From: Streptomyces sp. Tu 3180 | GTDB taxonomy: Bacteria; Actinomycetota; Actinomycetes; Streptomycetales; Streptomycetaceae | Length of the DNA: 64,000 bases | Assembly (NCBI RefSeq): GCF_009852415.1 | Contig: NZ_WOXS01000002.1 | Coordinates: 8,100,001-8,164,000 of the forward strand | Direction of reading: 5' to 3' | In this document: piece after piece, positions 1 to 64,000 of the stretch | How positions within the stretch are numbered: the first letter of the stretch is position 1 | Layout: each line of letters begins with the position of its first letter | Notes under the pieces: generated by a model | Told to the model about the DNA's origin: nothing | The model's database searches: none | The model's input: the letters and a program-made list of their open reading frames with translations, nothing else | Position numbers and translations under genes: made by a program

Positions 1-135
1 GAAGCCCGCGAGCATGGCGAAAGCGGCTACCGCGAGCGAGTACCGGATCATGTTGTACTCGCCGACCGTGTAGATCAGCGTGCCGGTGAACTCGCCTCTT
101 CCGGGAGGAGCGGCCATGGCGTCTATGGGTGTCAC
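1..135 (-). CDS. probable microbial rhodopsin, N-terminus only
   Basis: Only the first 45 codons are in the window; the gene continues past position 1. The start is GTG at 135, with AGGAG eight bases upstream; an ATG at 117 is the alternative. The visible peptide is a short polar stretch, then a segment reading TVGEYNMIRYSLAVAAFAML. This resembles the first helix of bacteriorhodopsin/xanthorhodopsin-like proteins, where a TxGEY/TxGQY turn precedes helix A. If so, it is a retinal-binding, light-driven membrane pump or sensor. The neighbouring carotenoid genes fit, since retinal is made from carotenoids. It is divergent from the BrkB fusion gene. The call rests on one helix and context; another small membrane protein cannot be excluded. 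Confidence 0.45.
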   Translation of the reverse strand, partial: MTPIDAMAAPPGRGEFTGTLIYTVGEYNMIRYSLAVAAFAMLAGF

Positions 136-306
136 GGAGAGGACTCCTGGCTCCGGTCGTGTCCGGCCGTATCGGTCGATGCGGCTGTTTCTCGAAGCTA
201 GAAGCGCCCTGTGGGCGCGGCGACCCTCCGGAGGCATTCGAGGGACGTGGCGGACGGCGCCCGTACCCGGTGTCGCGCGGTGTCCTGTGTATCGTCACCG
301 CAAAGC

Positions 307-333
307 GGACATATGCCCCGAAAGTGTATGTCC
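307..333. promoter_or_regulatory. inverted repeat in divergent promoter region
   Basis: GGACATA (307-313) and TATGTCC (327-333) form a 7-bp perfect dyad with a 13-base spacer. It lies between the divergent rhodopsin-like gene and the BrkB fusion gene, just upstream of the latter's ribosome binding site (GAGGAG, about 347-352). The position suits an operator for a dimeric repressor or activator controlling one or both genes. I cannot name the regulator. Confidence 0.3.
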
Positions 334-358
334 CGCGAGACGTGCAGAGGAGCCGCCG

Positions 359-2008
359 GTGCCCACTGGTGCCACGCACACGAGGCGGGGCGCGCTGCGC
401 CTGCTCGTCCGCGAGGTGCGCGGTGGTCTGCACGGCAGGCAGGTGGCCCTGGTGGCGGCGGGAATCTCCTTCTTCGGGATGCTCTCCGCCGTCTCCCTGG
501 CGCTGGTCCTGCTCCGGCTGTGCGCGTTCGCGACCGGTGCGGACGGCACCCGGCAGGCCGTGGCGCGGATCGCGGACGCGCTTCCGTACGGGCACGGGGT
601 GCAGACCGGGCTGGACACCCTGGCCGGGGCGGCGGTCCGGCTGTCCTGGCCGGCGCTCGCCATCGCGCTGGTGCCCGCCACCGTGTACGGGGAAGGGCTG
701 CGCCGGGGCTTCCTGCAGTTGTCCCCGGTGGCGGCGGAGGACGACACGTTCACCGGCTGGCGGGGCAGGCTGGGGCTGGTGCCCGCGCTGGTGGCGGCCC
801 CGCTCCTCACCGGCGTCGCCCTGTACGCCGGGCCGGCGCTGGCCCGGCTGGCCGACGCCGGCGGCTGGCGTCCTGCCCTGTCCGCCTTCCTGGCCTTCCA
901 CCTGCTGTGGCTCCTGCTCTCCGCGGAGGTGCTCCTGGTGTTCCGGTTCGTCGGCGTCGGCGTCGCCGGTTCCCGGGCGACGGTCGTGGCCGCGTTCGTG
1001 ACGGGGGCGTTCCTGTGCGGTTTCCTCTGCGGCTTCGTGGTGTTCCTGGCCGTTCCGGTCGACTGGAGCCTGCCGTTCGGCGGACTCGCCGTCCCCGGGG
1101 TCACCGTGGCGCTGGGGCTGTGGCTGTACCTGCTGCACGCGGTCCTGCTCGTCGGCTACCAGCTGATGCTCTGTCTGGACGGCCGCGCGGGCCCCCTCCT
1201 CGCCGTGCTCCGTCCTTTCCGGAGGAGCCGCCCACCGGGCGAGGACCCGCCCGGTGGGCCCGCCCCCCGGTCGCGGTCCGGGGCGCCCGCGGTCGCGAGG
1301 GCCCGCTTCCACCTCCGCGGGAGGACGTCCGCCGGGCCCGGGACGCGCGGCCGCGCCGGCGGTCTGGACCGGTGGGCCGAGCTCCACGGAGGGCATGACC
1401 CTTCCGGCAGCGTCCTGACCTCGACGTGGGTGGCGCTGGTCCAGCGCTGCGCCCGCACGCGTCCGCTCCGTGCCGTGCCGCCCGATCTCCTCTCACTGGC
1501 GGGGCCCCTCGCGGTCGCCGCCGCCGTGGCGCCGGCCGCGGCGGGCGGCCCGTGGCCGCTGGTCTCCTGCGCCCTCGTCGTCCTGTCCGGCCTGTGCGAC
1601 GGGCTGGACGGCGCGGTCGCCGCGGTCACCGACCGGGCCCGCCCGCTGGGCGCCGTGGTGGACGCCCTGGCCGACCGGGTGGCGGACCTGCTGCTCGCCG
1701 TGGTCCTGTACGTCCTGGGAGCGCCGGCCGCCTGGTGCCTGGCGGCCGTCTCGCTGGCTCAGCTGCACGAGTACGTGCGGGCCCGGGCCAACGCGGCGGG
1801 CATGCGCGGGGTCGGGGCGCTGAGTGTCGCCGAACGGCCGCTGCGGGTGGTGCTGTGCGCGCTCGCGTGCCTGGGGAGCGGTCTGCTGCCCGAAGGCACG
1901 CCGGGCACGGGGTGGGACTGGGCGACGGTGTGCGTGCTGTGCTGGACGGCGGCCGGAGCCGTCGGCTTCCTGCACCTGGGGGCCGGAGTGGTGCGCGCGC
2001 TGCGATAG
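359..2008 (+). CDS. BrkB/YihY membrane domain fused to CDP-alcohol phosphatidyltransferase domain
   Basis: A 549-residue integral membrane protein. I place the start at GTG 359 because GAGGAG lies just upstream; earlier in-frame ATGs would overlap the rhodopsin gene. Residues about 15-280 look like the YihY/BrkB envelope family, with an AAGISFFGMLS-type first helix and five or six further hydrophobic segments. A charged Pro/Arg/Gly linker follows. Residues about 370-549 match CDP-alcohol phosphatidyltransferases: the motif DG-x2-A-x9-G-x3-D-x3-D is present (DGAVAA...GAVVDALAD), with Ala replacing the usual Arg after the first Ala. The second domain would transfer a phosphoalcohol from CDP-alcohol to a lipid or polyol. 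It converges on the carotenoid operon, with 13 bases between stop codons. Confidence 0.7.
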   Translation: MPTGATHTRRGALRLLVREVRGGLHGRQVALVAAGISFFGMLSAVSLALVLLRLCAFATGADGTRQAVARIADALPYGHGVQTGLDTLAGAAVRLSWPALAIALVPATVYGEGLRRGFLQLSPVAAEDDTFTGWRGRLGLVPALVAAPLLTGVALYAGPALARLADAGGWRPALSAFLAFHLLWLLLSAEVLLVFRFVGVGVAGSRATVVAAFVTGAFLCGFLCGFVVFLAVPVDWSLPFGGLAVPGVTVALGLWLYLLHAVLLVGYQLMLCLDGRAGPLLAVLRPFRRSRPPGEDPPGGPAPRSRSGAPAVARARFHLRGRTSAGPGTRGRAGGLDRWAELHGGHDPSGSVLTSTWVALVQRCARTRPLRAVPPDLLSLAGPLAVAAAVAPAAAGGPWPLVSCALVVLSGLCDGLDGAVAAVTDRARPLGAVVDALADRVADLLLAVVLYVLGAPAAWCLAAVSLAQLHEYVRARANAAGMRGVGALSVAERPLRVVLCALACLGSGLLPEGTPGTGWDWATVCVLCWTAAGAVGFLHLGAGVVRALR

Positions 2009-2021
2009 CGGTCCCGCGGAG

Positions 2022-3515
2022 TCAGGCGTCGCCGATCTGCGCCGCGGCGATCTCCGCCGACAGCGCCACCAGCGGAAGGCCGCCGCCGGGGTGGGCGGAC
2101 CCGCCGACGAGGAAGAGCCCGGGGACGGGAGAGCGGTTGGCCGGGCGGAGGAAGGCGGCGCGGGCGCCGTTGGAGGAGGTGCCGTAGATGGCGCCGCCCG
2201 GGCTTCCGGTCGCGTGCTCCAGGTCGAAGGGGGTGCGGGCCTCGTACCACAGCAGGCGCCGGCGCACGTCCGTGCCGCGGTCGGCCATGATGTCCAGGAC
2301 CCGCTCGACGTAGGACTCCTTGAGCCCCGGGACGGTCCAGTCGACGGCGCCGGGCGCCTTCCGCGGCGCGTGCCGGGGGGCGTTGACCAGCACGAACCAC
2401 GCCTCGTGCGCGTCATCGGGACGCAGCGCGGCGTCATCCGGCGCGCTGATGTACACCGTCGGGTCGGCGGCGGGACGAGCCCGGGCGCCGAAGACGGCGT
2501 CGAACTCCGCGTCGTAGTCCGCCGGGAACAGGACCCGGTGGTGCGGTGTCCGGGGATCCCGCCCGCGCAGCGCGAGCAGCAGAACGAACCCGGCCAGCGA
2601 GGGCTGGGCACGTGCGAGGGCGGCCAGGGGCCGGCGCCCGCGCCGGTCCGCCGCCAGGCGTCCGTAGAGGACCGCGGCGTCGACGCCGGAGACGACGACG
2701 TCCGCCGCCGCCGTGCCGCCGTCCGCCAGGCGGACCCCGGTGACGCCCCGGCCCGAGGTCTCCACCGCGGCGATCTCGCAGCCGTAGCGGAACCGCACCC
2801 CCAGCTCGACGCAGCGCCGCTCCACGGCCTCGGCCAGCAGGCGCAGACCGCCGGGCACGTACCAGGTGCCGTAGTGCTGCTCCACGTACGGGACCACCGC
2901 CAGGACGCCGGGCGCGCGCCGGGGATCGGAGCCGCTGTACGTGGCGTAGCGCTCCAGCCACATGCGCAGCCGAGGATCACGCAGGTACCGTCGGCCGGTG
3001 CCCCGCAGGGTGCGCCAGGGGGCGACAGCGGCCAGGTCGCGGGGACGGACCGAGCGGCGCAGCAGCTCCGCCGGACCGCCGAGCGGCCGCCGCAGCACAC
3101 GCTCGCCCACCAGCCGCCACAACTCGCCGGAGGCCGCGTGCAGCCGGGCCCACTGCGCCCCGGCCCCTTCGCCCAGGGCACCGTCCAGCGCCTCGGGCAC
3201 CAGGCGCGGGTCACCCGGCATCGCCAGGCGGGTCCCGTCGGCGAACCGGTAACTGCAGGCCGGCTCCACCGGCCTCAGCGGTACGCACCGCTCCAGGGGC
3301 GCGCCGGTGTCCGCGAACAGCCGGCGGTAGACCCCGGGCAGGGTCAGCAGCGACGGCCCGGTGTCGAAGACGAAACCGTCCCGGCGCACGGTGCCGAGCT
3401 TGCCCCCGCACACGGCCGCCCGCTCGTACACGGTGACGCGGTGCCCCTGGCGGGCGAGCCGGGCGGCGGCCGCCAGCCCGCCCATACCGGCACCGATCAC
3501 GGCGACGCGGGCCAT
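2022..3515 (-). CDS. CrtI-type FAD-dependent carotenoid oxidoreductase (phytoene desaturase family)
   Basis: A 497-residue flavoprotein. Residues 4-32 carry the dinucleotide-binding GxGxxG with the following E-R (VIGAGMGGLAAAARL...VYER). The CrtI-like GGK and FDTGPSLLTLP motifs follow at about 38-60. The C-terminus has the family signature PGLFLVGGSAHPGGGLPLV. Members desaturate, isomerise or oxidise carotenoids using FAD. As last gene of the cruF-glycosyltransferase-crtI operon, it could be a 3,4-desaturase acting on hydroxylated ends rather than the primary phytoene desaturase; no phytoene synthase is in view. The ATG at 3515 follows the glycosyltransferase stop after a single base, so translation is probably coupled. 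Confidence 0.8.
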   Translation of the reverse strand: MARVAVIGAGMGGLAAAARLARQGHRVTVYERAAVCGGKLGTVRRDGFVFDTGPSLLTLPGVYRRLFADTGAPLERCVPLRPVEPACSYRFADGTRLAMPGDPRLVPEALDGALGEGAGAQWARLHAASGELWRLVGERVLRRPLGGPAELLRRSVRPRDLAAVAPWRTLRGTGRRYLRDPRLRMWLERYATYSGSDPRRAPGVLAVVPYVEQHYGTWYVPGGLRLLAEAVERRCVELGVRFRYGCEIAAVETSGRGVTGVRLADGGTAAADVVVSGVDAAVLYGRLAADRRGRRPLAALARAQPSLAGFVLLLALRGRDPRTPHHRVLFPADYDAEFDAVFGARARPAADPTVYISAPDDAALRPDDAHEAWFVLVNAPRHAPRKAPGAVDWTVPGLKESYVERVLDIMADRGTDVRRRLLWYEARTPFDLEHATGSPGGAIYGTSSNGARAAFLRPANRSPVPGLFLVGGSAHPGGGLPLVALSAEIAAAQIGDA

Positions 3516-3516
3516 C

Positions 3517-4641
3517 TCAGTGCCTCCCCCGCAGCGGTCTGCCCTTCCACGTCAGCGTGGAGCGGCGATGACCGAGCCAGGACCGTGCCGTCAGCGCCAC
3601 CAGCAGTCCCACGGACACCGGGTGGGCCAGCGCGTCCGGCCAGCACCGCCCACCCGTGCGCCGCGCGGTCAGCGCCCTCCCCGCCACGGCCGCGGCGTAT
3701 CCGGCCGCCCCCCAGCGCGACCCCCACAGCACCGCCAGCGGGGGCACCACATAGGCCCAGACGAGGAGGGCGCACACCGCCGCCGCGCCACCGCCGGACC
3801 CGAACGCCGTCCACAGGGACTTGCCGTACCCCTCACGCAGACCGCGCCAGTCGTCGTACATCCGGCACATCGCGATGCGGCTGCCGTCCACGATCCCGCC
3901 CCGGCCACCGGCCCGCTTCAGCGCCCGGACGAGCGCCATGTCCTCGAGGACCTCGTCCGTGACCGCGGCGAAGCCGCCGCATCCGCGCAGGGCGGCGGCG
4001 TCCACGACGAGGAACTGGCCGTTGGCCGCGGACAGCGCCGGCCGCGGTGAGACCTCCGCCCGCCGCAGTGGCAACGCCGTGAGCCACGACCACTGCAACA
4101 GCGGCTGGACGAGCCGGTTGGCGGGTCCCTCGGCGACCTGGCGGGGGAAGGGGGAGACCAGGTCGAGCCGGGCCGAGCGCAGCAGGGCCACCGAGGACGC
4201 CACCGCGTGCGGCGCGAGCACCACGTCCGCGTCCACGAAGACCAGCACGCCGCCCCGCGCGAGCGACGCGAGCTGGTGGCAGGCGTGGGCCTTGCCCGGG
4301 AGGCCGGGCTCCGGTGCCGTGCCGCGCACGACCCGGGCGTGCCGATACGGTCCGCACAGGCGGCGGACCACGTCACCGGTGTCGTCGGTGGACTGGTCGT
4401 CGAGCACGATGACCTCTGCCCGGGGCACACGTTCCTGCGCCAGCAGCGACCGCAGCGCGGGGCCGACCCGCCCGGCCTCGTTGCGCACCGGCATCAGGAG
4501 GGACACCCGCTCGGCCACCGGCGGCGGATCCGCCGGCGGGACCCGCAGGGCCCTGCTGTTCCACGCGCTGTGCACGGCACCGGCGACCGCCAGCATCGAT
4601 CCCGCCGCGACCGCCCTCCGCGCGGAGCCGGACCGGCTCAC
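3517..4641 (-). CDS. family 2 glycosyltransferase, CruG-like carotenoid glycosyltransferase
   Basis: A 374-residue GT-A fold enzyme. The N-terminus has one hydrophobic segment. The nucleotide-sugar site is visible as SLLMPVRNEAGRV, VIVLDDQSTDDT and the metal-binding DxD-like VFVDADV. A DEVLEDMAL acidic motif marks the acceptor site, and two or three C-terminal hydrophobic segments anchor it to the membrane. The start is GTG 4641, which overlaps the cruF stop as GTGA, a classic coupling arrangement. In known bacteria a GT of this type next to cruF glycosylates hydroxylated carotenoid end groups. The sugar donor cannot be told from sequence. Confidence 0.75.
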   Translation of the reverse strand: MSRSGSARRAVAAGSMLAVAGAVHSAWNSRALRVPPADPPPVAERVSLLMPVRNEAGRVGPALRSLLAQERVPRAEVIVLDDQSTDDTGDVVRRLCGPYRHARVVRGTAPEPGLPGKAHACHQLASLARGGVLVFVDADVVLAPHAVASSVALLRSARLDLVSPFPRQVAEGPANRLVQPLLQWSWLTALPLRRAEVSPRPALSAANGQFLVVDAAALRGCGGFAAVTDEVLEDMALVRALKRAGGRGGIVDGSRIAMCRMYDDWRGLREGYGKSLWTAFGSGGGAAAVCALLVWAYVVPPLAVLWGSRWGAAGYAAAVAGRALTARRTGGRCWPDALAHPVSVGLLVALTARSWLGHRRSTLTWKGRPLRGRH

Positions 4642-5483
4642 CCCCGTCTCCCGGCGGCACCCGCCACCCGCACGGCCAGCGGCACCGCGACCAGGCCCAT
4701 CAGCGCTCCCCCCACCAGCGCCACCTGCGGGCGGCCGAAGAACACCAGGCAGGCCAGCACCGAGGAGGCGTAGGTCCACAGGTACAGCACGACGGCCGGA
4801 CCACCGGGCGTGCCGTCCCCGGCGGGCCGCCGCACCAGGCGTCCGCAGGCGGCGTCCACGGCGGCGACCATGACCACGGACACGGCCGCCCACCCGGCGA
4901 AGTTGGTCAGCGGCACGCCCTCCACGCCGGGGAGCGCCGGGGAGGGGTCCGACCAGATCCAGTGACCGGCGTCGATCATCTGCGGGTCGAGGAAGACGTC
5001 CCAGGACGCCAGCGCCCACCCTCCGACCACCGCCGTGCGCACGCGGGCCGCGGGCGTCCCGGCGCGCCCCCGGCTCCCGGCCAGTACGCGTCCCGCCTCC
5101 AGGGCGGGCCAGGCCATCATGACCCAGGCGAGAGGCACCACCACCGGCACTCCCGCCACGCTCGGACCCAGGGAGCCCGTGTAGTGGTAGGCGCCGAACG
5201 GAAACCCCGTACGCACCCCCACGGCCTCCACCGCCAGGCCCCCCAGCCCCGCCACCGCGAACAGCACCAGCGGTCCCCGCGCACCGTGCCGCAGCGCGGC
5301 GGCCGCGAGGGACGCCAGGCAGAAGACCACCACGCCGACGACGGTGAGCACGTCGCGCCCCGGGCCGGACACGAGCGGGTAAGGAATCTGGCACAGCACG
5401 GCGGCCACGGCCAGTGCCCGGACCGCCCGCCGGCCGGCCCCGGGCCCACGGCGCAGCGCCGGCCGTTCCTGTACCTGAACCAT
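4638..5483 (-). CDS. cruF: CruF-like carotenoid 1',2'-hydratase (DUF422 family membrane protein)
   Basis: A 281-residue, roughly seven-helix membrane protein. The family's landmarks are present: TGFPFGAYHYTGSLGP, GVPVVVPLAWVMM, WDVFLDPQMI and GVPLTNFAGW. CruF proteins add water across the psi-end 1,2 double bond of lycopene-type carotenoids, giving tertiary alcohols. This would be the first step of the operon, feeding the downstream glycosyltransferase and CrtI-type enzyme. The ATG start at 5483 has no strong ribosome binding site, and I see no clear promoter in the upstream 300 bases. Confidence 0.75.
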   Translation of the reverse strand: MVQVQERPALRRGPGAGRRAVRALAVAAVLCQIPYPLVSGPGRDVLTVVGVVVFCLASLAAAALRHGARGPLVLFAVAGLGGLAVEAVGVRTGFPFGAYHYTGSLGPSVAGVPVVVPLAWVMMAWPALEAGRVLAGSRGRAGTPAARVRTAVVGGWALASWDVFLDPQMIDAGHWIWSDPSPALPGVEGVPLTNFAGWAAVSVVMVAAVDAACGRLVRRPAGDGTPGGPAVVLYLWTYASSVLACLVFFGRPQVALVGGALMGLVAVPLAVRVAGAAGRRG

Positions 5484-5784
5484 GCCGCGAGCATAGGGAG
5501 ACGACCCGGTCCCACCGCCGACGCGGCAGGACCGCCACCGGGGGCTTCACCGGTACGGACCACACCACGGCACCCGCGGATGCCGCCCGCACGAGCCCGG
5601 GACCGGGCGGAACCGCACCGTGCCCCGTCGTCCGGCCGGCGACAGTGGTGAGGGAACGGTCCGAGCGTGGTCCTCGGCCGCTGCGAGGACGAGGCGCAGG
5701 CGCGGGCCCGGCGAAGCGGTGGAAGCGTCGTGGGACCGCACGCCCACGCCCTCCTCCGCCGGGCGGTGCCGGGGTGCCCGTGGA
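5484..5784. other. non-coding stretch upstream of cruF
   Basis: About 300 bases between the cruF start and the GH43 remnant. It must contain the promoter of the minus-strand carotenoid operon, but I see no convincing -35/-10 pair, repeat or small gene. Open frames here have no recognisable content. Confidence 0.4.
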
Positions 5785-7011
<1,227 letters not shown>

Positions 7012-8547
7012 GTGACCGGATCGTCTTCCTCGCCCGTCGCCGAGGGCGCGCCTCGCCACCACGGCCCGGGTCCCCGTGTCGCTGCCGTGCTCGTGTTCGG
7101 TGCCTCGGCCGCGGTCCTGGTGGTCGAGATCGTCGCCCTGCGGCTGCTGGCTCCCTACCTCGGCCTCACCCTCGAGACCAGCACCATGGTGATCGGCATC
7201 GCCCTCACCGCGATCGCCCTCGGCTCCTGGCTGGGCGGGCGCATCGCCGACCAGGTCGATCCGCGTCGGCTCCTGGGCCCTTCGCTCGGGGTGTCGGGAG
7301 CGGTCGTGGCGCTCACCCCCGCCGTGCTGCGCACCACCGCGGAGTGGGCACCGGCGCTGCTCCTGCTGATCGCGTCGCTGACCATCCTGGTGCCGGGCGC
7401 GCTGCTCTCCGCGGTGACGCCGATCGTGACCAAGTTGCGTCTCACCAGCCTCGCCGAGACCGGAACGGTCGTCGGCCGGCTGTCCGGCGTCGGCACCGTC
7501 GGCGCCATCTTCGGCACCGTCCTCACCGGCTTCGTCCTCGTGTCGCGGTTGCCGGTCAGCGGCATACTGATCGGCCTCGGAACGCTGCTGGTGGTCGGCG
7601 CGGCGCTGGTCGAGTGGCGGACGCGCGGGTGGAGCGGCACCCCCGCCCTGACGCTCGTGGTCGTCGCCGGCGGACTCGCCACCGTGGCCGCGCCCGGTGC
7701 CTGCGACGCGGAGACCAGGTACCACTGCGCACGGGTCGTCGCCGACCCCGACCGGGACAGCGGCCGCACCCTCCTTCTGGACGGCGTGCGACACTCCTAC
7801 GTCGACGTCGACGACCCGACGTTCCTGGAGTTCACGTACGTGCGCGCCATCGCGGCGGCGGTCGATGCCGCCTTCCCCGAAGGCGAGCCGCTCGCCGCCC
7901 ACCACCTGGGCGGCGGCGGGCTCACCTTCCCCCGTTACCTCGCGGCCACGCGGCCCGGAACGCGCAGCCTCGTGTCCGAGATCGACAGCGGGGTCGTGCG
8001 CATCGACCGCGACCGGCTCGGTCTGAACTCGCAAGCGGGTATCGACGTGCGCGTCGAGGACGGCCGGCTCGGCCTGCGGCGGCTGGACGCCGGCAGCCGC
8101 GACCTCGTCGTCGGCGACGCCTTCGGAGGCGTCAGCGTGCCGTGGCACCTCACCACGGTGGAGGCGATGACCGACGTACGGCGGGTGCTCGACGAGGACG
8201 GCCTGTACGTCGCCAACCTCATCGATCACGGAGGTCTGGCCTTCGCACGTGCCGAGGCGGCCACGCTCAGGAAGACCTTCGAGCACGTCGCCCTCCTCGG
8301 CGAACCCGCCGACATCGGCCTCGACCCGACCGCCGCCCCCGAGGGCGGCAATCTGGTGCTGCTCGCCTCCGACCGGTCGGTCGACCTGCGCGCGATCCGG
8401 GAAGCGCTGGACGCCCGGCGCACCGGCTGGAAGGTCACCGCCGGCGACGGCCTCACCTCCTGGATCGGCGACGCCCGACCGCTCACCGACGACTACGCAC
8501 CCGTCGACCAGCTCCTCCAGCCCTCCAGCCCACAGGGCGGCCGGTGA
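7012..8547 (+). CDS. membrane-embedded spermidine synthase-like protein
   Basis: The preferred start is GTG 7012, with GAGGA eight bases upstream; ATG 7003 is possible. The 511-residue protein begins with about six or seven hydrophobic helices (residues 25-220, starting VAAVLVFGASAAVLVVEIVA). It ends with a spermidine/spermine synthase-like Rossmann methyltransferase fold: HHLGGGGLTFPRYL for the nucleotide loop, then the acidic SEIDSGVV, VEDGRLGL and GDAFGG. Such fused proteins are common in actinobacteria and usually of unknown substrate. The SAM-type or decarboxylated-SAM-binding residues look intact. It appears to be monocistronic. Confidence 0.75.
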   Translation: MTGSSSSPVAEGAPRHHGPGPRVAAVLVFGASAAVLVVEIVALRLLAPYLGLTLETSTMVIGIALTAIALGSWLGGRIADQVDPRRLLGPSLGVSGAVVALTPAVLRTTAEWAPALLLLIASLTILVPGALLSAVTPIVTKLRLTSLAETGTVVGRLSGVGTVGAIFGTVLTGFVLVSRLPVSGILIGLGTLLVVGAALVEWRTRGWSGTPALTLVVVAGGLATVAAPGACDAETRYHCARVVADPDRDSGRTLLLDGVRHSYVDVDDPTFLEFTYVRAIAAAVDAAFPEGEPLAAHHLGGGGLTFPRYLAATRPGTRSLVSEIDSGVVRIDRDRLGLNSQAGIDVRVEDGRLGLRRLDAGSRDLVVGDAFGGVSVPWHLTTVEAMTDVRRVLDEDGLYVANLIDHGGLAFARAEAATLRKTFEHVALLGEPADIGLDPTAAPEGGNLVLLASDRSVDLRAIREALDARRTGWKVTAGDGLTSWIGDARPLTDDYAPVDQLLQPSSPQGGR

Positions 8548-8734
8548 CAGGCCGCACCGGCTCGGCCGGGAACCGCTGAGCGGTCCGGCCGCCCGGGCGC
8601 CGGCCGGGCCGGCAACGGCACAGGAGGCACACAGGGTGTGCAAATCCCCTGCACGTCCATGACGTTGACGTGATCATGTCCTTCTTGTTGGGTGGATCGG
8701 GTCAGTCGACGAATCGACCTACGGGGGTTGTCAC

Positions 8735-9091
8735 ATGAGGAACGTGCTTCGAGCGGCGGTGGTCGCCGGTGCCACGCTGGCGCTCGGCGGAATGACGCTG
8801 GCCGGTACCGCGCAGGCGGCGACGGCCGGATTCTTCCTCGGGGACGGCGTCAACATCCGTACGTGCCCCTACACCTCCTGCACGGTGGTGGGTCAGGGGC
8901 AGCGCCTGCAGACCTTCAACGTGGACTGCTGGACGGACGGCACGTCCGTGTCCGGCAGCACGGTGTGGGTGCGCGGACGGAACGCCGCCACCGGTGTCTA
9001 CGGCTACGCGTCCGCCGTGTACGTCAATTCCTCGGGCAACGGCACGCCCGGCTCCGGGGACAGGTGGCGCTACTACGCTCCGCACTGCTGA
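8735..9091 (+). CDS. small secreted SH3-like protein
   Basis: 118 residues. A Sec signal peptide is evident: MRNVLRAA, a hydrophobic run, then GTAQA-ATA as the probable cleavage site near residue 28. The mature part has the bacterial SH3 pattern GDGVNIRTCPYTSCTVVGQG and a GYASAVYV strand typical of small streptomycete SH3 domain proteins. Four cysteines (two in the RTCPYTSC loop, one in DCW, one C-terminal) could form two disulfides. A role in binding cell wall is inferred from the fold only. A strong terminator follows directly. Confidence 0.75.
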   Translation: MRNVLRAAVVAGATLALGGMTLAGTAQAATAGFFLGDGVNIRTCPYTSCTVVGQGQRLQTFNVDCWTDGTSVSGSTVWVRGRNAATGVYGYASAVYVNSSGNGTPGSGDRWRYYAPHC

Positions 9092-9102
9092 TTCCTGGCG
9101 GA

Positions 9103-9138
9103 GCGGCCCGCCGGAACCCCGGGGTTCCGGCGGGCCGC
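9103..9138 (+). terminator. rho-independent-type hairpin
   Basis: An 18-base perfect inverted repeat (GCGGCCCGCCGGAACCCC and its complement) starts 11 bases after the stop codon of the SH3-like protein. There is no long T-run, as is usual in streptomycetes, but the stem is very strong. Confidence 0.85.
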
Positions 9139-9740
9139 TTCCGGTGTCCGGCCGCGGCCCCCGGGGCGATCACCGCGCAGCGGACCGGCGCGGCTGCCGC
9201 GCGGCCTCGGCGCCCCGTCCCGCGAACCCCTCCGGACGCTCGCCCGCCCGGCGCGCCCGCGGGGAAACTCCGTGTCCCCTCCTCCGGCGCCTTGATCACC
9301 TGGCCGCCGAGGACGCCGGACCGCGGTCGCACCGCATGAGTTCTTCCGGCCCGCCGCCATGGTTCAGGGGCCGGTCGGCCGTACGCCGGGCGCCCGTCGC
9401 ACCCTTCGAGAACCGGACCGATGCCCCGCCGGGGTTCTTGCAGGACCGGGCGGCCCCTCCTCCGCAGGCAGGGCCGCCACCTGCGCGTTGATGCGGATCT
9501 CTCTTCCGCGAACACGAAAAGGTTGAACCCTCACCTTGGCCGCCGCGCTGCTCGCGTCGCGTTCACGCAGGCCACAGCGGTGCAGGCGGGAAAGCAACCC
9601 CCTGACCGGAAGCGGGACGAGCACTTTGCGCCCCGGCATCGCGCACTGGAAGTCTTCGACCGTTGAACGCGTGGTCCGCCCGGAAGGACGATGCGCGTTC
9701 ATGAAATTGACGGCCCTTCAGGGAAGGAAGGCGATCAACC
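9139..9740. other. 600-base gene-free region upstream of the amylase inhibitor
   Basis: Open frames on both strands give no recognisable protein. The short dyad AAGGT (9519-9523) / ACCTT (9533-9537) lies in the middle, and the second half presumably holds the promoter of the inhibitor gene, but no confident boxes were found. It may be residue of a lost gene. Confidence 0.4.
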
Positions 9741-10055
9741 ATGCGGATACGGAGTCTTCGTCATGCGGTCTGCGCGGGCACGGGGGTGGCGCTCCTGCTC
9801 TCGCCCCAAGTGACCGGCTCGGCCCTTGCCGTGCCCTCGGCCGTGGAACCGGCGCCCTCCTGCGTGAACCTGTATCAGAGCTGGCGGTACACGCAGGCCG
9901 GGAACGACTGCGCCGTACCGATGACCGTGAAGGTCGTCTACCAGGACGGCGCCGAGGGCGCGTGCCACGCCGTGCGACCCGGCGAGGTCACCACCATCGG
10001 CGAGGGACACACCGGCCCGCACGGGCGCGCCGACCACATCGCCCTGTGCCCGTAG
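9741..10055 (+). CDS. secreted alpha-amylase inhibitor, tendamistat family
   Basis: 104 residues with a Sec signal peptide (cleavage probably at ALA-VPSA, near residue 30). The mature part is close to tendamistat: APSCVNLYQSWRYTQAGNDC, then MTVKVVYQDGAEGACHAV and VTTIGEGHTGPHGRADH. The Trp-Arg-Tyr triad that enters the mammalian alpha-amylase active site is conserved, as are all four cysteines of the two known disulfides. These proteins are all-beta Ig-like inhibitors secreted by streptomycetes. It is transcribed away from the SH3-like gene and has GGAAGGAAG upstream of the ATG. Confidence 0.93.
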   Translation: MRIRSLRHAVCAGTGVALLLSPQVTGSALAVPSAVEPAPSCVNLYQSWRYTQAGNDCAVPMTVKVVYQDGAEGACHAVRPGEVTTIGEGHTGPHGRADHIALCP

Positions 10056-10124
10056 TCCCGTCCGGGGCGCCGGCGGTCGAGGGGGCGCGGTGGTGGGTGC
10101 GGCGCGGGCCGGGCGCGCTCTCCG

Positions 10125-10829
10125 TCAGGAGTTCCCGGGGGGTCTCCCGGGGGCCTCGGCCCGGGCTGCCGAGGCCTGGGCGAGCAGCCCGTCGACGAAC
10201 GCGCGGAGTCCCTGGGGGTAGATGTCCCGTCCGGTCAGCGCCGCCCACCGGTGGCCGAGGGCGGCCAGTCGGGGCACCCGGGACGCGTCGAAGGCGTCGC
10301 GGAAGGTGAAGTGTTCGCCGGTCCGTCGGCGGGCGGTGTGCGCGCGGACCAGGACCTCGCCGACGGTGTAGTACCAGATGCTGCGGAAGACGTCGACGCT
10401 CTGCTCGGGCGTGCATCCGTAGTCGTCGGCCCCGGCCACGATGGCCTCGACCATCCACAGCGCCGACTCGTCGAGGAGGCCGACGAACCCGTCGGCCGAC
10501 AGGACCTCCGCGGCCCACGGCCACGCGGCGAGCGCGTCGTGCATCGCGGTGGCGGCCGTGACGATGCGCTCCCGCGGGTCACCGGGCAGCGGGGGCCGCT
10601 CGACCTGGCCGACGTAGTCGTTGAGCAGGAGGACCAGCAGGTCGTCCTTGTTGCGGATGTGGTGGTACAGCGTCGTCGTCCCGACGCCGATCTCGGCCGC
10701 CAGCCTGCGGACGGTCAGCTTCTCCCAGCCGTCCTGGTCGATGAGCCGGCGTGCCGCCGCCAGGATCTGCGCGCGGGAGGTCAGGGGTGGCCGGCCGGTG
10801 CGGCCGTGCGGTGCGGGCGGTCGGGACAT
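10125..10829 (-). CDS. TetR family transcriptional repressor
   Basis: 234 residues. The N-terminal helix-turn-helix reads LTVRRLAAEIGVGTTTLYHHIRNK in two overlapping helices (about residues 40-63). A C-terminal ligand-binding domain follows, of the TetR_C type seen in TetR-like tetracycline/xenobiotic regulators. The gene is divergent from the MFS transporter at 10971. A near-perfect 22-bp dyad covers that transporter's promoter, so the expected role is to repress the pump until a drug-like ligand binds. The start is ATG 10829. Its own promoter would lie in the same intergenic region, so autoregulation is possible. Confidence 0.9.
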   Translation of the reverse strand: MSRPPAPHGRTGRPPLTSRAQILAAARRLIDQDGWEKLTVRRLAAEIGVGTTTLYHHIRNKDDLLVLLLNDYVGQVERPPLPGDPRERIVTAATAMHDALAAWPWAAEVLSADGFVGLLDESALWMVEAIVAGADDYGCTPEQSVDVFRSIWYYTVGEVLVRAHTARRRTGEHFTFRDAFDASRVPRLAALGHRWAALTGRDIYPQGLRAFVDGLLAQASAARAEAPGRPPGNS

Positions 10830-10890
10830 CGTCCCATCATGCCGCCCCGCCGCGCCCGCCTGGAAACGGGTGCGGATTCCGCCCGTGGTG

Positions 10891-10937
10891 TTCACAGCTC
10901 CCGGACTCGGTGCTACTTTCGGAACATGTTCGGAAAG
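10891..10937 (+). promoter_or_regulatory. promoter and TetR-type operator for the MFS efflux gene
   Basis: TTCACA (10891-10896) and TACTTT (10914-10919) are separated by 17 bases, a good vegetative promoter. A 22-bp dyad from 10916 to 10937 overlaps the -10 box and start point: arms CTTTC-GGAAC and GTTCG-GAAAG around a central AT, with one mismatched pair. Repressor bound here would block transcription. The divergent TetR gene is the obvious candidate. Confidence 0.75.
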
Positions 10938-10970
10938 TCGCCGGACGCCGGCGGGGCGGGGGAGTGCGCG

Positions 10971-12416
10971 ATGACGTTGGACGGTGCGGTCGTCCGGCCG
11001 GGGCTCACGCTCGCCACGGTGGCCGTCGTGCAGTTCATGGTGTCGCTGGACCTGTCGGTCGTGAACGTGGGACTCCCGCAGATCGCCGCCGGCCTCGGCT
11101 TCGGCGCGGTGGGCCTGACCTGGGTGATCCACGCCTATGCCCTCACCTTCGGCGGGCTGCTCCTGCTGGGCGGCAAGGCCGCCGACCGGTACGGCCGCAA
11201 GCGGGTCCTGGTGATCGGGCTGGGCCTGTTCGGCCTCGCCTCCCTCGTCGGCGGCTTCGCCCGGGAACCCGGCCACCTCGTCGCCGCCCGGGCCGCGCAG
11301 GGCATCGGGGCCGCCGCGCTGGCACCGGCGGCGCTGGCACTGCTGACCGCGGCGTTCCCGACGGGCAGGGCGCGCGTCCGGGCCTTCGGCGTGTGGAGCG
11401 CGATCAACGCCGCCGGGGGAGCCTTCGGCGTCCTGACCGGCGGCCTGCTCACCGAGTACGCCGACTGGCGCTGGGTGATGTTCGTGAACGTGCCGATGGC
11501 CGCCGGCGCCCTGATCCTGGCCTGGCGCGGCGTCGCCGACGGCCCGCCGGCCGCTCGCGACGGCCGGCCGGACGTGCTCGGCGCCGTCCTGGTCACGGCG
11601 GGCATGACCCTGCTGGTGTTCGGCGTCGTCCGCACCGACCGGCACGCGTGGACCTCACCGGTCACCCTGACCACGCTGACGGCCGCCGCCGCGCTGCTGG
11701 CCGCCTTCCTGCACGTCGAGCGGAGCACCTCCCGCGATCCGCTGATCCGGCTCGGCCTGCTCACCGGCCGCTCGGTCGCCGGCGCCAACGCCTGCAACCT
11801 CCTCATCGGTGCGGCCATGGCCTCGGCCTTCTACTTCGTGTCCCTCCGCCTCCAGAACGTCCTCGGGGCGGGGCCCGCGCTGACCGGGGCCATGTTCCTG
11901 CCGTTCGCCCTCACCGTGGTCGTCGGCTCCGTGCTCGCCGTCAGGCTCGGCCACCGTCTCGCTCCCCGCACCCTCCTGACCGCCGGCGCCCTGCTCACCG
12001 CGACCGGGCTCGCCTGGTTCGGACTCGCCGACCCCGACGGCACCTTCGTCACCGACGTCCTCGGACCCTCGCTCGTCACCGGTACCGGCTTCGGACTCTG
12101 CCTCGCACCGGTCGTCTCCACCGCCACCGCCGGCGTCGCGCCCCACGAGACCGGCACCGCCTCCGGCCTGCTCAACAGCTCACGCCAGATCGGCGCGTCC
12201 CTCGGACTCGCCGCCCTCGGCACCGCGGCCCACCACCGCACCGGTCCGACCGCCACACCCGAGGCCCTCGACGACGGCTACACACTCGGACTGACCCTCG
12301 GCGCCGTGCTCCTGGCCGCCGCCGCCCTCGTCGCCCTCACCGTGCTGCGGCCGGCCGGCCCGCCGTCACGGGCCCAGCGGGCCGACGACCGCGACGTGCT
12401 CCCCGCCAGGGACTGA
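10971..12416 (+). CDS. MFS multidrug efflux transporter, DHA2 (EmrB/QacA, 14-TM) family
   Basis: 481 residues from ATG 10971, preceded by GGGGGAG at proper spacing. An earlier ATG at 10926 lies inside the operator and is unlikely. The protein begins with the family's MVSLDLSVVNVGLPQIAAGL helix 1 motif and has the loop motif GKAADRYGRKR between helices 2 and 3. Motif C-like AINAAGGAFGVLTGGLLTEY and a GTASGLLNSSRQIGASLGLA segment near the end also fit drug:proton antiporters. It should export a hydrophobic drug or own metabolite. It is controlled by the divergent TetR protein. Confidence 0.9.
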   Translation: MTLDGAVVRPGLTLATVAVVQFMVSLDLSVVNVGLPQIAAGLGFGAVGLTWVIHAYALTFGGLLLLGGKAADRYGRKRVLVIGLGLFGLASLVGGFAREPGHLVAARAAQGIGAAALAPAALALLTAAFPTGRARVRAFGVWSAINAAGGAFGVLTGGLLTEYADWRWVMFVNVPMAAGALILAWRGVADGPPAARDGRPDVLGAVLVTAGMTLLVFGVVRTDRHAWTSPVTLTTLTAAAALLAAFLHVERSTSRDPLIRLGLLTGRSVAGANACNLLIGAAMASAFYFVSLRLQNVLGAGPALTGAMFLPFALTVVVGSVLAVRLGHRLAPRTLLTAGALLTATGLAWFGLADPDGTFVTDVLGPSLVTGTGFGLCLAPVVSTATAGVAPHETGTASGLLNSSRQIGASLGLAALGTAAHHRTGPTATPEALDDGYTLGLTLGAVLLAAAALVALTVLRPAGPPSRAQRADDRDVLPARD

Positions 12417-12557
12417 CCGGACGGGTGAACGGGCGGCCCGCGCACCCTCGAGGCCGCAGCGGCACCCCGGCGCCCACCGGGGCGGCGCGGCCGGCCGCCC
12501 GCGCACCGCCCCGCCCACACGCCCGGCAGTGACGACCCGTACGAGGACAGGAGGACG

Positions 12558-14393
12558 ATGACCACCACCGACCTTGCCGAGGCCGAGGAGCGGTCCGCAC
12601 CACCACCGGACGCCGATCCTCCGGCAGGACGGAGGACGTGGGAGCTGCTGCGCCCCCATGCCCGCAGGTTCGCCGCCGTTGTCGTCCTGCAGGTCATCGG
12701 CGCTCTCGCAGGCCTGGCACCGCTGCTGGCGGTCGTCGAACTGGGCCGCGCCCTGCTGGCGCCCGGCCCCGTCGACCACGGCCACGTGCGGCTCGTCGTG
12801 ATCGCGGGTGCGGCCGGCCTGTTCCTCCGCTTGCTGTTCACGACTGCGTCGTCCGCGATCGGGCACGTCCTCGACGGTCAGGTGCAACTGTCGCTCCGCC
12901 GGCAACTGGCCGCGCGACTGGGGCAGGTGCCGATCGGCTGGCTCTCCCGGCGCCGCACCGGTGAACTGGCCGAGGTGGTGGGGGAGGACGTCGGCGCCGT
13001 GCACCCGTTCATCGCCCACACCCCCGGCGAACTCGTCTCCGCGTTCGTCGTACCGGCGGCGTCGCTCGTCTACCTGTTCACCGTCGACTGGCGGCTCACA
13101 CTGATCACCCTGGTACCCGTGGTGCTGGCAACGGCGCTGGTGCCCCTGATGATGACCCCGGCCCGGCTGCGCGAACAGCAGGAGTTCGACGGGGCCATGG
13201 GACGCATCACGAATGCCGCCGTGGAGTTCGTGCAGGGCATCTCGGTGGTCAAGGCGTTCGGCGGGTCCAAGCGCGCCCACCGCCGCTTCCTCACGGCGGC
13301 GGACGACTTCGTCGCGACCTTCGACCGGTGGGTGCGCGGCATCTCCAGGGCCGCCGCGGGAATGCAGTTCGTGCTGTCACCGCCCTTCGTGCTGCTGGTC
13401 GTCCTGACCGGCGGCGCGGTCCTCGTCACCGGCGACGAGACGGCCCCGGCCGACCTGCTGCCCTTCCTGCTCCTCGGGCTGGGCCTGACCGCCCCGGTGG
13501 CGGCCCTCGGCCACGGCTTCGACGACACGCAGGCCGCACGGCGGGCGGTCGGCCGCATCGGGGACGTGCTCCGGGTGCGGCCGCTGCCGGAGCCCGCCCA
13601 CCCGGCCACCCCACAGGGGCACCGGGTGGAACTGCGCGACGTGCGGTTCGGCTACGAAGCCGACCGCGAGGTGCTGCGCGGGATCGACCTGGTGCTGGAG
13701 CCGGGAACGGTCACCGCGCTCGTGGGCCCGTCGGGAAGCGGGAAGTCCACCCTGGTGCAGCTGCTGCCGAGGTTCTTCGACCCGACCCACGGCTCGGTCC
13801 TCCTGGGCGGCGTGGATCTGCGCGACCTCGGCAGCCGGGCGCTCCACCGCATGGTCTCCTTCGTCTTCCAGGACGTCCGGCTGCTGCGCGCGTCGGTCGC
13901 GGACAACATCGCGCTGGCGGTACCGCACGCCGACCTCGACGACGTGGTGCGCGCGGCCCGGCTGGCCCGGATCCACGAGCGCATCCTCGAACTGCCCCGC
14001 GGATACGACTCGGTGATCGGTGAGGACGCCGGCCTGTCGGGCGGCGAGGCACAGCGGATCTCGCTCGCACGCGCACTGCTCGCCGACGCGCCCGTTCTGG
14101 TCCTCGACGAGGCCACCGCCTTCGCGGACCCGCAGACCGAACAGGCGGTCCGCCGGGCCCTGTCGACACGGGGGGGCGGCCGGACCCTGCTGGTCATCGC
14201 CCACCGCCCGGAGACGATCACCGGTGCCGACACCGTCGTGATGCTGGAGAACGGGTCGATCGTCGAACGCGGCAGCCCCGCCGAACTGCTGGCACGGGCA
14301 GGGAAGTTCGCTGAGTTCTGGCACACACACCGATCGGCGGTCGCCGACGACGGCGAATCCCGCGAGGGCGTACCGCAAGGAGACGAGCACTGA
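12558..14393 (+). CDS. ABC exporter-fold half transporter (YbtP/IrtA type), first subunit
   Basis: 611 residues: a six-helix type I transmembrane domain (about 35-320) fused to a nucleotide-binding domain. Visible motifs are Walker A GPSGSGKST near residue 393, signature LSGGEAQR near 493 and Walker B VLVLDEAT near 514. The sequence resembles half transporters that pair as YbtP/YbtQ or IrtA/IrtB, which move ferric siderophores, usually inwards despite the exporter fold. No siderophore-interacting domain precedes it. The stop overlaps the start of the second subunit (TGATG), so the two are made together and likely form a heterodimer. The substrate is unknown. Confidence 0.85.
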   Translation: MTTTDLAEAEERSAPPPDADPPAGRRTWELLRPHARRFAAVVVLQVIGALAGLAPLLAVVELGRALLAPGPVDHGHVRLVVIAGAAGLFLRLLFTTASSAIGHVLDGQVQLSLRRQLAARLGQVPIGWLSRRRTGELAEVVGEDVGAVHPFIAHTPGELVSAFVVPAASLVYLFTVDWRLTLITLVPVVLATALVPLMMTPARLREQQEFDGAMGRITNAAVEFVQGISVVKAFGGSKRAHRRFLTAADDFVATFDRWVRGISRAAAGMQFVLSPPFVLLVVLTGGAVLVTGDETAPADLLPFLLLGLGLTAPVAALGHGFDDTQAARRAVGRIGDVLRVRPLPEPAHPATPQGHRVELRDVRFGYEADREVLRGIDLVLEPGTVTALVGPSGSGKSTLVQLLPRFFDPTHGSVLLGGVDLRDLGSRALHRMVSFVFQDVRLLRASVADNIALAVPHADLDDVVRAARLARIHERILELPRGYDSVIGEDAGLSGGEAQRISLARALLADAPVLVLDEATAFADPQTEQAVRRALSTRGGGRTLLVIAHRPETITGADTVVMLENGSIVERGSPAELLARAGKFAEFWHTHRSAVADDGESREGVPQGDEH

Positions 14394-16108
14394 TGATCCG
14401 CATGCTGCTGCGCGTGCTGGGGCGCGAGCACGCCGGGCCGTTGCGCCGCACCGTGGCCCTGATGACATCGACCGCGGTGGCCGAGGGACTGTCCTACGCA
14501 CTGCTGGTCCCCGTGCTGCGGGCACTGCTCGGCGGCACGCCCGACGACGTCTGGCCCTGGCTGACCGCGTTCGGGGCCGCGGTAGCGGTCTACGCGGTGC
14601 TCCGCCACCTCGGCGACGTGTCCGGATTCCGGGTCGGGGCTGCGCTGCTGCGCGGCATGTACCACCGGCTCGGCGATCACCTGGCCCGGCTCCCCCTCGG
14701 CTGGTACGCCTCAGGCCGCCTCGGGGAGGTGTCCGTCCTGGCCGGCCGGGGCGTCCTCCAGGCGATGAGTGCGATCGCGCACCTGCTGGCACCGTTCATC
14801 TCCGCCGGCGTGACCCCCCTGACGATCGTCGTCGTGATGCTCGCCTTCAACTGGCAGATGGGGCTGGCCGCGTTGGCCGCCGTACCGGTCGTGGCGGTGA
14901 TCCAGATCCGGACGGGCCGCTCGATGGCCGCCCATGACCGAGAGCGCGAGGAACGCGACCACGAGGCCACCGGACGGGTCATCGAATACCTCCAGGCCCA
15001 GCCCGTGCTGCGCGCCGGCGGCCGGACCGCCGAACGCTTCCGGCTGCTCGACGACTCGCTGCGGGAGGTCCAGCGCGCGTCCCGTCGCTCCGCGCTGTCG
15101 GCACTGCCGGGCGCGGTGGGCCTGACGCTCACGGTGCAGACGGTGTTCACCGTGCTGCTGACCCTGGGTGCCTTCCTCGCGCTCGGCGGGCACATCGGGG
15201 TGGCGGAGGTCCTGACGATCCTCGTGCTGGCCGCTCGCTGCGCCGATCCGCTGCTGTCACTGGCGGAGACGGGCGGCCGGCTCCGCGGCGCGCGCTCCGT
15301 GCTCGCGCGGCTCGACGCGGTGCTGAGCACCGAACCGCTGCCGGAAGCCGCCGAACCGGTCCGACCCGTGGGCCACGGCGTGGAGTTCGAGTCCGTGGTC
15401 TTCCGGCGGGGCGGCCGCACGGTGATCGACGGTGTCTCGCTGTCCGTCCCCCAGGGACAACGGCTCGCCGTCGTCGGACCGTCGGGGGCGGGCAAGAGCA
15501 CCTTGCTGCACCTGCTCGCGCGGTTCCACGACGTGGACGGGGGCGCGGTGCGCGTCGGCGGCGCGGACGTGCGCGCGATCGACCCGGAGGTACTGATGGC
15601 GCAGATCGCCATCGTCTTCCAGGACGTCCGCCTCTTCGACGGCACGATCGAGGAGAACGTACGCCTCGGCCGCCCCGACGCCACCGAGGCCGAGGTGCGG
15701 GCGGCGGCGACCGCGGCACGGCTGGACGAGGTGATCGAGCGGCTGCCCGGAGGATGGGCGGGGACGATCGGCGAGGACGGCACACTGCTCTCGGGCGGCG
15801 AACGCCAGCGCGTGTCCATCGCCAGGGCGCTGCTGAAGAACGCGCCCGTCGTGCTGCTTGACGAGGTGACCTCCGCACTGGACCCCGTCAACGAGGCGGC
15901 CGTCCACGAGGGGATCGAACGCCTGATGGCGGGCCGGACGGTGGTGATGGTCGCGCACCGGATGCGCACCGTCCGGCGCGCCGATCGTGTCGCCTTCCTG
16001 GACGGCGGCCGGATCGTGGAGGAGGGCAGCCACGACGAACTCCTGCACCGCGGCGGCCGCTACGCCGAATTCTGGAACCTCTCCCTCACTCCGGCCGCGA
16101 GTGAGTGA
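14393..16108 (+). CDS. ABC exporter-fold half transporter (YbtQ/IrtB type), second subunit
   Basis: 571 residues with the same build: membrane domain about 20-300, Walker A GPSGAGKST near 364, signature LSGGERQR near 466 and Walker B VVLLDEVTSALD near 486. Its ATG shares one base with the upstream gene's stop. Both nucleotide-binding domains keep their catalytic Glu, so both sites should hydrolyse ATP. No siderophore biosynthesis genes are nearby, so uptake of a xenosiderophore or export of a peptide-like compound are both possible. Confidence 0.85.
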   Translation: MIRMLLRVLGREHAGPLRRTVALMTSTAVAEGLSYALLVPVLRALLGGTPDDVWPWLTAFGAAVAVYAVLRHLGDVSGFRVGAALLRGMYHRLGDHLARLPLGWYASGRLGEVSVLAGRGVLQAMSAIAHLLAPFISAGVTPLTIVVVMLAFNWQMGLAALAAVPVVAVIQIRTGRSMAAHDREREERDHEATGRVIEYLQAQPVLRAGGRTAERFRLLDDSLREVQRASRRSALSALPGAVGLTLTVQTVFTVLLTLGAFLALGGHIGVAEVLTILVLAARCADPLLSLAETGGRLRGARSVLARLDAVLSTEPLPEAAEPVRPVGHGVEFESVVFRRGGRTVIDGVSLSVPQGQRLAVVGPSGAGKSTLLHLLARFHDVDGGAVRVGGADVRAIDPEVLMAQIAIVFQDVRLFDGTIEENVRLGRPDATEAEVRAAATAARLDEVIERLPGGWAGTIGEDGTLLSGGERQRVSIARALLKNAPVVLLDEVTSALDPVNEAAVHEGIERLMAGRTVVMVAHRMRTVRRADRVAFLDGGRIVEEGSHDELLHRGGRYAEFWNLSLTPAASE

Positions 16109-16207
16109 TCCGCGGCCGGGGAGGGCGGTGGCGGGGACCGGCTCGCCGGCCGGCGGGCGCCGGCCTCCACCGTGCGCCGCCGAGCGACCGGTCCGTGGGC
16201 CGGCTCC

Positions 16208-16765
16208 TCAGCGGCTCCCGGCCGGGGCGTCGGCCGGGCGGCGGTAGACGCCGTCGCTCCGGTGCAGGTGGTGCAGGTCGACGAGGTAGCGGCGCAGGGT
16301 CACGTGGTCGAGCCGACCCCCCTCGCACCAGGCGCGGAGCCTGTCGTTGACTTCCGTCTCCGCGTACTCCCGGCCCGGCTCGAACGTGCGCTCGGCGACA
16401 TGGCGCAGGACGAGCATCTTCCGGTTCCACTGCGCCGGCAGCTTCACCAACCGCCCGTCCTTCAGGAACGTGCGGAGCACCGTCTCGGCCCGCTCGTCCC
16501 CGGTGCCGTGGTCCTGCGCGGGCCGGGGCCCGGCAGCCTCGCGTGCGAGACGGCGGAAGGAGTCGTAGGCCACCGCGAGTCCGTCGCCGTCCGCTGCGAC
16601 GACCTCCCGTTCCTCGAGCCGCCGGAGCGCGAGAAGGGCGTCCTTGGCCGGCAGCCCGGTCCGCTCGGCCACCTCGGCGGCGCTCCCCGCCCCCAGCGCC
16701 ACGGCGGCGAAGACCCGCACCCGGGTCTCGTCGGCGAACAGCCTGACCACGTCCTCGGCCGTCAT
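16208..16765 (-). CDS. DUF2087 protein with ArsR-like N-terminal winged helix
   Basis: 185 residues. Residues 1-65 look like a winged helix of ArsR type (ADETRVRVFAAVALG, SAAEVAERTGLPAKDALLALRRLEERE). Residues about 100-175 match DUF2087: KDGRLVKLPAQWNRKMLVL, REYAETEVNDRLR, and a TLRRYLVD motif ending in VYRR. Members are probable transcription regulators of unknown signal. It ends convergent with the ABC transporter genes and sits next to the VOC gene on the same strand. Confidence 0.8.
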   Translation of the reverse strand: MTAEDVVRLFADETRVRVFAAVALGAGSAAEVAERTGLPAKDALLALRRLEEREVVAADGDGLAVAYDSFRRLAREAAGPRPAQDHGTGDERAETVLRTFLKDGRLVKLPAQWNRKMLVLRHVAERTFEPGREYAETEVNDRLRAWCEGGRLDHVTLRRYLVDLHHLHRSDGVYRRPADAPAGSR

Positions 16766-16877
16766 GCTCCGTCTCCGTCCTTCCGGGGCGGCACCCAGCA
16801 CGCCGCCTCCGGGGACGCTACCTCCGCGACCCGTCGGACGCCCCTCGTTTTTCGCGTGCGCCCACCGGCCCGACCGG

Positions 16878-17336
16878 TCAGGCGTCCGGACCGGTGCGCA
16901 CGAAGAGACAGAACGGGTGGCCCGCGGGGTCGTACAGGACGCGCACGTCGGCCTGGGGCTGGAAGTCCGCCGGGGTCGCCCCCGAAGCGAGGGCACGCTC
17001 GACGGCGGGGGACAGGTCGTCCACCTCGATGTCCAGGTGCATCATCATCTGCTGCCCGGACCGGGCGGAAGGCCACCGCGGACGTGTGAAGAGCGGCTCC
17101 GTCTGGAACGACAGCCCGGCGGTGCCGTCGGACGGCGCGATCTCGACCCAGCCCGGCTCCTCCTTCCGCACCGGCCACCCGAGCGGGCCCTGATAGAACC
17201 GTGCGAGCGCGTGGGCGTCCGGTGCGTCGAGGGTGGTCGCGGCCAGCGTGAAACGCGGTGGGTGCTCCGTACGGTGCTGCTGCCCGGTTTCGGCTTCGAC
17301 GCTCGCCCGCCACCGGCGCGGACGCCTCCCGGGCAT
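16878..17336 (-). CDS. VOC (glyoxalase/bleomycin resistance-fold) protein
   Basis: The core domain reads FTLAATTLDAPDAHALARFY, then GWVEIAPSDG, MMMHLDIEVDDL and VLYDPAGHPFCLFV, the typical paired beta-alpha-beta-beta-beta units of the vicinal oxygen chelate superfamily. The His and Glu-type metal ligands of true glyoxalases are only partly conserved, so it may bind rather than convert a small molecule. The start is uncertain. ATG 17336 gives 152 residues with an unusual Arg-rich N-terminus, and no ATG/GTG lies nearer the domain. Confidence 0.7.
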   Translation of the reverse strand: MPGRRPRRWRASVEAETGQQHRTEHPPRFTLAATTLDAPDAHALARFYQGPLGWPVRKEEPGWVEIAPSDGTAGLSFQTEPLFTRPRWPSARSGQQMMMHLDIEVDDLSPAVERALASGATPADFQPQADVRVLYDPAGHPFCLFVRTGPDA

Positions 17337-17350
17337 CGCCGATCGGTACG

Positions 17351-17362
17351 TTGTTCGAACAA
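17351..17362. promoter_or_regulatory. 12-bp perfect palindrome between VOC and GNAT genes
   Basis: TTGTTCGAACAA lies in the AT-richer gap just upstream of the VOC start and divergent from the GNAT gene. It looks like an operator half-site pair without spacer. It does not fit the actinobacterial LexA box spacing well. The regulator is unknown; the DUF2087 winged-helix protein next door is a candidate. Confidence 0.35.
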
Positions 17363-17467
17363 ACATAATTGTGTTGGAAAGCAGGCGCGGGTGCCGCCGA
17401 CCGGCTCGACGCGCGGCCACCCGATCGTCCATCCCGCCCCCAGAGCAACGGGAAGAGTCCGAACTCC

Positions 17468-18280
17468 ATGGCCATGACGAACCACCGCGTCACCGACGTG
17501 GGCGCCCTCCTCGCCAGGATGGAATCCAACCTCGCCGAGCACGCTTGTCATCTGCACAGACACCTGGACGGCGCCGCGGTCGTCGAGACGGGGGACCTGC
17601 TGATCGCCGACAGCGGACTCGAGGACGACACCTTCAACATCGTCGCAGCCGCACGCTTCCCACCGGACCGGGCCGACGTCCGCATCGCCCAGACCCTGGA
17701 GACCCTCAGGGCCACCCGCCGTCCCCACTCCTGGTGGGTGGGCCCGGCTTCCGCACCCCCGGACCTCTCCCTGCGCCTGTCGGCCGCAGGCCTGGAAGCG
17801 TCCGAGAGCGAGACGGCCATGTGGGCGCACCTCGACGGACTGCCCCCTCGGCCCGTCCCGCAGGGACTGGAGATCCGCCAGGTCGTCACCCCGGAGCAGC
17901 TCGCCGACTACGCGACGGTCCTGGCCGCGAACCGGGATCCGCCGGCCGTCACCGTCCACCGCTTCTTCGAGCTGACCGCCGCCCGGGCGCTGGCCCCCGA
18001 CTCCCCGGCCCGCTACCTGATCGGCTACCACCACGGCCGGCCGGTCTGTTCGGCCGAGGTCTTCTCCCACGCGGGGGTCGCCGGGATCTACAACATCAGC
18101 ACCCCGGCCACTCACCGCAGGCGCGGGTTCGGGGGCGCCATCACCCTCGCCTCACTGCACGACGCCCGTGAGCAAGGGCAGCGGACCGCGGTGCTCCAGG
18201 CGACACCGCAGGGGCAACCGGTCTACGAGCGGCTCGGCTTCACGGCCTGCGGTCACTTCACCGAGTACGCCGTCCGATGA
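17468..18280 (+). CDS. GNAT family N-acetyltransferase
   Basis: 270 residues. The C-terminal half carries the acetyl-CoA loop: [20 protein letters not shown] matches the R/Q-x-x-G-x-G/A pyrophosphate-binding motif A, and PVYERLGF is the usual last strand and helix. The N-terminal half resembles the degenerate second GNAT domain found in two-domain streptomycete proteins. The substrate is unknown. The start is ATG 17468 or the in-frame ATG 17474. Confidence 0.8.
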
Positions 18281-18554
18281 ACCGCCCGGCCGGCGCACCG
18301 GCCGGACACCTCGGGGCACGCCGCGTGTGGGTGTTCCCCACCCTGATCCCCGAAGGGCACTGGGGCGGCCGCGGCGCCATCACGCCGCTCGCGTCGATCC
18401 TCGCCCGTCTCACCGGCGGTGACCAGGAACGAGCCCGCGCGCTCGCCCGGCAGCGGACCGCGATGAGCCGGGACGAGCGGAGCACGCCTGCCGTGACCTC
18501 GGAGGTGGGCCGGCGACAGCGTCGGGAGACGTCCGCGGTGGCCGCCCGTGACGG

Positions 18555-19421
18555 TCACGTTCGCTCCACGTGCTCGAGCAGCGCCCGTACGATCCGGTGG
18601 CTGTGCGTCCACAGCACGGAACCCCCGACGCCGGGCACCAGATGCCGTACGGCTCCCGGAATGCGCGATGTCAGCCCGACGCCCTGATCGGGGGAGTGGC
18701 TGAGATCCTCGGCCCCGTACCAGACGTCCACGGGCACGGCGATCGACGCCAGGTCGATGCCCCACCGCCCCATCGCCAGAACGGTGTCCCGGGCGTACCC
18801 GCCGGCCCCCTGCGCGAAGCCCTCCCGCAGCGCCCGGAGGTACGCGGCGGCGAAGGACTCCTCCCGGTACACGGCCACGTCACAGGCGGGGCTGCCGCCC
18901 AGGACCATCTCCCACATCGTCTGCGCGGTGAACGCGGCGAAGATCTCCTCGGCCCTGTGGGGCTCGTCGACGCAGAGGTCCACCAGGTGCCGGAGTCGCG
19001 GCGGGAGAACGTCGGCGAAGCGCGGGTCGGCGACTTCGTCGGCTCCGGAGACGACGGCCGACGCGCCGACCACACCGGCGGCGGCGCAGGCCAAGGCGAA
19101 GGGAGCCCCTTGCGAATGGGCGATCACGGCCGGTCGGCCGAGGCCCCTCCGGTTCGCGAGAGTCCGTATGTCCGCGGCGAAATCAGCGAACGTGCGCCGG
19201 GGAGCGGGAGTGGAGCTTCCGAGACCGGGGCGGTCCACGGAGATCAGCCGGATCCCGAGGTCGCTCACGGCTGCCGCGTCGAGGCCGAGGTGCCGGCTTG
19301 TGGCGGCGCCGGGGCACAGCAGCACCGGTGTGCCGTCCTCGCGCCCCCACTCGGCCCATCCGAGCAGTCTTCCGTCGGGCAGCCGCTCTTCGCCGACACG
19401 CAGGGGCGGGACGATGAGCAT
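18555..19421 (-). CDS. alpha/beta hydrolase
   Basis: 288 residues of the classic fold. An oxyanion-hole region sits at VLLCPGAATSRHLG and VDRPGLGSS follows. The nucleophile elbow is AHSQG (Ser near residue 104), Asp is probably in VWYGAEDLSH, and the catalytic His is in the WTHSH segment near the C-terminus. The preceding GAAGGA gives a good ribosome binding site for ATG 19421. It follows the DeoR gene on the same strand after 87 bases and could be co-transcribed. The substrate is not evident. Confidence 0.85.
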   Translation of the reverse strand: MLIVPPLRVGEERLPDGRLLGWAEWGREDGTPVLLCPGAATSRHLGLDAAAVSDLGIRLISVDRPGLGSSTPAPRRTFADFAADIRTLANRRGLGRPAVIAHSQGAPFALACAAAGVVGASAVVSGADEVADPRFADVLPPRLRHLVDLCVDEPHRAEEIFAAFTAQTMWEMVLGGSPACDVAVYREESFAAAYLRALREGFAQGAGGYARDTVLAMGRWGIDLASIAVPVDVWYGAEDLSHSPDQGVGLTSRIPGAVRHLVPGVGGSVLWTHSHRIVRALLEHVERT

Positions 19422-19508
19422 GGTGGTCCTTCTGAGTCATCGAGCCGGTCGGTGGTGTATGTGAACGGTGGTGTCGGCGGACCGGAGTCGTGGGAACCCC
19501 GGGGACGC

Positions 19509-20294
19509 TCAGGCCAGGTGGATCTCGACCCCGGACTCGCGCAGGGCCTGCAGGGTGGACGGGCCATTGGGATGAGTCTGCGGGTCGTCGGCGGCGGAAT
19601 CGGTGACGAAGTGATCCACGGCACCGAGAGGTGCGACCTGACTGAACGCCCGGACACCGAGCTTGGTGGCGTCCGCGACGGTGATCGTGCGGGCGGACTG
19701 CGCGAGCCCGGCCTGCTTGACGGCCGCGTCGTCCAGGGAGAACTCGGACCAACCGCGTTCGGCGTGCACTCCTCCGATGGACATCACGAAGCAGTCGAAG
19801 CTCAGCGACTCCAGGGTGCGCAGGGCCAGCGGCCCCACCAGTGAACGCTCACCGGGCCGCGACCGCCCTCCCACGACGATGAGTTCGATCCCCGGCCGGT
19901 CCGCCAGGACCGTCGCCGTCTGCAGACTCAGCACGGCGACCGTCAGCGGTGCCCGCTCCGCCAGATGCTCCGCGACGTGCACCGTGGTGGTCCCCGCGTC
20001 CAGCAGGATCCGCGAGCCGGGTTCCACCATCGCGGCCACGGCCGCACCCAACCGGTCCTTCGTGGCGGTCTGCCATTCTCCGCGGGCGGCGAAGCCTCCG
20101 CCCTCCTCCCGCGGGCGAGTGGCGACCGCACCGCCGTGGACCCTGCGCACCAGGCCCTGGCGCTCCAGCGCGTTCAGGTCCCGGCGCACGGTCATCTCGG
20201 ACACCCCGAGGCGCTCGGCGAGCTCCGAGACGGACAGGGTGCCCGAGCCCTGGACCAGGCGCAGGGTCAGGTCGAGACGGTTGGCGACACTCAT
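19509..20294 (-). CDS. DeoR/GlpR family transcriptional regulator
   Basis: 261 residues. The N-terminal winged helix is textbook (SVSELAERLGVSEMTVRRDL, then QGLVRRVHGGAV). The C-terminal DeoRC sugar-phosphate sensor domain has the DAGTTTVHVAEHLAER phosphate-binding motif and IVVGGRSRPGERSLVGPLAL. Such proteins repress sugar or nucleoside catabolic genes and release DNA when bound to a phosphosugar. Two related operator-like sites lie upstream. One is immediately before its own ATG; the other is before the divergent gene at 20554. Confidence 0.9.
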   Translation of the reverse strand: MSVANRLDLTLRLVQGSGTLSVSELAERLGVSEMTVRRDLNALERQGLVRRVHGGAVATRPREEGGGFAARGEWQTATKDRLGAAVAAMVEPGSRILLDAGTTTVHVAEHLAERAPLTVAVLSLQTATVLADRPGIELIVVGGRSRPGERSLVGPLALRTLESLSFDCFVMSIGGVHAERGWSEFSLDDAAVKQAGLAQSARTITVADATKLGVRAFSQVAPLGAVDHFVTDSAADDPQTHPNGPSTLQALRESGVEIHLA

Positions 20295-20301
20295 GACGTG
20301 T

Positions 20302-20330
20302 TTCTAACACGTTTCTGTTCACTTGAACAC
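20302..20330 (-). promoter_or_regulatory. DeoR operator candidate, deoR side
   Basis: TTCTAACAC followed by TGTTCA-CT-TGAACA (a 6+6 dyad). The same elements recur in reverse orientation at 20411-20438. It sits directly upstream of the DeoR start codon, consistent with autorepression. Confidence 0.6.
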
Positions 20331-20410
20331 TTGGTGGACGTGGTACGGAGGATGCTCCGCGGAGTCGGCCCTGCGGACGGCCGCACGACAGCACTCATCT
20401 CACATTTGAA

Positions 20411-20438
20411 TGTTCACTCGAACTTTCATGTGTTAGAA
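20411..20438 (+). promoter_or_regulatory. DeoR operator candidate, divergent-gene side
   Basis: TGTTCACTCGAAC followed by GTGTTAGAA is the reverse complement, with few changes, of the site next to the DeoR gene. The two copies face each other about 80 bases apart, an arrangement that could support looping between two bound repressor dimers. Confidence 0.6.
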
Positions 20439-20553
20439 ATGAGTCCTGGGGATCGTCGGCCGTCGGGACCTGACCCCGCGGCCGGCTCGGGCTCCGACAG
20501 GCCTTCCCCTGTCGGAGCCCGCCCAGCGTCCGATCTCGTGGAGGAAGCATCCC

Positions 20554-20931
20554 GTGAACACCCACCCGCATTCGTTGATGATCCTCGTCGCCGGACCGTA
20601 CCGCTCGGGCACCGGTGACGACCCGCGCAAGCTGGAGGCGAACGTCCGCGCGATGAACGAGACCGCCCTGGCGCTCTTCCGCGCCGGCCACCTCGGGGTC
20701 ACCGGCGAGGCACTCGCCCTGCCGCTGCTGGAGACCGCCGGCAGCACCGGCCCCGGCGACGCCGTCTACGAGGAGATGTTCCACCCCGTCGCCGAGCGGC
20801 TTCTCTCCCGCTGCGACGGGGTCCTGCGCATCGGTGGCCCGTCCGAGGGCGCCGACCTGATGGTCGCCCGGGCGCGTGCCTGGGGCAAGGCCGTCTACAC
20901 CGGCCTCGACGACGTCCCGGCCGCCCGGTGA
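20554..20931 (+). CDS. DUF4406-like protein (nucleoside deoxyribosyltransferase fold)
   Basis: 125 residues from GTG 20554 after GTGGAGGAAG. It opens with MILVAGPYRSGTGDDP, then NVRAMNETALALFRAGHLGVTGE, and ends with GVLRIGGPSEGADLMVARARAWGKAVY. This layout matches DUF4406 and resembles 2-deoxyribosyltransferase-like enzymes, in which an AGPYRS loop binds the nucleotide. It may act on a nucleoside or phosphosugar that is also the DeoR signal. The role is inferred from fold and from the shared operator only. Confidence 0.65.
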   Translation: MNTHPHSLMILVAGPYRSGTGDDPRKLEANVRAMNETALALFRAGHLGVTGEALALPLLETAGSTGPGDAVYEEMFHPVAERLLSRCDGVLRIGGPSEGADLMVARARAWGKAVYTGLDDVPAAR

Positions 20932-21030
20932 CAGCCGGGACCGACACCCTGGCCGAAGAACCTGTCGTCCGGGAACGCCCCGCCGAAGTCGCCGAGGGGA
21001 CGTTCGCCCGCTGCGTCGGCCGCCGTCACG

Positions 21031-21549
21031 TCAGGTCCCGGCCGCGCCGAGCTCATCGACCCACGCGGTGACGGAGCACCGCTCAGCGTTGAGGTCGACG
21101 TCCCGGTCGTCCGGGACCGGCCGGACGCCGTCCTCCTCGTGATACCAGTGGACCCAGGCGGGAGCGGGCCGCAGCAGCGGCTGCGGACCGAAATCCTTCG
21201 CACAGGTCACGAAGTCGGCCAGCAGACCGGCGAACAGCCGTGGAGCATCCGCGGGTTCGGGCGCTTCGCCCGCTGGCGGAGAAGTCTCGGCGCCGGCGAC
21301 CTTCCCGCCCAGCGGCAACGGCTCCGGGCAGGGGAAGCCCGCCTGCCACGTCCGGCGGTGTACCCAGGCACAGGCCTCCAGCCGCGTGTCGTCGTCGCGG
21401 ACCTTCAGCACCACCTCGCGACCGTCCGCCAGCCGGAGGCCGTGGACCGCGGACAGGTTTCCTGCCGTGAGAGTGCGTGCGGCAACCGGACAGCCCAGGT
21501 GCTCGAGACACCAGTCACTCACTGCTCGGTCATCGATTTCCGCAAGCAT
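21031..21549 (-). pseudogene. truncated phosphotransferase (APH-like), N-terminal half only
   Basis: The 172-residue frame has the N-lobe of a kinase-like phosphotransferase. A glycine-loop region (LTAGNLSAVHGLRL), the ATP-binding Lys (REVVLKVRDDD) and a long helical segment are visible. It stops after VTAWVDELGAAGT, before the HxDxxxxN and DxD catalytic motifs, which I could not find in any frame downstream. Intact relatives are about 300 residues. It is probably a non-functional remnant; a stand-alone small protein is less likely. Confidence 0.6.
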
Positions 21550-21689
21550 GTTTCTCCCTCCAGGGGCCCGTTCGTCGATCCGCCAAGGCCAGGAGGGCGA
21601 TCCGGAGCCGCCGCGCCGCCGGTCGGCCAGAGCCGGAGCCGATCACCTTTCCACCGCCCTCGGCAGCCTCGCACGCCGTCCGGCAGACT

Positions 21690-22091
21690 TCGTCCGCGAA
21701 CAGGTCCGTACAAGCGCTGTGGAACAGCATGGACGACCGGGTCGACTGGGTTGCCGGACTCGCGCGGGTCAGCGGGAGCGCGGTTGTCGGCCCGCGTGAC
21801 ACGCCCGCCAGTCGGCGTACCGAGACGGCCGGCCTGCACCTTCCCAGGGCCGACGTGGCCGCCCGGTTCGGCTCGCCGGAACAGGCCGAGTTCCCGCACG
21901 GGCAGCGCCGCACCGCCGACTCCCTCGTCGCGACCCTCGCGACGCGCGCGGGGGTCGTGATCATGCCGGAACGGGAAAGACAGACCACGCTGGGGCGGAT
22001 CCGCGCCTTCCTCGCGAGCAGACCGGAGACCGCCCGCGGCGAGTTCACTCTCCCGATGCTGACCGGCGTGCTGCGCGTCCGGCGGCTGTGA
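21690..22091 (+). pseudogene. C-terminal remnant of a class I SAM-dependent methyltransferase
   Basis: The frame ending at 22091 contains VQALWNSMDDRVDWVAGLAR, then LATRAGVVIMPERERQTTLG, and closes with ARGEFTLPMLTGVLRVRRL, the typical end of small streptomycete class I methyltransferases. The SAM-binding N-terminal half (GxGxG) is missing. No start codon with a ribosome binding site precedes it. It is head-to-head with the truncated phosphotransferase, so two genes appear to have been broken at one junction near 21.55-21.7 kb. Confidence 0.6.
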
Positions 22092-22654
22092 CGCACCACG
22101 TCGACACCCGAACCCGACGCACGGCCGCGTGCTGCGGGGACCTGCCGCAACGATCCACCGGACGCCGTGGAACGGATCGTCAGGCCGACGCGAACCGGGC
22201 GACGCAGATCTGTTTGCGGCCCTCGTCGGCCAGCGTGCGGTCGCGGAGAAAGGCCGGTCGGCGGGGGTCGGCCAACTGTGAGCCGGCCCCCGGCCCACAG
22301 TCCGCGAGCGCTCACTCGCGGGTGCGATGACCTCGCTGAGGCGTGGTGGGACCGTCGTCCGTCCGTCGCCGGCCGGGCCACATGTCCCCGTGGGCGGCAT
22401 CCATGAACCGGACCCGCGGCTCGCGCAGCGCGGACGCGTCGGCTGTCTCCCCTCGGGCCGCCTCGGCCAGGCGGGACGCATAACGACAGGCCGGGCCCCG
22501 CAAGCGACCCACCTGCGCCGAGCGCCACCCCTGCGAGAGACAGCAGCGCCGGCCCCAAGGCCCCCCAAGACCCCACGGCTGAAGTCTCTCAACGGCGTTC
22601 CCCCTCGAGGAGGGCCGGGACGCCGAACCGTCGTTGAGGCAGGGCAGTGGCGAG
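22092..22654. other. gene-free stretch
   Basis: About 560 bases with overlapping low-information frames on both strands. I recognise no protein, RNA or promoter. It lies between a methyltransferase remnant and an IS remnant, so it is probably decayed DNA. Confidence 0.45.
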
Positions 22655-22800
22655 ACGATCCCTGGGACGTGGATGTTCGCGGCGAACAGCGTCTCATCAG
22701 GCGTTTCCTGCGTCCCACCGCGCTGCGGGCGCACCTCCGACGGCGGGACCAGCGGTTCCGCGATCTTCCGCAACCCGCCCGGAACAATCCAACTCCACGT
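22655..22800 (-). mobile_element. IS5-family transposase fragment (N-terminal part)
   Basis: The minus strand encodes WIVPGGLRKIAEPLVPPSEV, then QRGGTQETPDETLFAANI. This matches the start of streptomycete IS5-family transposases (usually LWEIAEPLIPPS...RPQGGG...DETLFAAI). The match breaks off after this. The DDE catalytic parts are absent. Confidence 0.65.
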
Positions 22801-22847
22801 GTTCCGCCCCGTGTTCGGCCCAACGAGCCGAACCGCATGGGACACGG

Positions 22848-23909
22848 TCATGACTCGGCGTGTGCCGCACGGCGCTCGCGACCGCCGGGATGCCGGTGCC
22901 GCCAGGTCCAGAAGACCGCACACGACAGCAGGGCCCATCCGCCCAGCACCAGGAACGGGAACGCGTGCTGGTGCCCCTGGAAGTACACCGCCGTGTGCTG
23001 CGCGTTGACCGAGGCGCCGGGCGGCAGCCACTTGCCGATCTCGCCCAGCGGGGACGGCAGGAGCGGCCAGGACACCGCGCCGCCGGACGAGGGGTTGCCC
23101 AGCAGGACCATCAGCCCCCACGTCGGCAGCATCGCCCAGCGTCCGAACAGGGTGTTGAACATGGTGAAGACCATGCCGCTGGCGAACAGGGTGAGCGCCA
23201 GGATCAGCCACGACTCCACGAACGGCAGATCGAGCGCGCCGAGCAGCCAGTCCACGGTCGCGACGATGGCGAACCCGCCGAGCAGCGCGTAGGCGAGGGT
23301 GAAGAGGATGCGTTCGAAGGGCGTCAGGGACCGTGCGTGCACGCTGAGCTGGATCGCTCCGACGAAGCCGATGATGACGGCGGCCAGCGAGATGTAGAAG
23401 ATCGCCAGTCCGCGCGGGTCGCCCTCCTGCAGCGGGTTGATGTCCCGGACGGTGACCCGGACGCCGGTTTCCTCCCCCACGGCCGGCGACGTGTCGGCCA
23501 GCACCTCCGCGACCGAGGCCCCGGAGGCGCCCGACACGTCGAGGATCGCGGTTCGCCCGTCGTCGCGGATGTCGAAGATCGCGAAGACCTCCTGGTCGTC
23601 CACGGCCTGACGGGCCTCGGCGGCACTGTCGTACGTGTGCACCTTCACGGACGCGTTCAGCGCCTTCTCCAGACCGTCCAGGAAGGCCCGTCCGCGTGCC
23701 TGTTCGTACGAGCCGACCACGGCGGTGGGGATCGAGTGCGGCGTCGGCTTGGCCATGGAGTAGGTGTACGAACCGGCGAAGAGACCGGCCGCGGCCGCCA
23801 GGATGAGCACCAGCACGACGGCCGGCAAGAACGGTGACTGCCGGAACTCGGACCACCGCTGCCGGCGCGTCGGCGGTCGGGCGTGGGCACCATGGGACAT
23901 GTCGGCCAT
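22848..23909 (-). CDS. YhgE/Pip- or DUF3533-like membrane protein with large extracytoplasmic domain
   Basis: 353 residues from ATG 23909 (ATG 23900 also possible). One transmembrane helix (about 35-58) is followed by an extracytoplasmic domain of some 140 residues (SIPTAVVGSYEQARGRAFLD, VFAIFDIRDDGRTAILDVSG). Five or six C-terminal helices follow (LAIFYISLAAVIIGFVGAIQ onward, with VLLGNPSSGGAVSWPLLPS between helices). This architecture is that of ABC-2-like permease relatives in the YhgE/Pip/SNG1 group. No ATPase partner is adjacent. It may export lipids or small molecules; the function is unknown. Confidence 0.7.
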   Translation of the reverse strand: MADMSHGAHARPPTRRQRWSEFRQSPFLPAVVLVLILAAAAGLFAGSYTYSMAKPTPHSIPTAVVGSYEQARGRAFLDGLEKALNASVKVHTYDSAAEARQAVDDQEVFAIFDIRDDGRTAILDVSGASGASVAEVLADTSPAVGEETGVRVTVRDINPLQEGDPRGLAIFYISLAAVIIGFVGAIQLSVHARSLTPFERILFTLAYALLGGFAIVATVDWLLGALDLPFVESWLILALTLFASGMVFTMFNTLFGRWAMLPTWGLMVLLGNPSSGGAVSWPLLPSPLGEIGKWLPPGASVNAQHTAVYFQGHQHAFPFLVLGGWALLSCAVFWTWRHRHPGGRERRAAHAES

Positions 23910-24029
23910 GGTCAGGACGTTTTCACAAGCGGGGTGAAAGGGCACCAAGAGCGCCGTCACCCGTGGGAGCGTCCAGGATGACGGCGTCCTCTGATGCGTT
24001 CAGACGCGTGGACGGTCGCTCGCCGCGGT

Positions 24030-24282
24030 CGGTGCGCGTGGCGGTCGCCGGGGCGCCCGGGAAGGCCGGGCCGTACCGGAGGGCGAGGCGGGCGCCCCGG
24101 CGGAGTCGGTGACCCCGTGCAGAGCGCCGGGCGTGCCGCGGCGGACCTCGGCGCCGGCCGTCTGCCGGGCGTCGGGGGAGGTGTCGGAGGGGGACGGACC
24201 CGACCGCCTCATGACCCGCCGCCGGCTCGGGTACGACGGCCGAGCCGGTCCAGCCGGACGCGCCGGTCACGAGGACGCGCCT
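24030..24282 (-). pseudogene. NAD-dependent epimerase/dehydratase N-terminal remnant
   Basis: On the minus strand RVLVTGASGWTGSAVVPE reproduces the Rossmann GxxGxxG start of atypical SDR epimerases. After a frame change, AGAEVRRGTPGALHG reproduces the next conserved block (normally AGAEVRRGTLDDL). The rest is unrecognisable. It lies beside an intact SDR gene but is from a different subfamily. Confidence 0.6.
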
Positions 24283-24319
24283 GCGCCGTCTCCCCGGGGC
24301 GCAGTGGACTGCGTGCCCG

Positions 24320-25063
24320 TCACCAGGGCACCTCGCCCTCGTCGTCGAAGAAGCGGCCCGTCGGCCCGTCGTCCGGCACGGTCGCCAACCGGATCGCGCA
24401 GGCCGCGCCCTGTTGCGGGGTGCGCACTCCCCGGAAGCCGTTGAGGTCGGTCGCCGTGAAGCCGGGGCAGACGGCGTTGATCAGGACGTTCGTGCCGGCC
24501 AGTTCCTTGGCGTACTGCACGGTGACGGCGTTGAGGAATGTCTTCGACGGCGCGTAGGCGACGGAGATCGGGCCCGTCTCGGCGCCGGGCGTGGTCTGGA
24601 GCGTGAGGGAGCCGACGCTGCTGGAGACGTTCACGATCCGCGGCGACGGCGAGCGGCGCAGCAGCGGCAGCAGGGCGTTGGTGACGCGGATGACACCGAT
24701 CACGTTGGTCTCCACGGCCGCCCGCACCCGGTTCACGTCGACCGTGGTGGGCTCCTGCGGTCCGCCGCCGGTGATCCCCGCATTGTTGACGAGCGCGTCG
24801 AGCCGCCCGGCCCGCTCCTCCACCAGCCGGGCCGCCGCGTTCACGCTCGCGTCGTCGGTCACGTCCAACGGCACGCCGAACGCGTCGACCCCGGCCGCGC
24901 GCAGCTTGTCCACAGCGGTCTCGCGCCGCTCCTCGTCGCGTGCGCCGACCCCGACGGACCAGCCGAGAGCGCCGAGTCCGGCGGCGATCTCGTATCCGAT
25001 GCCCTTGTTGGCCCCGGTCACCAGTGCGACCTTGGGCTGGTTCACGATGTTCGTCTCACTCAT
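24320..25063 (-). CDS. short-chain dehydrogenase/reductase
   Basis: 247 residues, the standard classical SDR length. The cofactor motif is VALVTGANKGIGYEIAAGLG, NNAG is at about residue 95, and catalytic Ser sits in VNVSSSVGSL. The YxxxK motif appears as SVAYAPSKTFLN, and PGFTATDLNG follows. An NADP preference is likely given the Arg after the second strand (GARDEERR). It is divergent from a LysR gene 104 bases away, which probably activates it. Confidence 0.9.
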   Translation of the reverse strand: MSETNIVNQPKVALVTGANKGIGYEIAAGLGALGWSVGVGARDEERRETAVDKLRAAGVDAFGVPLDVTDDASVNAAARLVEERAGRLDALVNNAGITGGGPQEPTTVDVNRVRAAVETNVIGVIRVTNALLPLLRRSPSPRIVNVSSSVGSLTLQTTPGAETGPISVAYAPSKTFLNAVTVQYAKELAGTNVLINAVCPGFTATDLNGFRGVRTPQQGAACAIRLATVPDDGPTGRFFDDEGEVPW

Positions 25064-25167
25064 GGCATCGATGTTTCTCCCGCGCCCGGCAGCACGTCCA
25101 AGACCGACCGGGTGGGCGGCGATACCGCCCGGGTATCGCTCCTGGCCGGCCCGGTTACGCTGACGGG

Positions 25168-26016
25168 GTGGAGACACGTGAGCTGCGCTACTTCGTCGCG
25201 GTCGCCGAAGAGCTGCACTTCGGCCGGGCCGCGCGGCGGCTCGGAATCGCCCAGCCCCCGCTGTCACGGGCGATCGGCCGGCTCGAACGGCGTCTGGGCG
25301 CGGCCCTCCTGGAGCGCGGCACCCGGGGTGTCGCCCTGACCGGGGCCGGTGCGGTACTGCTGCGGGAGGCGCGGGCGGCGCTGGACGCCGTCGAGGCCGC
25401 CGAGCGGCGCACCCGCCGGGCCGCCCTCGCCGCGACCGGCCGCCCCGCCGTGGTCCTCGCCGCGAAGGCGGGCGCCTCCGGCGAACTGCTGGCGAAACTC
25501 CTCGACGCCTACGCCGCCGAGCCCGGCTCCGTCGCCGTGGACGTCGTGCTGTGCGGGCCGGGCGAGCAGGCAGGGGTGCTGCGCGACGGCCGGGCCGACG
25601 TGGCCCTGCTGCACCGGTCGTTCGACGACACGGCCGGCTTCGACACCGAGGACCTGCACACCGAAGGTCAGGTCGCGATCCTCCCTGCGAACCACCCCCT
25701 CGGTGCCCGCCCCCACCTGCGGCTTGCCGAGGTCACCGACCTTCCCGACCTCCCCCTGCCCCGCTGGCCGCGCCCCGACGGCACCTTCCCGGACGGCCCC
25801 GGCCCGCAGGTACGCGACCACACGCAGCTCACCCAGCTCATCGCCCTCGGCCGCGCCTGCGCGGTCGTCCCCGAGTCGGGCCGCACCGGCCTGCGCGAAG
25901 ACCTCACCGCCGTACCGGTCCTCGACGCCCCCCGCGTCACCACGGTCGTCGCCTGGCCCCCACACAGCCGCTCGACGGCGGTCGCGGGGCTGGTCCGTGC
26001 CGCCACCGCCCTGTGA
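25168..26016 (+). CDS. LysR family transcriptional regulator
   Basis: 282 residues from GTG 25168. The N-terminus is a clear LysR helix-turn-helix (ELRYFVAVAEELHFGRAARR, then IAQPPLSRAIGRLERRLG and LLERGTRGVALTGAG). A periplasmic-binding-like effector domain follows. It is divergently oriented to the SDR gene, the usual layout for LysR regulators and their target. Binding sites would lie in 25064-25167. Confidence 0.9.
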   Translation: METRELRYFVAVAEELHFGRAARRLGIAQPPLSRAIGRLERRLGAALLERGTRGVALTGAGAVLLREARAALDAVEAAERRTRRAALAATGRPAVVLAAKAGASGELLAKLLDAYAAEPGSVAVDVVLCGPGEQAGVLRDGRADVALLHRSFDDTAGFDTEDLHTEGQVAILPANHPLGARPHLRLAEVTDLPDLPLPRWPRPDGTFPDGPGPQVRDHTQLTQLIALGRACAVVPESGRTGLREDLTAVPVLDAPRVTTVVAWPPHSRSTAVAGLVRAATAL

Positions 26017-26279
26017 CCGACGGCGATGAACGCCGGTTCCAGTCAGGCCCCCATGAATTCGATCAAGGAAATCCGGGTGCGTTCGCGTTCGGGCCGAGGC
26101 CGGCACTGCCCGGTGTCCGAGTTGCTGCGGGACGACGTGAGGGACTTCTCCGCCCTTGAATGGGAAGGGTGTCTTCCGGATGTGGGGCCGGACGCCGGAC
26201 CGAAGGCAGGTTCGTCCCCGGCGCTCCGGTAGGTGGCGGCCTTCCCGGGTACTCGCCGCGGCGTGAAAGGAGGTCCGGT

Positions 26280-26738
26280 ATGGGCACCGTCAAGGAAGCA
26301 GTGGAAGTCGAAGTTCCGCTCCACACCGCCTACAACCAGTGGACCCAGTTCGAGGAATTCCCGAACTTCATGGAGGGCGTCGAGGAGATCACGCAGCTCG
26401 ACGACCGCCACAATCACTGGACCACCAAGATCGGCGGAGTGCGGCGGGAGTTCGACACCGAGATCGTCGACCAGCTCCCTGACGAGCGGATCACCTGGCG
26501 CACCACCAGCGGCGACATCCAGCAGAAGGGTACGGTCCGCTTCCAGCGTGTGGATGACACGCACACGCGGGTGGAGCTCGTGATGGACGTCGAACCGAGC
26601 GGAGTGGCGGAGAAGGCCGCGGACATGCTGGGGACGATCGACCGGCGCGTCAAGGGCGACATGCGGCGCTTCAAGGGCTACATCGAGCAGCAGGGGGGTG
26701 AGACCGGAGCCTGGCGCGGTCGCATCACACCCGGCTGA
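26280..26738 (+). CDS. SRPBCC (polyketide cyclase/dehydrase-like) protein
   Basis: 152 residues. ATG 26280 is preceded by AAAGGAGGT, close to a full anti-16S complement, so strong translation is expected. The sequence VEVPLHTAYNQWTQFEEFPN, then ITWRTTSGDIQQKGTVRFQR and VELVMDVEP, is typical of the START-like cyclase/dehydrase family (CoxG/YfjG-like). These often bind hydrophobic ligands or act in membrane stress. It stands alone between a LysR gene and an IS remnant. Confidence 0.8.
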   Translation: MGTVKEAVEVEVPLHTAYNQWTQFEEFPNFMEGVEEITQLDDRHNHWTTKIGGVRREFDTEIVDQLPDERITWRTTSGDIQQKGTVRFQRVDDTHTRVELVMDVEPSGVAEKAADMLGTIDRRVKGDMRRFKGYIEQQGGETGAWRGRITPG

Positions 26739-27286
26739 GCGCGCTCGACTCGACGACACCGCGGTGCGGGCCGCGTCGTCCACGGGCGCGCCTCACCGCA
26801 GTGCGTCGCACCGCCGAGAAGCCCCTGGTACCGCAACGGCGCCCGCCCCGGTCGCCGACCGGTCCGGGGGCTGTATCCATGTCGCTTGTCATGGTTGACG
26901 CGGACCTGATGCCGGCGAGCGCGACGACCGGCTGACCATCGACGGACGCGCCGGATTCGCCGGCGTCAGCCGATGCCGCAAAGGCTCCACACGCCGCGAT
27001 CCCCAGCAAGGCACGGTCGTCCCGGATCTGGGCCGGCGCGACGTCACCGCGCCCGCGCCGAACCGGCTGTGGGCCACCGGCCTGACGACGGCCCCCGCCG
27101 GCGAGGGCCCTTTGCGGCCGGCCCCGAACCGCGGCACCTTCTCCCGCCGGGTGACGTCGTCGCCCAGCCACCCGAAGACCGTTCAGGCGCTGATCCCGCC
27201 GACCGAGTCGACGACGCCGTTGTCGCGCACGAGACGGGCAATGGGGTGCCGGGGCTGCCCGGTGGGGGACCGGGGGCTGCTCGGGA
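26739..27286 (+). mobile_element. IS3-family transposase remnant in gene-free DNA
   Basis: About 26,950-27,110 encodes, in one plus-strand frame, VSRCRKGSTRRDPQQGTVVP, then DLGRRDVTAPAPNRLWATGL. This matches the IS3 OrfB region before the first catalytic Asp (usually PDLVRRDFTAPAPGRRWVGDITYLPTWEG), but the DITY motif is lost. Flanking sequence is otherwise unrecognisable. Confidence 0.6.
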
Positions 27287-28159
27287 TCAGGCGCGGCGTG
27301 CGGCCCAGACGGTGCGTTCGGTGCGCACCGCCAGGTCGTCGCGGCGCAGGATGCTGTGCGGGCTGCCGGTGTCGAGGAGCCGGTCGAGCGCGGTGAGGTC
27401 CTCGGGGCCGAGCCCGGCGGCGGCGGCCCCGCGGATGCGTTGCAGGCCGACGAGGGCGTAGCGGCCGATCGCCGCACTGCGGTCGCCTTCGATGTGCACG
27501 GCGATGGTGCGCCGGGCTTCGACGGTGAATCCGGCGGCGGTCAGCATCGGACCCCAGTCGGCACCGCGGTGAGGCACGTGCCCGGTGTGGAAACGGTCGG
27601 TCGCGGCATGGCAACGCTCCTCCAGACCCGGCCGGTCCTCGGGGGCGCTCTCGGGCAGAAAACGGGGGAAGCCGGCCAGCTCGACGACGGCGAACAGGCC
27701 GCCGGGCGCGAGCATGTCGTGGACGTTGCGCAGGGCGCGGCCGGGGTGGGCCATGTGGTGCATCGAGGCTGAGGCCCACACCAGGTCGGGGGAGCCGAGA
27801 TCGGGCCAGCCGGAGGCGTCGAGGTCGGCCCGGACGACGCGCACGCGATCCTCCGCTCCCCGGGCGCGTGCCTTCTCGCGGAGGCGCTGGAGGTGCCCGG
27901 CCGAGGTGTCGACGGCGGTGACGTGCGCCTCGGGGAAGCGGTCGAGGAGGGCGAAGGTGCCCGCCCCCGTGCCGCAGCCCAGGTCCACGATCCGGCGCGG
28001 GTCGCTCTTCAAGGGCAGCCATGCGGTGATGGAGGCGATGTGCTCGGCGAGGACCTCGGCGTCCAGGTCGAGGATCTCCGCCTGGTCGTCGGCGTCGTGC
28101 TCCTGGCGGCGGCCGTGCCGAGCACCGTGGTGGGGGGTGTGCGGGTGCGCTTGCGTCAT
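27287..28159 (-). CDS. class I SAM-dependent methyltransferase
   Basis: 290 residues. Motif I is RRIVDLGCGTGAGTFALL and the acidic ribose-binding residue follows in HVTAVDTS. ADLDASGWPDLGSPDLVWAS is motif II, with a MHHMAHP post-motif. The His-rich N-terminus is probably disordered. The substrate is unknown. It lies near the XRE-cupin regulator, which reads the same way 138 bases upstream, so the two may form one transcript. Confidence 0.85.
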   Translation of the reverse strand: MTQAHPHTPHHGARHGRRQEHDADDQAEILDLDAEVLAEHIASITAWLPLKSDPRRIVDLGCGTGAGTFALLDRFPEAHVTAVDTSAGHLQRLREKARARGAEDRVRVVRADLDASGWPDLGSPDLVWASASMHHMAHPGRALRNVHDMLAPGGLFAVVELAGFPRFLPESAPEDRPGLEERCHAATDRFHTGHVPHRGADWGPMLTAAGFTVEARRTIAVHIEGDRSAAIGRYALVGLQRIRGAAAAGLGPEDLTALDRLLDTGSPHSILRRDDLAVRTERTVWAARRA

Positions 28160-28297
28160 GCCATCACCGTAGAGAGGTCATGCGTCTGAAGCACGACTGC
28201 TTGCTGTTCACGCAAGAAGGTGCCTCCGTCCGTGGCCCGTCACGCAAGCTGCCGCAGCGGTGAACCCCCGCGGTGGCCCCCGGCGAGGCTCACCCCT

Positions 28298-28903
28298 TCA
28301 CGCGCGGGCACCCTGCGCATCGTCGCGGTCGCCGGGGTCGCGTTGGTGGCCGCGGCGGGCGTCGCGGTCGAAGATGCCCATGATCTCGCAGGGTCCGCCC
28401 TCGGCGCCGATGGCGTGCGGCATCATCGTGGGGAACTCGGCGGCCTGGTTGGTCTCGATGCGGAAGCGGCGCTGACCGAGCATGAGGACGGCGGTGCCGG
28501 ACAGGACGACGAGCCATTCGCGTCCCGGGTGGGCGCGCATGCGCGCGGGGTTGTCGGGTGGCGGTTCGGTCATCCGCTGACGCATGACGCTCAAGCCGGG
28601 GTCGCCCTTCACGGGCCAGCGCATCAGACCGTGCGTGCTGTCGATCATCGGGCTGATGACGACATCGTCGGCGGCGTTCTCCACGAGCTGGTCCAGGGTG
28701 GTGTCCAGGGCGCGGGCGAGCGTGACCAGCTGGTCCAGAGCGAGGCGGCGCCGGCCGTTCTCGATGCGGCTCAGCGAGGACTGGCTGAGGTGGGCGCGGG
28801 TGGCCAGTTCCTCCAGGGACCAGCCCTGTGCCACCCGCAGAGCGCGGATCCTTTTGCGTACGAGGCTGTCCAGCTGCTCGTCTTCTTGCGTCATGAGCAA
28901 CAT
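28298..28903 (-). CDS. XRE-family regulator with C-terminal cupin
   Basis: About 200 residues. Residues 15-75 are a Cro/CI helix-turn-helix (RIRALRVAQGWSLEELATRA, then HLSQSSLSRIENGRRRL). Residues 105-185 form a small cupin barrel (HPGREWLVVLSGTAVLMLGQ, AAEFPTMMPHAIGAEGGP), with His residues that could bind metal or ligand. Such proteins repress or activate a neighbouring metabolic gene. The methyltransferase directly downstream is the obvious target. ATG 28903 and 28894 are both possible starts. Confidence 0.85.
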   Translation of the reverse strand: MLLMTQEDEQLDSLVRKRIRALRVAQGWSLEELATRAHLSQSSLSRIENGRRRLALDQLVTLARALDTTLDQLVENAADDVVISPMIDSTHGLMRWPVKGDPGLSVMRQRMTEPPPDNPARMRAHPGREWLVVLSGTAVLMLGQRRFRIETNQAAEFPTMMPHAIGAEGGPCEIMGIFDRDARRGHQRDPGDRDDAQGARA

Positions 28904-29439
28904 CGTATGCCCCGAATGCAAACCGGGATGGGCGTCGCGCGCGGACGGCCCGGAACGTCCGGGGCCACGCACGAGGAGGGAGCAGGGCGATGCCTGAAAC
29001 GGCTCCGGCGTACGAGAGCGACACGCTGCCCGGTGGGACGGCCGACACGGCGGTGATCGGTGGCGGGACCGCCGGCAGGTACGCCGGTACGGCGGCCGGA
29101 TCGTCCCCGGAGAGGTGGCCTCGGCCGCGCCCGCCGCCCCCGCCGAGGGCGATCTGCGGTCCACCATCAGCCTGGCTGACGGCTGCGCCCTGACGGCGCG
29201 CAGCGCGTCGGCGGCCACCGGCCTGCGCGACGTGGCTGCCCGGAGCAACCGGCCCGGCCGAGCACTGAGAGCACAGCGTGGTGCACTGCCCCTGCTGCCA
29301 CGGCCGGGAGGTTCGCGACGAGCCGACCGGCATCCCCGCCACCGGACCCGCCTCCGTGCACCACACGCCGCTGTTCCGACAACTGACCGACGACCTGAGC
29401 CACTTCACTCACGCCACCGCCCTCACCGCCCAGGCCGGT
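28904..29439. other. gene-free stretch before MFS remnant
   Basis: Frames here are short and unrecognisable. One (from 28990, plus) has a lone TAVIGGGTAGRYAG Rossmann-like glycine run that could be the residue of a flavoprotein start. No promoter or RNA is evident. Confidence 0.35.
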
Positions 29440-30290
29440 GCGTCCGCCGCGGCCGGCGCCCGCATCGACGCCGCCCTCGGCTTCGTGGCCTGGGAACTGC
29501 ACCGCCGCCACGCGTCCCTGCTGGACGTACGCCTCTTCCGCGAGCGCGGCCCGGCCGGCGGCTCCCTCACGCTGCTGGTCGTCTTCGGCGTGCAGGCGGG
29601 CATCGCCGTGGTCCTCTTCCCCTCCTTCCAGGCCGTCCTCGGCTGGTCCGGCCTGCTGTCCACGGTCGCGATGATGCCCATGGCCGTCACGATGATGACG
29701 ACCTCCGGCCTGGCCTCCAAGCTCACCGCACGCATCGGCGCCCGCTCGACCATGGCCACCGGGATCGCACTCGCCGCCCTCGGCCTGGCCCTCATGGCCC
29801 TGTTCGTCTCCGTCGACGGCGGCTACCTGTCCGTCCTGCCCGGGCTGCTCGCCATGGGCGCCGGGACGGGCCTGTCGGTGACGCCCTCCACCGAGGCCGT
29901 CACCGGCTCCCTGCCCCGCGGGAAGCAGGGCGTGGCTTCCGCCCTCAACGACGTCACCCGCGAGTTCGGCACCGCCCTCGGCGTCGCCCTGCTCGGCGCG
30001 CTCCTGTCGGCCGGCTACCGCAACGCCATCGACGACGAACTCGACGCCCTCCCGAACGGCGCCGCGGACACCGCACGCGAAGGCGTCGCCAACGCCGTCG
30101 AGGCGGCACCCGGCACCGGCCCGCACGCACAGGACCCGCTCCATGCCGCCCGGCAGTCCTTCGTCGACGGACGGCAGCAGGCCATGTGGACCGGCGTCGC
30201 CGTCATGGGAGCGCTCTTCGTCCACGTCGCCCTGCGCGGCCCGAAGAGCGCCACCCCCGCAGCGCCCTCGCACACGGCGGGGACCAGCGA
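29440..30290 (+). pseudogene. C-terminal half of an EmrB/QacA-type MFS transporter
   Basis: The frame carries the second half of a 14-helix transporter: HRRHASLLDVRLFRERGPAG, then VLGWSGLLSTVAMMPMAVTM, GLLAMGAGTGLSVTPSTEAV and GKQGVASALNDVTREFGTAL. The first seven helices are missing. The frame's upstream part (MVHCPCCHGREV onwards) is unrelated. The natural stop also seems lost, as the frame runs on to 30699 into the next gene. It is not expected to be functional. Confidence 0.7.
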
Positions 30291-30422
30291 CACCGTCCCC
30301 GCCCGATGGCCGTGCAGGAGCCGGGCGACCGGCACGCGGACCGTGCGGCAGGTACCGCGGCCCCGCGGTACCTGCCGCGGCCCCCACCCGGACCCCGGCG
30401 CCGCTGCTGCTGTAATGCACGG

Positions 30423-31379
30423 ATGGAGATCGTTCCGAACACGGAAGCATCACCTGCCGCCGACCCGTGGCCCCGGTACTTCGCCGACCGGGGGCACCCC
30501 GGCGCCCGCCGCGTCGGCGCCGGGGTCGAGGGCGTCGTCTACGCACTGGGCGCCGGCCGAGTCGCGAAGGTGTGGAACGGCCGGCCGCCGGCCGCTCCGG
30601 AGCTCACCCGACAGGTGTACGCGGACATCGCGCGGCACCGGCTGCCCTTCGCCACTCCGGAGATCCACGAGATCGAGGAACACGAGGGTGTCGTCGTGAC
30701 GTACGAGCGCGAGCTGCCCGGCGCCTCACTGCGCGGCGACTCCGCACACGAGGACTACGAGCGGGAGATTCCCGCTCCCCACAGGGAAGCGCTGCTCACG
30801 GTCCTGCGGGGCCTCGCCTCCGTACCGGGCACCGACGCCATGCGCCGGCTGACCGTCCAGGGTGACGACCGTCCGCTGTGGCTGGGGCACGACCGCTTCC
30901 AGGACGCGCTCGCCGCCCTGGTCCTCCGGGCCGTGGCCCGGCACGGTGCTGCCCTGTCCGCGCACGTGCCCGACCTCGGCGCCGGGGTCGAACGCACGCT
31001 GAGCGCGCTGCGGTCCCTGCCCGACGGCCCGGTCACGGTGATCCACGGTGACCTCGTCCCGCCCAACATCCACACCGACGCGGCCGGCCGTCCCGTCGCC
31101 CTGCTCGACTTCGGCTTCTGCACGACCGCGGGCGACCCGGCCTTCGAGGCCGCCGTCACCGCGGCGATCTGGGACATGTACGGCTCGTACGCCGAGGAGC
31201 ACACCGAGGAGCTCACGCGGCTCTTCGCACACGAGCTCGGGTACGCACGCGCCGCCCTCACCGCCTACCAGGCCGCGTACGCCCTCACCACCTACGACGT
31301 CTTCGGTACGGACGACGGCGACGGGCACTTCCGGTGGTGCGTCCGACAGCTTCGCCGCAACGCCGTGTTCAGGGCGTAG
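30423..31379 (+). CDS. aminoglycoside phosphotransferase/choline kinase-fold protein
   Basis: 318 residues. The C-lobe motifs are complete: VIHGDLVPPNIHTD gives the catalytic HxDxxxxN, and ALLDFGFC gives the metal-binding DFG-like Asp. The N-lobe has GVEGVVYALGAGRVAKVW with the ATP-binding Lys. It should phosphorylate a small alcohol such as an antibiotic, sugar or choline-like compound; no direct evidence for resistance. A strong hairpin ends the transcript. Confidence 0.8.
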   Translation: MEIVPNTEASPAADPWPRYFADRGHPGARRVGAGVEGVVYALGAGRVAKVWNGRPPAAPELTRQVYADIARHRLPFATPEIHEIEEHEGVVVTYERELPGASLRGDSAHEDYEREIPAPHREALLTVLRGLASVPGTDAMRRLTVQGDDRPLWLGHDRFQDALAALVLRAVARHGAALSAHVPDLGAGVERTLSALRSLPDGPVTVIHGDLVPPNIHTDAAGRPVALLDFGFCTTAGDPAFEAAVTAAIWDMYGSYAEEHTEELTRLFAHELGYARAALTAYQAAYALTTYDVFGTDDGDGHFRWCVRQLRRNAVFRA

Positions 31380-31388
31380 GCCACGGCA

Positions 31389-31432
31389 CCGTCCGCCTCC
31401 GCACGGCCGCCGACTCGTGCGGAGGCGGACGG
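31389..31432 (+). terminator. hairpin after phosphotransferase gene
   Basis: A 16-base perfect stem (CCGTCCGCCTCCGCAC and its complement) with a 12-base loop begins 9 bases after the stop codon. Confidence 0.85.
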
Positions 31433-31635
31433 CACCGTACGGACTCGCGTCCATCGGGGGCGGCCCATGACGCGTCGCGTCCGCCCGTCGTGCGCCGCGG
31501 TCCGCCCTCACGACTCCGTCGCGGGCGCAGGGGACGACGCGTCGGTCCGGCATCCGGATCACCGACCGCCCCGGCGTCCGCGACCGGGCGAGCACGGTCG
31601 TCGTGCAGCCCGGGGCACGGTGCGCGGCCCGCGCG

Positions 31636-33156
31636 TCAGCCGGTCAGATGGGCCACCACCGAGCGCATCGCGCGGAGCAGGGCCGGGCGGGTCTCCTCGG
31701 GCGCGTCGAGGGTCTCGAAGCCGTGGTGGCCGTTCGGGACGTCGACCAGTTCCAGGCGCGCCCCGCAGTCCTCGGCCGCGGTCACGAACGCCTCCACGGT
31801 GGCGGCGATCTCGGGTGTCTCCCGCCCCGCACGGAGGAGGACGACGGGCAGGGCCCCGGCGTGCGTGACCGCCCGGGCCGGGTGGAACCGGCTGCCGTCC
31901 AGCCCCCAGTTGGGCAGCGGCGCCAGGACGGGGTAGGAGGCGGCCAGGCAGCGCAGCCAGGCGGGGGGCCTCGTCAGCCAGTCCGCGGTGAGCAGGCCGC
32001 CACCGGAGAAGAACCACAGGGCGATCCGGTCGGCGTCCACCCGGGGATCGGCGCGCACCAGTTCCACCGCGGCGGTGACGTCGGCGGCGGCGCGCTCGTA
32101 GTCGGCGACGTCGTGCAGCCGGTGGTCGAGGGTCACGCCGACCACGCCCTCGGCGGCCGCCAGGCGGGCGTGTCCCACCAGGGTCGGCCAGTCGCGCGGG
32201 GTCGGCCGGGCCCCGGCGGGCACCGGGCCGCCGTGCACGAGGACCACGGCCGGTCGCGGGCCCCCGGCGTCGGGAACGTACAGGTCGACCTGCCCCCTGC
32301 GGTCCCGGGGCAGCTCGGGCACGTCCACGGGGAACGGGCGCAGATGGGCGGGCGGCGCGTCGGCGCCGACCGGCCGCAGGCGGCGCCCCCCGCCGACCGC
32401 GGCCCGCAGCAGGACGTCCGCCAGTTCGGTGGGGCAGGACAGCATCGGCCAGTGCCCGGTGGGCAGTTCGAAGAACGTGACCTGAGGACCGGTGAGGGCC
32501 GCCAGCGCGGGGTCGCCGAAGTCGACGAGCCGTTGCACCAGGTCGATGCTGACCCCGTTACGGGTGCACAGCACCCCGGTGGTGGGCACCGCGGTCACCG
32601 CTCCGGTCAGCCGCAGCGGCTGGAGCAAGGTGCCGAGCGGCTGCGGCGCGGCGAGAGCGGTGAGCCGGTCCAGCGCCGCGTCGGAGAGGCCGGCGACGCT
32701 GCCCCAGCGCTGCCACTCGTCACGGGACGGCGGCGCCAGCTCGCCCCCGCGCTCACCGCGCCGGGCCCGCTCGGCCAGCCGCGCACGCAGTGCCTGGTCC
32801 GGTACGGCGGCCAGGGCCGGGACGCCGTTCTGCGGCATCCCGCACTCCAGGTACACGACGCGGGCGACGCGCAGGGGCCGCCGGTCGGCGGCGCCGAGCA
32901 CCGGATGGATGCCGTAGTCGTGACCGACGAGCACGATCTCCCGGCCGGACCCCGCGTCCACCGCGTCGATCGCCGCGATCACGTCCGCGATGTGTGTCTC
33001 CAGATCGACGGAGGCCGGCGCGGCGGGCCGGTCCGCGTCGAGTCCGGTGAGCGGGACCGCGTGCACCTCGCCGCCCGCCGCGGCCAGCAGCGCGGCCGTC
33101 TCCTGCCACACATGGGCGCCGGTGAACGCGCCCGCCACCATGATGAACACGGTCAT
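31636..33156 (-). CDS. tandem alpha/beta hydrolase fusion
   Basis: 506 residues containing two hydrolase domains. Residues 1-240 resemble EstC/salicylate-esterase-type enzymes (MTVFIMVAGAFTGAHVW, HIADVIAAIDAV). The nucleophile elbow reads VLVGHDYG, so Asp80 stands where Ser is usual, and the oxyanion loop has AGAF instead of HGA. Residues about 290-506 form a second hydrolase (PAVVLVHGGPVPAG, then LWFFSGGG with a Ser nucleophile and a GHHGF His). The gene is divergent from a MerR regulator whose upstream region contains 19-bp direct repeats. The substrate is unknown. Confidence 0.75.
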   Translation of the reverse strand: MTVFIMVAGAFTGAHVWQETAALLAAAGGEVHAVPLTGLDADRPAAPASVDLETHIADVIAAIDAVDAGSGREIVLVGHDYGIHPVLGAADRRPLRVARVVYLECGMPQNGVPALAAVPDQALRARLAERARRGERGGELAPPSRDEWQRWGSVAGLSDAALDRLTALAAPQPLGTLLQPLRLTGAVTAVPTTGVLCTRNGVSIDLVQRLVDFGDPALAALTGPQVTFFELPTGHWPMLSCPTELADVLLRAAVGGGRRLRPVGADAPPAHLRPFPVDVPELPRDRRGQVDLYVPDAGGPRPAVVLVHGGPVPAGARPTPRDWPTLVGHARLAAAEGVVGVTLDHRLHDVADYERAAADVTAAVELVRADPRVDADRIALWFFSGGGLLTADWLTRPPAWLRCLAASYPVLAPLPNWGLDGSRFHPARAVTHAGALPVVLLRAGRETPEIAATVEAFVTAAEDCGARLELVDVPNGHHGFETLDAPEETRPALLRAMRSVVAHLTG

Positions 33157-33196
33157 GGTCCCCTCCTCGGGTCCGTCGTACGACGCCGCGCCGGTC

Positions 33197-33241
33197 GCGT
33201 ACGCCGTGGTCCGCGGACCGGGGCGTACGCCGCGGTCCGCG
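33197..33241. promoter_or_regulatory. 19-bp direct repeat pair in divergent promoter
   Basis: GCGTACGCCGTGGTCCGCG (33197-33215) recurs at 33223-33241 with a single C/T change, at a 26-base period. It lies between the tandem hydrolase and the MerR gene. Likely binding sites for that regulator. Confidence 0.5.
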
Positions 33242-33281
33242 TGCGCCGGTACCGTAGGAACTCCCCCGGAGGGAGGTTCAA

Positions 33282-34226
33282 CTGTCCACGTCCCACGAAG
33301 TCCTCTGGAGCATCGGCGAGCTCGCCGAGCGCGCGGGCGTCACCGTGAAGACCGTCCGCTTCTACTCCGACCGGGGTCTGCTGCCCGAGGCCTCCCGCAG
33401 CGGCGGCGGGCACCGCCGGTACGGTCCCGAAGCGCTGGAGCGGCTGCGTCTGATCCGCTCCCTGCGCACCCTCGACCTGCCGCTGCCCGAGGTGCGCCGG
33501 GTCCTCGAGGACGAGGATCCGGCGGGCCGTGTGCTGGAGGACGCCGTCGCGCGCCGCCTGCGCGAGCTGGGCAGCGAGCTGAGGACGTTGCGCTGGCGGG
33601 AGGCGGCGCTGGAGCTCGTGCGGGAGTGCCCGCCCGCGGAGCAGGCCGACCGGCTGCGGCTGATCGGCGCGGTGAGCACCCCGCCGAGCACGGCGCCGTT
33701 GGCACGGTTCTGGCGTGGCTGGCTGCCGCCGCGGATGCCGGCCCGGGCGACGGCGGCGTTCTTGGAGGTGGCCGTCCCCCGGCCGCCCGACGAGCCGGCC
33801 CCGGCGCAGGTGCTCGCCTTCGCCCGGCTGCACGCGATGACGACGGCCCCCTGCCCGGGCGGCCGGCAGCCCCAGCCCCAGGTGCACCGGGTGACCGGGG
33901 CCCGCGGGGCGGCCGCGTTGTACGCGGGCCTCGCCGAGGCGTACGAGCTCGCGGGCCCGCAGCTGCGCCGGGCACGGGATCCGTACCCGGGTGAGGCGCT
34001 GGACGCCTACGTGGCGGCGTACGCGAGCGCGTACGGCAGCCGGGACACCCGGGAGTTCCGCCGCCTGCTGGTCGCGCGACTCGCGGCCGAGCCGCGTCTG
34101 GACCGGTACTGGGAGCTGACGGCCGTGGTGCTCACGCCGCCGGGCAGCCGGCCGGAGCCGACCCCGGGCTCCGCGGACGACTGGCTGCGCGCGGCACTGG
34201 AGCGGGACAACGCCGGAGCGGCGTAG
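33282..34226 (+). CDS. MerR family transcriptional regulator, apparent CTG start
   Basis: 314 residues. The N-terminal MerR winged helix is complete only if translation begins upstream of GTG 33345: WSIGELAERAGVTVKTVRFY, then SDRGLLPEASRSGGGHRRYG. In that frame a TAG stop lies about 25 bases before CTG 33282, and no ATG, GTG or TTG occurs between. CTG 33282 has GGAGGGAGG five bases upstream, so it is the best start. A coiled-coil dimer helix follows (LERLRLIRSLRTLDLPLPEV). The long C-terminal domain is a probable effector domain of unknown ligand. The likely target is the divergent hydrolase. Confidence 0.8.
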   Translation: MSTSHEVLWSIGELAERAGVTVKTVRFYSDRGLLPEASRSGGGHRRYGPEALERLRLIRSLRTLDLPLPEVRRVLEDEDPAGRVLEDAVARRLRELGSELRTLRWREAALELVRECPPAEQADRLRLIGAVSTPPSTAPLARFWRGWLPPRMPARATAAFLEVAVPRPPDEPAPAQVLAFARLHAMTTAPCPGGRQPQPQVHRVTGARGAAALYAGLAEAYELAGPQLRRARDPYPGEALDAYVAAYASAYGSRDTREFRRLLVARLAAEPRLDRYWELTAVVLTPPGSRPEPTPGSADDWLRAALERDNAGAA

Positions 34227-34416
34227 ACGGAGGGGAGGAAGCCGGAGGCCGCGACCGTCGAAGGGAGCACGGACATGGCCGGCCGGCCGCTGACGCAGCT
34301 GCTGGTGACGAGGACCTCGGCGTCGAGCTGTTCGCGAGGATGCGGCACACCCGGCGACCGGCGTCCCGGCACGCGCATCCCGAGGCTGTCGTCGCCGTCC
34401 GGGAGGCGGGTCGGTT

Positions 34417-35292
34417 TCATCGGGAGAGGGCCAGGAGGATCAGCTGGAGGGGCATCATGACGAACGCGAGCGACAGCAGCAGCCCGCCGGCCAGCGTGAC
34501 GCCCGCTGTGCGCCACAGCAGGGTCGAGACCGCCAGTGAGCAGACGGCCCTGCCGGGCTGCCGGCGGTCGTGGACGACTTCGATGCGCCTCGGGTCACCG
34601 CCGATGCGCCTGGCCGCGCAGTCGGGCTCGATCTCGTGCGTCCCGCCCTCCAGGTCGGTGTACCGGAAGAACGTCCGCTTGCCCTCTCTCCGGGCGAACA
34701 CCGCGACGACCGTGACACCCCGCCTGCGCACGCCCCACCGCTTCCACGCCCACCGGAGCGAGGGCACCACGATCAACAGACCGAAGAGGGCGGGCGCCGC
34801 CCCCAGCAGCCACAACGCCGCCTGCTGCGGTTCGCCGGCCCACGCCAGCAGGGCGAACCCGCCGACGTGTACGAGAAGGAGCGCGATCCCCACGACGCGC
34901 TCACGGCGTGTCAGCCCCAGGCCCTTCTTCCGGCCGGAGGTGCCCGTCGGCCGCTCCTCGACCAGGGCCGCCCCGCCCTGCGGCGGACCGCTCCTGGACC
35001 GGGCCCGGTTGACCGTCTCGACGAGCCGGCCCGCTTGGGCGGCGTCCCGGCCCTCCAGCGTGAACACCGGCCCCGGAGCGCCGTCCACACCCCACAGCGC
35101 TATCTCGGCCGACCGCTGCCCCCGGCCCGCGGCCCGCGCTTCCGCGACGGCCTCGACCGGTATCCGTCGCCGCAGCCCTTCCTGCTCCAGGATCACGGCC
35201 CGGCCCTCCAGCCACAGGGTGCCGCCGTACCCGCGCAGCGTGACCGACGGAAGCGGGGACTCCGGTGGTGAGGGCCTGTGCTGACGGGGCAT
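34417..35292 (-). CDS. DUF3592-like membrane protein
   Basis: 291 residues. The first 100 residues are a soluble PH-like region (VTLRGYGGTLWLEGRAVILE, VFTLEGRDAAQAGRLVETV). Two transmembrane helices follow (about 130-175). Then comes an extracytoplasmic beta domain (TVVAVFARREGKRTFFRYTD, DPRRIEVVHDRRQPGRAVC) resembling DUF3592, and a final hydrophobic pair. ATG 35292 has GGAGG upstream. Function unknown. Confidence 0.65.
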   Translation of the reverse strand: MPRQHRPSPPESPLPSVTLRGYGGTLWLEGRAVILEQEGLRRRIPVEAVAEARAAGRGQRSAEIALWGVDGAPGPVFTLEGRDAAQAGRLVETVNRARSRSGPPQGGAALVEERPTGTSGRKKGLGLTRRERVVGIALLLVHVGGFALLAWAGEPQQAALWLLGAAPALFGLLIVVPSLRWAWKRWGVRRRGVTVVAVFARREGKRTFFRYTDLEGGTHEIEPDCAARRIGGDPRRIEVVHDRRQPGRAVCSLAVSTLLWRTAGVTLAGGLLLSLAFVMMPLQLILLALSR

Positions 35293-35582
35293 CGGGCTCT
35301 CTTTTCCTCCGGACGACTCGATGGGGTCCAGAGCATCCCACGAGAAACAGTCGCCGTGCCCGGCCCGGATGCGGTGAGACCGGTCCTCAGCGGCCTCCTC
35401 GAAGGTCGTCCCACGGGCTGGGACCCACGGGACGTGTCCGCGCCGGTGGTGCGGCAGGACATCGGAGGTGTCCGCCCCGCCGCCTCCGGGGGGAGGCGGA
35501 TCCCCGGGATCCGGTCCGGCGGCCGGCGGGCATCGTCCCGGCGTCCGGTGTCCTGGGCACCGGACATCGCGGAGGTCGTCCG

Positions 35583-36569
35583 TCAGCTGCTGGAGGACCG
35601 CCGAAGGTGCCGGCGGTGCCGCCGGTACCAGAGCGCGCCGATCGCGGCGGACGCCGTGGCCAGGGCGATGCAGAGGACCGGCCAGCGGCTGTCGGCGATG
35701 CGCAGGCCGGTCAGGAAGGTCACGGCGGTCAGGGCGAGCGGAACGAGGAGGGAGAGGAACGCGCGGAGTGCGGCCGCCGCCACTTCCGGTTCGGGCCGGG
35801 AGATCCGGCGGCGCGGGGCAGGCGGGGTGTCGGCGGAGTAGCGGGCGAGGACACGGTGCGCCAGGCGGGTGTCGGCGCGCTGGTAGACCACCGCCAAGTA
35901 CGGGAGCCAGACGAGGGGGGCGACCAGCCCGACCAGGAGGACCACGCCGAGGAGCAGCCACCGCCAGGCCTGGACGGCGACCCGCCGTACGCGCCGGCCC
36001 GTGTCCCGGCCCTCGTCGCCCGGCGTGAGCACGCCGAGGAGGTGGGCCATGCGCAGGGTGACGTCCCACAGGGCCCTCCAGCGCTTCCATCGGGAGGGTG
36101 CGCCGGCGGCGGCGCGTCCTGTCCGGGTGAGCGCCTCCTGTGCCTGCCGGATGTCCTGGTACACGCCCTGGAGGACGAGGAGCTCGCCGGCGCGCGCGCC
36201 CGCCGTGGGGTCGCGGCCGTCGAGGGCGGCCAGTTCCAGGACCGTACGCGCCTGGCGGAGCAGCGCCGCGCAGAACGCGACGGGAATGAGCACGAGGAAC
36301 GGACCGCCCACGAGGGCCCCCTCCGACACGACGGTCCGTCGGCCACGAGCGATCACCCGGGCCCGGAGCTCCGCCTCGGTGGCATCGGGGTGGTCCCGAC
36401 GGAGCCGGGCGATCGCCTCGGGCACGGCCGGACCGATGCGGCGGACGGCGAAGCCGGCGAGAGTTTCGGGCAGGTGCCCGGGATCGGTGACGACCGACGC
36501 CAGCAGTGAGCGTTCCAGAGAGAGCTCCTCGCGGGAACCCTCGGTGTTCCGGTTCTCCCGATACGGCAC
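35583..36569 (-). CDS. membrane protein of unknown function
   Basis: 328 residues. A soluble N-terminal third contains DPGHLPETLAGFAVRRIGPA. Four or five hydrophobic helices follow (GPFLVLIPVAFCAALLRQA, WLLLGVVLLVGLVAPLVWLP, FLSLLVPLALTAVTFLTGLR, WPVLCIALATASAAIGALW), and it ends with an Arg/His/Ser-rich tail. I recognise no family. It lies 290 bases from the DUF3592-like gene on the same strand; that gap shows no clear feature. Confidence 0.6.
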   Translation of the reverse strand: MPYRENRNTEGSREELSLERSLLASVVTDPGHLPETLAGFAVRRIGPAVPEAIARLRRDHPDATEAELRARVIARGRRTVVSEGALVGGPFLVLIPVAFCAALLRQARTVLELAALDGRDPTAGARAGELLVLQGVYQDIRQAQEALTRTGRAAAGAPSRWKRWRALWDVTLRMAHLLGVLTPGDEGRDTGRRVRRVAVQAWRWLLLGVVLLVGLVAPLVWLPYLAVVYQRADTRLAHRVLARYSADTPPAPRRRISRPEPEVAAAALRAFLSLLVPLALTAVTFLTGLRIADSRWPVLCIALATASAAIGALWYRRHRRHLRRSSSS

Positions 36570-36696
36570 AGATCGTACCTATCACGAATCGGCCCGACCG
36601 TAGTACAGGGAAGGACAGGGACGATTCCCGTCCCTTCCACCCCCGCGCCCCGGCCCCTGACCGGACGCAGGGGCGATGCCGCTCTGAACGGGTGAC

Positions 36697-36727
36697 TTGC
36701 GCTGGAGCGTGCTCCAGGCCGTAGCGT
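36697..36727 (+). promoter_or_regulatory. MerR-type promoter with 19-bp spacer and central dyad
   Basis: TTGCGC (36697-36702) and TAGCGT (36722-36727) are 19 bases apart, the long spacing typical of promoters activated by MerR proteins through DNA untwisting. The spacer contains the dyad CTGGAGC-GT-GCTCCAG (36702-36717). The aldo/keto reductase start is 142 bases downstream. Confidence 0.65.
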
Positions 36728-36868
36728 CGCAGACACCACGGCGCACGAAGCCCGTGTCGCCCGATGCCCCTCACGAGATGCCGGGCGGTGGAATCCGTCG
36801 CTAGATGGAAGAAGGGCTTCGTGCCGCCCGAACGACGAACGAGTGTGCAGGAAAGGCGGGAACACGGC

Positions 36869-37858
<990 letters not shown>

Positions 37859-37960
37859 GTCGTGTCCGCCCGCGCCGATGTCGCCGGTCCGTGCGTGCTG
37901 TGTCGTCATGGGCTGACTGGTGAATCGTGGGCGGCGATCCGGTGCCGGCGGCCGTAGCGG

Positions 37961-38494
37961 CTACTTGATCAGGGCGTTGGCTCCGATGATCACCAGGCCG
38001 ATCAGCATGTCGGCGGCTCCGGCCCGGAGCGAAGCCGCCCATCCACGGCCCGTTCCGTGCGCGGTCCACGCCCCCCAACCGGCGAGCAGCAAGGTGTTGA
38101 GCACCAGCGCGGCGCTCACCGCCTCGCTCTCCGTCCACCAGGAGGGGACCGCGGTCAGCAGCAGCACGACGGTGGGGACGGCCGCCGCGACGACCGGCCA
38201 CTCGGCGAGCATCGCGCGCAGCCCGACCCCGACGCCGCTGTGATCAGCCGACAACCTGTGCGCGACGACGTGCGCGTAACCGTGGGCGGCCGCGGAGGCG
38301 AGGGCGGTGAGCAGGACCCACAGCGCGTCCGATCCGGGATCGGACGCCTCGCCGGGAGAGTCGAGTGCGGCCGCCAGCGCACTGGCCAGGACGAGCCCGT
38401 AGATGCCGCTGAACAGCGTTGTTTCCGACGGTTGCCGTTCTGGTGCCTGCCGCGGGGGAGTCGGCCGGGGGAAACGGTGAGCACGGTGGTGCAT
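37961..38494 (-). CDS. small membrane protein
   Basis: 177 residues from ATG 38494. After a His/Arg/Pro-rich N-terminus there are about five helices (TTLFSGIYGLVLASALAAAL, ALWVLLTALASAAAHGYAHV, WPVVAAAVPTVVLLLTAVP, AVSAALVLNTLLLAGWGAWT, AADMLIGLVIIGANALIK). A His residue within AHGYAHVVAHRL resembles VIT1-like or DUF-type membrane families. Function unknown. Confidence 0.6.
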   Translation of the reverse strand: MHHRAHRFPRPTPPRQAPERQPSETTLFSGIYGLVLASALAAALDSPGEASDPGSDALWVLLTALASAAAHGYAHVVAHRLSADHSGVGVGLRAMLAEWPVVAAAVPTVVLLLTAVPSWWTESEAVSAALVLNTLLLAGWGAWTAHGTGRGWAASLRAGAADMLIGLVIIGANALIK

Positions 38495-38833
38495 CGCCAC
38501 AGTGTCCGCCGGGACGGTGCGGAAAACGGCCGTACGACACGAACCGGAAGACCGGTGCCGGTCGTGGGCGCGGGGTGTGGCCCCGTACGGGCGACGAGGC
38601 GGTCGGCGGTCGGGAGGGTGCTGCCGCTGCCGCCACCTGCCTCGACCAGGACGCGGGCTCCGGTCCTGACGCCCGTTGCTCGATGTCGAGCAATGACGGG
38701 GCGTCAGCCGCCGCGGACCCGAGCCTGAACCGGAACCTTCACGGCACCCACTGCTTCGGTCCGGTCGGGCCGCGGTTCGCGACGGTGCCGTCACGGGGTC
38801 CCGGGGGCCGTCCGGGCCGGGCACGGAGTTCCG
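38495..38833. other. gene-free stretch with an 18-bp dyad
   Basis: No supported gene. TTGCTCGA-TG-TCGAGCAA (38676-38693) is a perfect 8+8 dyad, extended by CCCG/CGGG outside. It lies between two divergent membrane protein genes and could be an operator. Confidence 0.4.
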
Positions 38834-39523
38834 GTGGCTATCATGCGGCCCATGATGAGCAGGGGGACACGTCGGGCGTTCCGGGTCGGTACGGGACTGT
38901 GGTGCCTTTTGGCCGTGGTGGCCGCTACGGCCGTCTGGACCACGGAGCCCGACGGGACCTCGATCCACGGCCTCGACATCGCGTACGTACGGGACCACGT
39001 CCACGGCGCGCTGCATCCGGTGGCCCACGCGTACACGATGCATTTCGCCGGACTGGTGGAGGTCACGCTCCTGCTGGGGCTGACTCCGGGGGTGCGCGGA
39101 CCGCGGGCGCGTTTCGTCGCGGGGAGCGTCGCGGTCCTGACGGCCGCCGTGCTGGCGCTGCTGGCCGTCAACACCCTCACGGAGACATCGCCGTACGCAG
39201 ACCCCTCCCGAGCGCTGCTCGACAGGACCGCCGCGGCGGTCCTGATCGCCCTGGCACTCGCGACCCTGTGCGCGGCGGTGGTGCTGATGCGCCGGGGATT
39301 CGTGTTCTACGACGGCTTCGTGATCGCGTTCCTGGCCGGTGCGGGCATCCTTCACGTGGTGTCGATGTTCCTCTTGGCCGCCGTGCTGGATCCGCGGATG
39401 TCGCTGACCGTCTGGGCGTGGGCACCAGCGCTGTGTCACCTGCCGGCGGCGGGGTGCGCCGCCGCGCTCGCGGCCGGTACGGCGGCGGACCGGCGGGAGG
39501 CGGTGCGGCCGCTGCCCGCCTGA
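38834..39523 (+). CDS. membrane protein of unknown function
   Basis: 229 residues from GTG 38834, which has GGAG five bases upstream; ATG 38843 or 38852 are alternatives. Six hydrophobic segments are visible (LWCLLAVVAATAVWTTEP, FAGLVEVTLLLGLTPGV, VLTAAVLALLAVNTL, AAAVLIALALATLCAAVVLM, FVIAFLAGAGILHVVSMFLL, WAWAPALCHLPAAGCAAALA). I recognise no family; no partner gene is evident. Confidence 0.65.
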   Translation: MAIMRPMMSRGTRRAFRVGTGLWCLLAVVAATAVWTTEPDGTSIHGLDIAYVRDHVHGALHPVAHAYTMHFAGLVEVTLLLGLTPGVRGPRARFVAGSVAVLTAAVLALLAVNTLTETSPYADPSRALLDRTAAAVLIALALATLCAAVVLMRRGFVFYDGFVIAFLAGAGILHVVSMFLLAAVLDPRMSLTVWAWAPALCHLPAAGCAAALAAGTAADRREAVRPLPA

Positions 39524-39599
39524 GGTCCCGCCTCGGCCCGTTCGAGAGGTGGGGAGGGGCCGAAGCCGCGGCTCGCGCGACAGCTTCTTCCGCGACCGC

Positions 39600-39705
39600 T
39601 CACGTCGTCCTGCGAACGGTGACGACGGGGCAGTGCGCGTGCGTCATCATGGCCTGGCTCACCGAGCCCAGGAGCAGTCCGGCAACGCCGCCGCGCCCCC
39701 GCGTA
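39600..39705 (-). pseudogene. C-terminal end of a universal stress protein
   Basis: The minus strand reads GRGGVAGLLLGSVSQAMMTH, then AHCPVVTVRRTT and a TGA stop. This is the nucleotide-phosphate-binding G-x2-G-x9-G-S region and last strand of a UspA-domain protein. Everything upstream is replaced by an IS fragment in another frame. Confidence 0.65.
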
Positions 39706-39726
39706 CCGCACGACGGTCACCGTCCG

Positions 39727-39835
39727 GGGCGATCCCGACGGCCGGACGCCATGCCGCCAGACGCGGAGACGCTTCCAGCAGGTCGTCGGTCCTCACATGG
39801 AGTGCCGTCGCGAGGGTGTCCAGGCCGTTCGTCAC
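39727..39835 (-). mobile_element. IS982-family transposase N-terminal fragment
   Basis: From a GTG at 39835 the minus strand encodes VTNGLDTLATALHVRTDDLL, then EASPRLAAWRPAVGIAP. This matches the start of streptomycete IS982-type transposases. It abuts the universal stress protein remnant and is cut off before any catalytic residue. Confidence 0.6.
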
Positions 39836-39938
39836 ACAACGATCTCGGACGCCCTCGTTCTCGTCTCCCTCGGCACCCCTTGGCTTCGATCATCCGGTGA
39901 GTCTTGTCCCGCCACCGGTGCACGGGAAGGATCACGGC

Positions 39939-40481
39939 ATGTCCAGCGACCGTCTCATGCGCATCCGCAGCACCGAGTTCCAGGCCATGGCCGAGAGGGT
40001 TCTGCGGGTCACCGAGCTCACCTCCCGCCTGAACGTCCTGCCTTTCGAGGACGAAGCGGGCAAGGCGGAACTGTTCGAGCAGATCCTCGGCAAGCCGCTG
40101 CCGCCGAGAGTCACGATCTATCCGCCCTTCTACACGGACCACGGCCTGAACCTCGACCTCGCCGAGCGCGTCTTCATCAACCAGAACTGCACGTTCCTGG
40201 ACTATGCCGGTATCCGGATCGGTGAGCGCGTGATGATCGGACCGAAGGTCACGTTCATCACCAGCGGCCACCCGGTTGATCCCGGGGAGCGGCGGCTGTA
40301 CCTCACCGGCGCACCCATCGACGTGGCGGAGAACGTGTGGATCGGTGCCGGTGCCACGATCCTGCCCGGCGTCAGCATCGGCCGTGACGCCGTGGTGGCC
40401 GCCGGCGCGGTCGTGGCCGATGACGTTCCGCCGGCAAGTCTGGTGACCGGCAGCAAGGCGACCGTGCACCGGAAGTGGTGA
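39939..40481 (+). CDS. maltose/galactoside O-acetyltransferase-like protein
   Basis: 180 residues. The left-handed beta-helix hexapeptide repeats run from about residue 70 (VFINQNCTFLDYAGIRIGER, VMIGPKVTFITSGHPVD, WIGAGATILPGVSIGRDAVV, AAGAVVADDVPPASLVTGSK). The catalytic His is in TSGHP. Members move acetyl from acetyl-CoA to a sugar hydroxyl. ATG 39939 has GGGAAGG upstream. Confidence 0.9.
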   Translation: MSSDRLMRIRSTEFQAMAERVLRVTELTSRLNVLPFEDEAGKAELFEQILGKPLPPRVTIYPPFYTDHGLNLDLAERVFINQNCTFLDYAGIRIGERVMIGPKVTFITSGHPVDPGERRLYLTGAPIDVAENVWIGAGATILPGVSIGRDAVVAAGAVVADDVPPASLVTGSKATVHRKW

Positions 40482-40521
40482 CGGCCTCCTCGGGCCACGC
40501 CGAGCCCGACTGCGGGCAGCC

Positions 40522-40767
40522 ATGACCACACCCGAACTCGGCCCCGGTGGCGCCGCCGCTCCGGTGGAGTCGACCCTGCTGATGACCATGACGGCCTGGC
40601 AGTGCAGCCGCCCCTCGGAGGCGATGCCGGCGGTCTACGCCTCCGACCCCACGCTGGCAGCCATGCGCCTGGACTTCACCGACCTGGTCCGCCGCACCAC
40701 GGCAGTGACCGCCTCCGGCCTGCTGGTGCGGCAGACGGAGCAGACCAGCGCCGGCCCAACCTCCTGA
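40522..40767 (+). CDS. hypothetical 81-residue protein
   Basis: A short frame starting at ATG 40522, without a clear ribosome binding site. It includes DPTLAAMRLDFTDLVRRTTA. No family recognised. It may be spurious or a remnant; the strand and spacing (40 bases after the acetyltransferase) allow a second cistron. Confidence 0.25.
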   Translation: MTTPELGPGGAAAPVESTLLMTMTAWQCSRPSEAMPAVYASDPTLAAMRLDFTDLVRRTTAVTASGLLVRQTEQTSAGPTS

Positions 40768-41044
40768 GCGTCGGCCTCGCCGCACACCGAATGAGACATC
40801 GTGCGTCTGAGACAGCCGTACAGGTCACACAACCCCATCCGCCGCTGTCGCATCCGGCAGCTGCACGACCCCCGTCACAGCCTGACCGAGGGAGCCCCGA
40901 CCGGTGCTGCGCGGCGCGATGAAGAGGGTGAAGCGCCGGGCAGCGGACCGCGCGGTTCCGTCGGTACCGTGCCGATCCCGGCCGCCGCGTGTGCGACCGG
41001 CATCCAGGAGCTGTCCGGCCGGTCATCGTCGTGGGCGGTCCGGC

Positions 41045-41491
41045 ATGACTGCCGGGGTGAGCATCATCGTCGAGTTCTTCACGGCTCCGGACGACGCGTC
41101 AGCGGCTCCGGCTCTTCGGGCCGGGCCGCGGCGCGCATTCGAGTCGCTCTCCTTCGGCAACTTCGATCCCGAAGAGGCTGTGGCCGAGTGGGAGTGCCTG
41201 CTTGCCGGCGGCAGCTTCGAGGAACTCGTCGAAGCCGGTGAGCCTCGTCTCGTCGCCGGTCGGGACGATGGCGGGTGCGTCGTCTTCGCGATCCCGCCTC
41301 GCCTGTCCGCCGTGCTCGCCGAGGCTGAGCGGTCCGAGTTGGAGGATGCCGCTGTCGCCTGGTCCTTGCAGCGGGCGGAGGACGGCGAGGTCGTCGACGC
41401 GGAGATCGCCCAAGTGATCCTGAGTGATCTGACCGCTCCCGTCAGCAGCGCCCGACGCCAGGGCCGGAACGTCTACTGCCGGGTCGCGTAA
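41045..41491 (+). CDS. conserved streptomycete hypothetical protein
   Basis: 148 residues of soluble, acidic protein beginning near SIIVEFFTAPDDASAAPALR and containing ESLSFGNFDPEEAVAEWE, then VVFAIPPRLSAVLAEAE. I recall similar small proteins in streptomycetes without assigned function. The start is ATG 41045 or GTG 41057; neither has a strong ribosome binding site. Confidence 0.65.
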   Translation: MTAGVSIIVEFFTAPDDASAAPALRAGPRRAFESLSFGNFDPEEAVAEWECLLAGGSFEELVEAGEPRLVAGRDDGGCVVFAIPPRLSAVLAEAERSELEDAAVAWSLQRAEDGEVVDAEIAQVILSDLTAPVSSARRQGRNVYCRVA

Positions 41492-41797
41492 GAGTTCACG
41501 TTCGGAGCCGGATCGCAACGGACGCCGCGGTGGCGGTGCCGGGGAATCCGGCGTGGAGCAGTCACCTGACCGGCCGGGCAAGTCCTGGCTGCGGGCCAGG
41601 ACACCATCGGTGCGTCGCATGCCGTGCATCGTTTCCGCGGATCCCGAGGCCGTCCCGGCAGCCGTCGGCCGTTCGGAGGCTGCCGCCATCCGCCTCCGCC
41701 ACCCTGCCGCCTGACCGGTACGCGGACGTGCCGGCACCCGAAAGCGCGGAAGGCCCGGCACCCCCGGACATCGGCGGTCCGGATCCCGTCGCCGCGA

Positions 41798-42184
41798 TCA
41801 GGACCGTACGAGGCGGCGGAGGGCGAGGCGCGCGAACGGGGCGTAGGCGGCCGCCGCGAGCACCGGACCGTCCATGACGAGGGACGTCCGGCTGCCGCGG
41901 GGGTGCGCGTGCACCTCATGGTCCAGCCTGAGGCGGACGGGGCCCAACCGGACGCGCCACGTCCACCGGTGCCGCCGGTGGTCGACGGCTTCCACGGTGA
42001 ACGCGGCACGGACGCCGACGACCGACTCGACCGTCCCGCTCAGTCCGGGGGCGAGGGTGCGGCCGTTCGCGTGTACTGCACGGATCTGCGGTGACCACGA
42101 TGCCCACTGATCGACGTCCGCATAGCGCTGCCACACCGTCGCCGGCCGAGCCGGGCCCGTGGCCCGCAGTGTCAGGCGGCCCAT
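41798..42184 (-). CDS. SRPBCC family protein
   Basis: 128 residues from ATG 42184 (ATG 42202 possible). RPATVWQRYADVDQWASWSP is the hallmark N-terminal helix of START-like polyketide cyclase/dehydrase proteins. TVESVVGVRAAFTVEAVDHR and the HEVHAHPRGSRT strands complete the fold. Ligand unknown. Confidence 0.75.
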   Translation of the reverse strand: MGRLTLRATGPARPATVWQRYADVDQWASWSPQIRAVHANGRTLAPGLSGTVESVVGVRAAFTVEAVDHRRHRWTWRVRLGPVRLRLDHEVHAHPRGSRTSLVMDGPVLAAAAYAPFARLALRRLVRS

Positions 42185-42202
42185 GGACGACCCGTGACCC
42201 AT

Positions 42203-43223
42203 TGCGTTTGGCCCAGGGTGCGGCAGCGGCTCGTCACACCCGGTCCCGGAGACGTTCGGACAGTGCCTTGTCCGGCCGGAACGCGGCCGTGACCGTCAGC
42301 GCCGTGGAAGCTGCCCGGGCCGACCGTCTCGTCGTCCTTGAGGGTCTCCGGGACCCGGTCGACGTCCTCCGGGGTGAGCCGTCTGCCGCCGGAGCCCTCG
42401 ACGGCGCGGCGCGCCGTGATGTCGATGAGGTGCGTCCTGCCCATGATCACCTTCCCGTGTGCATCGGAACAGCATCGGTCCGGCTCGTCCGCCCTCCCGA
42501 TCACCTGGGCCGCCGTCACCCTCATGACCAGGCGCCTGGCCCGCAAGGGCGCCACTCCGGCCGGCCGAGGAAGCCGACGGCCGACGGCTGACCAGCCGCC
42601 CCACCGCAACGCTGCCAGGGGTTGGCCACCCGCGCACTTCACCGTGGCCGGAGCCTCGGTGTCAGACGTGCTCGCCGACGGCTGCGAGCCCTTCCACGGC
42701 CCCGGCGTCCACACCGTCCCGGGGGGCGTTGTCACGCCGGCTGAGCGGTGAGGGTGATCTCCTGGTCGATCAGCCGGGGAAGGGTCGTCCGCGGGGAGCG
42801 CGTCGCCGTCGTACAGGGGGCACCGGTATCCGGTCGAGGAGCTCGTGCGCGAGCACGGGACCGTCGCCCCCCATGAGACGGTGCGCCGCTGGTGCGCCGA
42901 GTCCCGGCGCGGTCCGGGCGCGACGGCCGCGAAGCCGTCCGGTGAGGTGCTGTAGATCAACCCCTCGGTGCTGAGCGGGACTTCGCACAGGATGCCGACG
43001 GCATGACCTGGATCGGTGAGCCCACGCCGTACTCGTCCGGCAGCTCCCCGAGCATGCGACTCCTTTCGTGGGTGTGGCCGGGCCCGTCGCGGTCGGGGCG
43101 CCGGCGGCGCGGGACCCCCCACTTGTCTGGGATGGGATATGCCGGCCCGCCGCAGCATTCTTTATCCGACCGATGACGGTGAGCCGCCTTCGGCGCATCC
43201 GTGACGACAACGAGGGGGAAGAG
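42203..43223. other. 1-kb gene-poor region
   Basis: No frame gives a recognisable complete protein. A minus-strand stretch (HGKVIMGRTHLIDITARRAV, GRRLTPEDVDRVPETLKDDE) looks like real coding sequence that has decayed, but I cannot name it. The leader of the secreted protein at 43224 occupies the right end. Confidence 0.4.
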
Positions 43224-43745
43224 ATGTCCATGCGAAGAAAAGCCCTGGGGATCCTGGTCGCAGCCGCCGCCGGCCTGACGGTGGCGGGGGCTCCGGCCGC
43301 TGTCGCGGTCCCGTCCGCGACGGGCACCGCGGTCACGGCCTCCGTGTGGCGGAACATCGCTCTGACCGGCACCTACACGATCCGCGACGACGAGGGCGTT
43401 TTCGCCGCCGGCACGTACTGCAGCGGCAACGTCGCCTCCGAGGGCTGGGTGAACGAGGTTCGCACGCCGTCGGTGTGGTGGGAGACCACGTGCGGGGGTG
43501 AGATCCGTGTGGAGAAGCACGTGTCCGCGGAGACGGACGCCACCGGCGGGGTCACGATCCATGTGACCCTGCGGTTCTACGAGGGCACGAACGACACCAA
43601 CACCGACCTCGACGCCGAGTACAACTTCAACCGCTACGTCCCCGCGGGCCAGACCTCGACGGTCAGCGAGATCACGCTCCGCAACGGGGAGAACGGCGGC
43701 AAGGACTGGGCGAAGCTCAACCTCGTCCTGCACAACAACCGCTGA
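43224..43745 (+). CDS. secreted protein of unknown function
   Basis: 173 residues. A Sec signal peptide (MSMRRKALGILVAAAAGLTV) is cleaved probably after APAAVA. The mature part is beta-rich, with two cysteines (TYCSGN and TTCGGE) that likely pair, and contains HVTLRFYEGTNDTNTDLDAE. I recognise no family by name. The ribosome binding site GAGGGGGAAGAG precedes the ATG, and a terminator-like repeat follows. Confidence 0.7.
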   Translation: MSMRRKALGILVAAAAGLTVAGAPAAVAVPSATGTAVTASVWRNIALTGTYTIRDDEGVFAAGTYCSGNVASEGWVNEVRTPSVWWETTCGGEIRVEKHVSAETDATGGVTIHVTLRFYEGTNDTNTDLDAEYNFNRYVPAGQTSTVSEITLRNGENGGKDWAKLNLVLHNNR

Positions 43746-43788
43746 CCCGGATCGAGGCGTCGGTCTCGCGCCTCTGACACGCACGGTC

Positions 43789-43838
43789 CCCGGGCACGGT
43801 AAGCGGAGGCACAGCCACCTGCGCCAACCGTGCCCGGG
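43789..43838 (+). terminator. terminator-like inverted repeat
   Basis: CCCGGGCACGGT (43789-43800) and ACCGTGCCCGGG (43827-43838) form a 12-base perfect stem with a 26-base loop, 44 bases after the secreted protein's stop. Confidence 0.6.
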
Positions 43839-43854
43839 AACCGCCGCACACGCT

Positions 43855-43960
43855 TAGGCGGTTTCGTTTGGATCAGCGGGAGGACCAGGGGAAGATGCCC
43901 GCGATGTGGAGTCCGGCGAGGTAGATGGTCGCGGTCTTCTCGTAGCGGGTGGCGACGCCG
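43855..43960 (-). mobile_element. IS5-type transposase 3' end, left copy
   Basis: The minus strand encodes ATRYEKTATIYLAGLHIAGI, then FPWSSR and a TGA stop, followed by the presumed terminal repeat ending CGCCTA. It matches 51669-51774 in inverted orientation at 104 of 106 positions. Only the C-terminal end remains. Confidence 0.85.
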
Positions 43961-44652
43961 TGGGCGGGGCGCAGAGGTTCCTGTCCGCGTTCAGTGGCAT
44001 CTCACCCCGCTTCCGGCCTCGTCGCCACCTGATGCCCGCACCTCACCACCGAGCCGAAATGACCGTCCGCTTCACCATCTGGGAGCAGATCACCGGCGTC
44101 ACGGACCGACCTGCCACGGCCTGAGCACCGGCCCCACCACACCTCGGCACACCGTCAGACGCCCACACACCCAACAACGTGACAACGCCCTCACCGGTGC
44201 CGTCGCCCCGAGCGGCCCGACCCGCACCGACGACGGCGGATGACGGGTCTTCTCCTTCGCCGAGACCGGTTCGACGGCCGCGCCCGACGCCATCAAGGAT
44301 GCGGTGGACGGCCTCGCCGCGACCGTGAACGGCTGCTGGGTCTGGGCGTACCTGTGCCGCCCGGCCGCGGGGCCGGGCGGGAGGGCGCCGCTTCGCCTCC
44401 GCCCCCCTTGCCCCTTGCCCGACCGGGCTCATCCACTGTGTGCGCGAGCCGTCGCACGGACGGCGAGGACGCACTCACGGGCGTCCGGCGCCCGCGCCCG
44501 TCCGGAGCGGAACCACACACCCGGTGCACTGATCACGAGCGTTGTCGACGCCGACTGGGCTGCCGAGAGGGACATCTCGCGCGTCACGTCCACCGTTTGT
44601 CATCAGGTCTGTCCTCACTGCACGCTGCTGACGCACAACCACGGCCGTGCGC
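43961..44652. other. gene-free stretch between IS end and RiPP operon
   Basis: No recognisable gene. A perfect 10-base hairpin (CCGCCCGGCC, loop GCGG, complement; 44357-44380) may terminate transcription arriving from the RiPP operon. Short frames here are unconvincing. Confidence 0.45.
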
Positions 44653-45312
44653 TCAGATCACCAGCGGTGCCTCCGACCAGCGGCGGACCCGGTACGGTGC
44701 CCACCACAGATGGTCGCCGAAGCGCAGGACGAGGTGCTCGGAGACGAGGTCGTCCAGGACGGGCCCCGGGATCGCGTCGGCGGGCGCGCCGTCGGCGAGG
44801 GCCGCCACGGCCTCGTGGTACTCCGGTTCGTCGATGGTGAAGCGGCGCAGCTCGCCGTAGCGCCGGTCGCGGACCTGGATGAAGCCGGGGCCGTACCGGA
44901 AGATGCATTTGCAGATGTAGTACGTGGTGCGCCAGGCGAGCGCCGTCGCGACCGGGTCCGCGGCGCCGAGGACGGCGGTCGGCGGGTGGAGGTGGCAGAA
45001 GTGGCGCCAGGCGTCGGGGTCCGGGCCGGTGCGGAGCTGCCAGTCGACCGAGACGGCCAGGCTGGTCAGGTCGCCCACGAAGCTCAGCGCTCTGACCGTC
45101 CAGGCCGCGTCGGCGGCATCCGTCAGGTCCACGGGGCGGGGCAGGGTGACGTGCCGGGCCCCGGCGGCGAACAGCCGCCGGGCGGCCTCGCCGCCGGACA
45201 TGTCGATCTCGTAGCGGCCCAGGGACATGGCGGGCAGGGGGCCCACCTCGGGGTCGTAGTCCCGTGAGGCGGTCACGGTGAAGGGGGCGGTGGCGGTGAG
45301 AGCAGGAGTCAT
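44653..45312 (-). CDS. DUF5825-like protein, RiPP cluster accessory
   Basis: 219 residues from ATG 45312. It reads FTVTASRDYDPEVGPLPAMS, then HVTLPRPVDLTDAADAAWTV, LSFVGDLTSLAVSVDWQL, YGPGFIQVRDRRYGELRRFT and LVLRFGDHLWWAPYRVRRW. This resembles the DUF5825 proteins found beside radical SAM C-methyltransferases in streptomycete RiPP clusters. No catalytic motif is evident; a substrate-recognition or partner role is the best guess. It is the last gene of the operon, 32 bases after the radical SAM gene. Confidence 0.65.
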   Translation of the reverse strand: MTPALTATAPFTVTASRDYDPEVGPLPAMSLGRYEIDMSGGEAARRLFAAGARHVTLPRPVDLTDAADAAWTVRALSFVGDLTSLAVSVDWQLRTGPDPDAWRHFCHLHPPTAVLGAADPVATALAWRTTYYICKCIFRYGPGFIQVRDRRYGELRRFTIDEPEYHEAVAALADGAPADAIPGPVLDDLVSEHLVLRFGDHLWWAPYRVRRWSEAPLVI

Positions 45313-45344
45313 CGTCGTCCCTCGGTCGGGCGGTGGCGCGGTCG

Positions 45345-47246
45345 TCAGGCGGTCGTCGGGGCGAGTTCGGCCTCGCGGGCGGCGGTGTGCCGCATGTGGT
45401 CGATCCGCAGAAACTCCTCGTTCAGGGCGGGCGGCGCGATCTGCACGAACTGCCCGCTGTCCTCGAACACGACGCCCAGCTCCCGCCACCGCTTCAGGAC
45501 CCGGAGCAGGTCGGCCTCGCCGACGGGGTGGTCCGCGTCCAGCTTGCGCGCGGCCGCTTTCACCGTGTGCGGCTGGTCGAGCAGCCGGAACAAGGCCAGT
45601 TCGCGCGGGTCGGTCAGTTCCAGGCGGGTCCAGTCGAAGGCCCGGCGCCTGCTGACCAGGACGATCCGGTCCTCCAGGTCGCAGTGGGTGAGGCGGCTGC
45701 CGGCGTAGTTCCGCTTCCAGCGCGCGATGCCCGCGTCGAGCCGTTCGACGACGTCCTCGCCGATCCCCCGGGGCGGTACGTCGAAGACGTACGCCAGGTC
45801 GAACATCTCCTCGTCGGGGAGGTCGTAGGTGAGCCGGTACGGTTCGGCGGGGCGCAGTTCGGAGAAGCCGAGCCCGGGGTTGTCGAAGTACGGGCTGAAC
45901 CGCTCGATCGCGATCCGGGAGGACGGGCCGACGGGCGGGTTCAGGTGTTCCAGCGCGGCCAGTTGGTCCACCACGTCGTCGTAGTCCTCGGCGTCCTCGC
46001 CCGGGAAGCCGTGCAGGTAGTTCCAGGCGACCGAGAGGCCCACGGTGGCGGCGTCACGGAGCATCCGCACGTTCTGGCCGCCGGTCACGCCCTTGTCCAT
46101 CAGGGTCAGCACCCGGCTGTTGAGGCTCTCGATGCCGGGCTGGACGAAGATCAGGCCCGCGTCCGCCAGGGTCTGGAGCTGTCCGCGCCGCATGTTGGAC
46201 TTGATCTCGATGTGCATGCGCAGGTCGTAGCCGCTGTCGATGATGCGGGGCAGCACCGACTTCACGTACCCCATGTCCAGGATGTTGTCCACGACGTACA
46301 TGTCCAGGACCCGGTGCCTGCGCGCCAGGTCCATGATCTCGTCGTAGAACACGTCGGGGCTCTTGCTGCGGAACTCCATGAACGAGCCGTTCAGCCCGCA
46401 GAAGGTGCAGTGGTGCTTCTCGCCCCACCAGCAGCCGCGTGCCCCCTCGACGACCAGCTTGGGCTCGACCCAGTTCCGGGCGTGGGACGAGGCGAGCCGC
46501 TCGAAGTACCCCGAGTAGTCCGGCGGCAGGATCGCGGCGGGCGGCAGCGGCTTGGTGCTCATGGCGTTCACCACGGAGGTGCCGTCCGTGTCGCGCCAGC
46601 ACAGCCCGGGGACCTCGGACAGGGGCTCGCCCGCGTCCAGGGCCCTGATCAGCGCGGGGAACGACACCTCGCCCTCGCCGCGCAGCACGTGGTCCACGAA
46701 GGGGAAGTTGCGGTGGACGGCCTCGCCCTGCTTGCCGTCGCAGTTGGCGCCGCCCATGGCCGTCACGATGTGCGGGGCGAGCCGCTTGACGTATTTGGCG
46801 GCGGCCAGGGCGGCGGTGTTCTGCTGGAACGTCGAGGTGAACCCGACCACGTCCGGGGCGAGTTCCACGATGCGTTCCGCTATGTGCCGGACGAAGTCGG
46901 GTGCGGTGACGTGCAGGGCCCGCGTCATCTCCATCCGGGCCCCGGGCACCCGGTTGGCCATCGCCGTGGTGAACTCGGCGACGCGCCATTCGGGATCGTC
47001 GTAGAGAGCGGAGGAGAAGACCCAGTCGCCGCAGCCCAGGAAATACGATCCGAGTGCGTAGTAGGAGTAGTCCTCCAAAGTGAATTCCGTGTTCTTGGTG
47101 ATCCAGTCCACGTATTCGATGTTCGCGTGCAGAACGTCCGCTGTGCTGTTCGGTACGCGCTCGTCGACGCTGCGCTTGAGAATTCCGAGAGCCAGCGACG
47201 GGAGATCGATCGGGGCCCAGGGCATGTTCACCAGGAGTACGCGCAC
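45345..47246 (-). CDS. RiPP maturation radical SAM C-methyltransferase, cobalamin-binding type
   Basis: 633 residues from GTG 47246 with AGAGG upstream. Residues 1-200 form a B12-binding-like Rossmann domain (MRVLLVNMPWAPIDLPSLAL; DVVGFTSTFQQNTAALAAAK; VTAMGGANCDG). The radical SAM 4Fe-4S cluster is bound by Cys272, Cys280 and Cys283 (CWWGEKHHCTFCG), an unusual CX7CX2C spacing seen in the RiPP maturation radical SAM protein 1 group. MYVVDNILDMGY, FVQPGIESL and WNYLHGFPGE are typical barrel motifs. The C-terminal 150 residues form a winged-helix-like region (TVKAAARKLDADHPVGEADL) that may hold the leader peptide. Expected reaction: methylation of unactivated carbon in the precursor at 47430. 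Confidence 0.88.
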   Translation of the reverse strand: MRVLLVNMPWAPIDLPSLALGILKRSVDERVPNSTADVLHANIEYVDWITKNTEFTLEDYSYYALGSYFLGCGDWVFSSALYDDPEWRVAEFTTAMANRVPGARMEMTRALHVTAPDFVRHIAERIVELAPDVVGFTSTFQQNTAALAAAKYVKRLAPHIVTAMGGANCDGKQGEAVHRNFPFVDHVLRGEGEVSFPALIRALDAGEPLSEVPGLCWRDTDGTSVVNAMSTKPLPPAAILPPDYSGYFERLASSHARNWVEPKLVVEGARGCWWGEKHHCTFCGLNGSFMEFRSKSPDVFYDEIMDLARRHRVLDMYVVDNILDMGYVKSVLPRIIDSGYDLRMHIEIKSNMRRGQLQTLADAGLIFVQPGIESLNSRVLTLMDKGVTGGQNVRMLRDAATVGLSVAWNYLHGFPGEDAEDYDDVVDQLAALEHLNPPVGPSSRIAIERFSPYFDNPGLGFSELRPAEPYRLTYDLPDEEMFDLAYVFDVPPRGIGEDVVERLDAGIARWKRNYAGSRLTHCDLEDRIVLVSRRRAFDWTRLELTDPRELALFRLLDQPHTVKAAARKLDADHPVGEADLLRVLKRWRELGVVFEDSGQFVQIAPPALNEEFLRIDHMRHTAAREAELAPTTA

Positions 47247-47309
47247 GGCTCGCCTCTTCTCATGTGATCAGTGCACGGCATGACGGGTCGGCCGGGCGTC
47301 GGCCGGGAA

Positions 47310-47382
47310 GTCGTCAGGCGCCGGGCGGGGCGCCTGACGACCTCCGTGACGGGGCACCGGCCGGGGAGCCCGGCCGGTGCCC
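47310..47382 (-). terminator. double hairpin (attenuator) between precursor and radical SAM gene
   Basis: Reading with the operon, a 14-base stem with a 3-base loop comes first (47382-47352, GGGCACCGGCCGGG arms). A 13-base stem with a 6-base loop follows (47341-47310, GTCGTCAGGCGCC arms). They lie in the 183-base gap after the precursor stop. Partial termination here would make precursor mRNA more abundant than enzyme mRNA, as in many RiPP operons. Confidence 0.75.
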
Positions 47383-47429
47383 TCCGGACGGGGCCGGCCG
47401 CGCACGGTGGCGGGACCGGCCCCTCGGCG

Positions 47430-47549
47430 CTACTGGTCCTCGTCCTCCATCTCCTCCGCGGAGCGGAAGTAGACGACGACGCCGACGCCCGGCTTGCGGC
47501 TCTCCTCGTCGCCGTCGAGCGGGTCGCCGTGGATGATGTCCTTCTGCAT
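47430..47549 (-). CDS. RiPP precursor peptide
   Basis: 39 residues from ATG 47549, with an excellent ribosome binding site (GAGGAGGTGA). The N-terminal half (MQKDIIHGDPLDGDEESRK) is polar and acidic, like a leader. The middle is a compact hydrophobic block PGVGVVVYFRS, and the tail AEEMEDEDQ is acidic. There are no Cys and only two Ser (S17 and S29), so it is not a classic lanthipeptide or thiopeptide. The Val/Tyr/Phe block is a plausible site for C-methylation by the downstream radical SAM enzyme. It sits five bases after the S9 peptidase stop and before the double hairpin. The core boundaries are inferred. Confidence 0.8.
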   Translation of the reverse strand: MQKDIIHGDPLDGDEESRKPGVGVVVYFRSAEEMEDEDQ

Positions 47550-47554
47550 GGTGT

Positions 47555-49384
47555 TCACCTCCTCTCCGCGGGTGGTGGCCGCTCGGCCTGATCGGGCCCG
47601 GAAGGCAGCCCGCCGCCGAGAAACGCGAGGGACCGTCGTATGACGGCCAGGTGGTCGGCTCCGTCGTAGCCGTCGTGGCCCGAGTCCAGCCACATCACCT
47701 CGTGCGGGACACCGCCCGCACGCAGCACGGCCAGGTACGCCTCGATCTGCTCCGGCGGGCACTTGGCGTCCCGGCGCGCGGCGACGACCAGCAGCGGGGA
47801 GCGGATGGCGGCGGCGTACGAGGACGGGGAGGCGTGGGCGTAGGCGCCCGGCACCTCGTCGGGAGTGCCGCCGAACAGCGAGGTGTCCAGCGCCTGGAGG
47901 GCGGGCGTGGAGTGCCGGAAGGCGGTGGCGCAGTCGGCGAGCGGTTTGACGGCCACCCCGACATCCCACAGGCCGGGGCGGGTCCCCATCGCCAGCAGGG
48001 TCAGATAGCCGCCCCACGACGTGCCGCACAGGCCCACGGCGCCCGGGCGGCCGATGCCCCGTTCCAGCAGGTCGGCCCGGACCCGCACCAGGTCGGCGAC
48101 CTGGGTGTGGCCGACGCCCTCGGAGTACGCGGAGCGCCAGCGCGGCCCGTAGCCGGTCGAGCCCCGGTAGTTGACGCGGGCCACGGCGAGGCCCGAGCCG
48201 ACCAGGGTCTGCACCATGGGGTCGTAGGCGTCGCGGTCGTGGTCGGCCGGGCCGCCGTGGACGAGGAGGACCAGCGGGTAGGGTCCGGGGCGGTCCGCGG
48301 GTGTGGTGACGAAGGTGTGCACGGGGCCGTCGGGTCCCGGCGTCCACAGGTCCCGGCGGTGGCCGAAGCGGGGGACGCGCCACTGGCTCTGCCCGGGCAG
48401 CGGCGCACCCGACAGGGACATCGCGCGGGGCACGGTCACCGCGTCGGTCCAGATGTAGTGCACGTCGCCGCCGGCGGTGGGTGACGCGGCCAGGATGCTT
48501 CCCTCGGGGGTGGGCACGGGGGTCAGCTCGCCGCGCTCCAGGTCCGCGGTGAACAACCTGCTGCGGCCGTGCCGGTCCTGTCGCAGCAGGACCCGCGCGC
48601 TGCCCGGGCCGGGGTACCAGCGGGCGGTCGTCTCGGTGTCGAAGGAGCACCAGGGCAGCAGTTCCAGTCCGGCGCCGGGGCTCCAGACACCGAGGTGGTA
48701 GCGGCCGGCCCGCTCGCGCATGACCAGCAGCAGCGTATGGCCGGACGTGCCCCGGGGGCCCGGGGGCGGGGTGGGCGCGGGCGCGAAGCCGAGCGCCCAG
48801 GTGCGTTCCCGGGCGCCGGAGAGCACCGCGGCGGTGCTCCCGTCCGGGGTCAGCAGCGTCACGGCGCGGGCCGAGTGCGCGGGGCCGGTCACCGCCAGCA
48901 GGCCGCCGTCCGGCGCCAGATCGCACAGGGTGGCGGAGTCCGTCGTGCGCAGGACGGGTGTGCCCCGGCCGCCGCGCCGCCCCAGGTGCACGCTGAATCC
49001 CTCGCTCCCGCGGATGCCGACGGCCACCGTGCCCCGTTCCGTCAGCGCCAGCCCGGCGGGCCGCCCGCAGGGCACGTCGAGCAGCGCCGGGCGGTCCGGG
49101 CCGCCGTCGAAGTCCTGGGTGCGCCAGCCGCCGCTGCCGCCGCGGTCCTCGTCGAACCACCACACGGCCTCGTCGCCGTCGATGGCGCACAGCAGCGTGC
49201 CGTGGGGACGGTCGGTCAACTGCCGTCCGCCGCCGCTGGACCGGTCCCAGGTGAAGATCTCGCACCGGCCGTCGGCGTCCCCCGTGTACACCATCCGGTC
49301 CGGGTTGCGGGGACTGGTCACCGGCAGCACCGGGCGGTAGACGCCGTAGCCGCGCGTGACCGTCCGCGGGGAGAACGCCGTCAC
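47555..49384 (-). CDS. S9-family (prolyl oligopeptidase-like) serine peptidase
   Basis: 609 residues. The N-terminal 350 residues form a beta-propeller (repeats such as VYTGDADGRCEIFTWDRSSG and LCDLAPDGGLLAVTGPA). The C-terminal hydrolase has oxyanion VLLVHGGPADHDRDAY, nucleophile GTSWGGY (Ser near residue 455), Asp in VAARRDAKCPPEQ and His in DSGHDGYDG. The triad is complete. GTG 49384 overlaps the MFS stop as GTGA. In this operon it probably removes the leader of the modified peptide or trims it. The propeller gate restricts substrates to short peptides, which suits a 39-residue precursor. Confidence 0.88.
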   Translation of the reverse strand: MTAFSPRTVTRGYGVYRPVLPVTSPRNPDRMVYTGDADGRCEIFTWDRSSGGGRQLTDRPHGTLLCAIDGDEAVWWFDEDRGGSGGWRTQDFDGGPDRPALLDVPCGRPAGLALTERGTVAVGIRGSEGFSVHLGRRGGRGTPVLRTTDSATLCDLAPDGGLLAVTGPAHSARAVTLLTPDGSTAAVLSGARERTWALGFAPAPTPPPGPRGTSGHTLLLVMRERAGRYHLGVWSPGAGLELLPWCSFDTETTARWYPGPGSARVLLRQDRHGRSRLFTADLERGELTPVPTPEGSILAASPTAGGDVHYIWTDAVTVPRAMSLSGAPLPGQSQWRVPRFGHRRDLWTPGPDGPVHTFVTTPADRPGPYPLVLLVHGGPADHDRDAYDPMVQTLVGSGLAVARVNYRGSTGYGPRWRSAYSEGVGHTQVADLVRVRADLLERGIGRPGAVGLCGTSWGGYLTLLAMGTRPGLWDVGVAVKPLADCATAFRHSTPALQALDTSLFGGTPDEVPGAYAHASPSSYAAAIRSPLLVVAARRDAKCPPEQIEAYLAVLRAGGVPHEVMWLDSGHDGYDGADHLAVIRRSLAFLGGGLPSGPDQAERPPPAERR

Positions 49385-50655
49385 GGCACCTCCCGGACGA
49401 CGAGAGCGGACCTGGCCGTCGCGTACAGGGCCAGCGCGGCGAAGGCCGCGGCGCAGCCCCACGCGACCGTGCGGCCGCCGTACGCGGCCACCAGGACCCC
49501 GGCCAGCACCGGGGCGAGCGCGGCGACGCCCTGGCCGGCGGTGCCCAGCACCGTGCCCATCCGGGCCAGCAGACCGTCGGGGGTCACCAGCACCGCCCGG
49601 GTCTGGAGCACGACCGCCACCGACGGCACGATCAGCGACACCCCGCTCAGCAGCAGCCCGTAGGCCCAGGTCTGGGAGGCGTACGCGAGCCCGGCTGCCG
49701 TCGGCACCATGACCCACGAGGCGCCCGTGACGATCCGGGGAGCCGCCACCCGCCGCACCAGCCAGGGCGCGGCGAGCGCGCCCAGCAGCCCGCCGACGCC
49801 CGCGAGGGTGAGGATGAGACCGATCGAGGAGGGACTGGCGCCCTCGGCGTGCGAGGCGAAGACGGCGTGGAAGTACAGCGCTCCCAGCAGGGCGTTGACC
49901 CCGGCCGTCCACACGACCACGAAGCGCAGGAAGGGGTGCGCCCACACGAAGCGCAGGCCGTCGGCCAGCTCACGGGCGAAGGACGGGGCGGTTGTCTCCC
50001 GTACGGGCGTCAGGTCCGCGCGGATCGCCCTGCTCAACACGGCCACCAGCAGGAACGACACGGCGTCCGCGAGCAGCGGCACCCACCGCGCCGCCTGGTA
50101 GAGGACCCCGCCCAGCGTCGGGCCGACGATCTGGACCGCCTGGTCCCGTGCCTGGAGGTACCCGATCGCCCGGGGGTACTCCTCGGGGGGCACGAGCCGC
50201 CGGATCGTACCGGAGGCGGCCGCCCCGTAGGTGGCGCTGGCCGCCTGCTCGACGACGGCCGCGACGAGTACGTGGAGGAGGACGACATGGCCGAGTGCCA
50301 CGGTCACGAACACCGAGCCCATGGCGCCCGCGGCGACCAGGGCCGCCGTGTACATCATCGGCTTGCGCGGCAGCCGGTCGGCGAACACGCCCGCGACCGG
50401 CGAGACGACGAGCCCGCTGACCAGTGCCACCGAGGCGACGAGGCCGGCGAGCCCGGACGAGTACCCGGCGCCCAGGAGGATCAGCGGAAGGAAGAGGGCG
50501 GACGCACAGGTCCCGAGACCGTCGACGGCGCCCGCCACCCAGAAGAGGGAGTAATCCCGTCTTCGGAAAGGAGAAGAAGGCGAGCCTTTTGATAATCGCT
50601 CGCCTTCCGCTAATTCAGGGCCGGAAGGCATTGAATTCCGTTCGGCATCGCCCAT
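49381..50655 (-). CDS. MFS exporter (DHA3/EntS-like, 12 TM), first gene of RiPP operon
   Basis: 424 residues. Helix 1 is DYSLFWVAGAVDGLGTCASA, and the MFS motif A is VFADRLPRKPMM. IRRLVPPEEYPRAIGYLQAR and SVAVVLQTRAVLVTPDGLLA are typical of the MFS_3 family. It probably exports the mature peptide. Codons 15 and 21 are TTA (50613-50611 and 50595-50593). No start codon lies between them and helix 1, so translation must pass both. The first 25 codons are visibly AT-richer than the rest. The promoter is about 90 bases upstream. Confidence 0.85.
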   Translation of the reverse strand: MGDAERNSMPSGPELAEGERLSKGSPSSPFRRRDYSLFWVAGAVDGLGTCASALFLPLILLGAGYSSGLAGLVASVALVSGLVVSPVAGVFADRLPRKPMMYTAALVAAGAMGSVFVTVALGHVVLLHVLVAAVVEQAASATYGAAASGTIRRLVPPEEYPRAIGYLQARDQAVQIVGPTLGGVLYQAARWVPLLADAVSFLLVAVLSRAIRADLTPVRETTAPSFARELADGLRFVWAHPFLRFVVVWTAGVNALLGALYFHAVFASHAEGASPSSIGLILTLAGVGGLLGALAAPWLVRRVAAPRIVTGASWVMVPTAAGLAYASQTWAYGLLLSGVSLIVPSVAVVLQTRAVLVTPDGLLARMGTVLGTAGQGVAALAPVLAGVLVAAYGGRTVAWGCAAAFAALALYATARSALVVREVP

Positions 50656-50742
50656 CAGCCATCCCGCTCGGGGAGTAATTCTGACGCTGACGCACCCACA
50701 TCGCCCCCTGCAATGAGCGGACTTACGGCCGGTGAGGGTGCG

Positions 50743-50771
50743 ATCGTAGCGAAGGGATTCACGGCGCACAA
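50743..50771 (-). promoter_or_regulatory. promoter of the RiPP operon
   Basis: On the minus strand TTGTGC (50771-50766) and TACGAT (50748-50743) are 17 bases apart, a good vegetative-type promoter in an AT-rich patch. Transcription would start near 50736, giving a leader of about 80 bases before the MFS gene. Confidence 0.6.
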
Positions 50772-51461
50772 TACCGTCCCTGAAATGGCATTTTCGATCA
50801 AGAAATGGCTCGCCCCGGCACGGCGGACGGTCCGCGTTGGTGCCACGCCACCTCGCACGGCCGTCGATTCCGGAACGGCGGGAAACGCGCAACGCGCGCC
50901 GCGGCCCTCGGTGTCGGGCGGAGGACGCGGCCCGTCGCCGCGTCCGCCGTCCGGAGGTGATCCTGCCTGGCCGGACGCTCCTCCGCCGCCGCGGCACCGG
51001 GGGCGCCGCCGGGCGCGGGGGCCGCGGCGGACTCGGATCCGCCCGCCCCGTGGAGTACCGCGGTCCCCTTCCGGTTGCCCGCCGGGTCCTGACCGCGCAC
51101 GGCGGGCCCTCGTCTCCGGCCACGGTGCGGCAGCGCGGAGCGCGGGCGGTCGAAGGGCGGGCTGACCGTCGAACGGCAGCAGTGCCGCGAGGAGTTACGG
51201 GTGAAGGCGGCAGAGAAGGTCGCCCGGGACGCAGGACGAGGCGGGCTCGTTGATCCCCCAGGCCGCTCGGCGTCGTCCGGTTCGCCGATCTCGGTCAGGA
51301 CGAGCTGGGTGAGCGTCGAAGCCGACCGATGCCGCTCCGGTCAGCGGACGCAGGGGAACAGCCCAGCCCTCTGTCACCCGAGCAGGACCGCCCTCCCGCC
51401 CACTGTTCGGACCGGAGGATCGCGGGGCGCCCGGCACTGCCGCCGGACGCCCCGGACCCTC
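50772..51461. other. gene-free stretch upstream of RiPP operon
   Basis: About 690 bases. Frames on both strands are Arg/Pro/Gly-rich and unrecognisable. Regulatory sites for the operon may lie near 50,780-50,830, which is unusually AT-rich, but I see no clear dyad. Confidence 0.4.
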
Positions 51462-51602
51462 GACCTCGCGGTAGGACAACGGGAAGCGGAAGTACGGCCA
51501 CACGCAGTGGGAGATGACCTCGACCGGGTACCGACGGCCCTTGTACGACGGCGACGCGTCCCCACGGACAGCGCCCTCCAGCATGATCAACCCGGAGATC
51601 AT
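51462..51602 (-). mobile_element. IS6-family transposase N-terminal fragment
   Basis: The minus strand encodes PSYKGRRYPVEVISHCVWPY, then FRFPLSYREVE. This matches the start of IS6-family transposases (FKGRRYPPEVI...WLYFRFPLSFREVEE). It is truncated immediately afterwards. Confidence 0.7.
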
Positions 51603-51626
51603 CCCACCCGGTCAGCCAACGTGACG

Positions 51627-51774
51627 GCACCCCGTCGAGCGGTGCATCAACCGCTTGAAGCAGTGGCGCGGCATCGCCACCCGCTACGAGAAGACCGCGA
51701 CCGTCTACCTCGCCGGACTCCACATCGCGGGCATCTTCCCCTGGTCCTCCCGCTGATCCAAACGAAACCGCCTA
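51627..51774 (+). mobile_element. IS5-type transposase 3' end, right copy
   Basis: The plus strand encodes VERCINRLKQWRGIATRYEK, then TATVYLAGLHIAGIFPWSSR and a TGA stop, followed by the presumed terminal repeat ending CGCCTA at 51774. It is the inverted partner of 43855-43960. The LuxR-type gene begins only 10 bases beyond the end. Confidence 0.85.
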
Positions 51775-51784
51775 GCCTCGGACC

Positions 51785-52915
51785 ATGAGGCGCTACGGGG
51801 GAGTGAAGCGGGTCGGCGAGATCGGGGACGCTGCGGCGCGGGCGGTGCAGTCCGCGCGGAGCGTCGAGGAGTTCTTCGAGGCGGTGAAACGGGTCGTGCA
51901 GCCTGTGCTGAGGTTCGACGTGTGCGCCGGTGTGACCGTGGATCCGCAGACGTTGATGAACACCGGCGGTGACTACCGAGACGGCCTGCCGTCCGCCATG
52001 ATGCCGCGCATGCTCGACATCGAGTACCGCGAGGGGGATGCCAACGACCTGTCGGACCTGGCGGCCAGGCCGGCGCCGGTGGGCCTGCTCAGCCGGGAGA
52101 CGAGCGGGAACCTCGACCTCAGTCCCCGGTACCGCGACATCATGCGGCCCCTGGGTTTCCGCGACGAGTTACGTGTGCTGCTGCGGGACCGTCACGGGGC
52201 GTGGGGCGCCCTGGTCATGGGCCGCGCAGACGACGCGCCCCCGTTCGGCTCCCCGGAGCTGGCCGTGGCGGCGTCGTTGGTCCAGCCGCTGGGGATCGCG
52301 CTGCGCCGGCTGCACCTGACGCGGCTCGCCGAGGAGAACGCCTCGGGGGTGGCACCGGGACTGGTACTGCTGGACGACGACCATCAGGTGGTTCATGCGA
52401 CGCCCACCGTGGCCACGTGGTTCGACGACCTGGCTCACGCGGGCGGGGTGCCGCCCGGTGACCACGCACTGCCTCCCGCCGTGTACGCGGTGGCGGCGGC
52501 GGTGCGGGCGGCAGGGGCCGCGGCCTCGCACACCTCGTGGATGCACAGTCGCAGACACGGCCGGGTGAGGTTGCACGCCTGGCGCCTGGACGGGCCCGCG
52601 GCGACCCCGGCCCGCACCGCCGTCGTCGTCGAACGGGCCGGTCCCACCGAGCACATCGCGCTGATCGTCGCGGCGTACGGACTGACCCCGCGTGAGAGGG
52701 ACATCACGGCCCTGGTGCTGCGGGGGCAGTCCACAGCCGACATCAGCCGCAGTGCCGGCTTGTCACCGCACACGGTCCAGGACCACCTGAAGGCGGTGTT
52801 CGACAAAACGGGTGTCCGCAGCCGGCGGGACCTGGTCGCCACCCTCTTCGCTCGTCACTACCTGCCGGACATGACGCCGGCCGCATCCGCACCACGGCGT
52901 CGCCCCCAGGGCTGA
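51785..52915 (+). CDS. LuxR-type (GerE HTH) transcriptional regulator
   Basis: 376 residues. The N-terminal half is a GAF-like sensor (VEEFFEAVKRVVQPVLRFDV; LRVLLRDRHGAWGALVMGRA). A second variable region follows, then the C-terminal LuxR helix-turn-helix: YGLTPRERDITALVLRGQST, then ADISRSAGLSPHTVQDHLKA. Codon 129 is TTA (52169-52171). It starts 10 bases after the right IS end, so its promoter must lie in IS sequence or upstream. It may control the RiPP operon, the PKS cluster or neither. Confidence 0.85.
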   Translation: MRRYGGVKRVGEIGDAAARAVQSARSVEEFFEAVKRVVQPVLRFDVCAGVTVDPQTLMNTGGDYRDGLPSAMMPRMLDIEYREGDANDLSDLAARPAPVGLLSRETSGNLDLSPRYRDIMRPLGFRDELRVLLRDRHGAWGALVMGRADDAPPFGSPELAVAASLVQPLGIALRRLHLTRLAEENASGVAPGLVLLDDDHQVVHATPTVATWFDDLAHAGGVPPGDHALPPAVYAVAAAVRAAGAAASHTSWMHSRRHGRVRLHAWRLDGPAATPARTAVVVERAGPTEHIALIVAAYGLTPRERDITALVLRGQSTADISRSAGLSPHTVQDHLKAVFDKTGVRSRRDLVATLFARHYLPDMTPAASAPRRRPQG

Positions 52916-53211
52916 GGAAGCGGGTCCCCGAACCCGGCGGCCCCGCCTCCGCGCTTGCCGATGACCTCATCCGTCCTGGTCGAAGCCGGTGTGAGGGGGT
53001 ACGGGAGGCCGAGCGCGGCCGGCCGGGTCCGCGCCGTCGCGCGGCCGCCGGTCAACGCGGCACGATGACCAGCCGTGCTGCCGCGCCCGCCAGGACTTGT
53101 CCGGCCGGTCACGCGGCTGATCCGAGCACCGGTCCAATCCGGGAGGCCGGGAAACGAGAAGGCGCCGACCAGGGGAATTCTGGCGCGCCTGGCCTGGTAG
53201 AACACTGACCT

Positions 53212-53853
53212 GTGGGCATCCAGGAGCGCGAACGCAAGATGTACCGGCCGCTGCGGCGGGCCGGCCTCGAGGTGATCCCGGACGCCGTGCCGGACGGCAC
53301 GATGCCGTTGGTCCGGGGATACGGCCGCGAGGACGTCGTCGACGGTTTCTCGCACCGGTACGAGACTCCGCGGCTCGTCGAGCGTCTCAACGAGGACTGG
53401 TACGCCCTGGCGGTCTCGTCGTGTCTTCTCGATCACCGGCGCGAGTTCCTCGTCACGCTTCCCCAGGGCATCCGCACGCACGGGGCGGCTCTGCGGGACA
53501 TGCACGGGGGCCGCCGTGCCGCGCCGAGGGCCTGGGCCCGGGTCCGGCTCCTGGACCGCTGGGACATCATGGGCCGGGGTGCGGCATCGGCGTTCCTCGG
53601 CATCCGCGCGGGCCGTCCGGGCTTCGGCATGATGGCGCTCGACAGCAGCGTGCACATCAGCTGCTCCACGGGCGAGATCGGCGTCGACGTGCCGGCGGTG
53701 CGCCACCTGACCCGCTCGGAGAACGTCCTGCGGCAGCTGGAACGGTATGCGTTGCGGGACGATCGTCTCGCTGACCGCGAGCCGCAGAAGCGGAACGCCG
53801 TCTGGCTCGCGGGCCGAGCACCGGGTGCTGCAGCAGGTCCGGGCCGGGGCTGA
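53212..53853 (+). CDS. hypothetical protein
   Basis: 213 residues from GTG 53212. It contains EVIPDAVPDGTMPLVRGYGR, then LVERLNEDWYALAVSSCLLD and RREFLVTLPQGIRTHG, and appears soluble. I recognise no family. Amino-acid composition and third-position GC look like real coding sequence. It lies between the LuxR gene and the phosphopantetheinyl transferase; a link to either is unproven. Confidence 0.5.
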   Translation: MGIQERERKMYRPLRRAGLEVIPDAVPDGTMPLVRGYGREDVVDGFSHRYETPRLVERLNEDWYALAVSSCLLDHRREFLVTLPQGIRTHGAALRDMHGGRRAAPRAWARVRLLDRWDIMGRGAASAFLGIRAGRPGFGMMALDSSVHISCSTGEIGVDVPAVRHLTRSENVLRQLERYALRDDRLADREPQKRNAVWLAGRAPGAAAGPGRG

Positions 53854-54268
53854 TGCGGCGGGTGAGATCGACGGGGACACCGCAGTCGACTCCACCGCCG
53901 TGCGCCCACCGGCATGCCGCCGGTACCCGCACCGCACCGCCGCCGGCCCCCTCTTCAAAGGGGGACGTTCCGGCAGAGCGCCAGGACGACACGCCGTGGC
54001 AGAGTCCCGTCGCCCGTCTGGTGGAGGTGGTGCCGGAGATGAGGGCCTGGGCCGCTCGCGCGGTGGGTTCACGACCGGGCTCCACCTGAGTGCCGATGGT
54101 CGCTGCCGTCCGCTGTCCCCGGCCATCACGCCAGGACAGCGAGCGGACCGCACCCGGTTCGAGTCCGTGTCGGACGAGATCCGCGTTCCACGACTCGGGA
54201 CAGGCAGCCCCCGCAAGAAGCGCGCGCTCCACAAGGGCGACTCGCGCTTTGACGCGCAGGCGTGGCGG
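53854..54268. other. gene-free stretch
   Basis: About 415 bases between convergent genes. No recognisable protein or terminator; frames are low-information. Confidence 0.4.
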
Positions 54269-54943
54269 TCACCGTCCCGTCGTCCGGCGCAGGGCGATCG
54301 CGGTGAGCAGTATGCCCTGACGGGAGAGCCACCGGCCGTTGAACTCCTCGATGCGTTCTCCGTCGGCGGTGGTGCCCGGGACGAGCAGTCGCGCGGAGAA
54401 GGTGCCGCAGGCGGGGTCGATGCGGATGTCCGCCTCGGCGAAGTCGAGTTCGCGCCTGGTGAGCGGGAACCAGGTCTTGAACACCGCCTCCTTGGCGCTG
54501 AACAACAACCGGTCCCAGCAGACGCCGGGAGAGGACTGCGCCAGCGTGCGCACCCACGCACGCTCCTGGGGCAGCGAGATGAACTCCAGCAGGCCTTCTG
54601 CCAGGGGAAGGTCAGGTTCGGCGTCGATGCCGAGCCCCACGAACGCGCAGGAGCGGCCGATGGCGGCGGCCCGGAACCCGGGACAGTGGGTCAGGCTGCC
54701 GACGGTGCCCTCGGGCCACAGCGGTGCGCCGCGCACACCCGACAGCACAGGCGCTGGCGGCACGCCCAGTTCGCGCATGGCGCGGCGCGCGCACAGGCGG
54801 ACGTTCGCGTATTCACGTCGGCGCTTCGGCTGGGCCCTCGCGACGGCGGCGGCCTCCTGCGGGTACAAGGCGGTCAGCGCCGCGTCGTAGTCGACGAACG
54901 TGCTGCCCGTGCCGACGGCCGAAGGCAACAACTCGTCGATCAT
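54269..54943 (-). CDS. 4'-phosphopantetheinyl transferase (Sfp/EntD type)
   Basis: 224 residues from ATG 54943 (GTG 54946 possible). Conserved blocks are KRRREYANVRLCARRAMREL, GSLTHCPGFRAAAIGR, the Mg-binding GLGIDAEPD and FSAKEAVFKTWFPLT. It loads the phosphopantetheine arm of CoA onto acyl carrier proteins. Its place next to a PKS suggests it activates the ACP at residue 699 of that PKS and its partners. Confidence 0.93.
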   Translation of the reverse strand: MIDELLPSAVGTGSTFVDYDAALTALYPQEAAAVARAQPKRRREYANVRLCARRAMRELGVPPAPVLSGVRGAPLWPEGTVGSLTHCPGFRAAAIGRSCAFVGLGIDAEPDLPLAEGLLEFISLPQERAWVRTLAQSSPGVCWDRLLFSAKEAVFKTWFPLTRRELDFAEADIRIDPACGTFSARLLVPGTTADGERIEEFNGRWLSRQGILLTAIALRRTTGR

Positions 54944-54998
54944 CACACCACCCCGCGTTCACGCCGTCGTTCCCGGGCTTTCCCACCGTGCTCCGTGC

Positions 54999-55691
54999 TC
55001 ACAGCGAGCGGGCGAGCCTGAACCCGAGGTCGTCGATGGCCAGGGTCGGGTGGCTCTTGCGGCGGCACGACGCCCGGCACCCCCGGGGCTCGTCGAAGAA
55101 GCCGCCGCCGCGGAAGACGCGGTACGGACCGTAGACCCGGGGGTCGTAGACGTCCCAGCACCACTCCCAGACATTGCCGATCATGTCGTGGAGGCCCCAC
55201 GCGTTCGGCTTCCGCGTGGCGACGTCGTGCGGCTCGCCCCCGGAGTTCCCGCGGTACCACGCGATCTCGTCCAGCTCTCCGTAGCGGACGTCCGAACTCC
55301 CGGCCCGGCAGGCGTACTCCCATTCCGCCTCGGTGGGAAGGCGGTAACCGTCGGCTGTCCAGTCGCAGACCACGTCCTCCGCGTCGCGGCTGTCGCCCAT
55401 CGAGTAGCAGGGATCGAGCCCGGCCGCCAGCGAGAAGAGGTTGCAGAACCGGACGGCGTCGTTCCATGAGACCTCGGTCATCGGCGTCCGTGGCCCCGCG
55501 GCGCTCTCCGGCGTCTCGCCCAGCACGGCGGCGTACAGCTCGCGGGTGACCGGAGTCGGCGCCAACCGGAAGGCGGCGACCTCGACCGCCCAGTCCGTCA
55601 TCGTGCCCTCGTCCCGCAGCACGATCTTCCCGGCGGGCAGGTCGACCATGGGGCCGGCGGCCGGCCGACGCAGCGTTGCTTCACGACTCAT
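54999..55691 (-). CDS. SUMF1/formylglycine-generating enzyme-fold protein
   Basis: 230 residues. The fold signature is clear: TPVTRELYAAVLGETPESAA, TEVSWNDAVRFCNLFSLAAG, YRLPTEAEWEYACRAG, MIGNVWEWCWDVYD and RVFRGGGFFDEPRGC. In true formylglycine-generating enzymes two copper-binding cysteines follow the RGG motif. By my recall of that consensus the first is Asp here and the second is kept, so oxidation of sulfatase Cys is doubtful. A role in tailoring, like other SUMF1-fold enzymes (EgtB group), is possible. It lies 55 bases upstream of the phosphopantetheinyl transferase on the same strand. Confidence 0.85.
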   Translation of the reverse strand: MSREATLRRPAAGPMVDLPAGKIVLRDEGTMTDWAVEVAAFRLAPTPVTRELYAAVLGETPESAAGPRTPMTEVSWNDAVRFCNLFSLAAGLDPCYSMGDSRDAEDVVCDWTADGYRLPTEAEWEYACRAGSSDVRYGELDEIAWYRGNSGGEPHDVATRKPNAWGLHDMIGNVWEWCWDVYDPRVYGPYRVFRGGGFFDEPRGCRASCRRKSHPTLAIDDLGFRLARSL

Positions 55692-56220
55692 CGCAGCCCT
55701 GCTCCTACACATTCGTTCGTGTCCTTGACGTGTGATCCCCGTCAAGGCACCCGCGGACGTCATCACGGCCCCGTCGCCCTGTTCAACCGGACGCCGGGTG
55801 CGACGGGTCGGCACTTCTCGCCGCGTTCGTCCTGGTCGGCCGCGAACCACACCCGGTTGCCCTCGCTCCTGCAGTCTGCCGCACCGGATGCACCGGGATG
55901 GCGCCGACCGATCTTTTCCGGCCGCGTGCACGCGCGGGTCGGTGTCCGGGTGCCGTGAGGTCGTGTGGCGTGACGGCTTCGCGGCCTGTGCCGGGCCCTC
56001 GTGCCGGACGCGTCCACCTCGGCGGCGGAAAACGGACAGCGACCGCGGCCACACCCGCGCGTGCGGACTCGCCCCGGCACCGGTCACCGGGTCCGACGAC
56101 CTCACTGCCGGACATCACGAAGCACCGGCCCGCTTCACCGCTGCCCGCCCCGAGGTGACGCAGCGGGCGGGCCGGGACTTCGCCCCCTTCGTGCGGACCG
56201 GGCAGCCCGAAACGGGGGAA
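55692..56220. other. gene-free stretch
   Basis: About 530 bases between the P450 stop and the SUMF1-fold gene start. The right part may hold a terminator and the left part the SUMF1 promoter, but nothing clear is seen. Frames are unrecognisable. Confidence 0.4.
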
Positions 56221-57450
56221 TCAGCCCCGGGCGGCACCGAGCGACACCGGCAGAGACCTCAGCCCGCGCAGGGCCGTTCCCGGCTGCCAGCGCAGCTCGT
56301 CCGGGTCCGCGGCCAGCCGGAGGTGCGGAAACCGGTCGATGAGCCGGTCGAAGGCTATCTGTGCCTCCAGCCGGGCGAGCTGCGCTCCGACGCAGTAGTG
56401 GATGCCGTGTCCGAAGGACAGGCTGGCGCCCGCCTGACGATGGATGTCCAGGCTGCCGGCGTCCGGGAACTGGGACTCGTCCCGGTTGGCCGACGTGAGC
56501 GCGACCACCACCAGCTCGCCCTCCGGTATGACCACTCCGCCGACCTCGATCGGCTCGGTCGTGAAGCGCAGCGACGACGTGTTGACCGGGCTCTCGTAGC
56601 GGAGAAGCTCGTCGACCGCCCCGGGCATCAAGGAGCGGTCGGCGCGCAGAGCGGCGAGCTGGTCGGGGTGGCGCAGCAGCGCGTACACACCGTTGCCGAT
56701 GAGGTTGACCGTGGTCTCGTTGCCCGCCACCAGCAGCAGGAACGCCATCGAGACCAGTTCCTGGGTGTTCAGCTTGCCGTCGTCGCTGGAGCGCACCAGG
56801 CCGGTGAGCAGGTCGTCCGCCGGTTGCGACCGCTTGCTCTCGATCAACTCGTGCAGATATCCGAGCAGCGCCATCGTGGCCTTCGCCATGCTCTCCGCGT
56901 CCCCGCCGGAGAGCTGGGTGGGGACCCAGCCCTTGAAGCGCTCCTGATCGTCGGCCGGAACGCCCAGCAGCTCGCAGATCACCGCCATGGGCAGCGGGTA
57001 GGCGAGGGCACGCATCAGATCCACCTCGTCGTGGCCCTCCATCGCATCGAGCAGTTCGGTGGTGATCTCCTCGATCCGGGGACCCAGTTTTTCCACCGCT
57101 CGCTGGGTGAAGACCTTGTTGACCTGCTTGCGCAGCCGGGTGTGGTCCGGCGGGTCGGCGTTCATCATGTGCGCGGCCAACTCGCTGGCGAACACCATGC
57201 CGGTCTCGCCGTCGGTGTGCCGCTGGATGACCTTCTGGCCGACCTCGATGTTCTTGGACAGACGGTTGTCGGTCAGCACGGACTTCGCGTCGTCGTAGCG
57301 CGTGACGAGCCAGACCTTGGTCCCGCCGGGCGCGATGATCTCGCGGACCGGCGCCTCGGAGCGGAGCACATCGTATAACGCATGCGGATTGTGCTCGAAC
57401 TCCTTCTCGTCGATCTGGAGCGGAGTCGCGCCGCCGTGGCCGCTGGACAT
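56221..57450 (-). CDS. cytochrome P450 (bacterial class, CYP107-like)
   Basis: 409 residues. The I-helix oxygen-binding motif is AGNETT (242-247), the K-helix ExxR is ELLR (281-284), and the haem loop is SFGHGIHYCVGAQLAR with Cys353 as iron ligand. NADPPDHTRLRKQVNKVF is the usual C-helix region. It probably oxidises the polyketide made by the neighbouring PKS, with electrons from a ferredoxin encoded elsewhere. Codon 25 is TTA (57378-57376). GGGAGGAAGC precedes the ATG. Confidence 0.95.
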   Translation of the reverse strand: MSSGHGGATPLQIDEKEFEHNPHALYDVLRSEAPVREIIAPGGTKVWLVTRYDDAKSVLTDNRLSKNIEVGQKVIQRHTDGETGMVFASELAAHMMNADPPDHTRLRKQVNKVFTQRAVEKLGPRIEEITTELLDAMEGHDEVDLMRALAYPLPMAVICELLGVPADDQERFKGWVPTQLSGGDAESMAKATMALLGYLHELIESKRSQPADDLLTGLVRSSDDGKLNTQELVSMAFLLLVAGNETTVNLIGNGVYALLRHPDQLAALRADRSLMPGAVDELLRYESPVNTSSLRFTTEPIEVGGVVIPEGELVVVALTSANRDESQFPDAGSLDIHRQAGASLSFGHGIHYCVGAQLARLEAQIAFDRLIDRFPHLRLAADPDELRWQPGTALRGLRSLPVSLGAARG

Positions 57451-58014
57451 GCTTCCTCCCGTATGTCAACCAAAATTTCCGCGAGTAATTCGGTGCGCAC
57501 TCTGAACGGGTCGCACGAGGAGCCGGTGCTGCCAGTCGATCACTAAACGCCGTACTCCGCAAGACATCCCCGGCCGGCGATACCGTCCTCGCCTTTCGTG
57601 CGAGACGCCGTCCGGTGAACGGCCGGGAAAACATAAAACGCCTGCGATCCGCGTCGACGGATACTTGCCGAGGGTACTGCCCATGGGTAAGGGAGAGGGG
57701 TGTTTCGGGAAGGGGAAAGGCTTGCTGCCGCACCTGCCCACGCGTTTCTTCGGACGCTCTGTCCATCGATTTCGGGCCACCCGCTCCGGTCGGGTCCCCG
57801 TCCATACCCGGCGGAACCGCTTCGCACCCGCGGGTGACCGCCTTCCGGCCGACACCGTGTCGCGGTCGTGTCCGTTACCGGCCTGACCAGTGGGAAGTCC
57901 CTGCGGGAGGCCGTGGCGCGAGAGAGGGCCCGCGGCTGCGCCGCAGGAGTCGGCCGGCCGGTAAACCCGTACGTCGCACTTTGGCTTGTTGGTCTTCCGG
58001 GTCCCGCCGGCCCT

Positions 58015-58043
58015 TTGACCCGTGAACAGGCGTGTGTTAGCTT
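58015..58043 (+). promoter_or_regulatory. promoter upstream of DUF4180 gene
   Basis: TTGACC (58015-58020) and TAGCTT (58038-58043) are 17 bases apart, a good match to streptomycete vegetative promoters, with about 40 bases to the TTG start. The rest of the 57451-58088 gap holds the P450 leader and no recognisable gene. Confidence 0.7.
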
Positions 58044-58088
58044 CCTCCGGCTACCTGTGCTCATGATTTTTTCTTGGGGGACTAGAAA

Positions 58089-58472
58089 TTGCCGGATTTA
58101 CTGCAGGAGCGGCGTGGGGTGCAGGTATTGATGTGCGATCCGGCCGGGCCTACCGTGGTCACCGAGCAGGACGCACTGGACTTGATCGGTTCGGCGTTGT
58201 TCGACGCCGAGATCGTGGCCGTGCCGGTGAGCCGGCTTGATGAGAAATTCTTTTCGCTCGGCACCCGCATCGCCGGCGAAATCATGCAGAAGTTCGTCAA
58301 CTACCGCATGCGTCTGGCCGTCATCGGTGACATTTCCCGTCATATGGAGGCCAGTGCCGCGCTGCGCGCTCTGGTGCATGAATCCAATGCGGCAAGCCAT
58401 ATCTGGTTCCTTCCCGACCTCGAAGCCCTCGACGCTCGTCTGGGATCCATCGGCGGGAGAGGGCGGGGCTAG
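58089..58472 (+). CDS. DUF4180 protein
   Basis: 127 residues from TTG 58089 with GGGGGA upstream. The core reads VSRLDEKFFSLGTRIAGEIM, then QKFVNYRMRLAVIGDISRHM, and ends WFLPDLEALDARLG, typical of DUF4180. Function unknown. Codon 4 is TTA (58098-58100). It precedes the PKS on the same strand, 450 bases away, and may be expressed with it. Rare start and rare Leu codon together suggest low, developmentally timed synthesis. Confidence 0.8.
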   Translation: MPDLLQERRGVQVLMCDPAGPTVVTEQDALDLIGSALFDAEIVAVPVSRLDEKFFSLGTRIAGEIMQKFVNYRMRLAVIGDISRHMEASAALRALVHESNAASHIWFLPDLEALDARLGSIGGRGRG

Positions 58473-58922
58473 GCAGCCGTCCTGAAGGCGGAAGCCGACG
58501 TGCGTCGGCCGTGTGTCCCGGAGCGTGTTCGATCCCCCTTCGCGGGGTCCGGGCCGAAGCCGTACCGGCCCGGATGCCGGGCCCACCGGCACGGTCGCCG
58601 GCCTCGGGCACCTGGGACAGCGTGGTCCCCGGCGTAGGCACACCTCCCGGCCTTCCCTTTCGTCATCGGGCTGCGCGCTGCGGTCGAGGAACGCGCGCAC
58701 TCCCCGGGGAGGCGGCAGTCGCCGCGGCCACGCGGAGCCCGTGAAGTCCGACAGCGGCAAACCGGCCGCGGGGACCAACAGCCGGCTGTGACACACCCAG
58801 GCGGCATTCACCGTGGGAGCCGTTCACCAGAAGAGGCACCTGCCGGTCCGGCGTGCCGAGGATCGGTGGCGGACGGCCACAGTGCGTCACAACATCGCGA
58901 ACGAAAAGGGGAGTCTCCACTG
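58473..58922. other. 450-base gap before the PKS gene
   Basis: No gene recognised. The right end holds the PKS ribosome binding site (AAAGGGGAG). A PKS promoter would be expected here but no confident boxes are seen. Confidence 0.4.
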
Positions 58923-61900
58923 ATGTCGCAGCATGTCCCCATAGCCGTCATCGGCGTCGCGTGCCGGTTTCCCGGGGCGGACGACCACCGCCGGTTCTGG
59001 GACGTCATCAGGAACGACCGGTCGCAGGTCGGCGAAGTGCCACAGGCGCGATGGGACATGGGCGGAGGCGAGCCGGTGGGGACCTCCGGCGACGACACGA
59101 GGCGCCCTCCCGGCAGATGGGCCGGCCTGATCGACGACGTGGACGCCTTCGACGCGCAGTTCTTCCGCCTCTCCCCGCTGGAGGCGGAAAGCACCGACCC
59201 GCAGCAGCGGATCATGCTGGAGCTCGCCTGGTCCTGCCTCGAAGACGCGGCCATCGCGCCCAGCGCGCTTTCCAAGCGCGACGTCGGGGTGTTCATCGGC
59301 TCGTTCAACCTGGACTACAAGGAGCTCCAGGAGAGGCAGCTGCGCGAGGTCGCGGCGCACCACTCCACGGGAACGATCGGCGCCGTCATCGCCAACCGGG
59401 TCTCCCACTTCTTCGACTTCCACGGGCCCAGCGTGGTCGTCGACACGGCGTCGTCCGCTTCCTTGCACGCCCTCCACCTCGCGGTCCAGTCCCTGCAGCA
59501 AGGCGAGTGCGCCCTCGCGCTCGCCGGCGGGATCAACCTCGTGCTGACCCCGGCCCGGCACACCTCCTTCGCCAAGACCGGCATGCTGTCGCCCACCGGC
59601 TCGTGCCGTCCCTTCGACGAACGGGCCGACGGCTACGTGCGAGGCGAGGGCGGCGGCACCGTCCTGCTCAAGCCCCTCCCGGACGCCGTGCGCGACGGTG
59701 ACCACATCTACGGCGTCATCAAGGGCAGCGCCGTGAACCACAGCGGCAGGACACGCACCCTGACCTATCCGAGCGACGACGCGCAGGCGCAGGTCGTCGC
59801 GGACGCCCTCGCCCGGGCAGAGGTCTCCCCCGACACCATCGGGTACGTCGAGGCGCACGGCACGGGAACGCCGACCGGCGATCCGGTCGAGTTCGAGGGG
59901 CTGGTGGAGGGCTTCCGCAGAGCGCGCGGCGAGACGGCGAAGCCGCGTGAGCACAACCACTGCGGGCTGGGGTCGGTCAAGCCCAACATCGGCCACCTCG
60001 AAGCCGCCGCCGGGATCGCCGGCCTGATCAAGGTGCTGCTCGCGCTGGAGCACCAGGAGTTGCCCGGTCTGCGGGACTTCCAGCGGCTTAACCCGCGCAT
60101 CGACCTGGACGGCACGCCCTTCCACATCGTCGGCCGACTGCGTGAGTGGGAGCCGCTGCGGTCGCAGTCCGGCGAACCACTGCCCCGTCGCGCGAGCGTC
60201 AGTTCGTTCGGGATCGGCGGCACGAACGCCCACGTCGTGCTCGAAGAGGCACCGGCCGTCGCACCGGCCGACCCGCAGCAGCGCCCCGCGTACCTCGTCT
60301 GTCTGTCCGCCAGAACCGGCACCGCGCTCCGGCGGCGGATCCACGACGTGCGGGAATGGCTCGACGGCGACGGAGCCCACGCCGACCTGTTCGACCTCAG
60401 TGCCACGCTGCTCCTGGGCCGGGAACACCTCGACCGCCGGACCGCGCTGGTCGTACGGGACCGCGACGACCTCCGGGCGAAACTGACCCTGCTGCTCGAC
60501 ACCGGGCGCGCCGACGACTGCTTCCACGAACCCGCGGGCACGCCCTCGGACGGCGAGCCGGCCGGAGCACCGCGGCCCGCCGCAGAGGCCGGGTCCGAAC
60601 TCGACGCCGATCTCCCCGCCGCCGAGTACCGAGAGCGGCTGCTCGACCTGGCGGAGTCCTTCGCCGAAGGACACGACCACCGGTGGGAGGACCTGTTCAC
60701 GTCGGTCCCGGGACGGCGGCTTCGACTGCCGACCTACGCGTTCGACCGGCACCGCTTCTGGATCACACCCGACGCCGCGGGCCAGACCGCTCCCACCGGG
60801 ACGCCGGCGTCCGCGACGGGTGAGGAGCCGGATTCCGCGACCAGCCAGGAGGAGCACGTGCCGGACGTGACCGCGCGAACACACCGAGGGGGGCCGGCGG
60901 ACACCGACGTCCGGGAACGGGTCGAGGCGGACCTCCGGAACCTCGTCGGCGGCGTACTGAAGCTCGCGGCCGACGAGATCCGTCCGCGGGACCGGCTGTC
61001 CGACCTCGGCTGCGACTCGGTCGGCAACACGACGCTCGCCCTCCGGCTGAGCGAGCACTACGACATCGACGTCGCGCCGTCGCTCTTCTACGGGTACTTC
61101 ACGCTGGAGATGCTCAGGGACCGTCTCCTCGAGGGGCAGTACGCCGACGCCGTGGTGCGCAAGTACGCGGCCGTCGACGGGCACACCGCCGATGAGCACC
61201 CCGACCAGCACACCCTCGACGAGACGGCCCGCGCCGAGGGGGAGGCGTCCGTCCTGTCACCGGACGAGTCCGTCCCCGGGCCCCTCCCCTCGGCGAAGAG
61301 CGGATCCGGTGCCGGTGATGACGGCGACCACCGTATAGCCGTCATCGGCATGAGCGGCCGCTTTCCGCAGGCCCGCACGGTCGACGAGTTCTGGCGGTTG
61401 CTCGCGGAGGGCCGGGAGGCGGTGACGCCGATCCCCGCGCACCGGCTGGGCAACTGGGCCGGTGTCGCCGGAGCGCGGGACGTGCGGGGCGGATGGTTAC
61501 CCGGCGAGGCCGAGTTCGACCCGCTCTTCTTCGAGATCTCCCCCAAGGAAGCCGAGCACATGGACCCCCGGCAGCGGCTGCTGCTGCAGGAGGCATGGCG
61601 GGCCCTGGAGGACGCCGGATACGGGGCGAAGCAGATCGCCGACAACACCATGGGCATGTTCGTCGGCGCCGAACAGGGCGACTACCCGGAACTGGCGGGG
61701 GACGAACAGACGTTGACCTCCGGTCACGACGGCATCCTGGCCTCGCGTCTCAGCTACTTCCTCGATTTCTCCGGCCCGGTGCTGACCGTCAACACGGCCT
61801 GCTCGGCCGGCCTGGCAGCCGTGCACCAGGCGTGCCTGAGCCTTCGCGGCGGCGAGTGCGACACCGCGATCGCCGCAGGCGTCAGCCTGCTGGCCGGCCC

Positions 61901-64000
61901 TCGGTTCCACGAACACGCCACCCAGGCCGGGATGCTGTCTCCCGACGGGGTCTGCTACGCCTTCGACAAGCGTGCCAACGGCATGGTGATGGGCGAGGCG
62001 ATCGCCGCCGTCGTACTGAAACCGCTGACCAAGGCCCTGGCCGACGGCGACCGGGTGCACGCGGTCATCACCGCGAGCGGTCTCAACCACGACGGCCGGA
62101 CCAACGGCATCACCGCCCCCAGCCAACCCGCGCAGGCCGCCCTGCTCGATTCCGTGTACCAGCGGTTCGGCGTCCGGCCGGCCGACATCGAGCACGTGAT
62201 CGCCCACGGCACGGGCACCCGGCTGGGCGACCCCGTCGAGGTGAACGCGCTGACCGAGGCGTTCCGTCGTCACACCGACAAGACCCAGTACTGCGCCCTG
62301 ACCTCGGTCAAGACGAACGTCGGGCACACCCTGGCCGCCTCGGGCGTGGTCAGCCTGATCGCCCTGGTGCAGGCCCTGCGGCACCGGACCGTGCCCGCGA
62401 GCCTGCACGCCGAGCAGGAGAGCGAGTACATCGACTGGGCGCGCAGCCCGTTCCGGGTCAACAAGGAGGCCCGGCCCTGGCCGGCCCGACCGGGGCGTGA
62501 ACGGACGGGCGCCGTCAGCTCCTTCGGCATCAGCGGGACGAACGTCCACGTCGTGGTGGAGAGCCACGGCGACGGATCGGCCGCGCAGCCGGCCCTCTCC
62601 CGGCCCTCGTACCTGCTCGCGCTGTCGGCCAAGACCGAGGAGGCGCTCCGGACGCGGGTGGCGGACCTGCTCGCCTTCCTCCGGGCCGGCGGGGCCGACG
62701 ACGTGGGGCTCGCGCGGATCAGCAGCACACTGCTCGCGGGACGGCACCACTTCGCGCACCGCTGCGCGGTGGTCGCGGACAACCCCGAGGACGCCGAGCG
62801 GCTGCTGCGGAAAGTCCTCGACGGCAAGAGGGACCCCCAGGTGTTCCGCGGGCTGCCCGGCAGGGACTTCCGCCCGCAGAACGCGCTCGCCGAGTACGGG
62901 AACGAGCTGATAGGACGCGCCCGCGCGGGAGGCCGGGACGCCCGGTACCGGGACGCGGTCCGGGCCCTGGCCGACCTCTACTGCCAGGGCTACGAGCCGG
63001 CCTGGGAGAACCTCTTCGGCGATCGGCCGCTCCCGTGCGTGTCGCTGCCCGGTTACCCCTTCGCCCGCGAGACCTACTGGACCGACGCGGCGAGGGCCGG
63101 CCGCGCGGCACCGCCGCACGTCCCCGCCGCGTCCACCGCGCTGCACCCGTTGCTGGACAGCAACGTCTCCACACTCCGGTCGCAGCGCTTCGCCAAGCGC
63201 CTGTCCGCGACCGAGTTCTTCCTGCGCGACCACGTCGTGGACGGGAAGATCCTGCTGCCCGGAGTCGCCCACATGGAGATGGCGTACACCGCCTCCCGGC
63301 TGGCCAGCGGCTCCGACAGCGTCACCCTGCGCAGCATCATCTGGGGCCGTCCGATCGTCATGGACGGTCCGTCCCGGACGGTGCACGTCGAACTGACCCC
63401 GCTCGGCGAGGACGCGCTGGAGTTCGTCGTCCACGACGGCGCCGACGGGGCACGCACGGTCTTCTCCCAGGGCCGGGCCGGCTACGCCGCCGACCGGCCG
63501 ACGCGGCCGCGTGGCACGATCGACATCCCCGCGATCAAGGCGCGGTGCACCACCCGCCGCGAGAACGCCGAGATCTTCGCGAGCCTGCGGGACCTGGGGT
63601 TCGGGTACGGCGAGACCTTCCAGGCCATGGAGACGCTGTACTGCGGCGAGACCGAGGCGCTGGCCCGGATCGTGCTGGGCGACGGCCTTGACGAGGACTA
63701 CCCCCGTTTCACCCTGCATCCCTCGCTGTTCGACGCCGCGCTCAACGCGCTGCGCGGCATCGGGGAACAGGACGGCGTGCTGCGCATTCCGTTCAGCCTC
63801 GAGGAACTCGTGGTCTTCGCGCCGATTCCTCGGCAGTCCTACTGCCACGCCACCGTCCACCGGATCGCCCGTGACGGCACGATGAGCGTCGACCTCGCGA
63901 TCTGCGACGACAGCGGCGCCGAGTGCGTCCGGCTCACCGGCCTGGTGTTCAAGGAGTTCACGGCCGACAAGAGCGAGAAGCTGCACTACTACGTGCCGCG
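58923..64000 (+). CDS. AT-less (trans-AT type) modular polyketide synthase, partial; KS-ACP-KS-DH visible
   Basis: The frame is open from ATG 58923 to the window end (1,692 residues). Residues 5-440 are a ketosynthase (PIAVIGVACRFPGADDH; EAHGTGT with His312; VKPNIGHLEAAAG) whose catalytic site reads DTASSAS: Ser177 replaces Cys. A KS-flanking linker ends in RLPTYAFDRHRFW, with no acyltransferase. Residues about 665-735 are an ACP (LGCDSVG, Ser699). A second ketosynthase at about 800-1230 is complete (NTACSAG, Cys960; IAHGTGT; VKTNVGH). After a second linker, a dehydratase runs from about 1405 (DHVVDGKILLPG with His1437; HPSLFDAALN with Asp1604). Codon 859 is TTA. Malonyl units must come from a separate AT. 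Confidence 0.95.
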   Translation, partial: MSQHVPIAVIGVACRFPGADDHRRFWDVIRNDRSQVGEVPQARWDMGGGEPVGTSGDDTRRPPGRWAGLIDDVDAFDAQFFRLSPLEAESTDPQQRIMLELAWSCLEDAAIAPSALSKRDVGVFIGSFNLDYKELQERQLREVAAHHSTGTIGAVIANRVSHFFDFHGPSVVVDTASSASLHALHLAVQSLQQGECALALAGGINLVLTPARHTSFAKTGMLSPTGSCRPFDERADGYVRGEGGGTVLLKPLPDAVRDGDHIYGVIKGSAVNHSGRTRTLTYPSDDAQAQVVADALARAEVSPDTIGYVEAHGTGTPTGDPVEFEGLVEGFRRARGETAKPREHNHCGLGSVKPNIGHLEAAAGIAGLIKVLLALEHQELPGLRDFQRLNPRIDLDGTPFHIVGRLREWEPLRSQSGEPLPRRASVSSFGIGGTNAHVVLEEAPAVAPADPQQRPAYLVCLSARTGTALRRRIHDVREWLDGDGAHADLFDLSATLLLGREHLDRRTALVVRDRDDLRAKLTLLLDTGRADDCFHEPAGTPSDGEPAGAPRPAAEAGSELDADLPAAEYRERLLDLAESFAEGHDHRWEDLFTSVPGRRLRLPTYAFDRHRFWITPDAAGQTAPTGTPASATGEEPDSATSQEEHVPDVTARTHRGGPADTDVRERVEADLRNLVGGVLKLAADEIRPRDRLSDLGCDSVGNTTLALRLSEHYDIDVAPSLFYGYFTLEMLRDRLLEGQYADAVVRKYAAVDGHTADEHPDQHTLDETARAEGEASVLSPDESVPGPLPSAKSGSGAGDDGDHRIAVIGMSGRFPQARTVDEFWRLLAEGREAVTPIPAHRLGNWAGVAGARDVRGGWLPGEAEFDPLFFEISPKEAEHMDPRQRLLLQEAWRALEDAGYGAKQIADNTMGMFVGAEQGDYPELAGDEQTLTSGHDGILASRLSYFLDFSGPVLTVNTACSAGLAAVHQACLSLRGGECDTAIAAGVSLLAGPRFHEHATQAGMLSPDGVCYAFDKRANGMVMGEAIAAVVLKPLTKALADGDRVHAVITASGLNHDGRTNGITAPSQPAQAALLDSVYQRFGVRPADIEHVIAHGTGTRLGDPVEVNALTEAFRRHTDKTQYCALTSVKTNVGHTLAASGVVSLIALVQALRHRTVPASLHAEQESEYIDWARSPFRVNKEARPWPARPGRERTGAVSSFGISGTNVHVVVESHGDGSAAQPALSRPSYLLALSAKTEEALRTRVADLLAFLRAGGADDVGLARISSTLLAGRHHFAHRCAVVADNPEDAERLLRKVLDGKRDPQVFRGLPGRDFRPQNALAEYGNELIGRARAGGRDARYRDAVRALADLYCQGYEPAWENLFGDRPLPCVSLPGYPFARETYWTDAARAGRAAPPHVPAASTALHPLLDSNVSTLRSQRFAKRLSATEFFLRDHVVDGKILLPGVAHMEMAYTASRLASGSDSVTLRSIIWGRPIVMDGPSRTVHVELTPLGEDALEFVVHDGADGARTVFSQGRAGYAADRPTRPRGTIDIPAIKARCTTRRENAEIFASLRDLGFGYGETFQAMETLYCGETEALARIVLGDGLDEDYPRFTLHPSLFDAALNALRGIGEQDGVLRIPFSLEELVVFAPIPRQSYCHATVHRIARDGTMSVDLAICDDSGAECVRLTGLVFKEFTADKSEKLHYYVP

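Follow-up and report, generated by a model that had tools for sequence, protein, structure and literature searches.

The locus at positions 44,653 to 50,655 of the window (the whole stretch of 64,000 nucleotides that was analysed) is a compact operon of five genes, all on the minus strand, which encode an MFS protein, an S9 peptidase, a 39-residue peptide, a B12-type radical SAM enzyme and a DUF5825 protein. From the first gene to the last, its features are as follows.

49381..50655, minus strand: MFS exporter, first gene of the operon (PF07690, 86.9 bits; TIGR00900, 146.4 bits, under its curated cut-off)
47555..49384, minus strand: S9 family (prolyl oligopeptidase-like) peptidase, GTG start, probable leader peptidase (PF00326, 106.7 bits)
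47430..47549, minus strand: precursor of 39 amino acids, MQKDIIHGDPLDGDEESRKP-GVGVVVYFRS-AEEMEDEDQ (leader QKD[IV]IxxDPL and RKP conserved among relatives)
47247..47429, minus strand: GC-rich hairpins in the gap between the precursor and radical SAM genes, probable attenuator or mRNA stabiliser (minimum free energy -124.6 kcal/mol, z -6.34)
45345..47246, minus strand: B12-binding radical SAM protein, predicted C-methyltransferase, GTG start (TIGR03975, 594.9 bits; B12-binding and Radical_SAM domains in Pfam)
44653..45312, minus strand: DUF5825 partner protein (PF19142, 247.6 bits; cut-off 25)

This arrangement was first proposed in a sequence-only reading of the window, and the coordinates and strand given there for the five genes agree with the sequence. 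So do the overlap of the MFS and S9 genes through GTGA (49381-50655 and 47555-49384), the gap of 5 bases that sets the S9 stop upstream of the precursor ATG (47549), and a peptide without Cys and with only two Ser in its 39-residue translation. The ribosome-binding site of the precursor, GGAGG, sits within the last codons of the S9 gene. The hairpins 3' of the precursor are also real: positions 47247-47440 fold far better than dinucleotide shuffles (z = -6.34), and nearly every related locus has a hairpin that starts just past the precursor stop, with varying sequence and gap length. A pattern scan found no T-tailed intrinsic terminator in the operon, and Rfam showed no known RNA, riboswitches included, in the window. 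The hairpin may be an attenuator that yields more precursor than enzyme.

Similarity to divergent relatives is confined to about 44651 to 50817 and thus stops near the first and last genes, for which reason the operon is taken to consist of these five genes only. On the same ground, an extension to the adjacent P450, PPTase and FGE-sulfatase genes was rejected. These lie outside the operon, past a transposase remnant (4'-phosphopantetheinyl transferase, 54269-54946; FGE-sulfatase-type protein, 54999 to about 55700; cytochrome P450, 56221-57450). The remnant is one of two inverted 106-nt copies (98%; 43855-43960 and 51669-51774) that flank the operon and correspond to the 3' end of an IS5-type transposase gene (reading ...CINRLKQWRGIATRYEKTATVYLAGLHIAGIF...; Pfam DDE match weak, E 0.09). 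Immediately beyond the operon, a very near relative (L136/L064) has rearranged flanks. Such a setting, between inverted transposase remnants and with rearranged flanks in so near a relative, would suit a recently acquired genomic island, possibly silent or decaying, whose product no longer matters; however, all five frames are intact, the precursor and the catalytic residues are conserved, and, per site, the enzymes show mainly synonymous substitutions, all of which speak against decay and make an island of this kind most improbable.

Relatives of the precursor were found at an E value of <= 0.001 in 50 of 393 Streptomyces genomes (genus-wide search). For the comparison of loci, 73 were fetched (up to 17 kb each) in addition to named ones; a search of genome contigs with the DUF5825 query reached close relatives alone. 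The peptide is encoded between the S9 and radical SAM genes in 58 of 58 loci with a close radical SAM (a count that includes the window and Streptomyces clavuligerus), and the DUF5825 gene follows the radical SAM gene in these loci except where the contig ends. Because of its relatives in 50 genomes and this constant place, the peptide is not a chance open reading frame. The proposal of a RiPP operon, which leaned on a small peptide being conserved beside radical SAM/DUF5825 pairs, is thereby borne out: such a peptide is present in all 58 close loci, and gene content and domains agree. The MFS gene, present at nearly all related loci, also supports the exporter assigned to the pathway in that proposal, its role in export being predicted.

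Alignment of 44 distinct precursors showed leader residues K3, D4, P10, L11 and R18 to be invariant and P20 to be present in 42. More distant DUF5825 loci encode short peptides that share the K..[VI][VI].NDP leader and have V/I/T-rich ends without a tail (e.g., MNSVRKAVVHNDPLDLKNQTRANRPIVVIIVSS and MEKTVVDNDPQTEGTESATITIPIITGRF), and a genome from another family of the class has MRKRVIKNDPISGNRDQSRSVEVSVSVSVGF beside an S9 gene; the cores of these distant relatives are composed of V/I/T or V/S. Tail-less relatives with the NDP leader motif lie next to other DUF5825/radical SAM or S9/radical SAM genes (L104, L109, L154) and form a broader and apparently untapped precursor family.

The close precursors have two core types. 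In the common type (36 of the 44 distinct precursors), the core [GST][VI]x[VI]T[VI]T[VI]P, where x is mostly G, is followed by [FL​I]R and an acidic tail; positions 2, 4, 6 and 8 are V or I without exception, position 9 is Pro in 36 of 36, and the odd positions show a few substitutions. The window belongs to a second type (Y-type; 7 distinct precursors) with the core GVGVV[VI]Y[FL]RS, in which Tyr is invariant. Compared with the common [GST][VI]G[VI]T[VI]T[VI]P-FRN, this core is shorter by two residues and lacks the second Pro, which is missing from its C-terminal end in all seven. The second Pro may be a defining feature or a cut site; its absence would mark a variant and still allow membership. 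V or I at positions 2, 4 and 6 is common to both types, and V/I alternating with small or polar residues suggests an amphipathic beta-strand pattern that would suit a surfactant.

In the radical SAM tree, the 14 Y-type loci fall on one branch (99% SH-aLRT), and its sister is a locus (L129) with the core GVGIVIRFRN and no Pro before or after it. Given this single branch and its sister, the core length probably changed once, along with its enzyme. The family accordingly comprises two or more core architectures that map to different branches of the radical SAM tree, which makes site selection by the radical SAM/DUF5825 pair and C-terminal processing directly testable. Compared with several Y-type relatives, the precursor gene showed 0-3 synonymous changes and the enzyme genes about 0.25 per site (small numbers); the low synonymous divergence of the precursor gene hints at a codon- or RNA-level constraint.

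The radical SAM enzyme is full-length and scores 594.9 bits for TIGR03975 (cut-off 281.85). Its cluster motif CX7CX2C comprises C272, C280 and C283, and these Cys are invariant in 80 homologues. The nearest solved relative is the methyltransferase TokK (PDB 7kdx, E 6e-12). Assignment of its partner to DUF5825, given before as DUF5825-like, is now firm at 247.6 bits for PF19142, and the two genes are adjacent in all complete close relatives. The AlphaFold2 model of the DUF5825 protein is confident (pLDDT 91.7) and had no PDB structure match at an E value of <= 0.001 (best E, 0.26). An RRE (PqqD-like winged helix) was considered for this protein and ruled out, with no PqqD or RRE among the listed structural matches and none at E <= 0.001. 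Most DUF5825 proteins of the common type share only about 44-54% identity with those of the Y-type clade. That DUF5825 binds the leader is our guess. In the literature searched, DUF5825 was mentioned only in work on biphenomycin-like clusters. From domain content and analogy, the presence of a B12-dependent radical SAM C-methyltransferase with a DUF5825 partner in a RiPP operon is well supported.

The product had been envisaged as a peptide C-methylated on Val, Tyr and Phe. C-methylation itself is upheld by the B12-binding and radical SAM domains and by the precedent of the clavusporins, which a B12 radical SAM/DUF5825 pair C-methylates according to a 2025 publication, as cited elsewhere (Zhang et al., Nat Chem Biol; cited in PMC12257519). 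Tyr and Phe as specific targets are not supported by the comparison, in which V/I at alternate positions is the residue class that both core types conserve. The invariant Tyr gained by the Y-type core might instead point to an enzyme that cross-links the core, e.g., Tyr to a neighbour, in the manner of PbsB, a B12 radical SAM enzyme of biphenomycin-like pathways that acts on ortho-tyrosines and is described as cross-linking without methylating (PMC12257519). This is very unlikely for the window enzyme, which lies well within TIGR03975, a family named for C-methyltransferases, and groups with DUF5825-paired enzymes; moreover, the same text ties the DUF5825-paired B12 radical SAM enzyme to methylation and treats the cross-linker PbsB as separate, and most relatives have no aromatic residue from the leader Pro to the second Pro.

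Release of the core by the prolyl oligopeptidase-like enzyme, also suggested at the outset, is well supported by the S9 triad Ser456/Asp539/His570 (residue 1 being the one that follows the start codon; each conserved in 97% or more of 62 homologues) and by the precedent of MpcP, a prolyl oligopeptidase which, in PMC12951456, is reported to remove the clavusporin leader. The cut is most likely after Pro20, the end of the leader; common-type precursors could be cut again after the Pro at core position 9, which would release a 9-mer. The Y-type has no second Pro, so its C-terminal end would be made otherwise than that of the common type. A cut after Pro does not hold throughout, even in the sister lineage, where L129 carries RAV and not RKP before the core. 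This Val before the core, together with the acylamino-acid-releasing enzymes that are the nearest solved S9 relatives, would fit an S9 enzyme that does not free the core after Pro20 and serves instead to trim the peptide once exported or to break it down (immunity or turnover). We regard such a role as unlikely in view of the reported action of MpcP and of a pattern that fits a Pro-directed protease: Pro20 occurs in 42 of the 44 distinct precursors, and all 36 of the common type have Pro at core position 9.

With the S9 enzyme as leader peptidase and the radical SAM enzyme as C-methyltransferase, we infer the following steps for the window operon, among them the sites of methylation, the positions of the cuts, export and the role as a surfactant. 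The leader (QKDIIHxDPL...EExRKP) would dock the precursor on the radical SAM/DUF5825 pair, and the B12 radical SAM enzyme would place methyl groups on unactivated side-chain carbons, most likely those of the alternating Val of GVGVVVY. The S9 peptidase would then cut after Pro20 to free the core, which the MFS protein would export. The product would probably be a short, amphipathic, beta-strand-like surfactant that aids aerial growth, as described for the clavusporins. It is possible, although we put it at somewhat under an even chance, that the Y-type makes a distinct product class, with one prolyl oligopeptidase cut and a mature end that retains Tyr-Phe/Leu-Arg or a longer part of the acidic tail; the result would be a surfactant that is charged, aromatic or methylated in another pattern, or a compound with some other activity, and DUF5825 would be a new precursor-binding partner with its own fold. 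The calculated [M+H]+ of predicted unmodified Y-type products is 692.398 for GVGVVVY, 995.567 for GVGVVVYFR and 2158.960 for GVGVVVYFRSAEEMEDEDQ, to which every methylation would add 14.0157.

Among known systems, TokK, a B12 radical SAM methyltransferase of carbapenem biosynthesis, has the B12-binding/radical SAM architecture of the window enzyme, but its substrate is a small carbapenem intermediate and not a peptide. The radical SAM C-methyltransferases of polytheonamide and bottromycin do methylate unactivated carbons, including those of Val, in a ribosomal peptide; their leaders differ from the window type, and we know of no DUF5825 partner for them. Clavusporins are reportedly hydrophobic peptides of ribosomal origin that carry several C-methylations, reduce the surface tension of water and aid Streptomyces development, and their operon is said to be widespread in actinomycetes. 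The B12 radical SAM/DUF5825 pair and the prolyl oligopeptidase leader protease of the clavusporin (mpc) operon are likewise found in the window. Biphenomycin-like MNIO clusters with YHxYxY also have a B12 radical SAM/DUF5825 pair beside a RiPP precursor, but, as described in PMC12257519, they contain in addition an MNIO, a protein with an RRE and a B12 radical SAM enzyme that cross-links, none of which is in the window operon.

The S. clavuligerus megaplasmid carries MFS, S9, precursor (MQKDVIHNDPLAGDEENRKPSVGITITVPFRNAEDADED), TIGR03975-type radical SAM and DUF5825 genes in the same order as the window (identities of 71% for radical SAM, 55% for S9 and 47% for DUF5825). By its name and gene content, this would be the clavusporin operon and S. 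clavuligerus the producer. Its precursor gene (L146:7001-7117; NZ_CP065240.1 211001-211117) is unlisted in the PLSDB gene table and overlaps the annotated end of an alpha/beta hydrolase gene; the leader motif thus finds a precursor missed by annotation in this plasmid record. The leader is the same as in the window, whereas the core SVGITITVP-FRN differs from GVGVVVYFRS, which is two residues shorter, lacks the second Pro, has Val for the first Thr and gains Tyr. Gene content, conservation and motifs are shown by sequence, as is the gene order that the window has in common with S. clavuligerus. The window combines TIGR03975 and PF19142 matches over their cut-offs, an S9 protease with a conserved triad, a leader of the QKD[IV]IxNDPL...RKP class and an alternating V/I core as in S. 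clavuligerus (leader aligned across 44 distinct precursors). An apparently orphan RiPP operon is thereby tied to the clavusporins: it very probably makes a clavusporin-type RiPP, a likeness drawn from citing papers and the S. clavuligerus operon. The pathway, first thought probably undescribed, has the radical SAM/DUF5825/prolyl oligopeptidase system that citing text attributes to the clavusporins published in 2025, and its precursor class, not recognised in the sequence-only reading, has a relative in the same operon on the S. clavuligerus megaplasmid. The pathway class is therefore already known; what sets the window operon apart is the well-supported short-core Y-type subclade of 14 loci to which it belongs.
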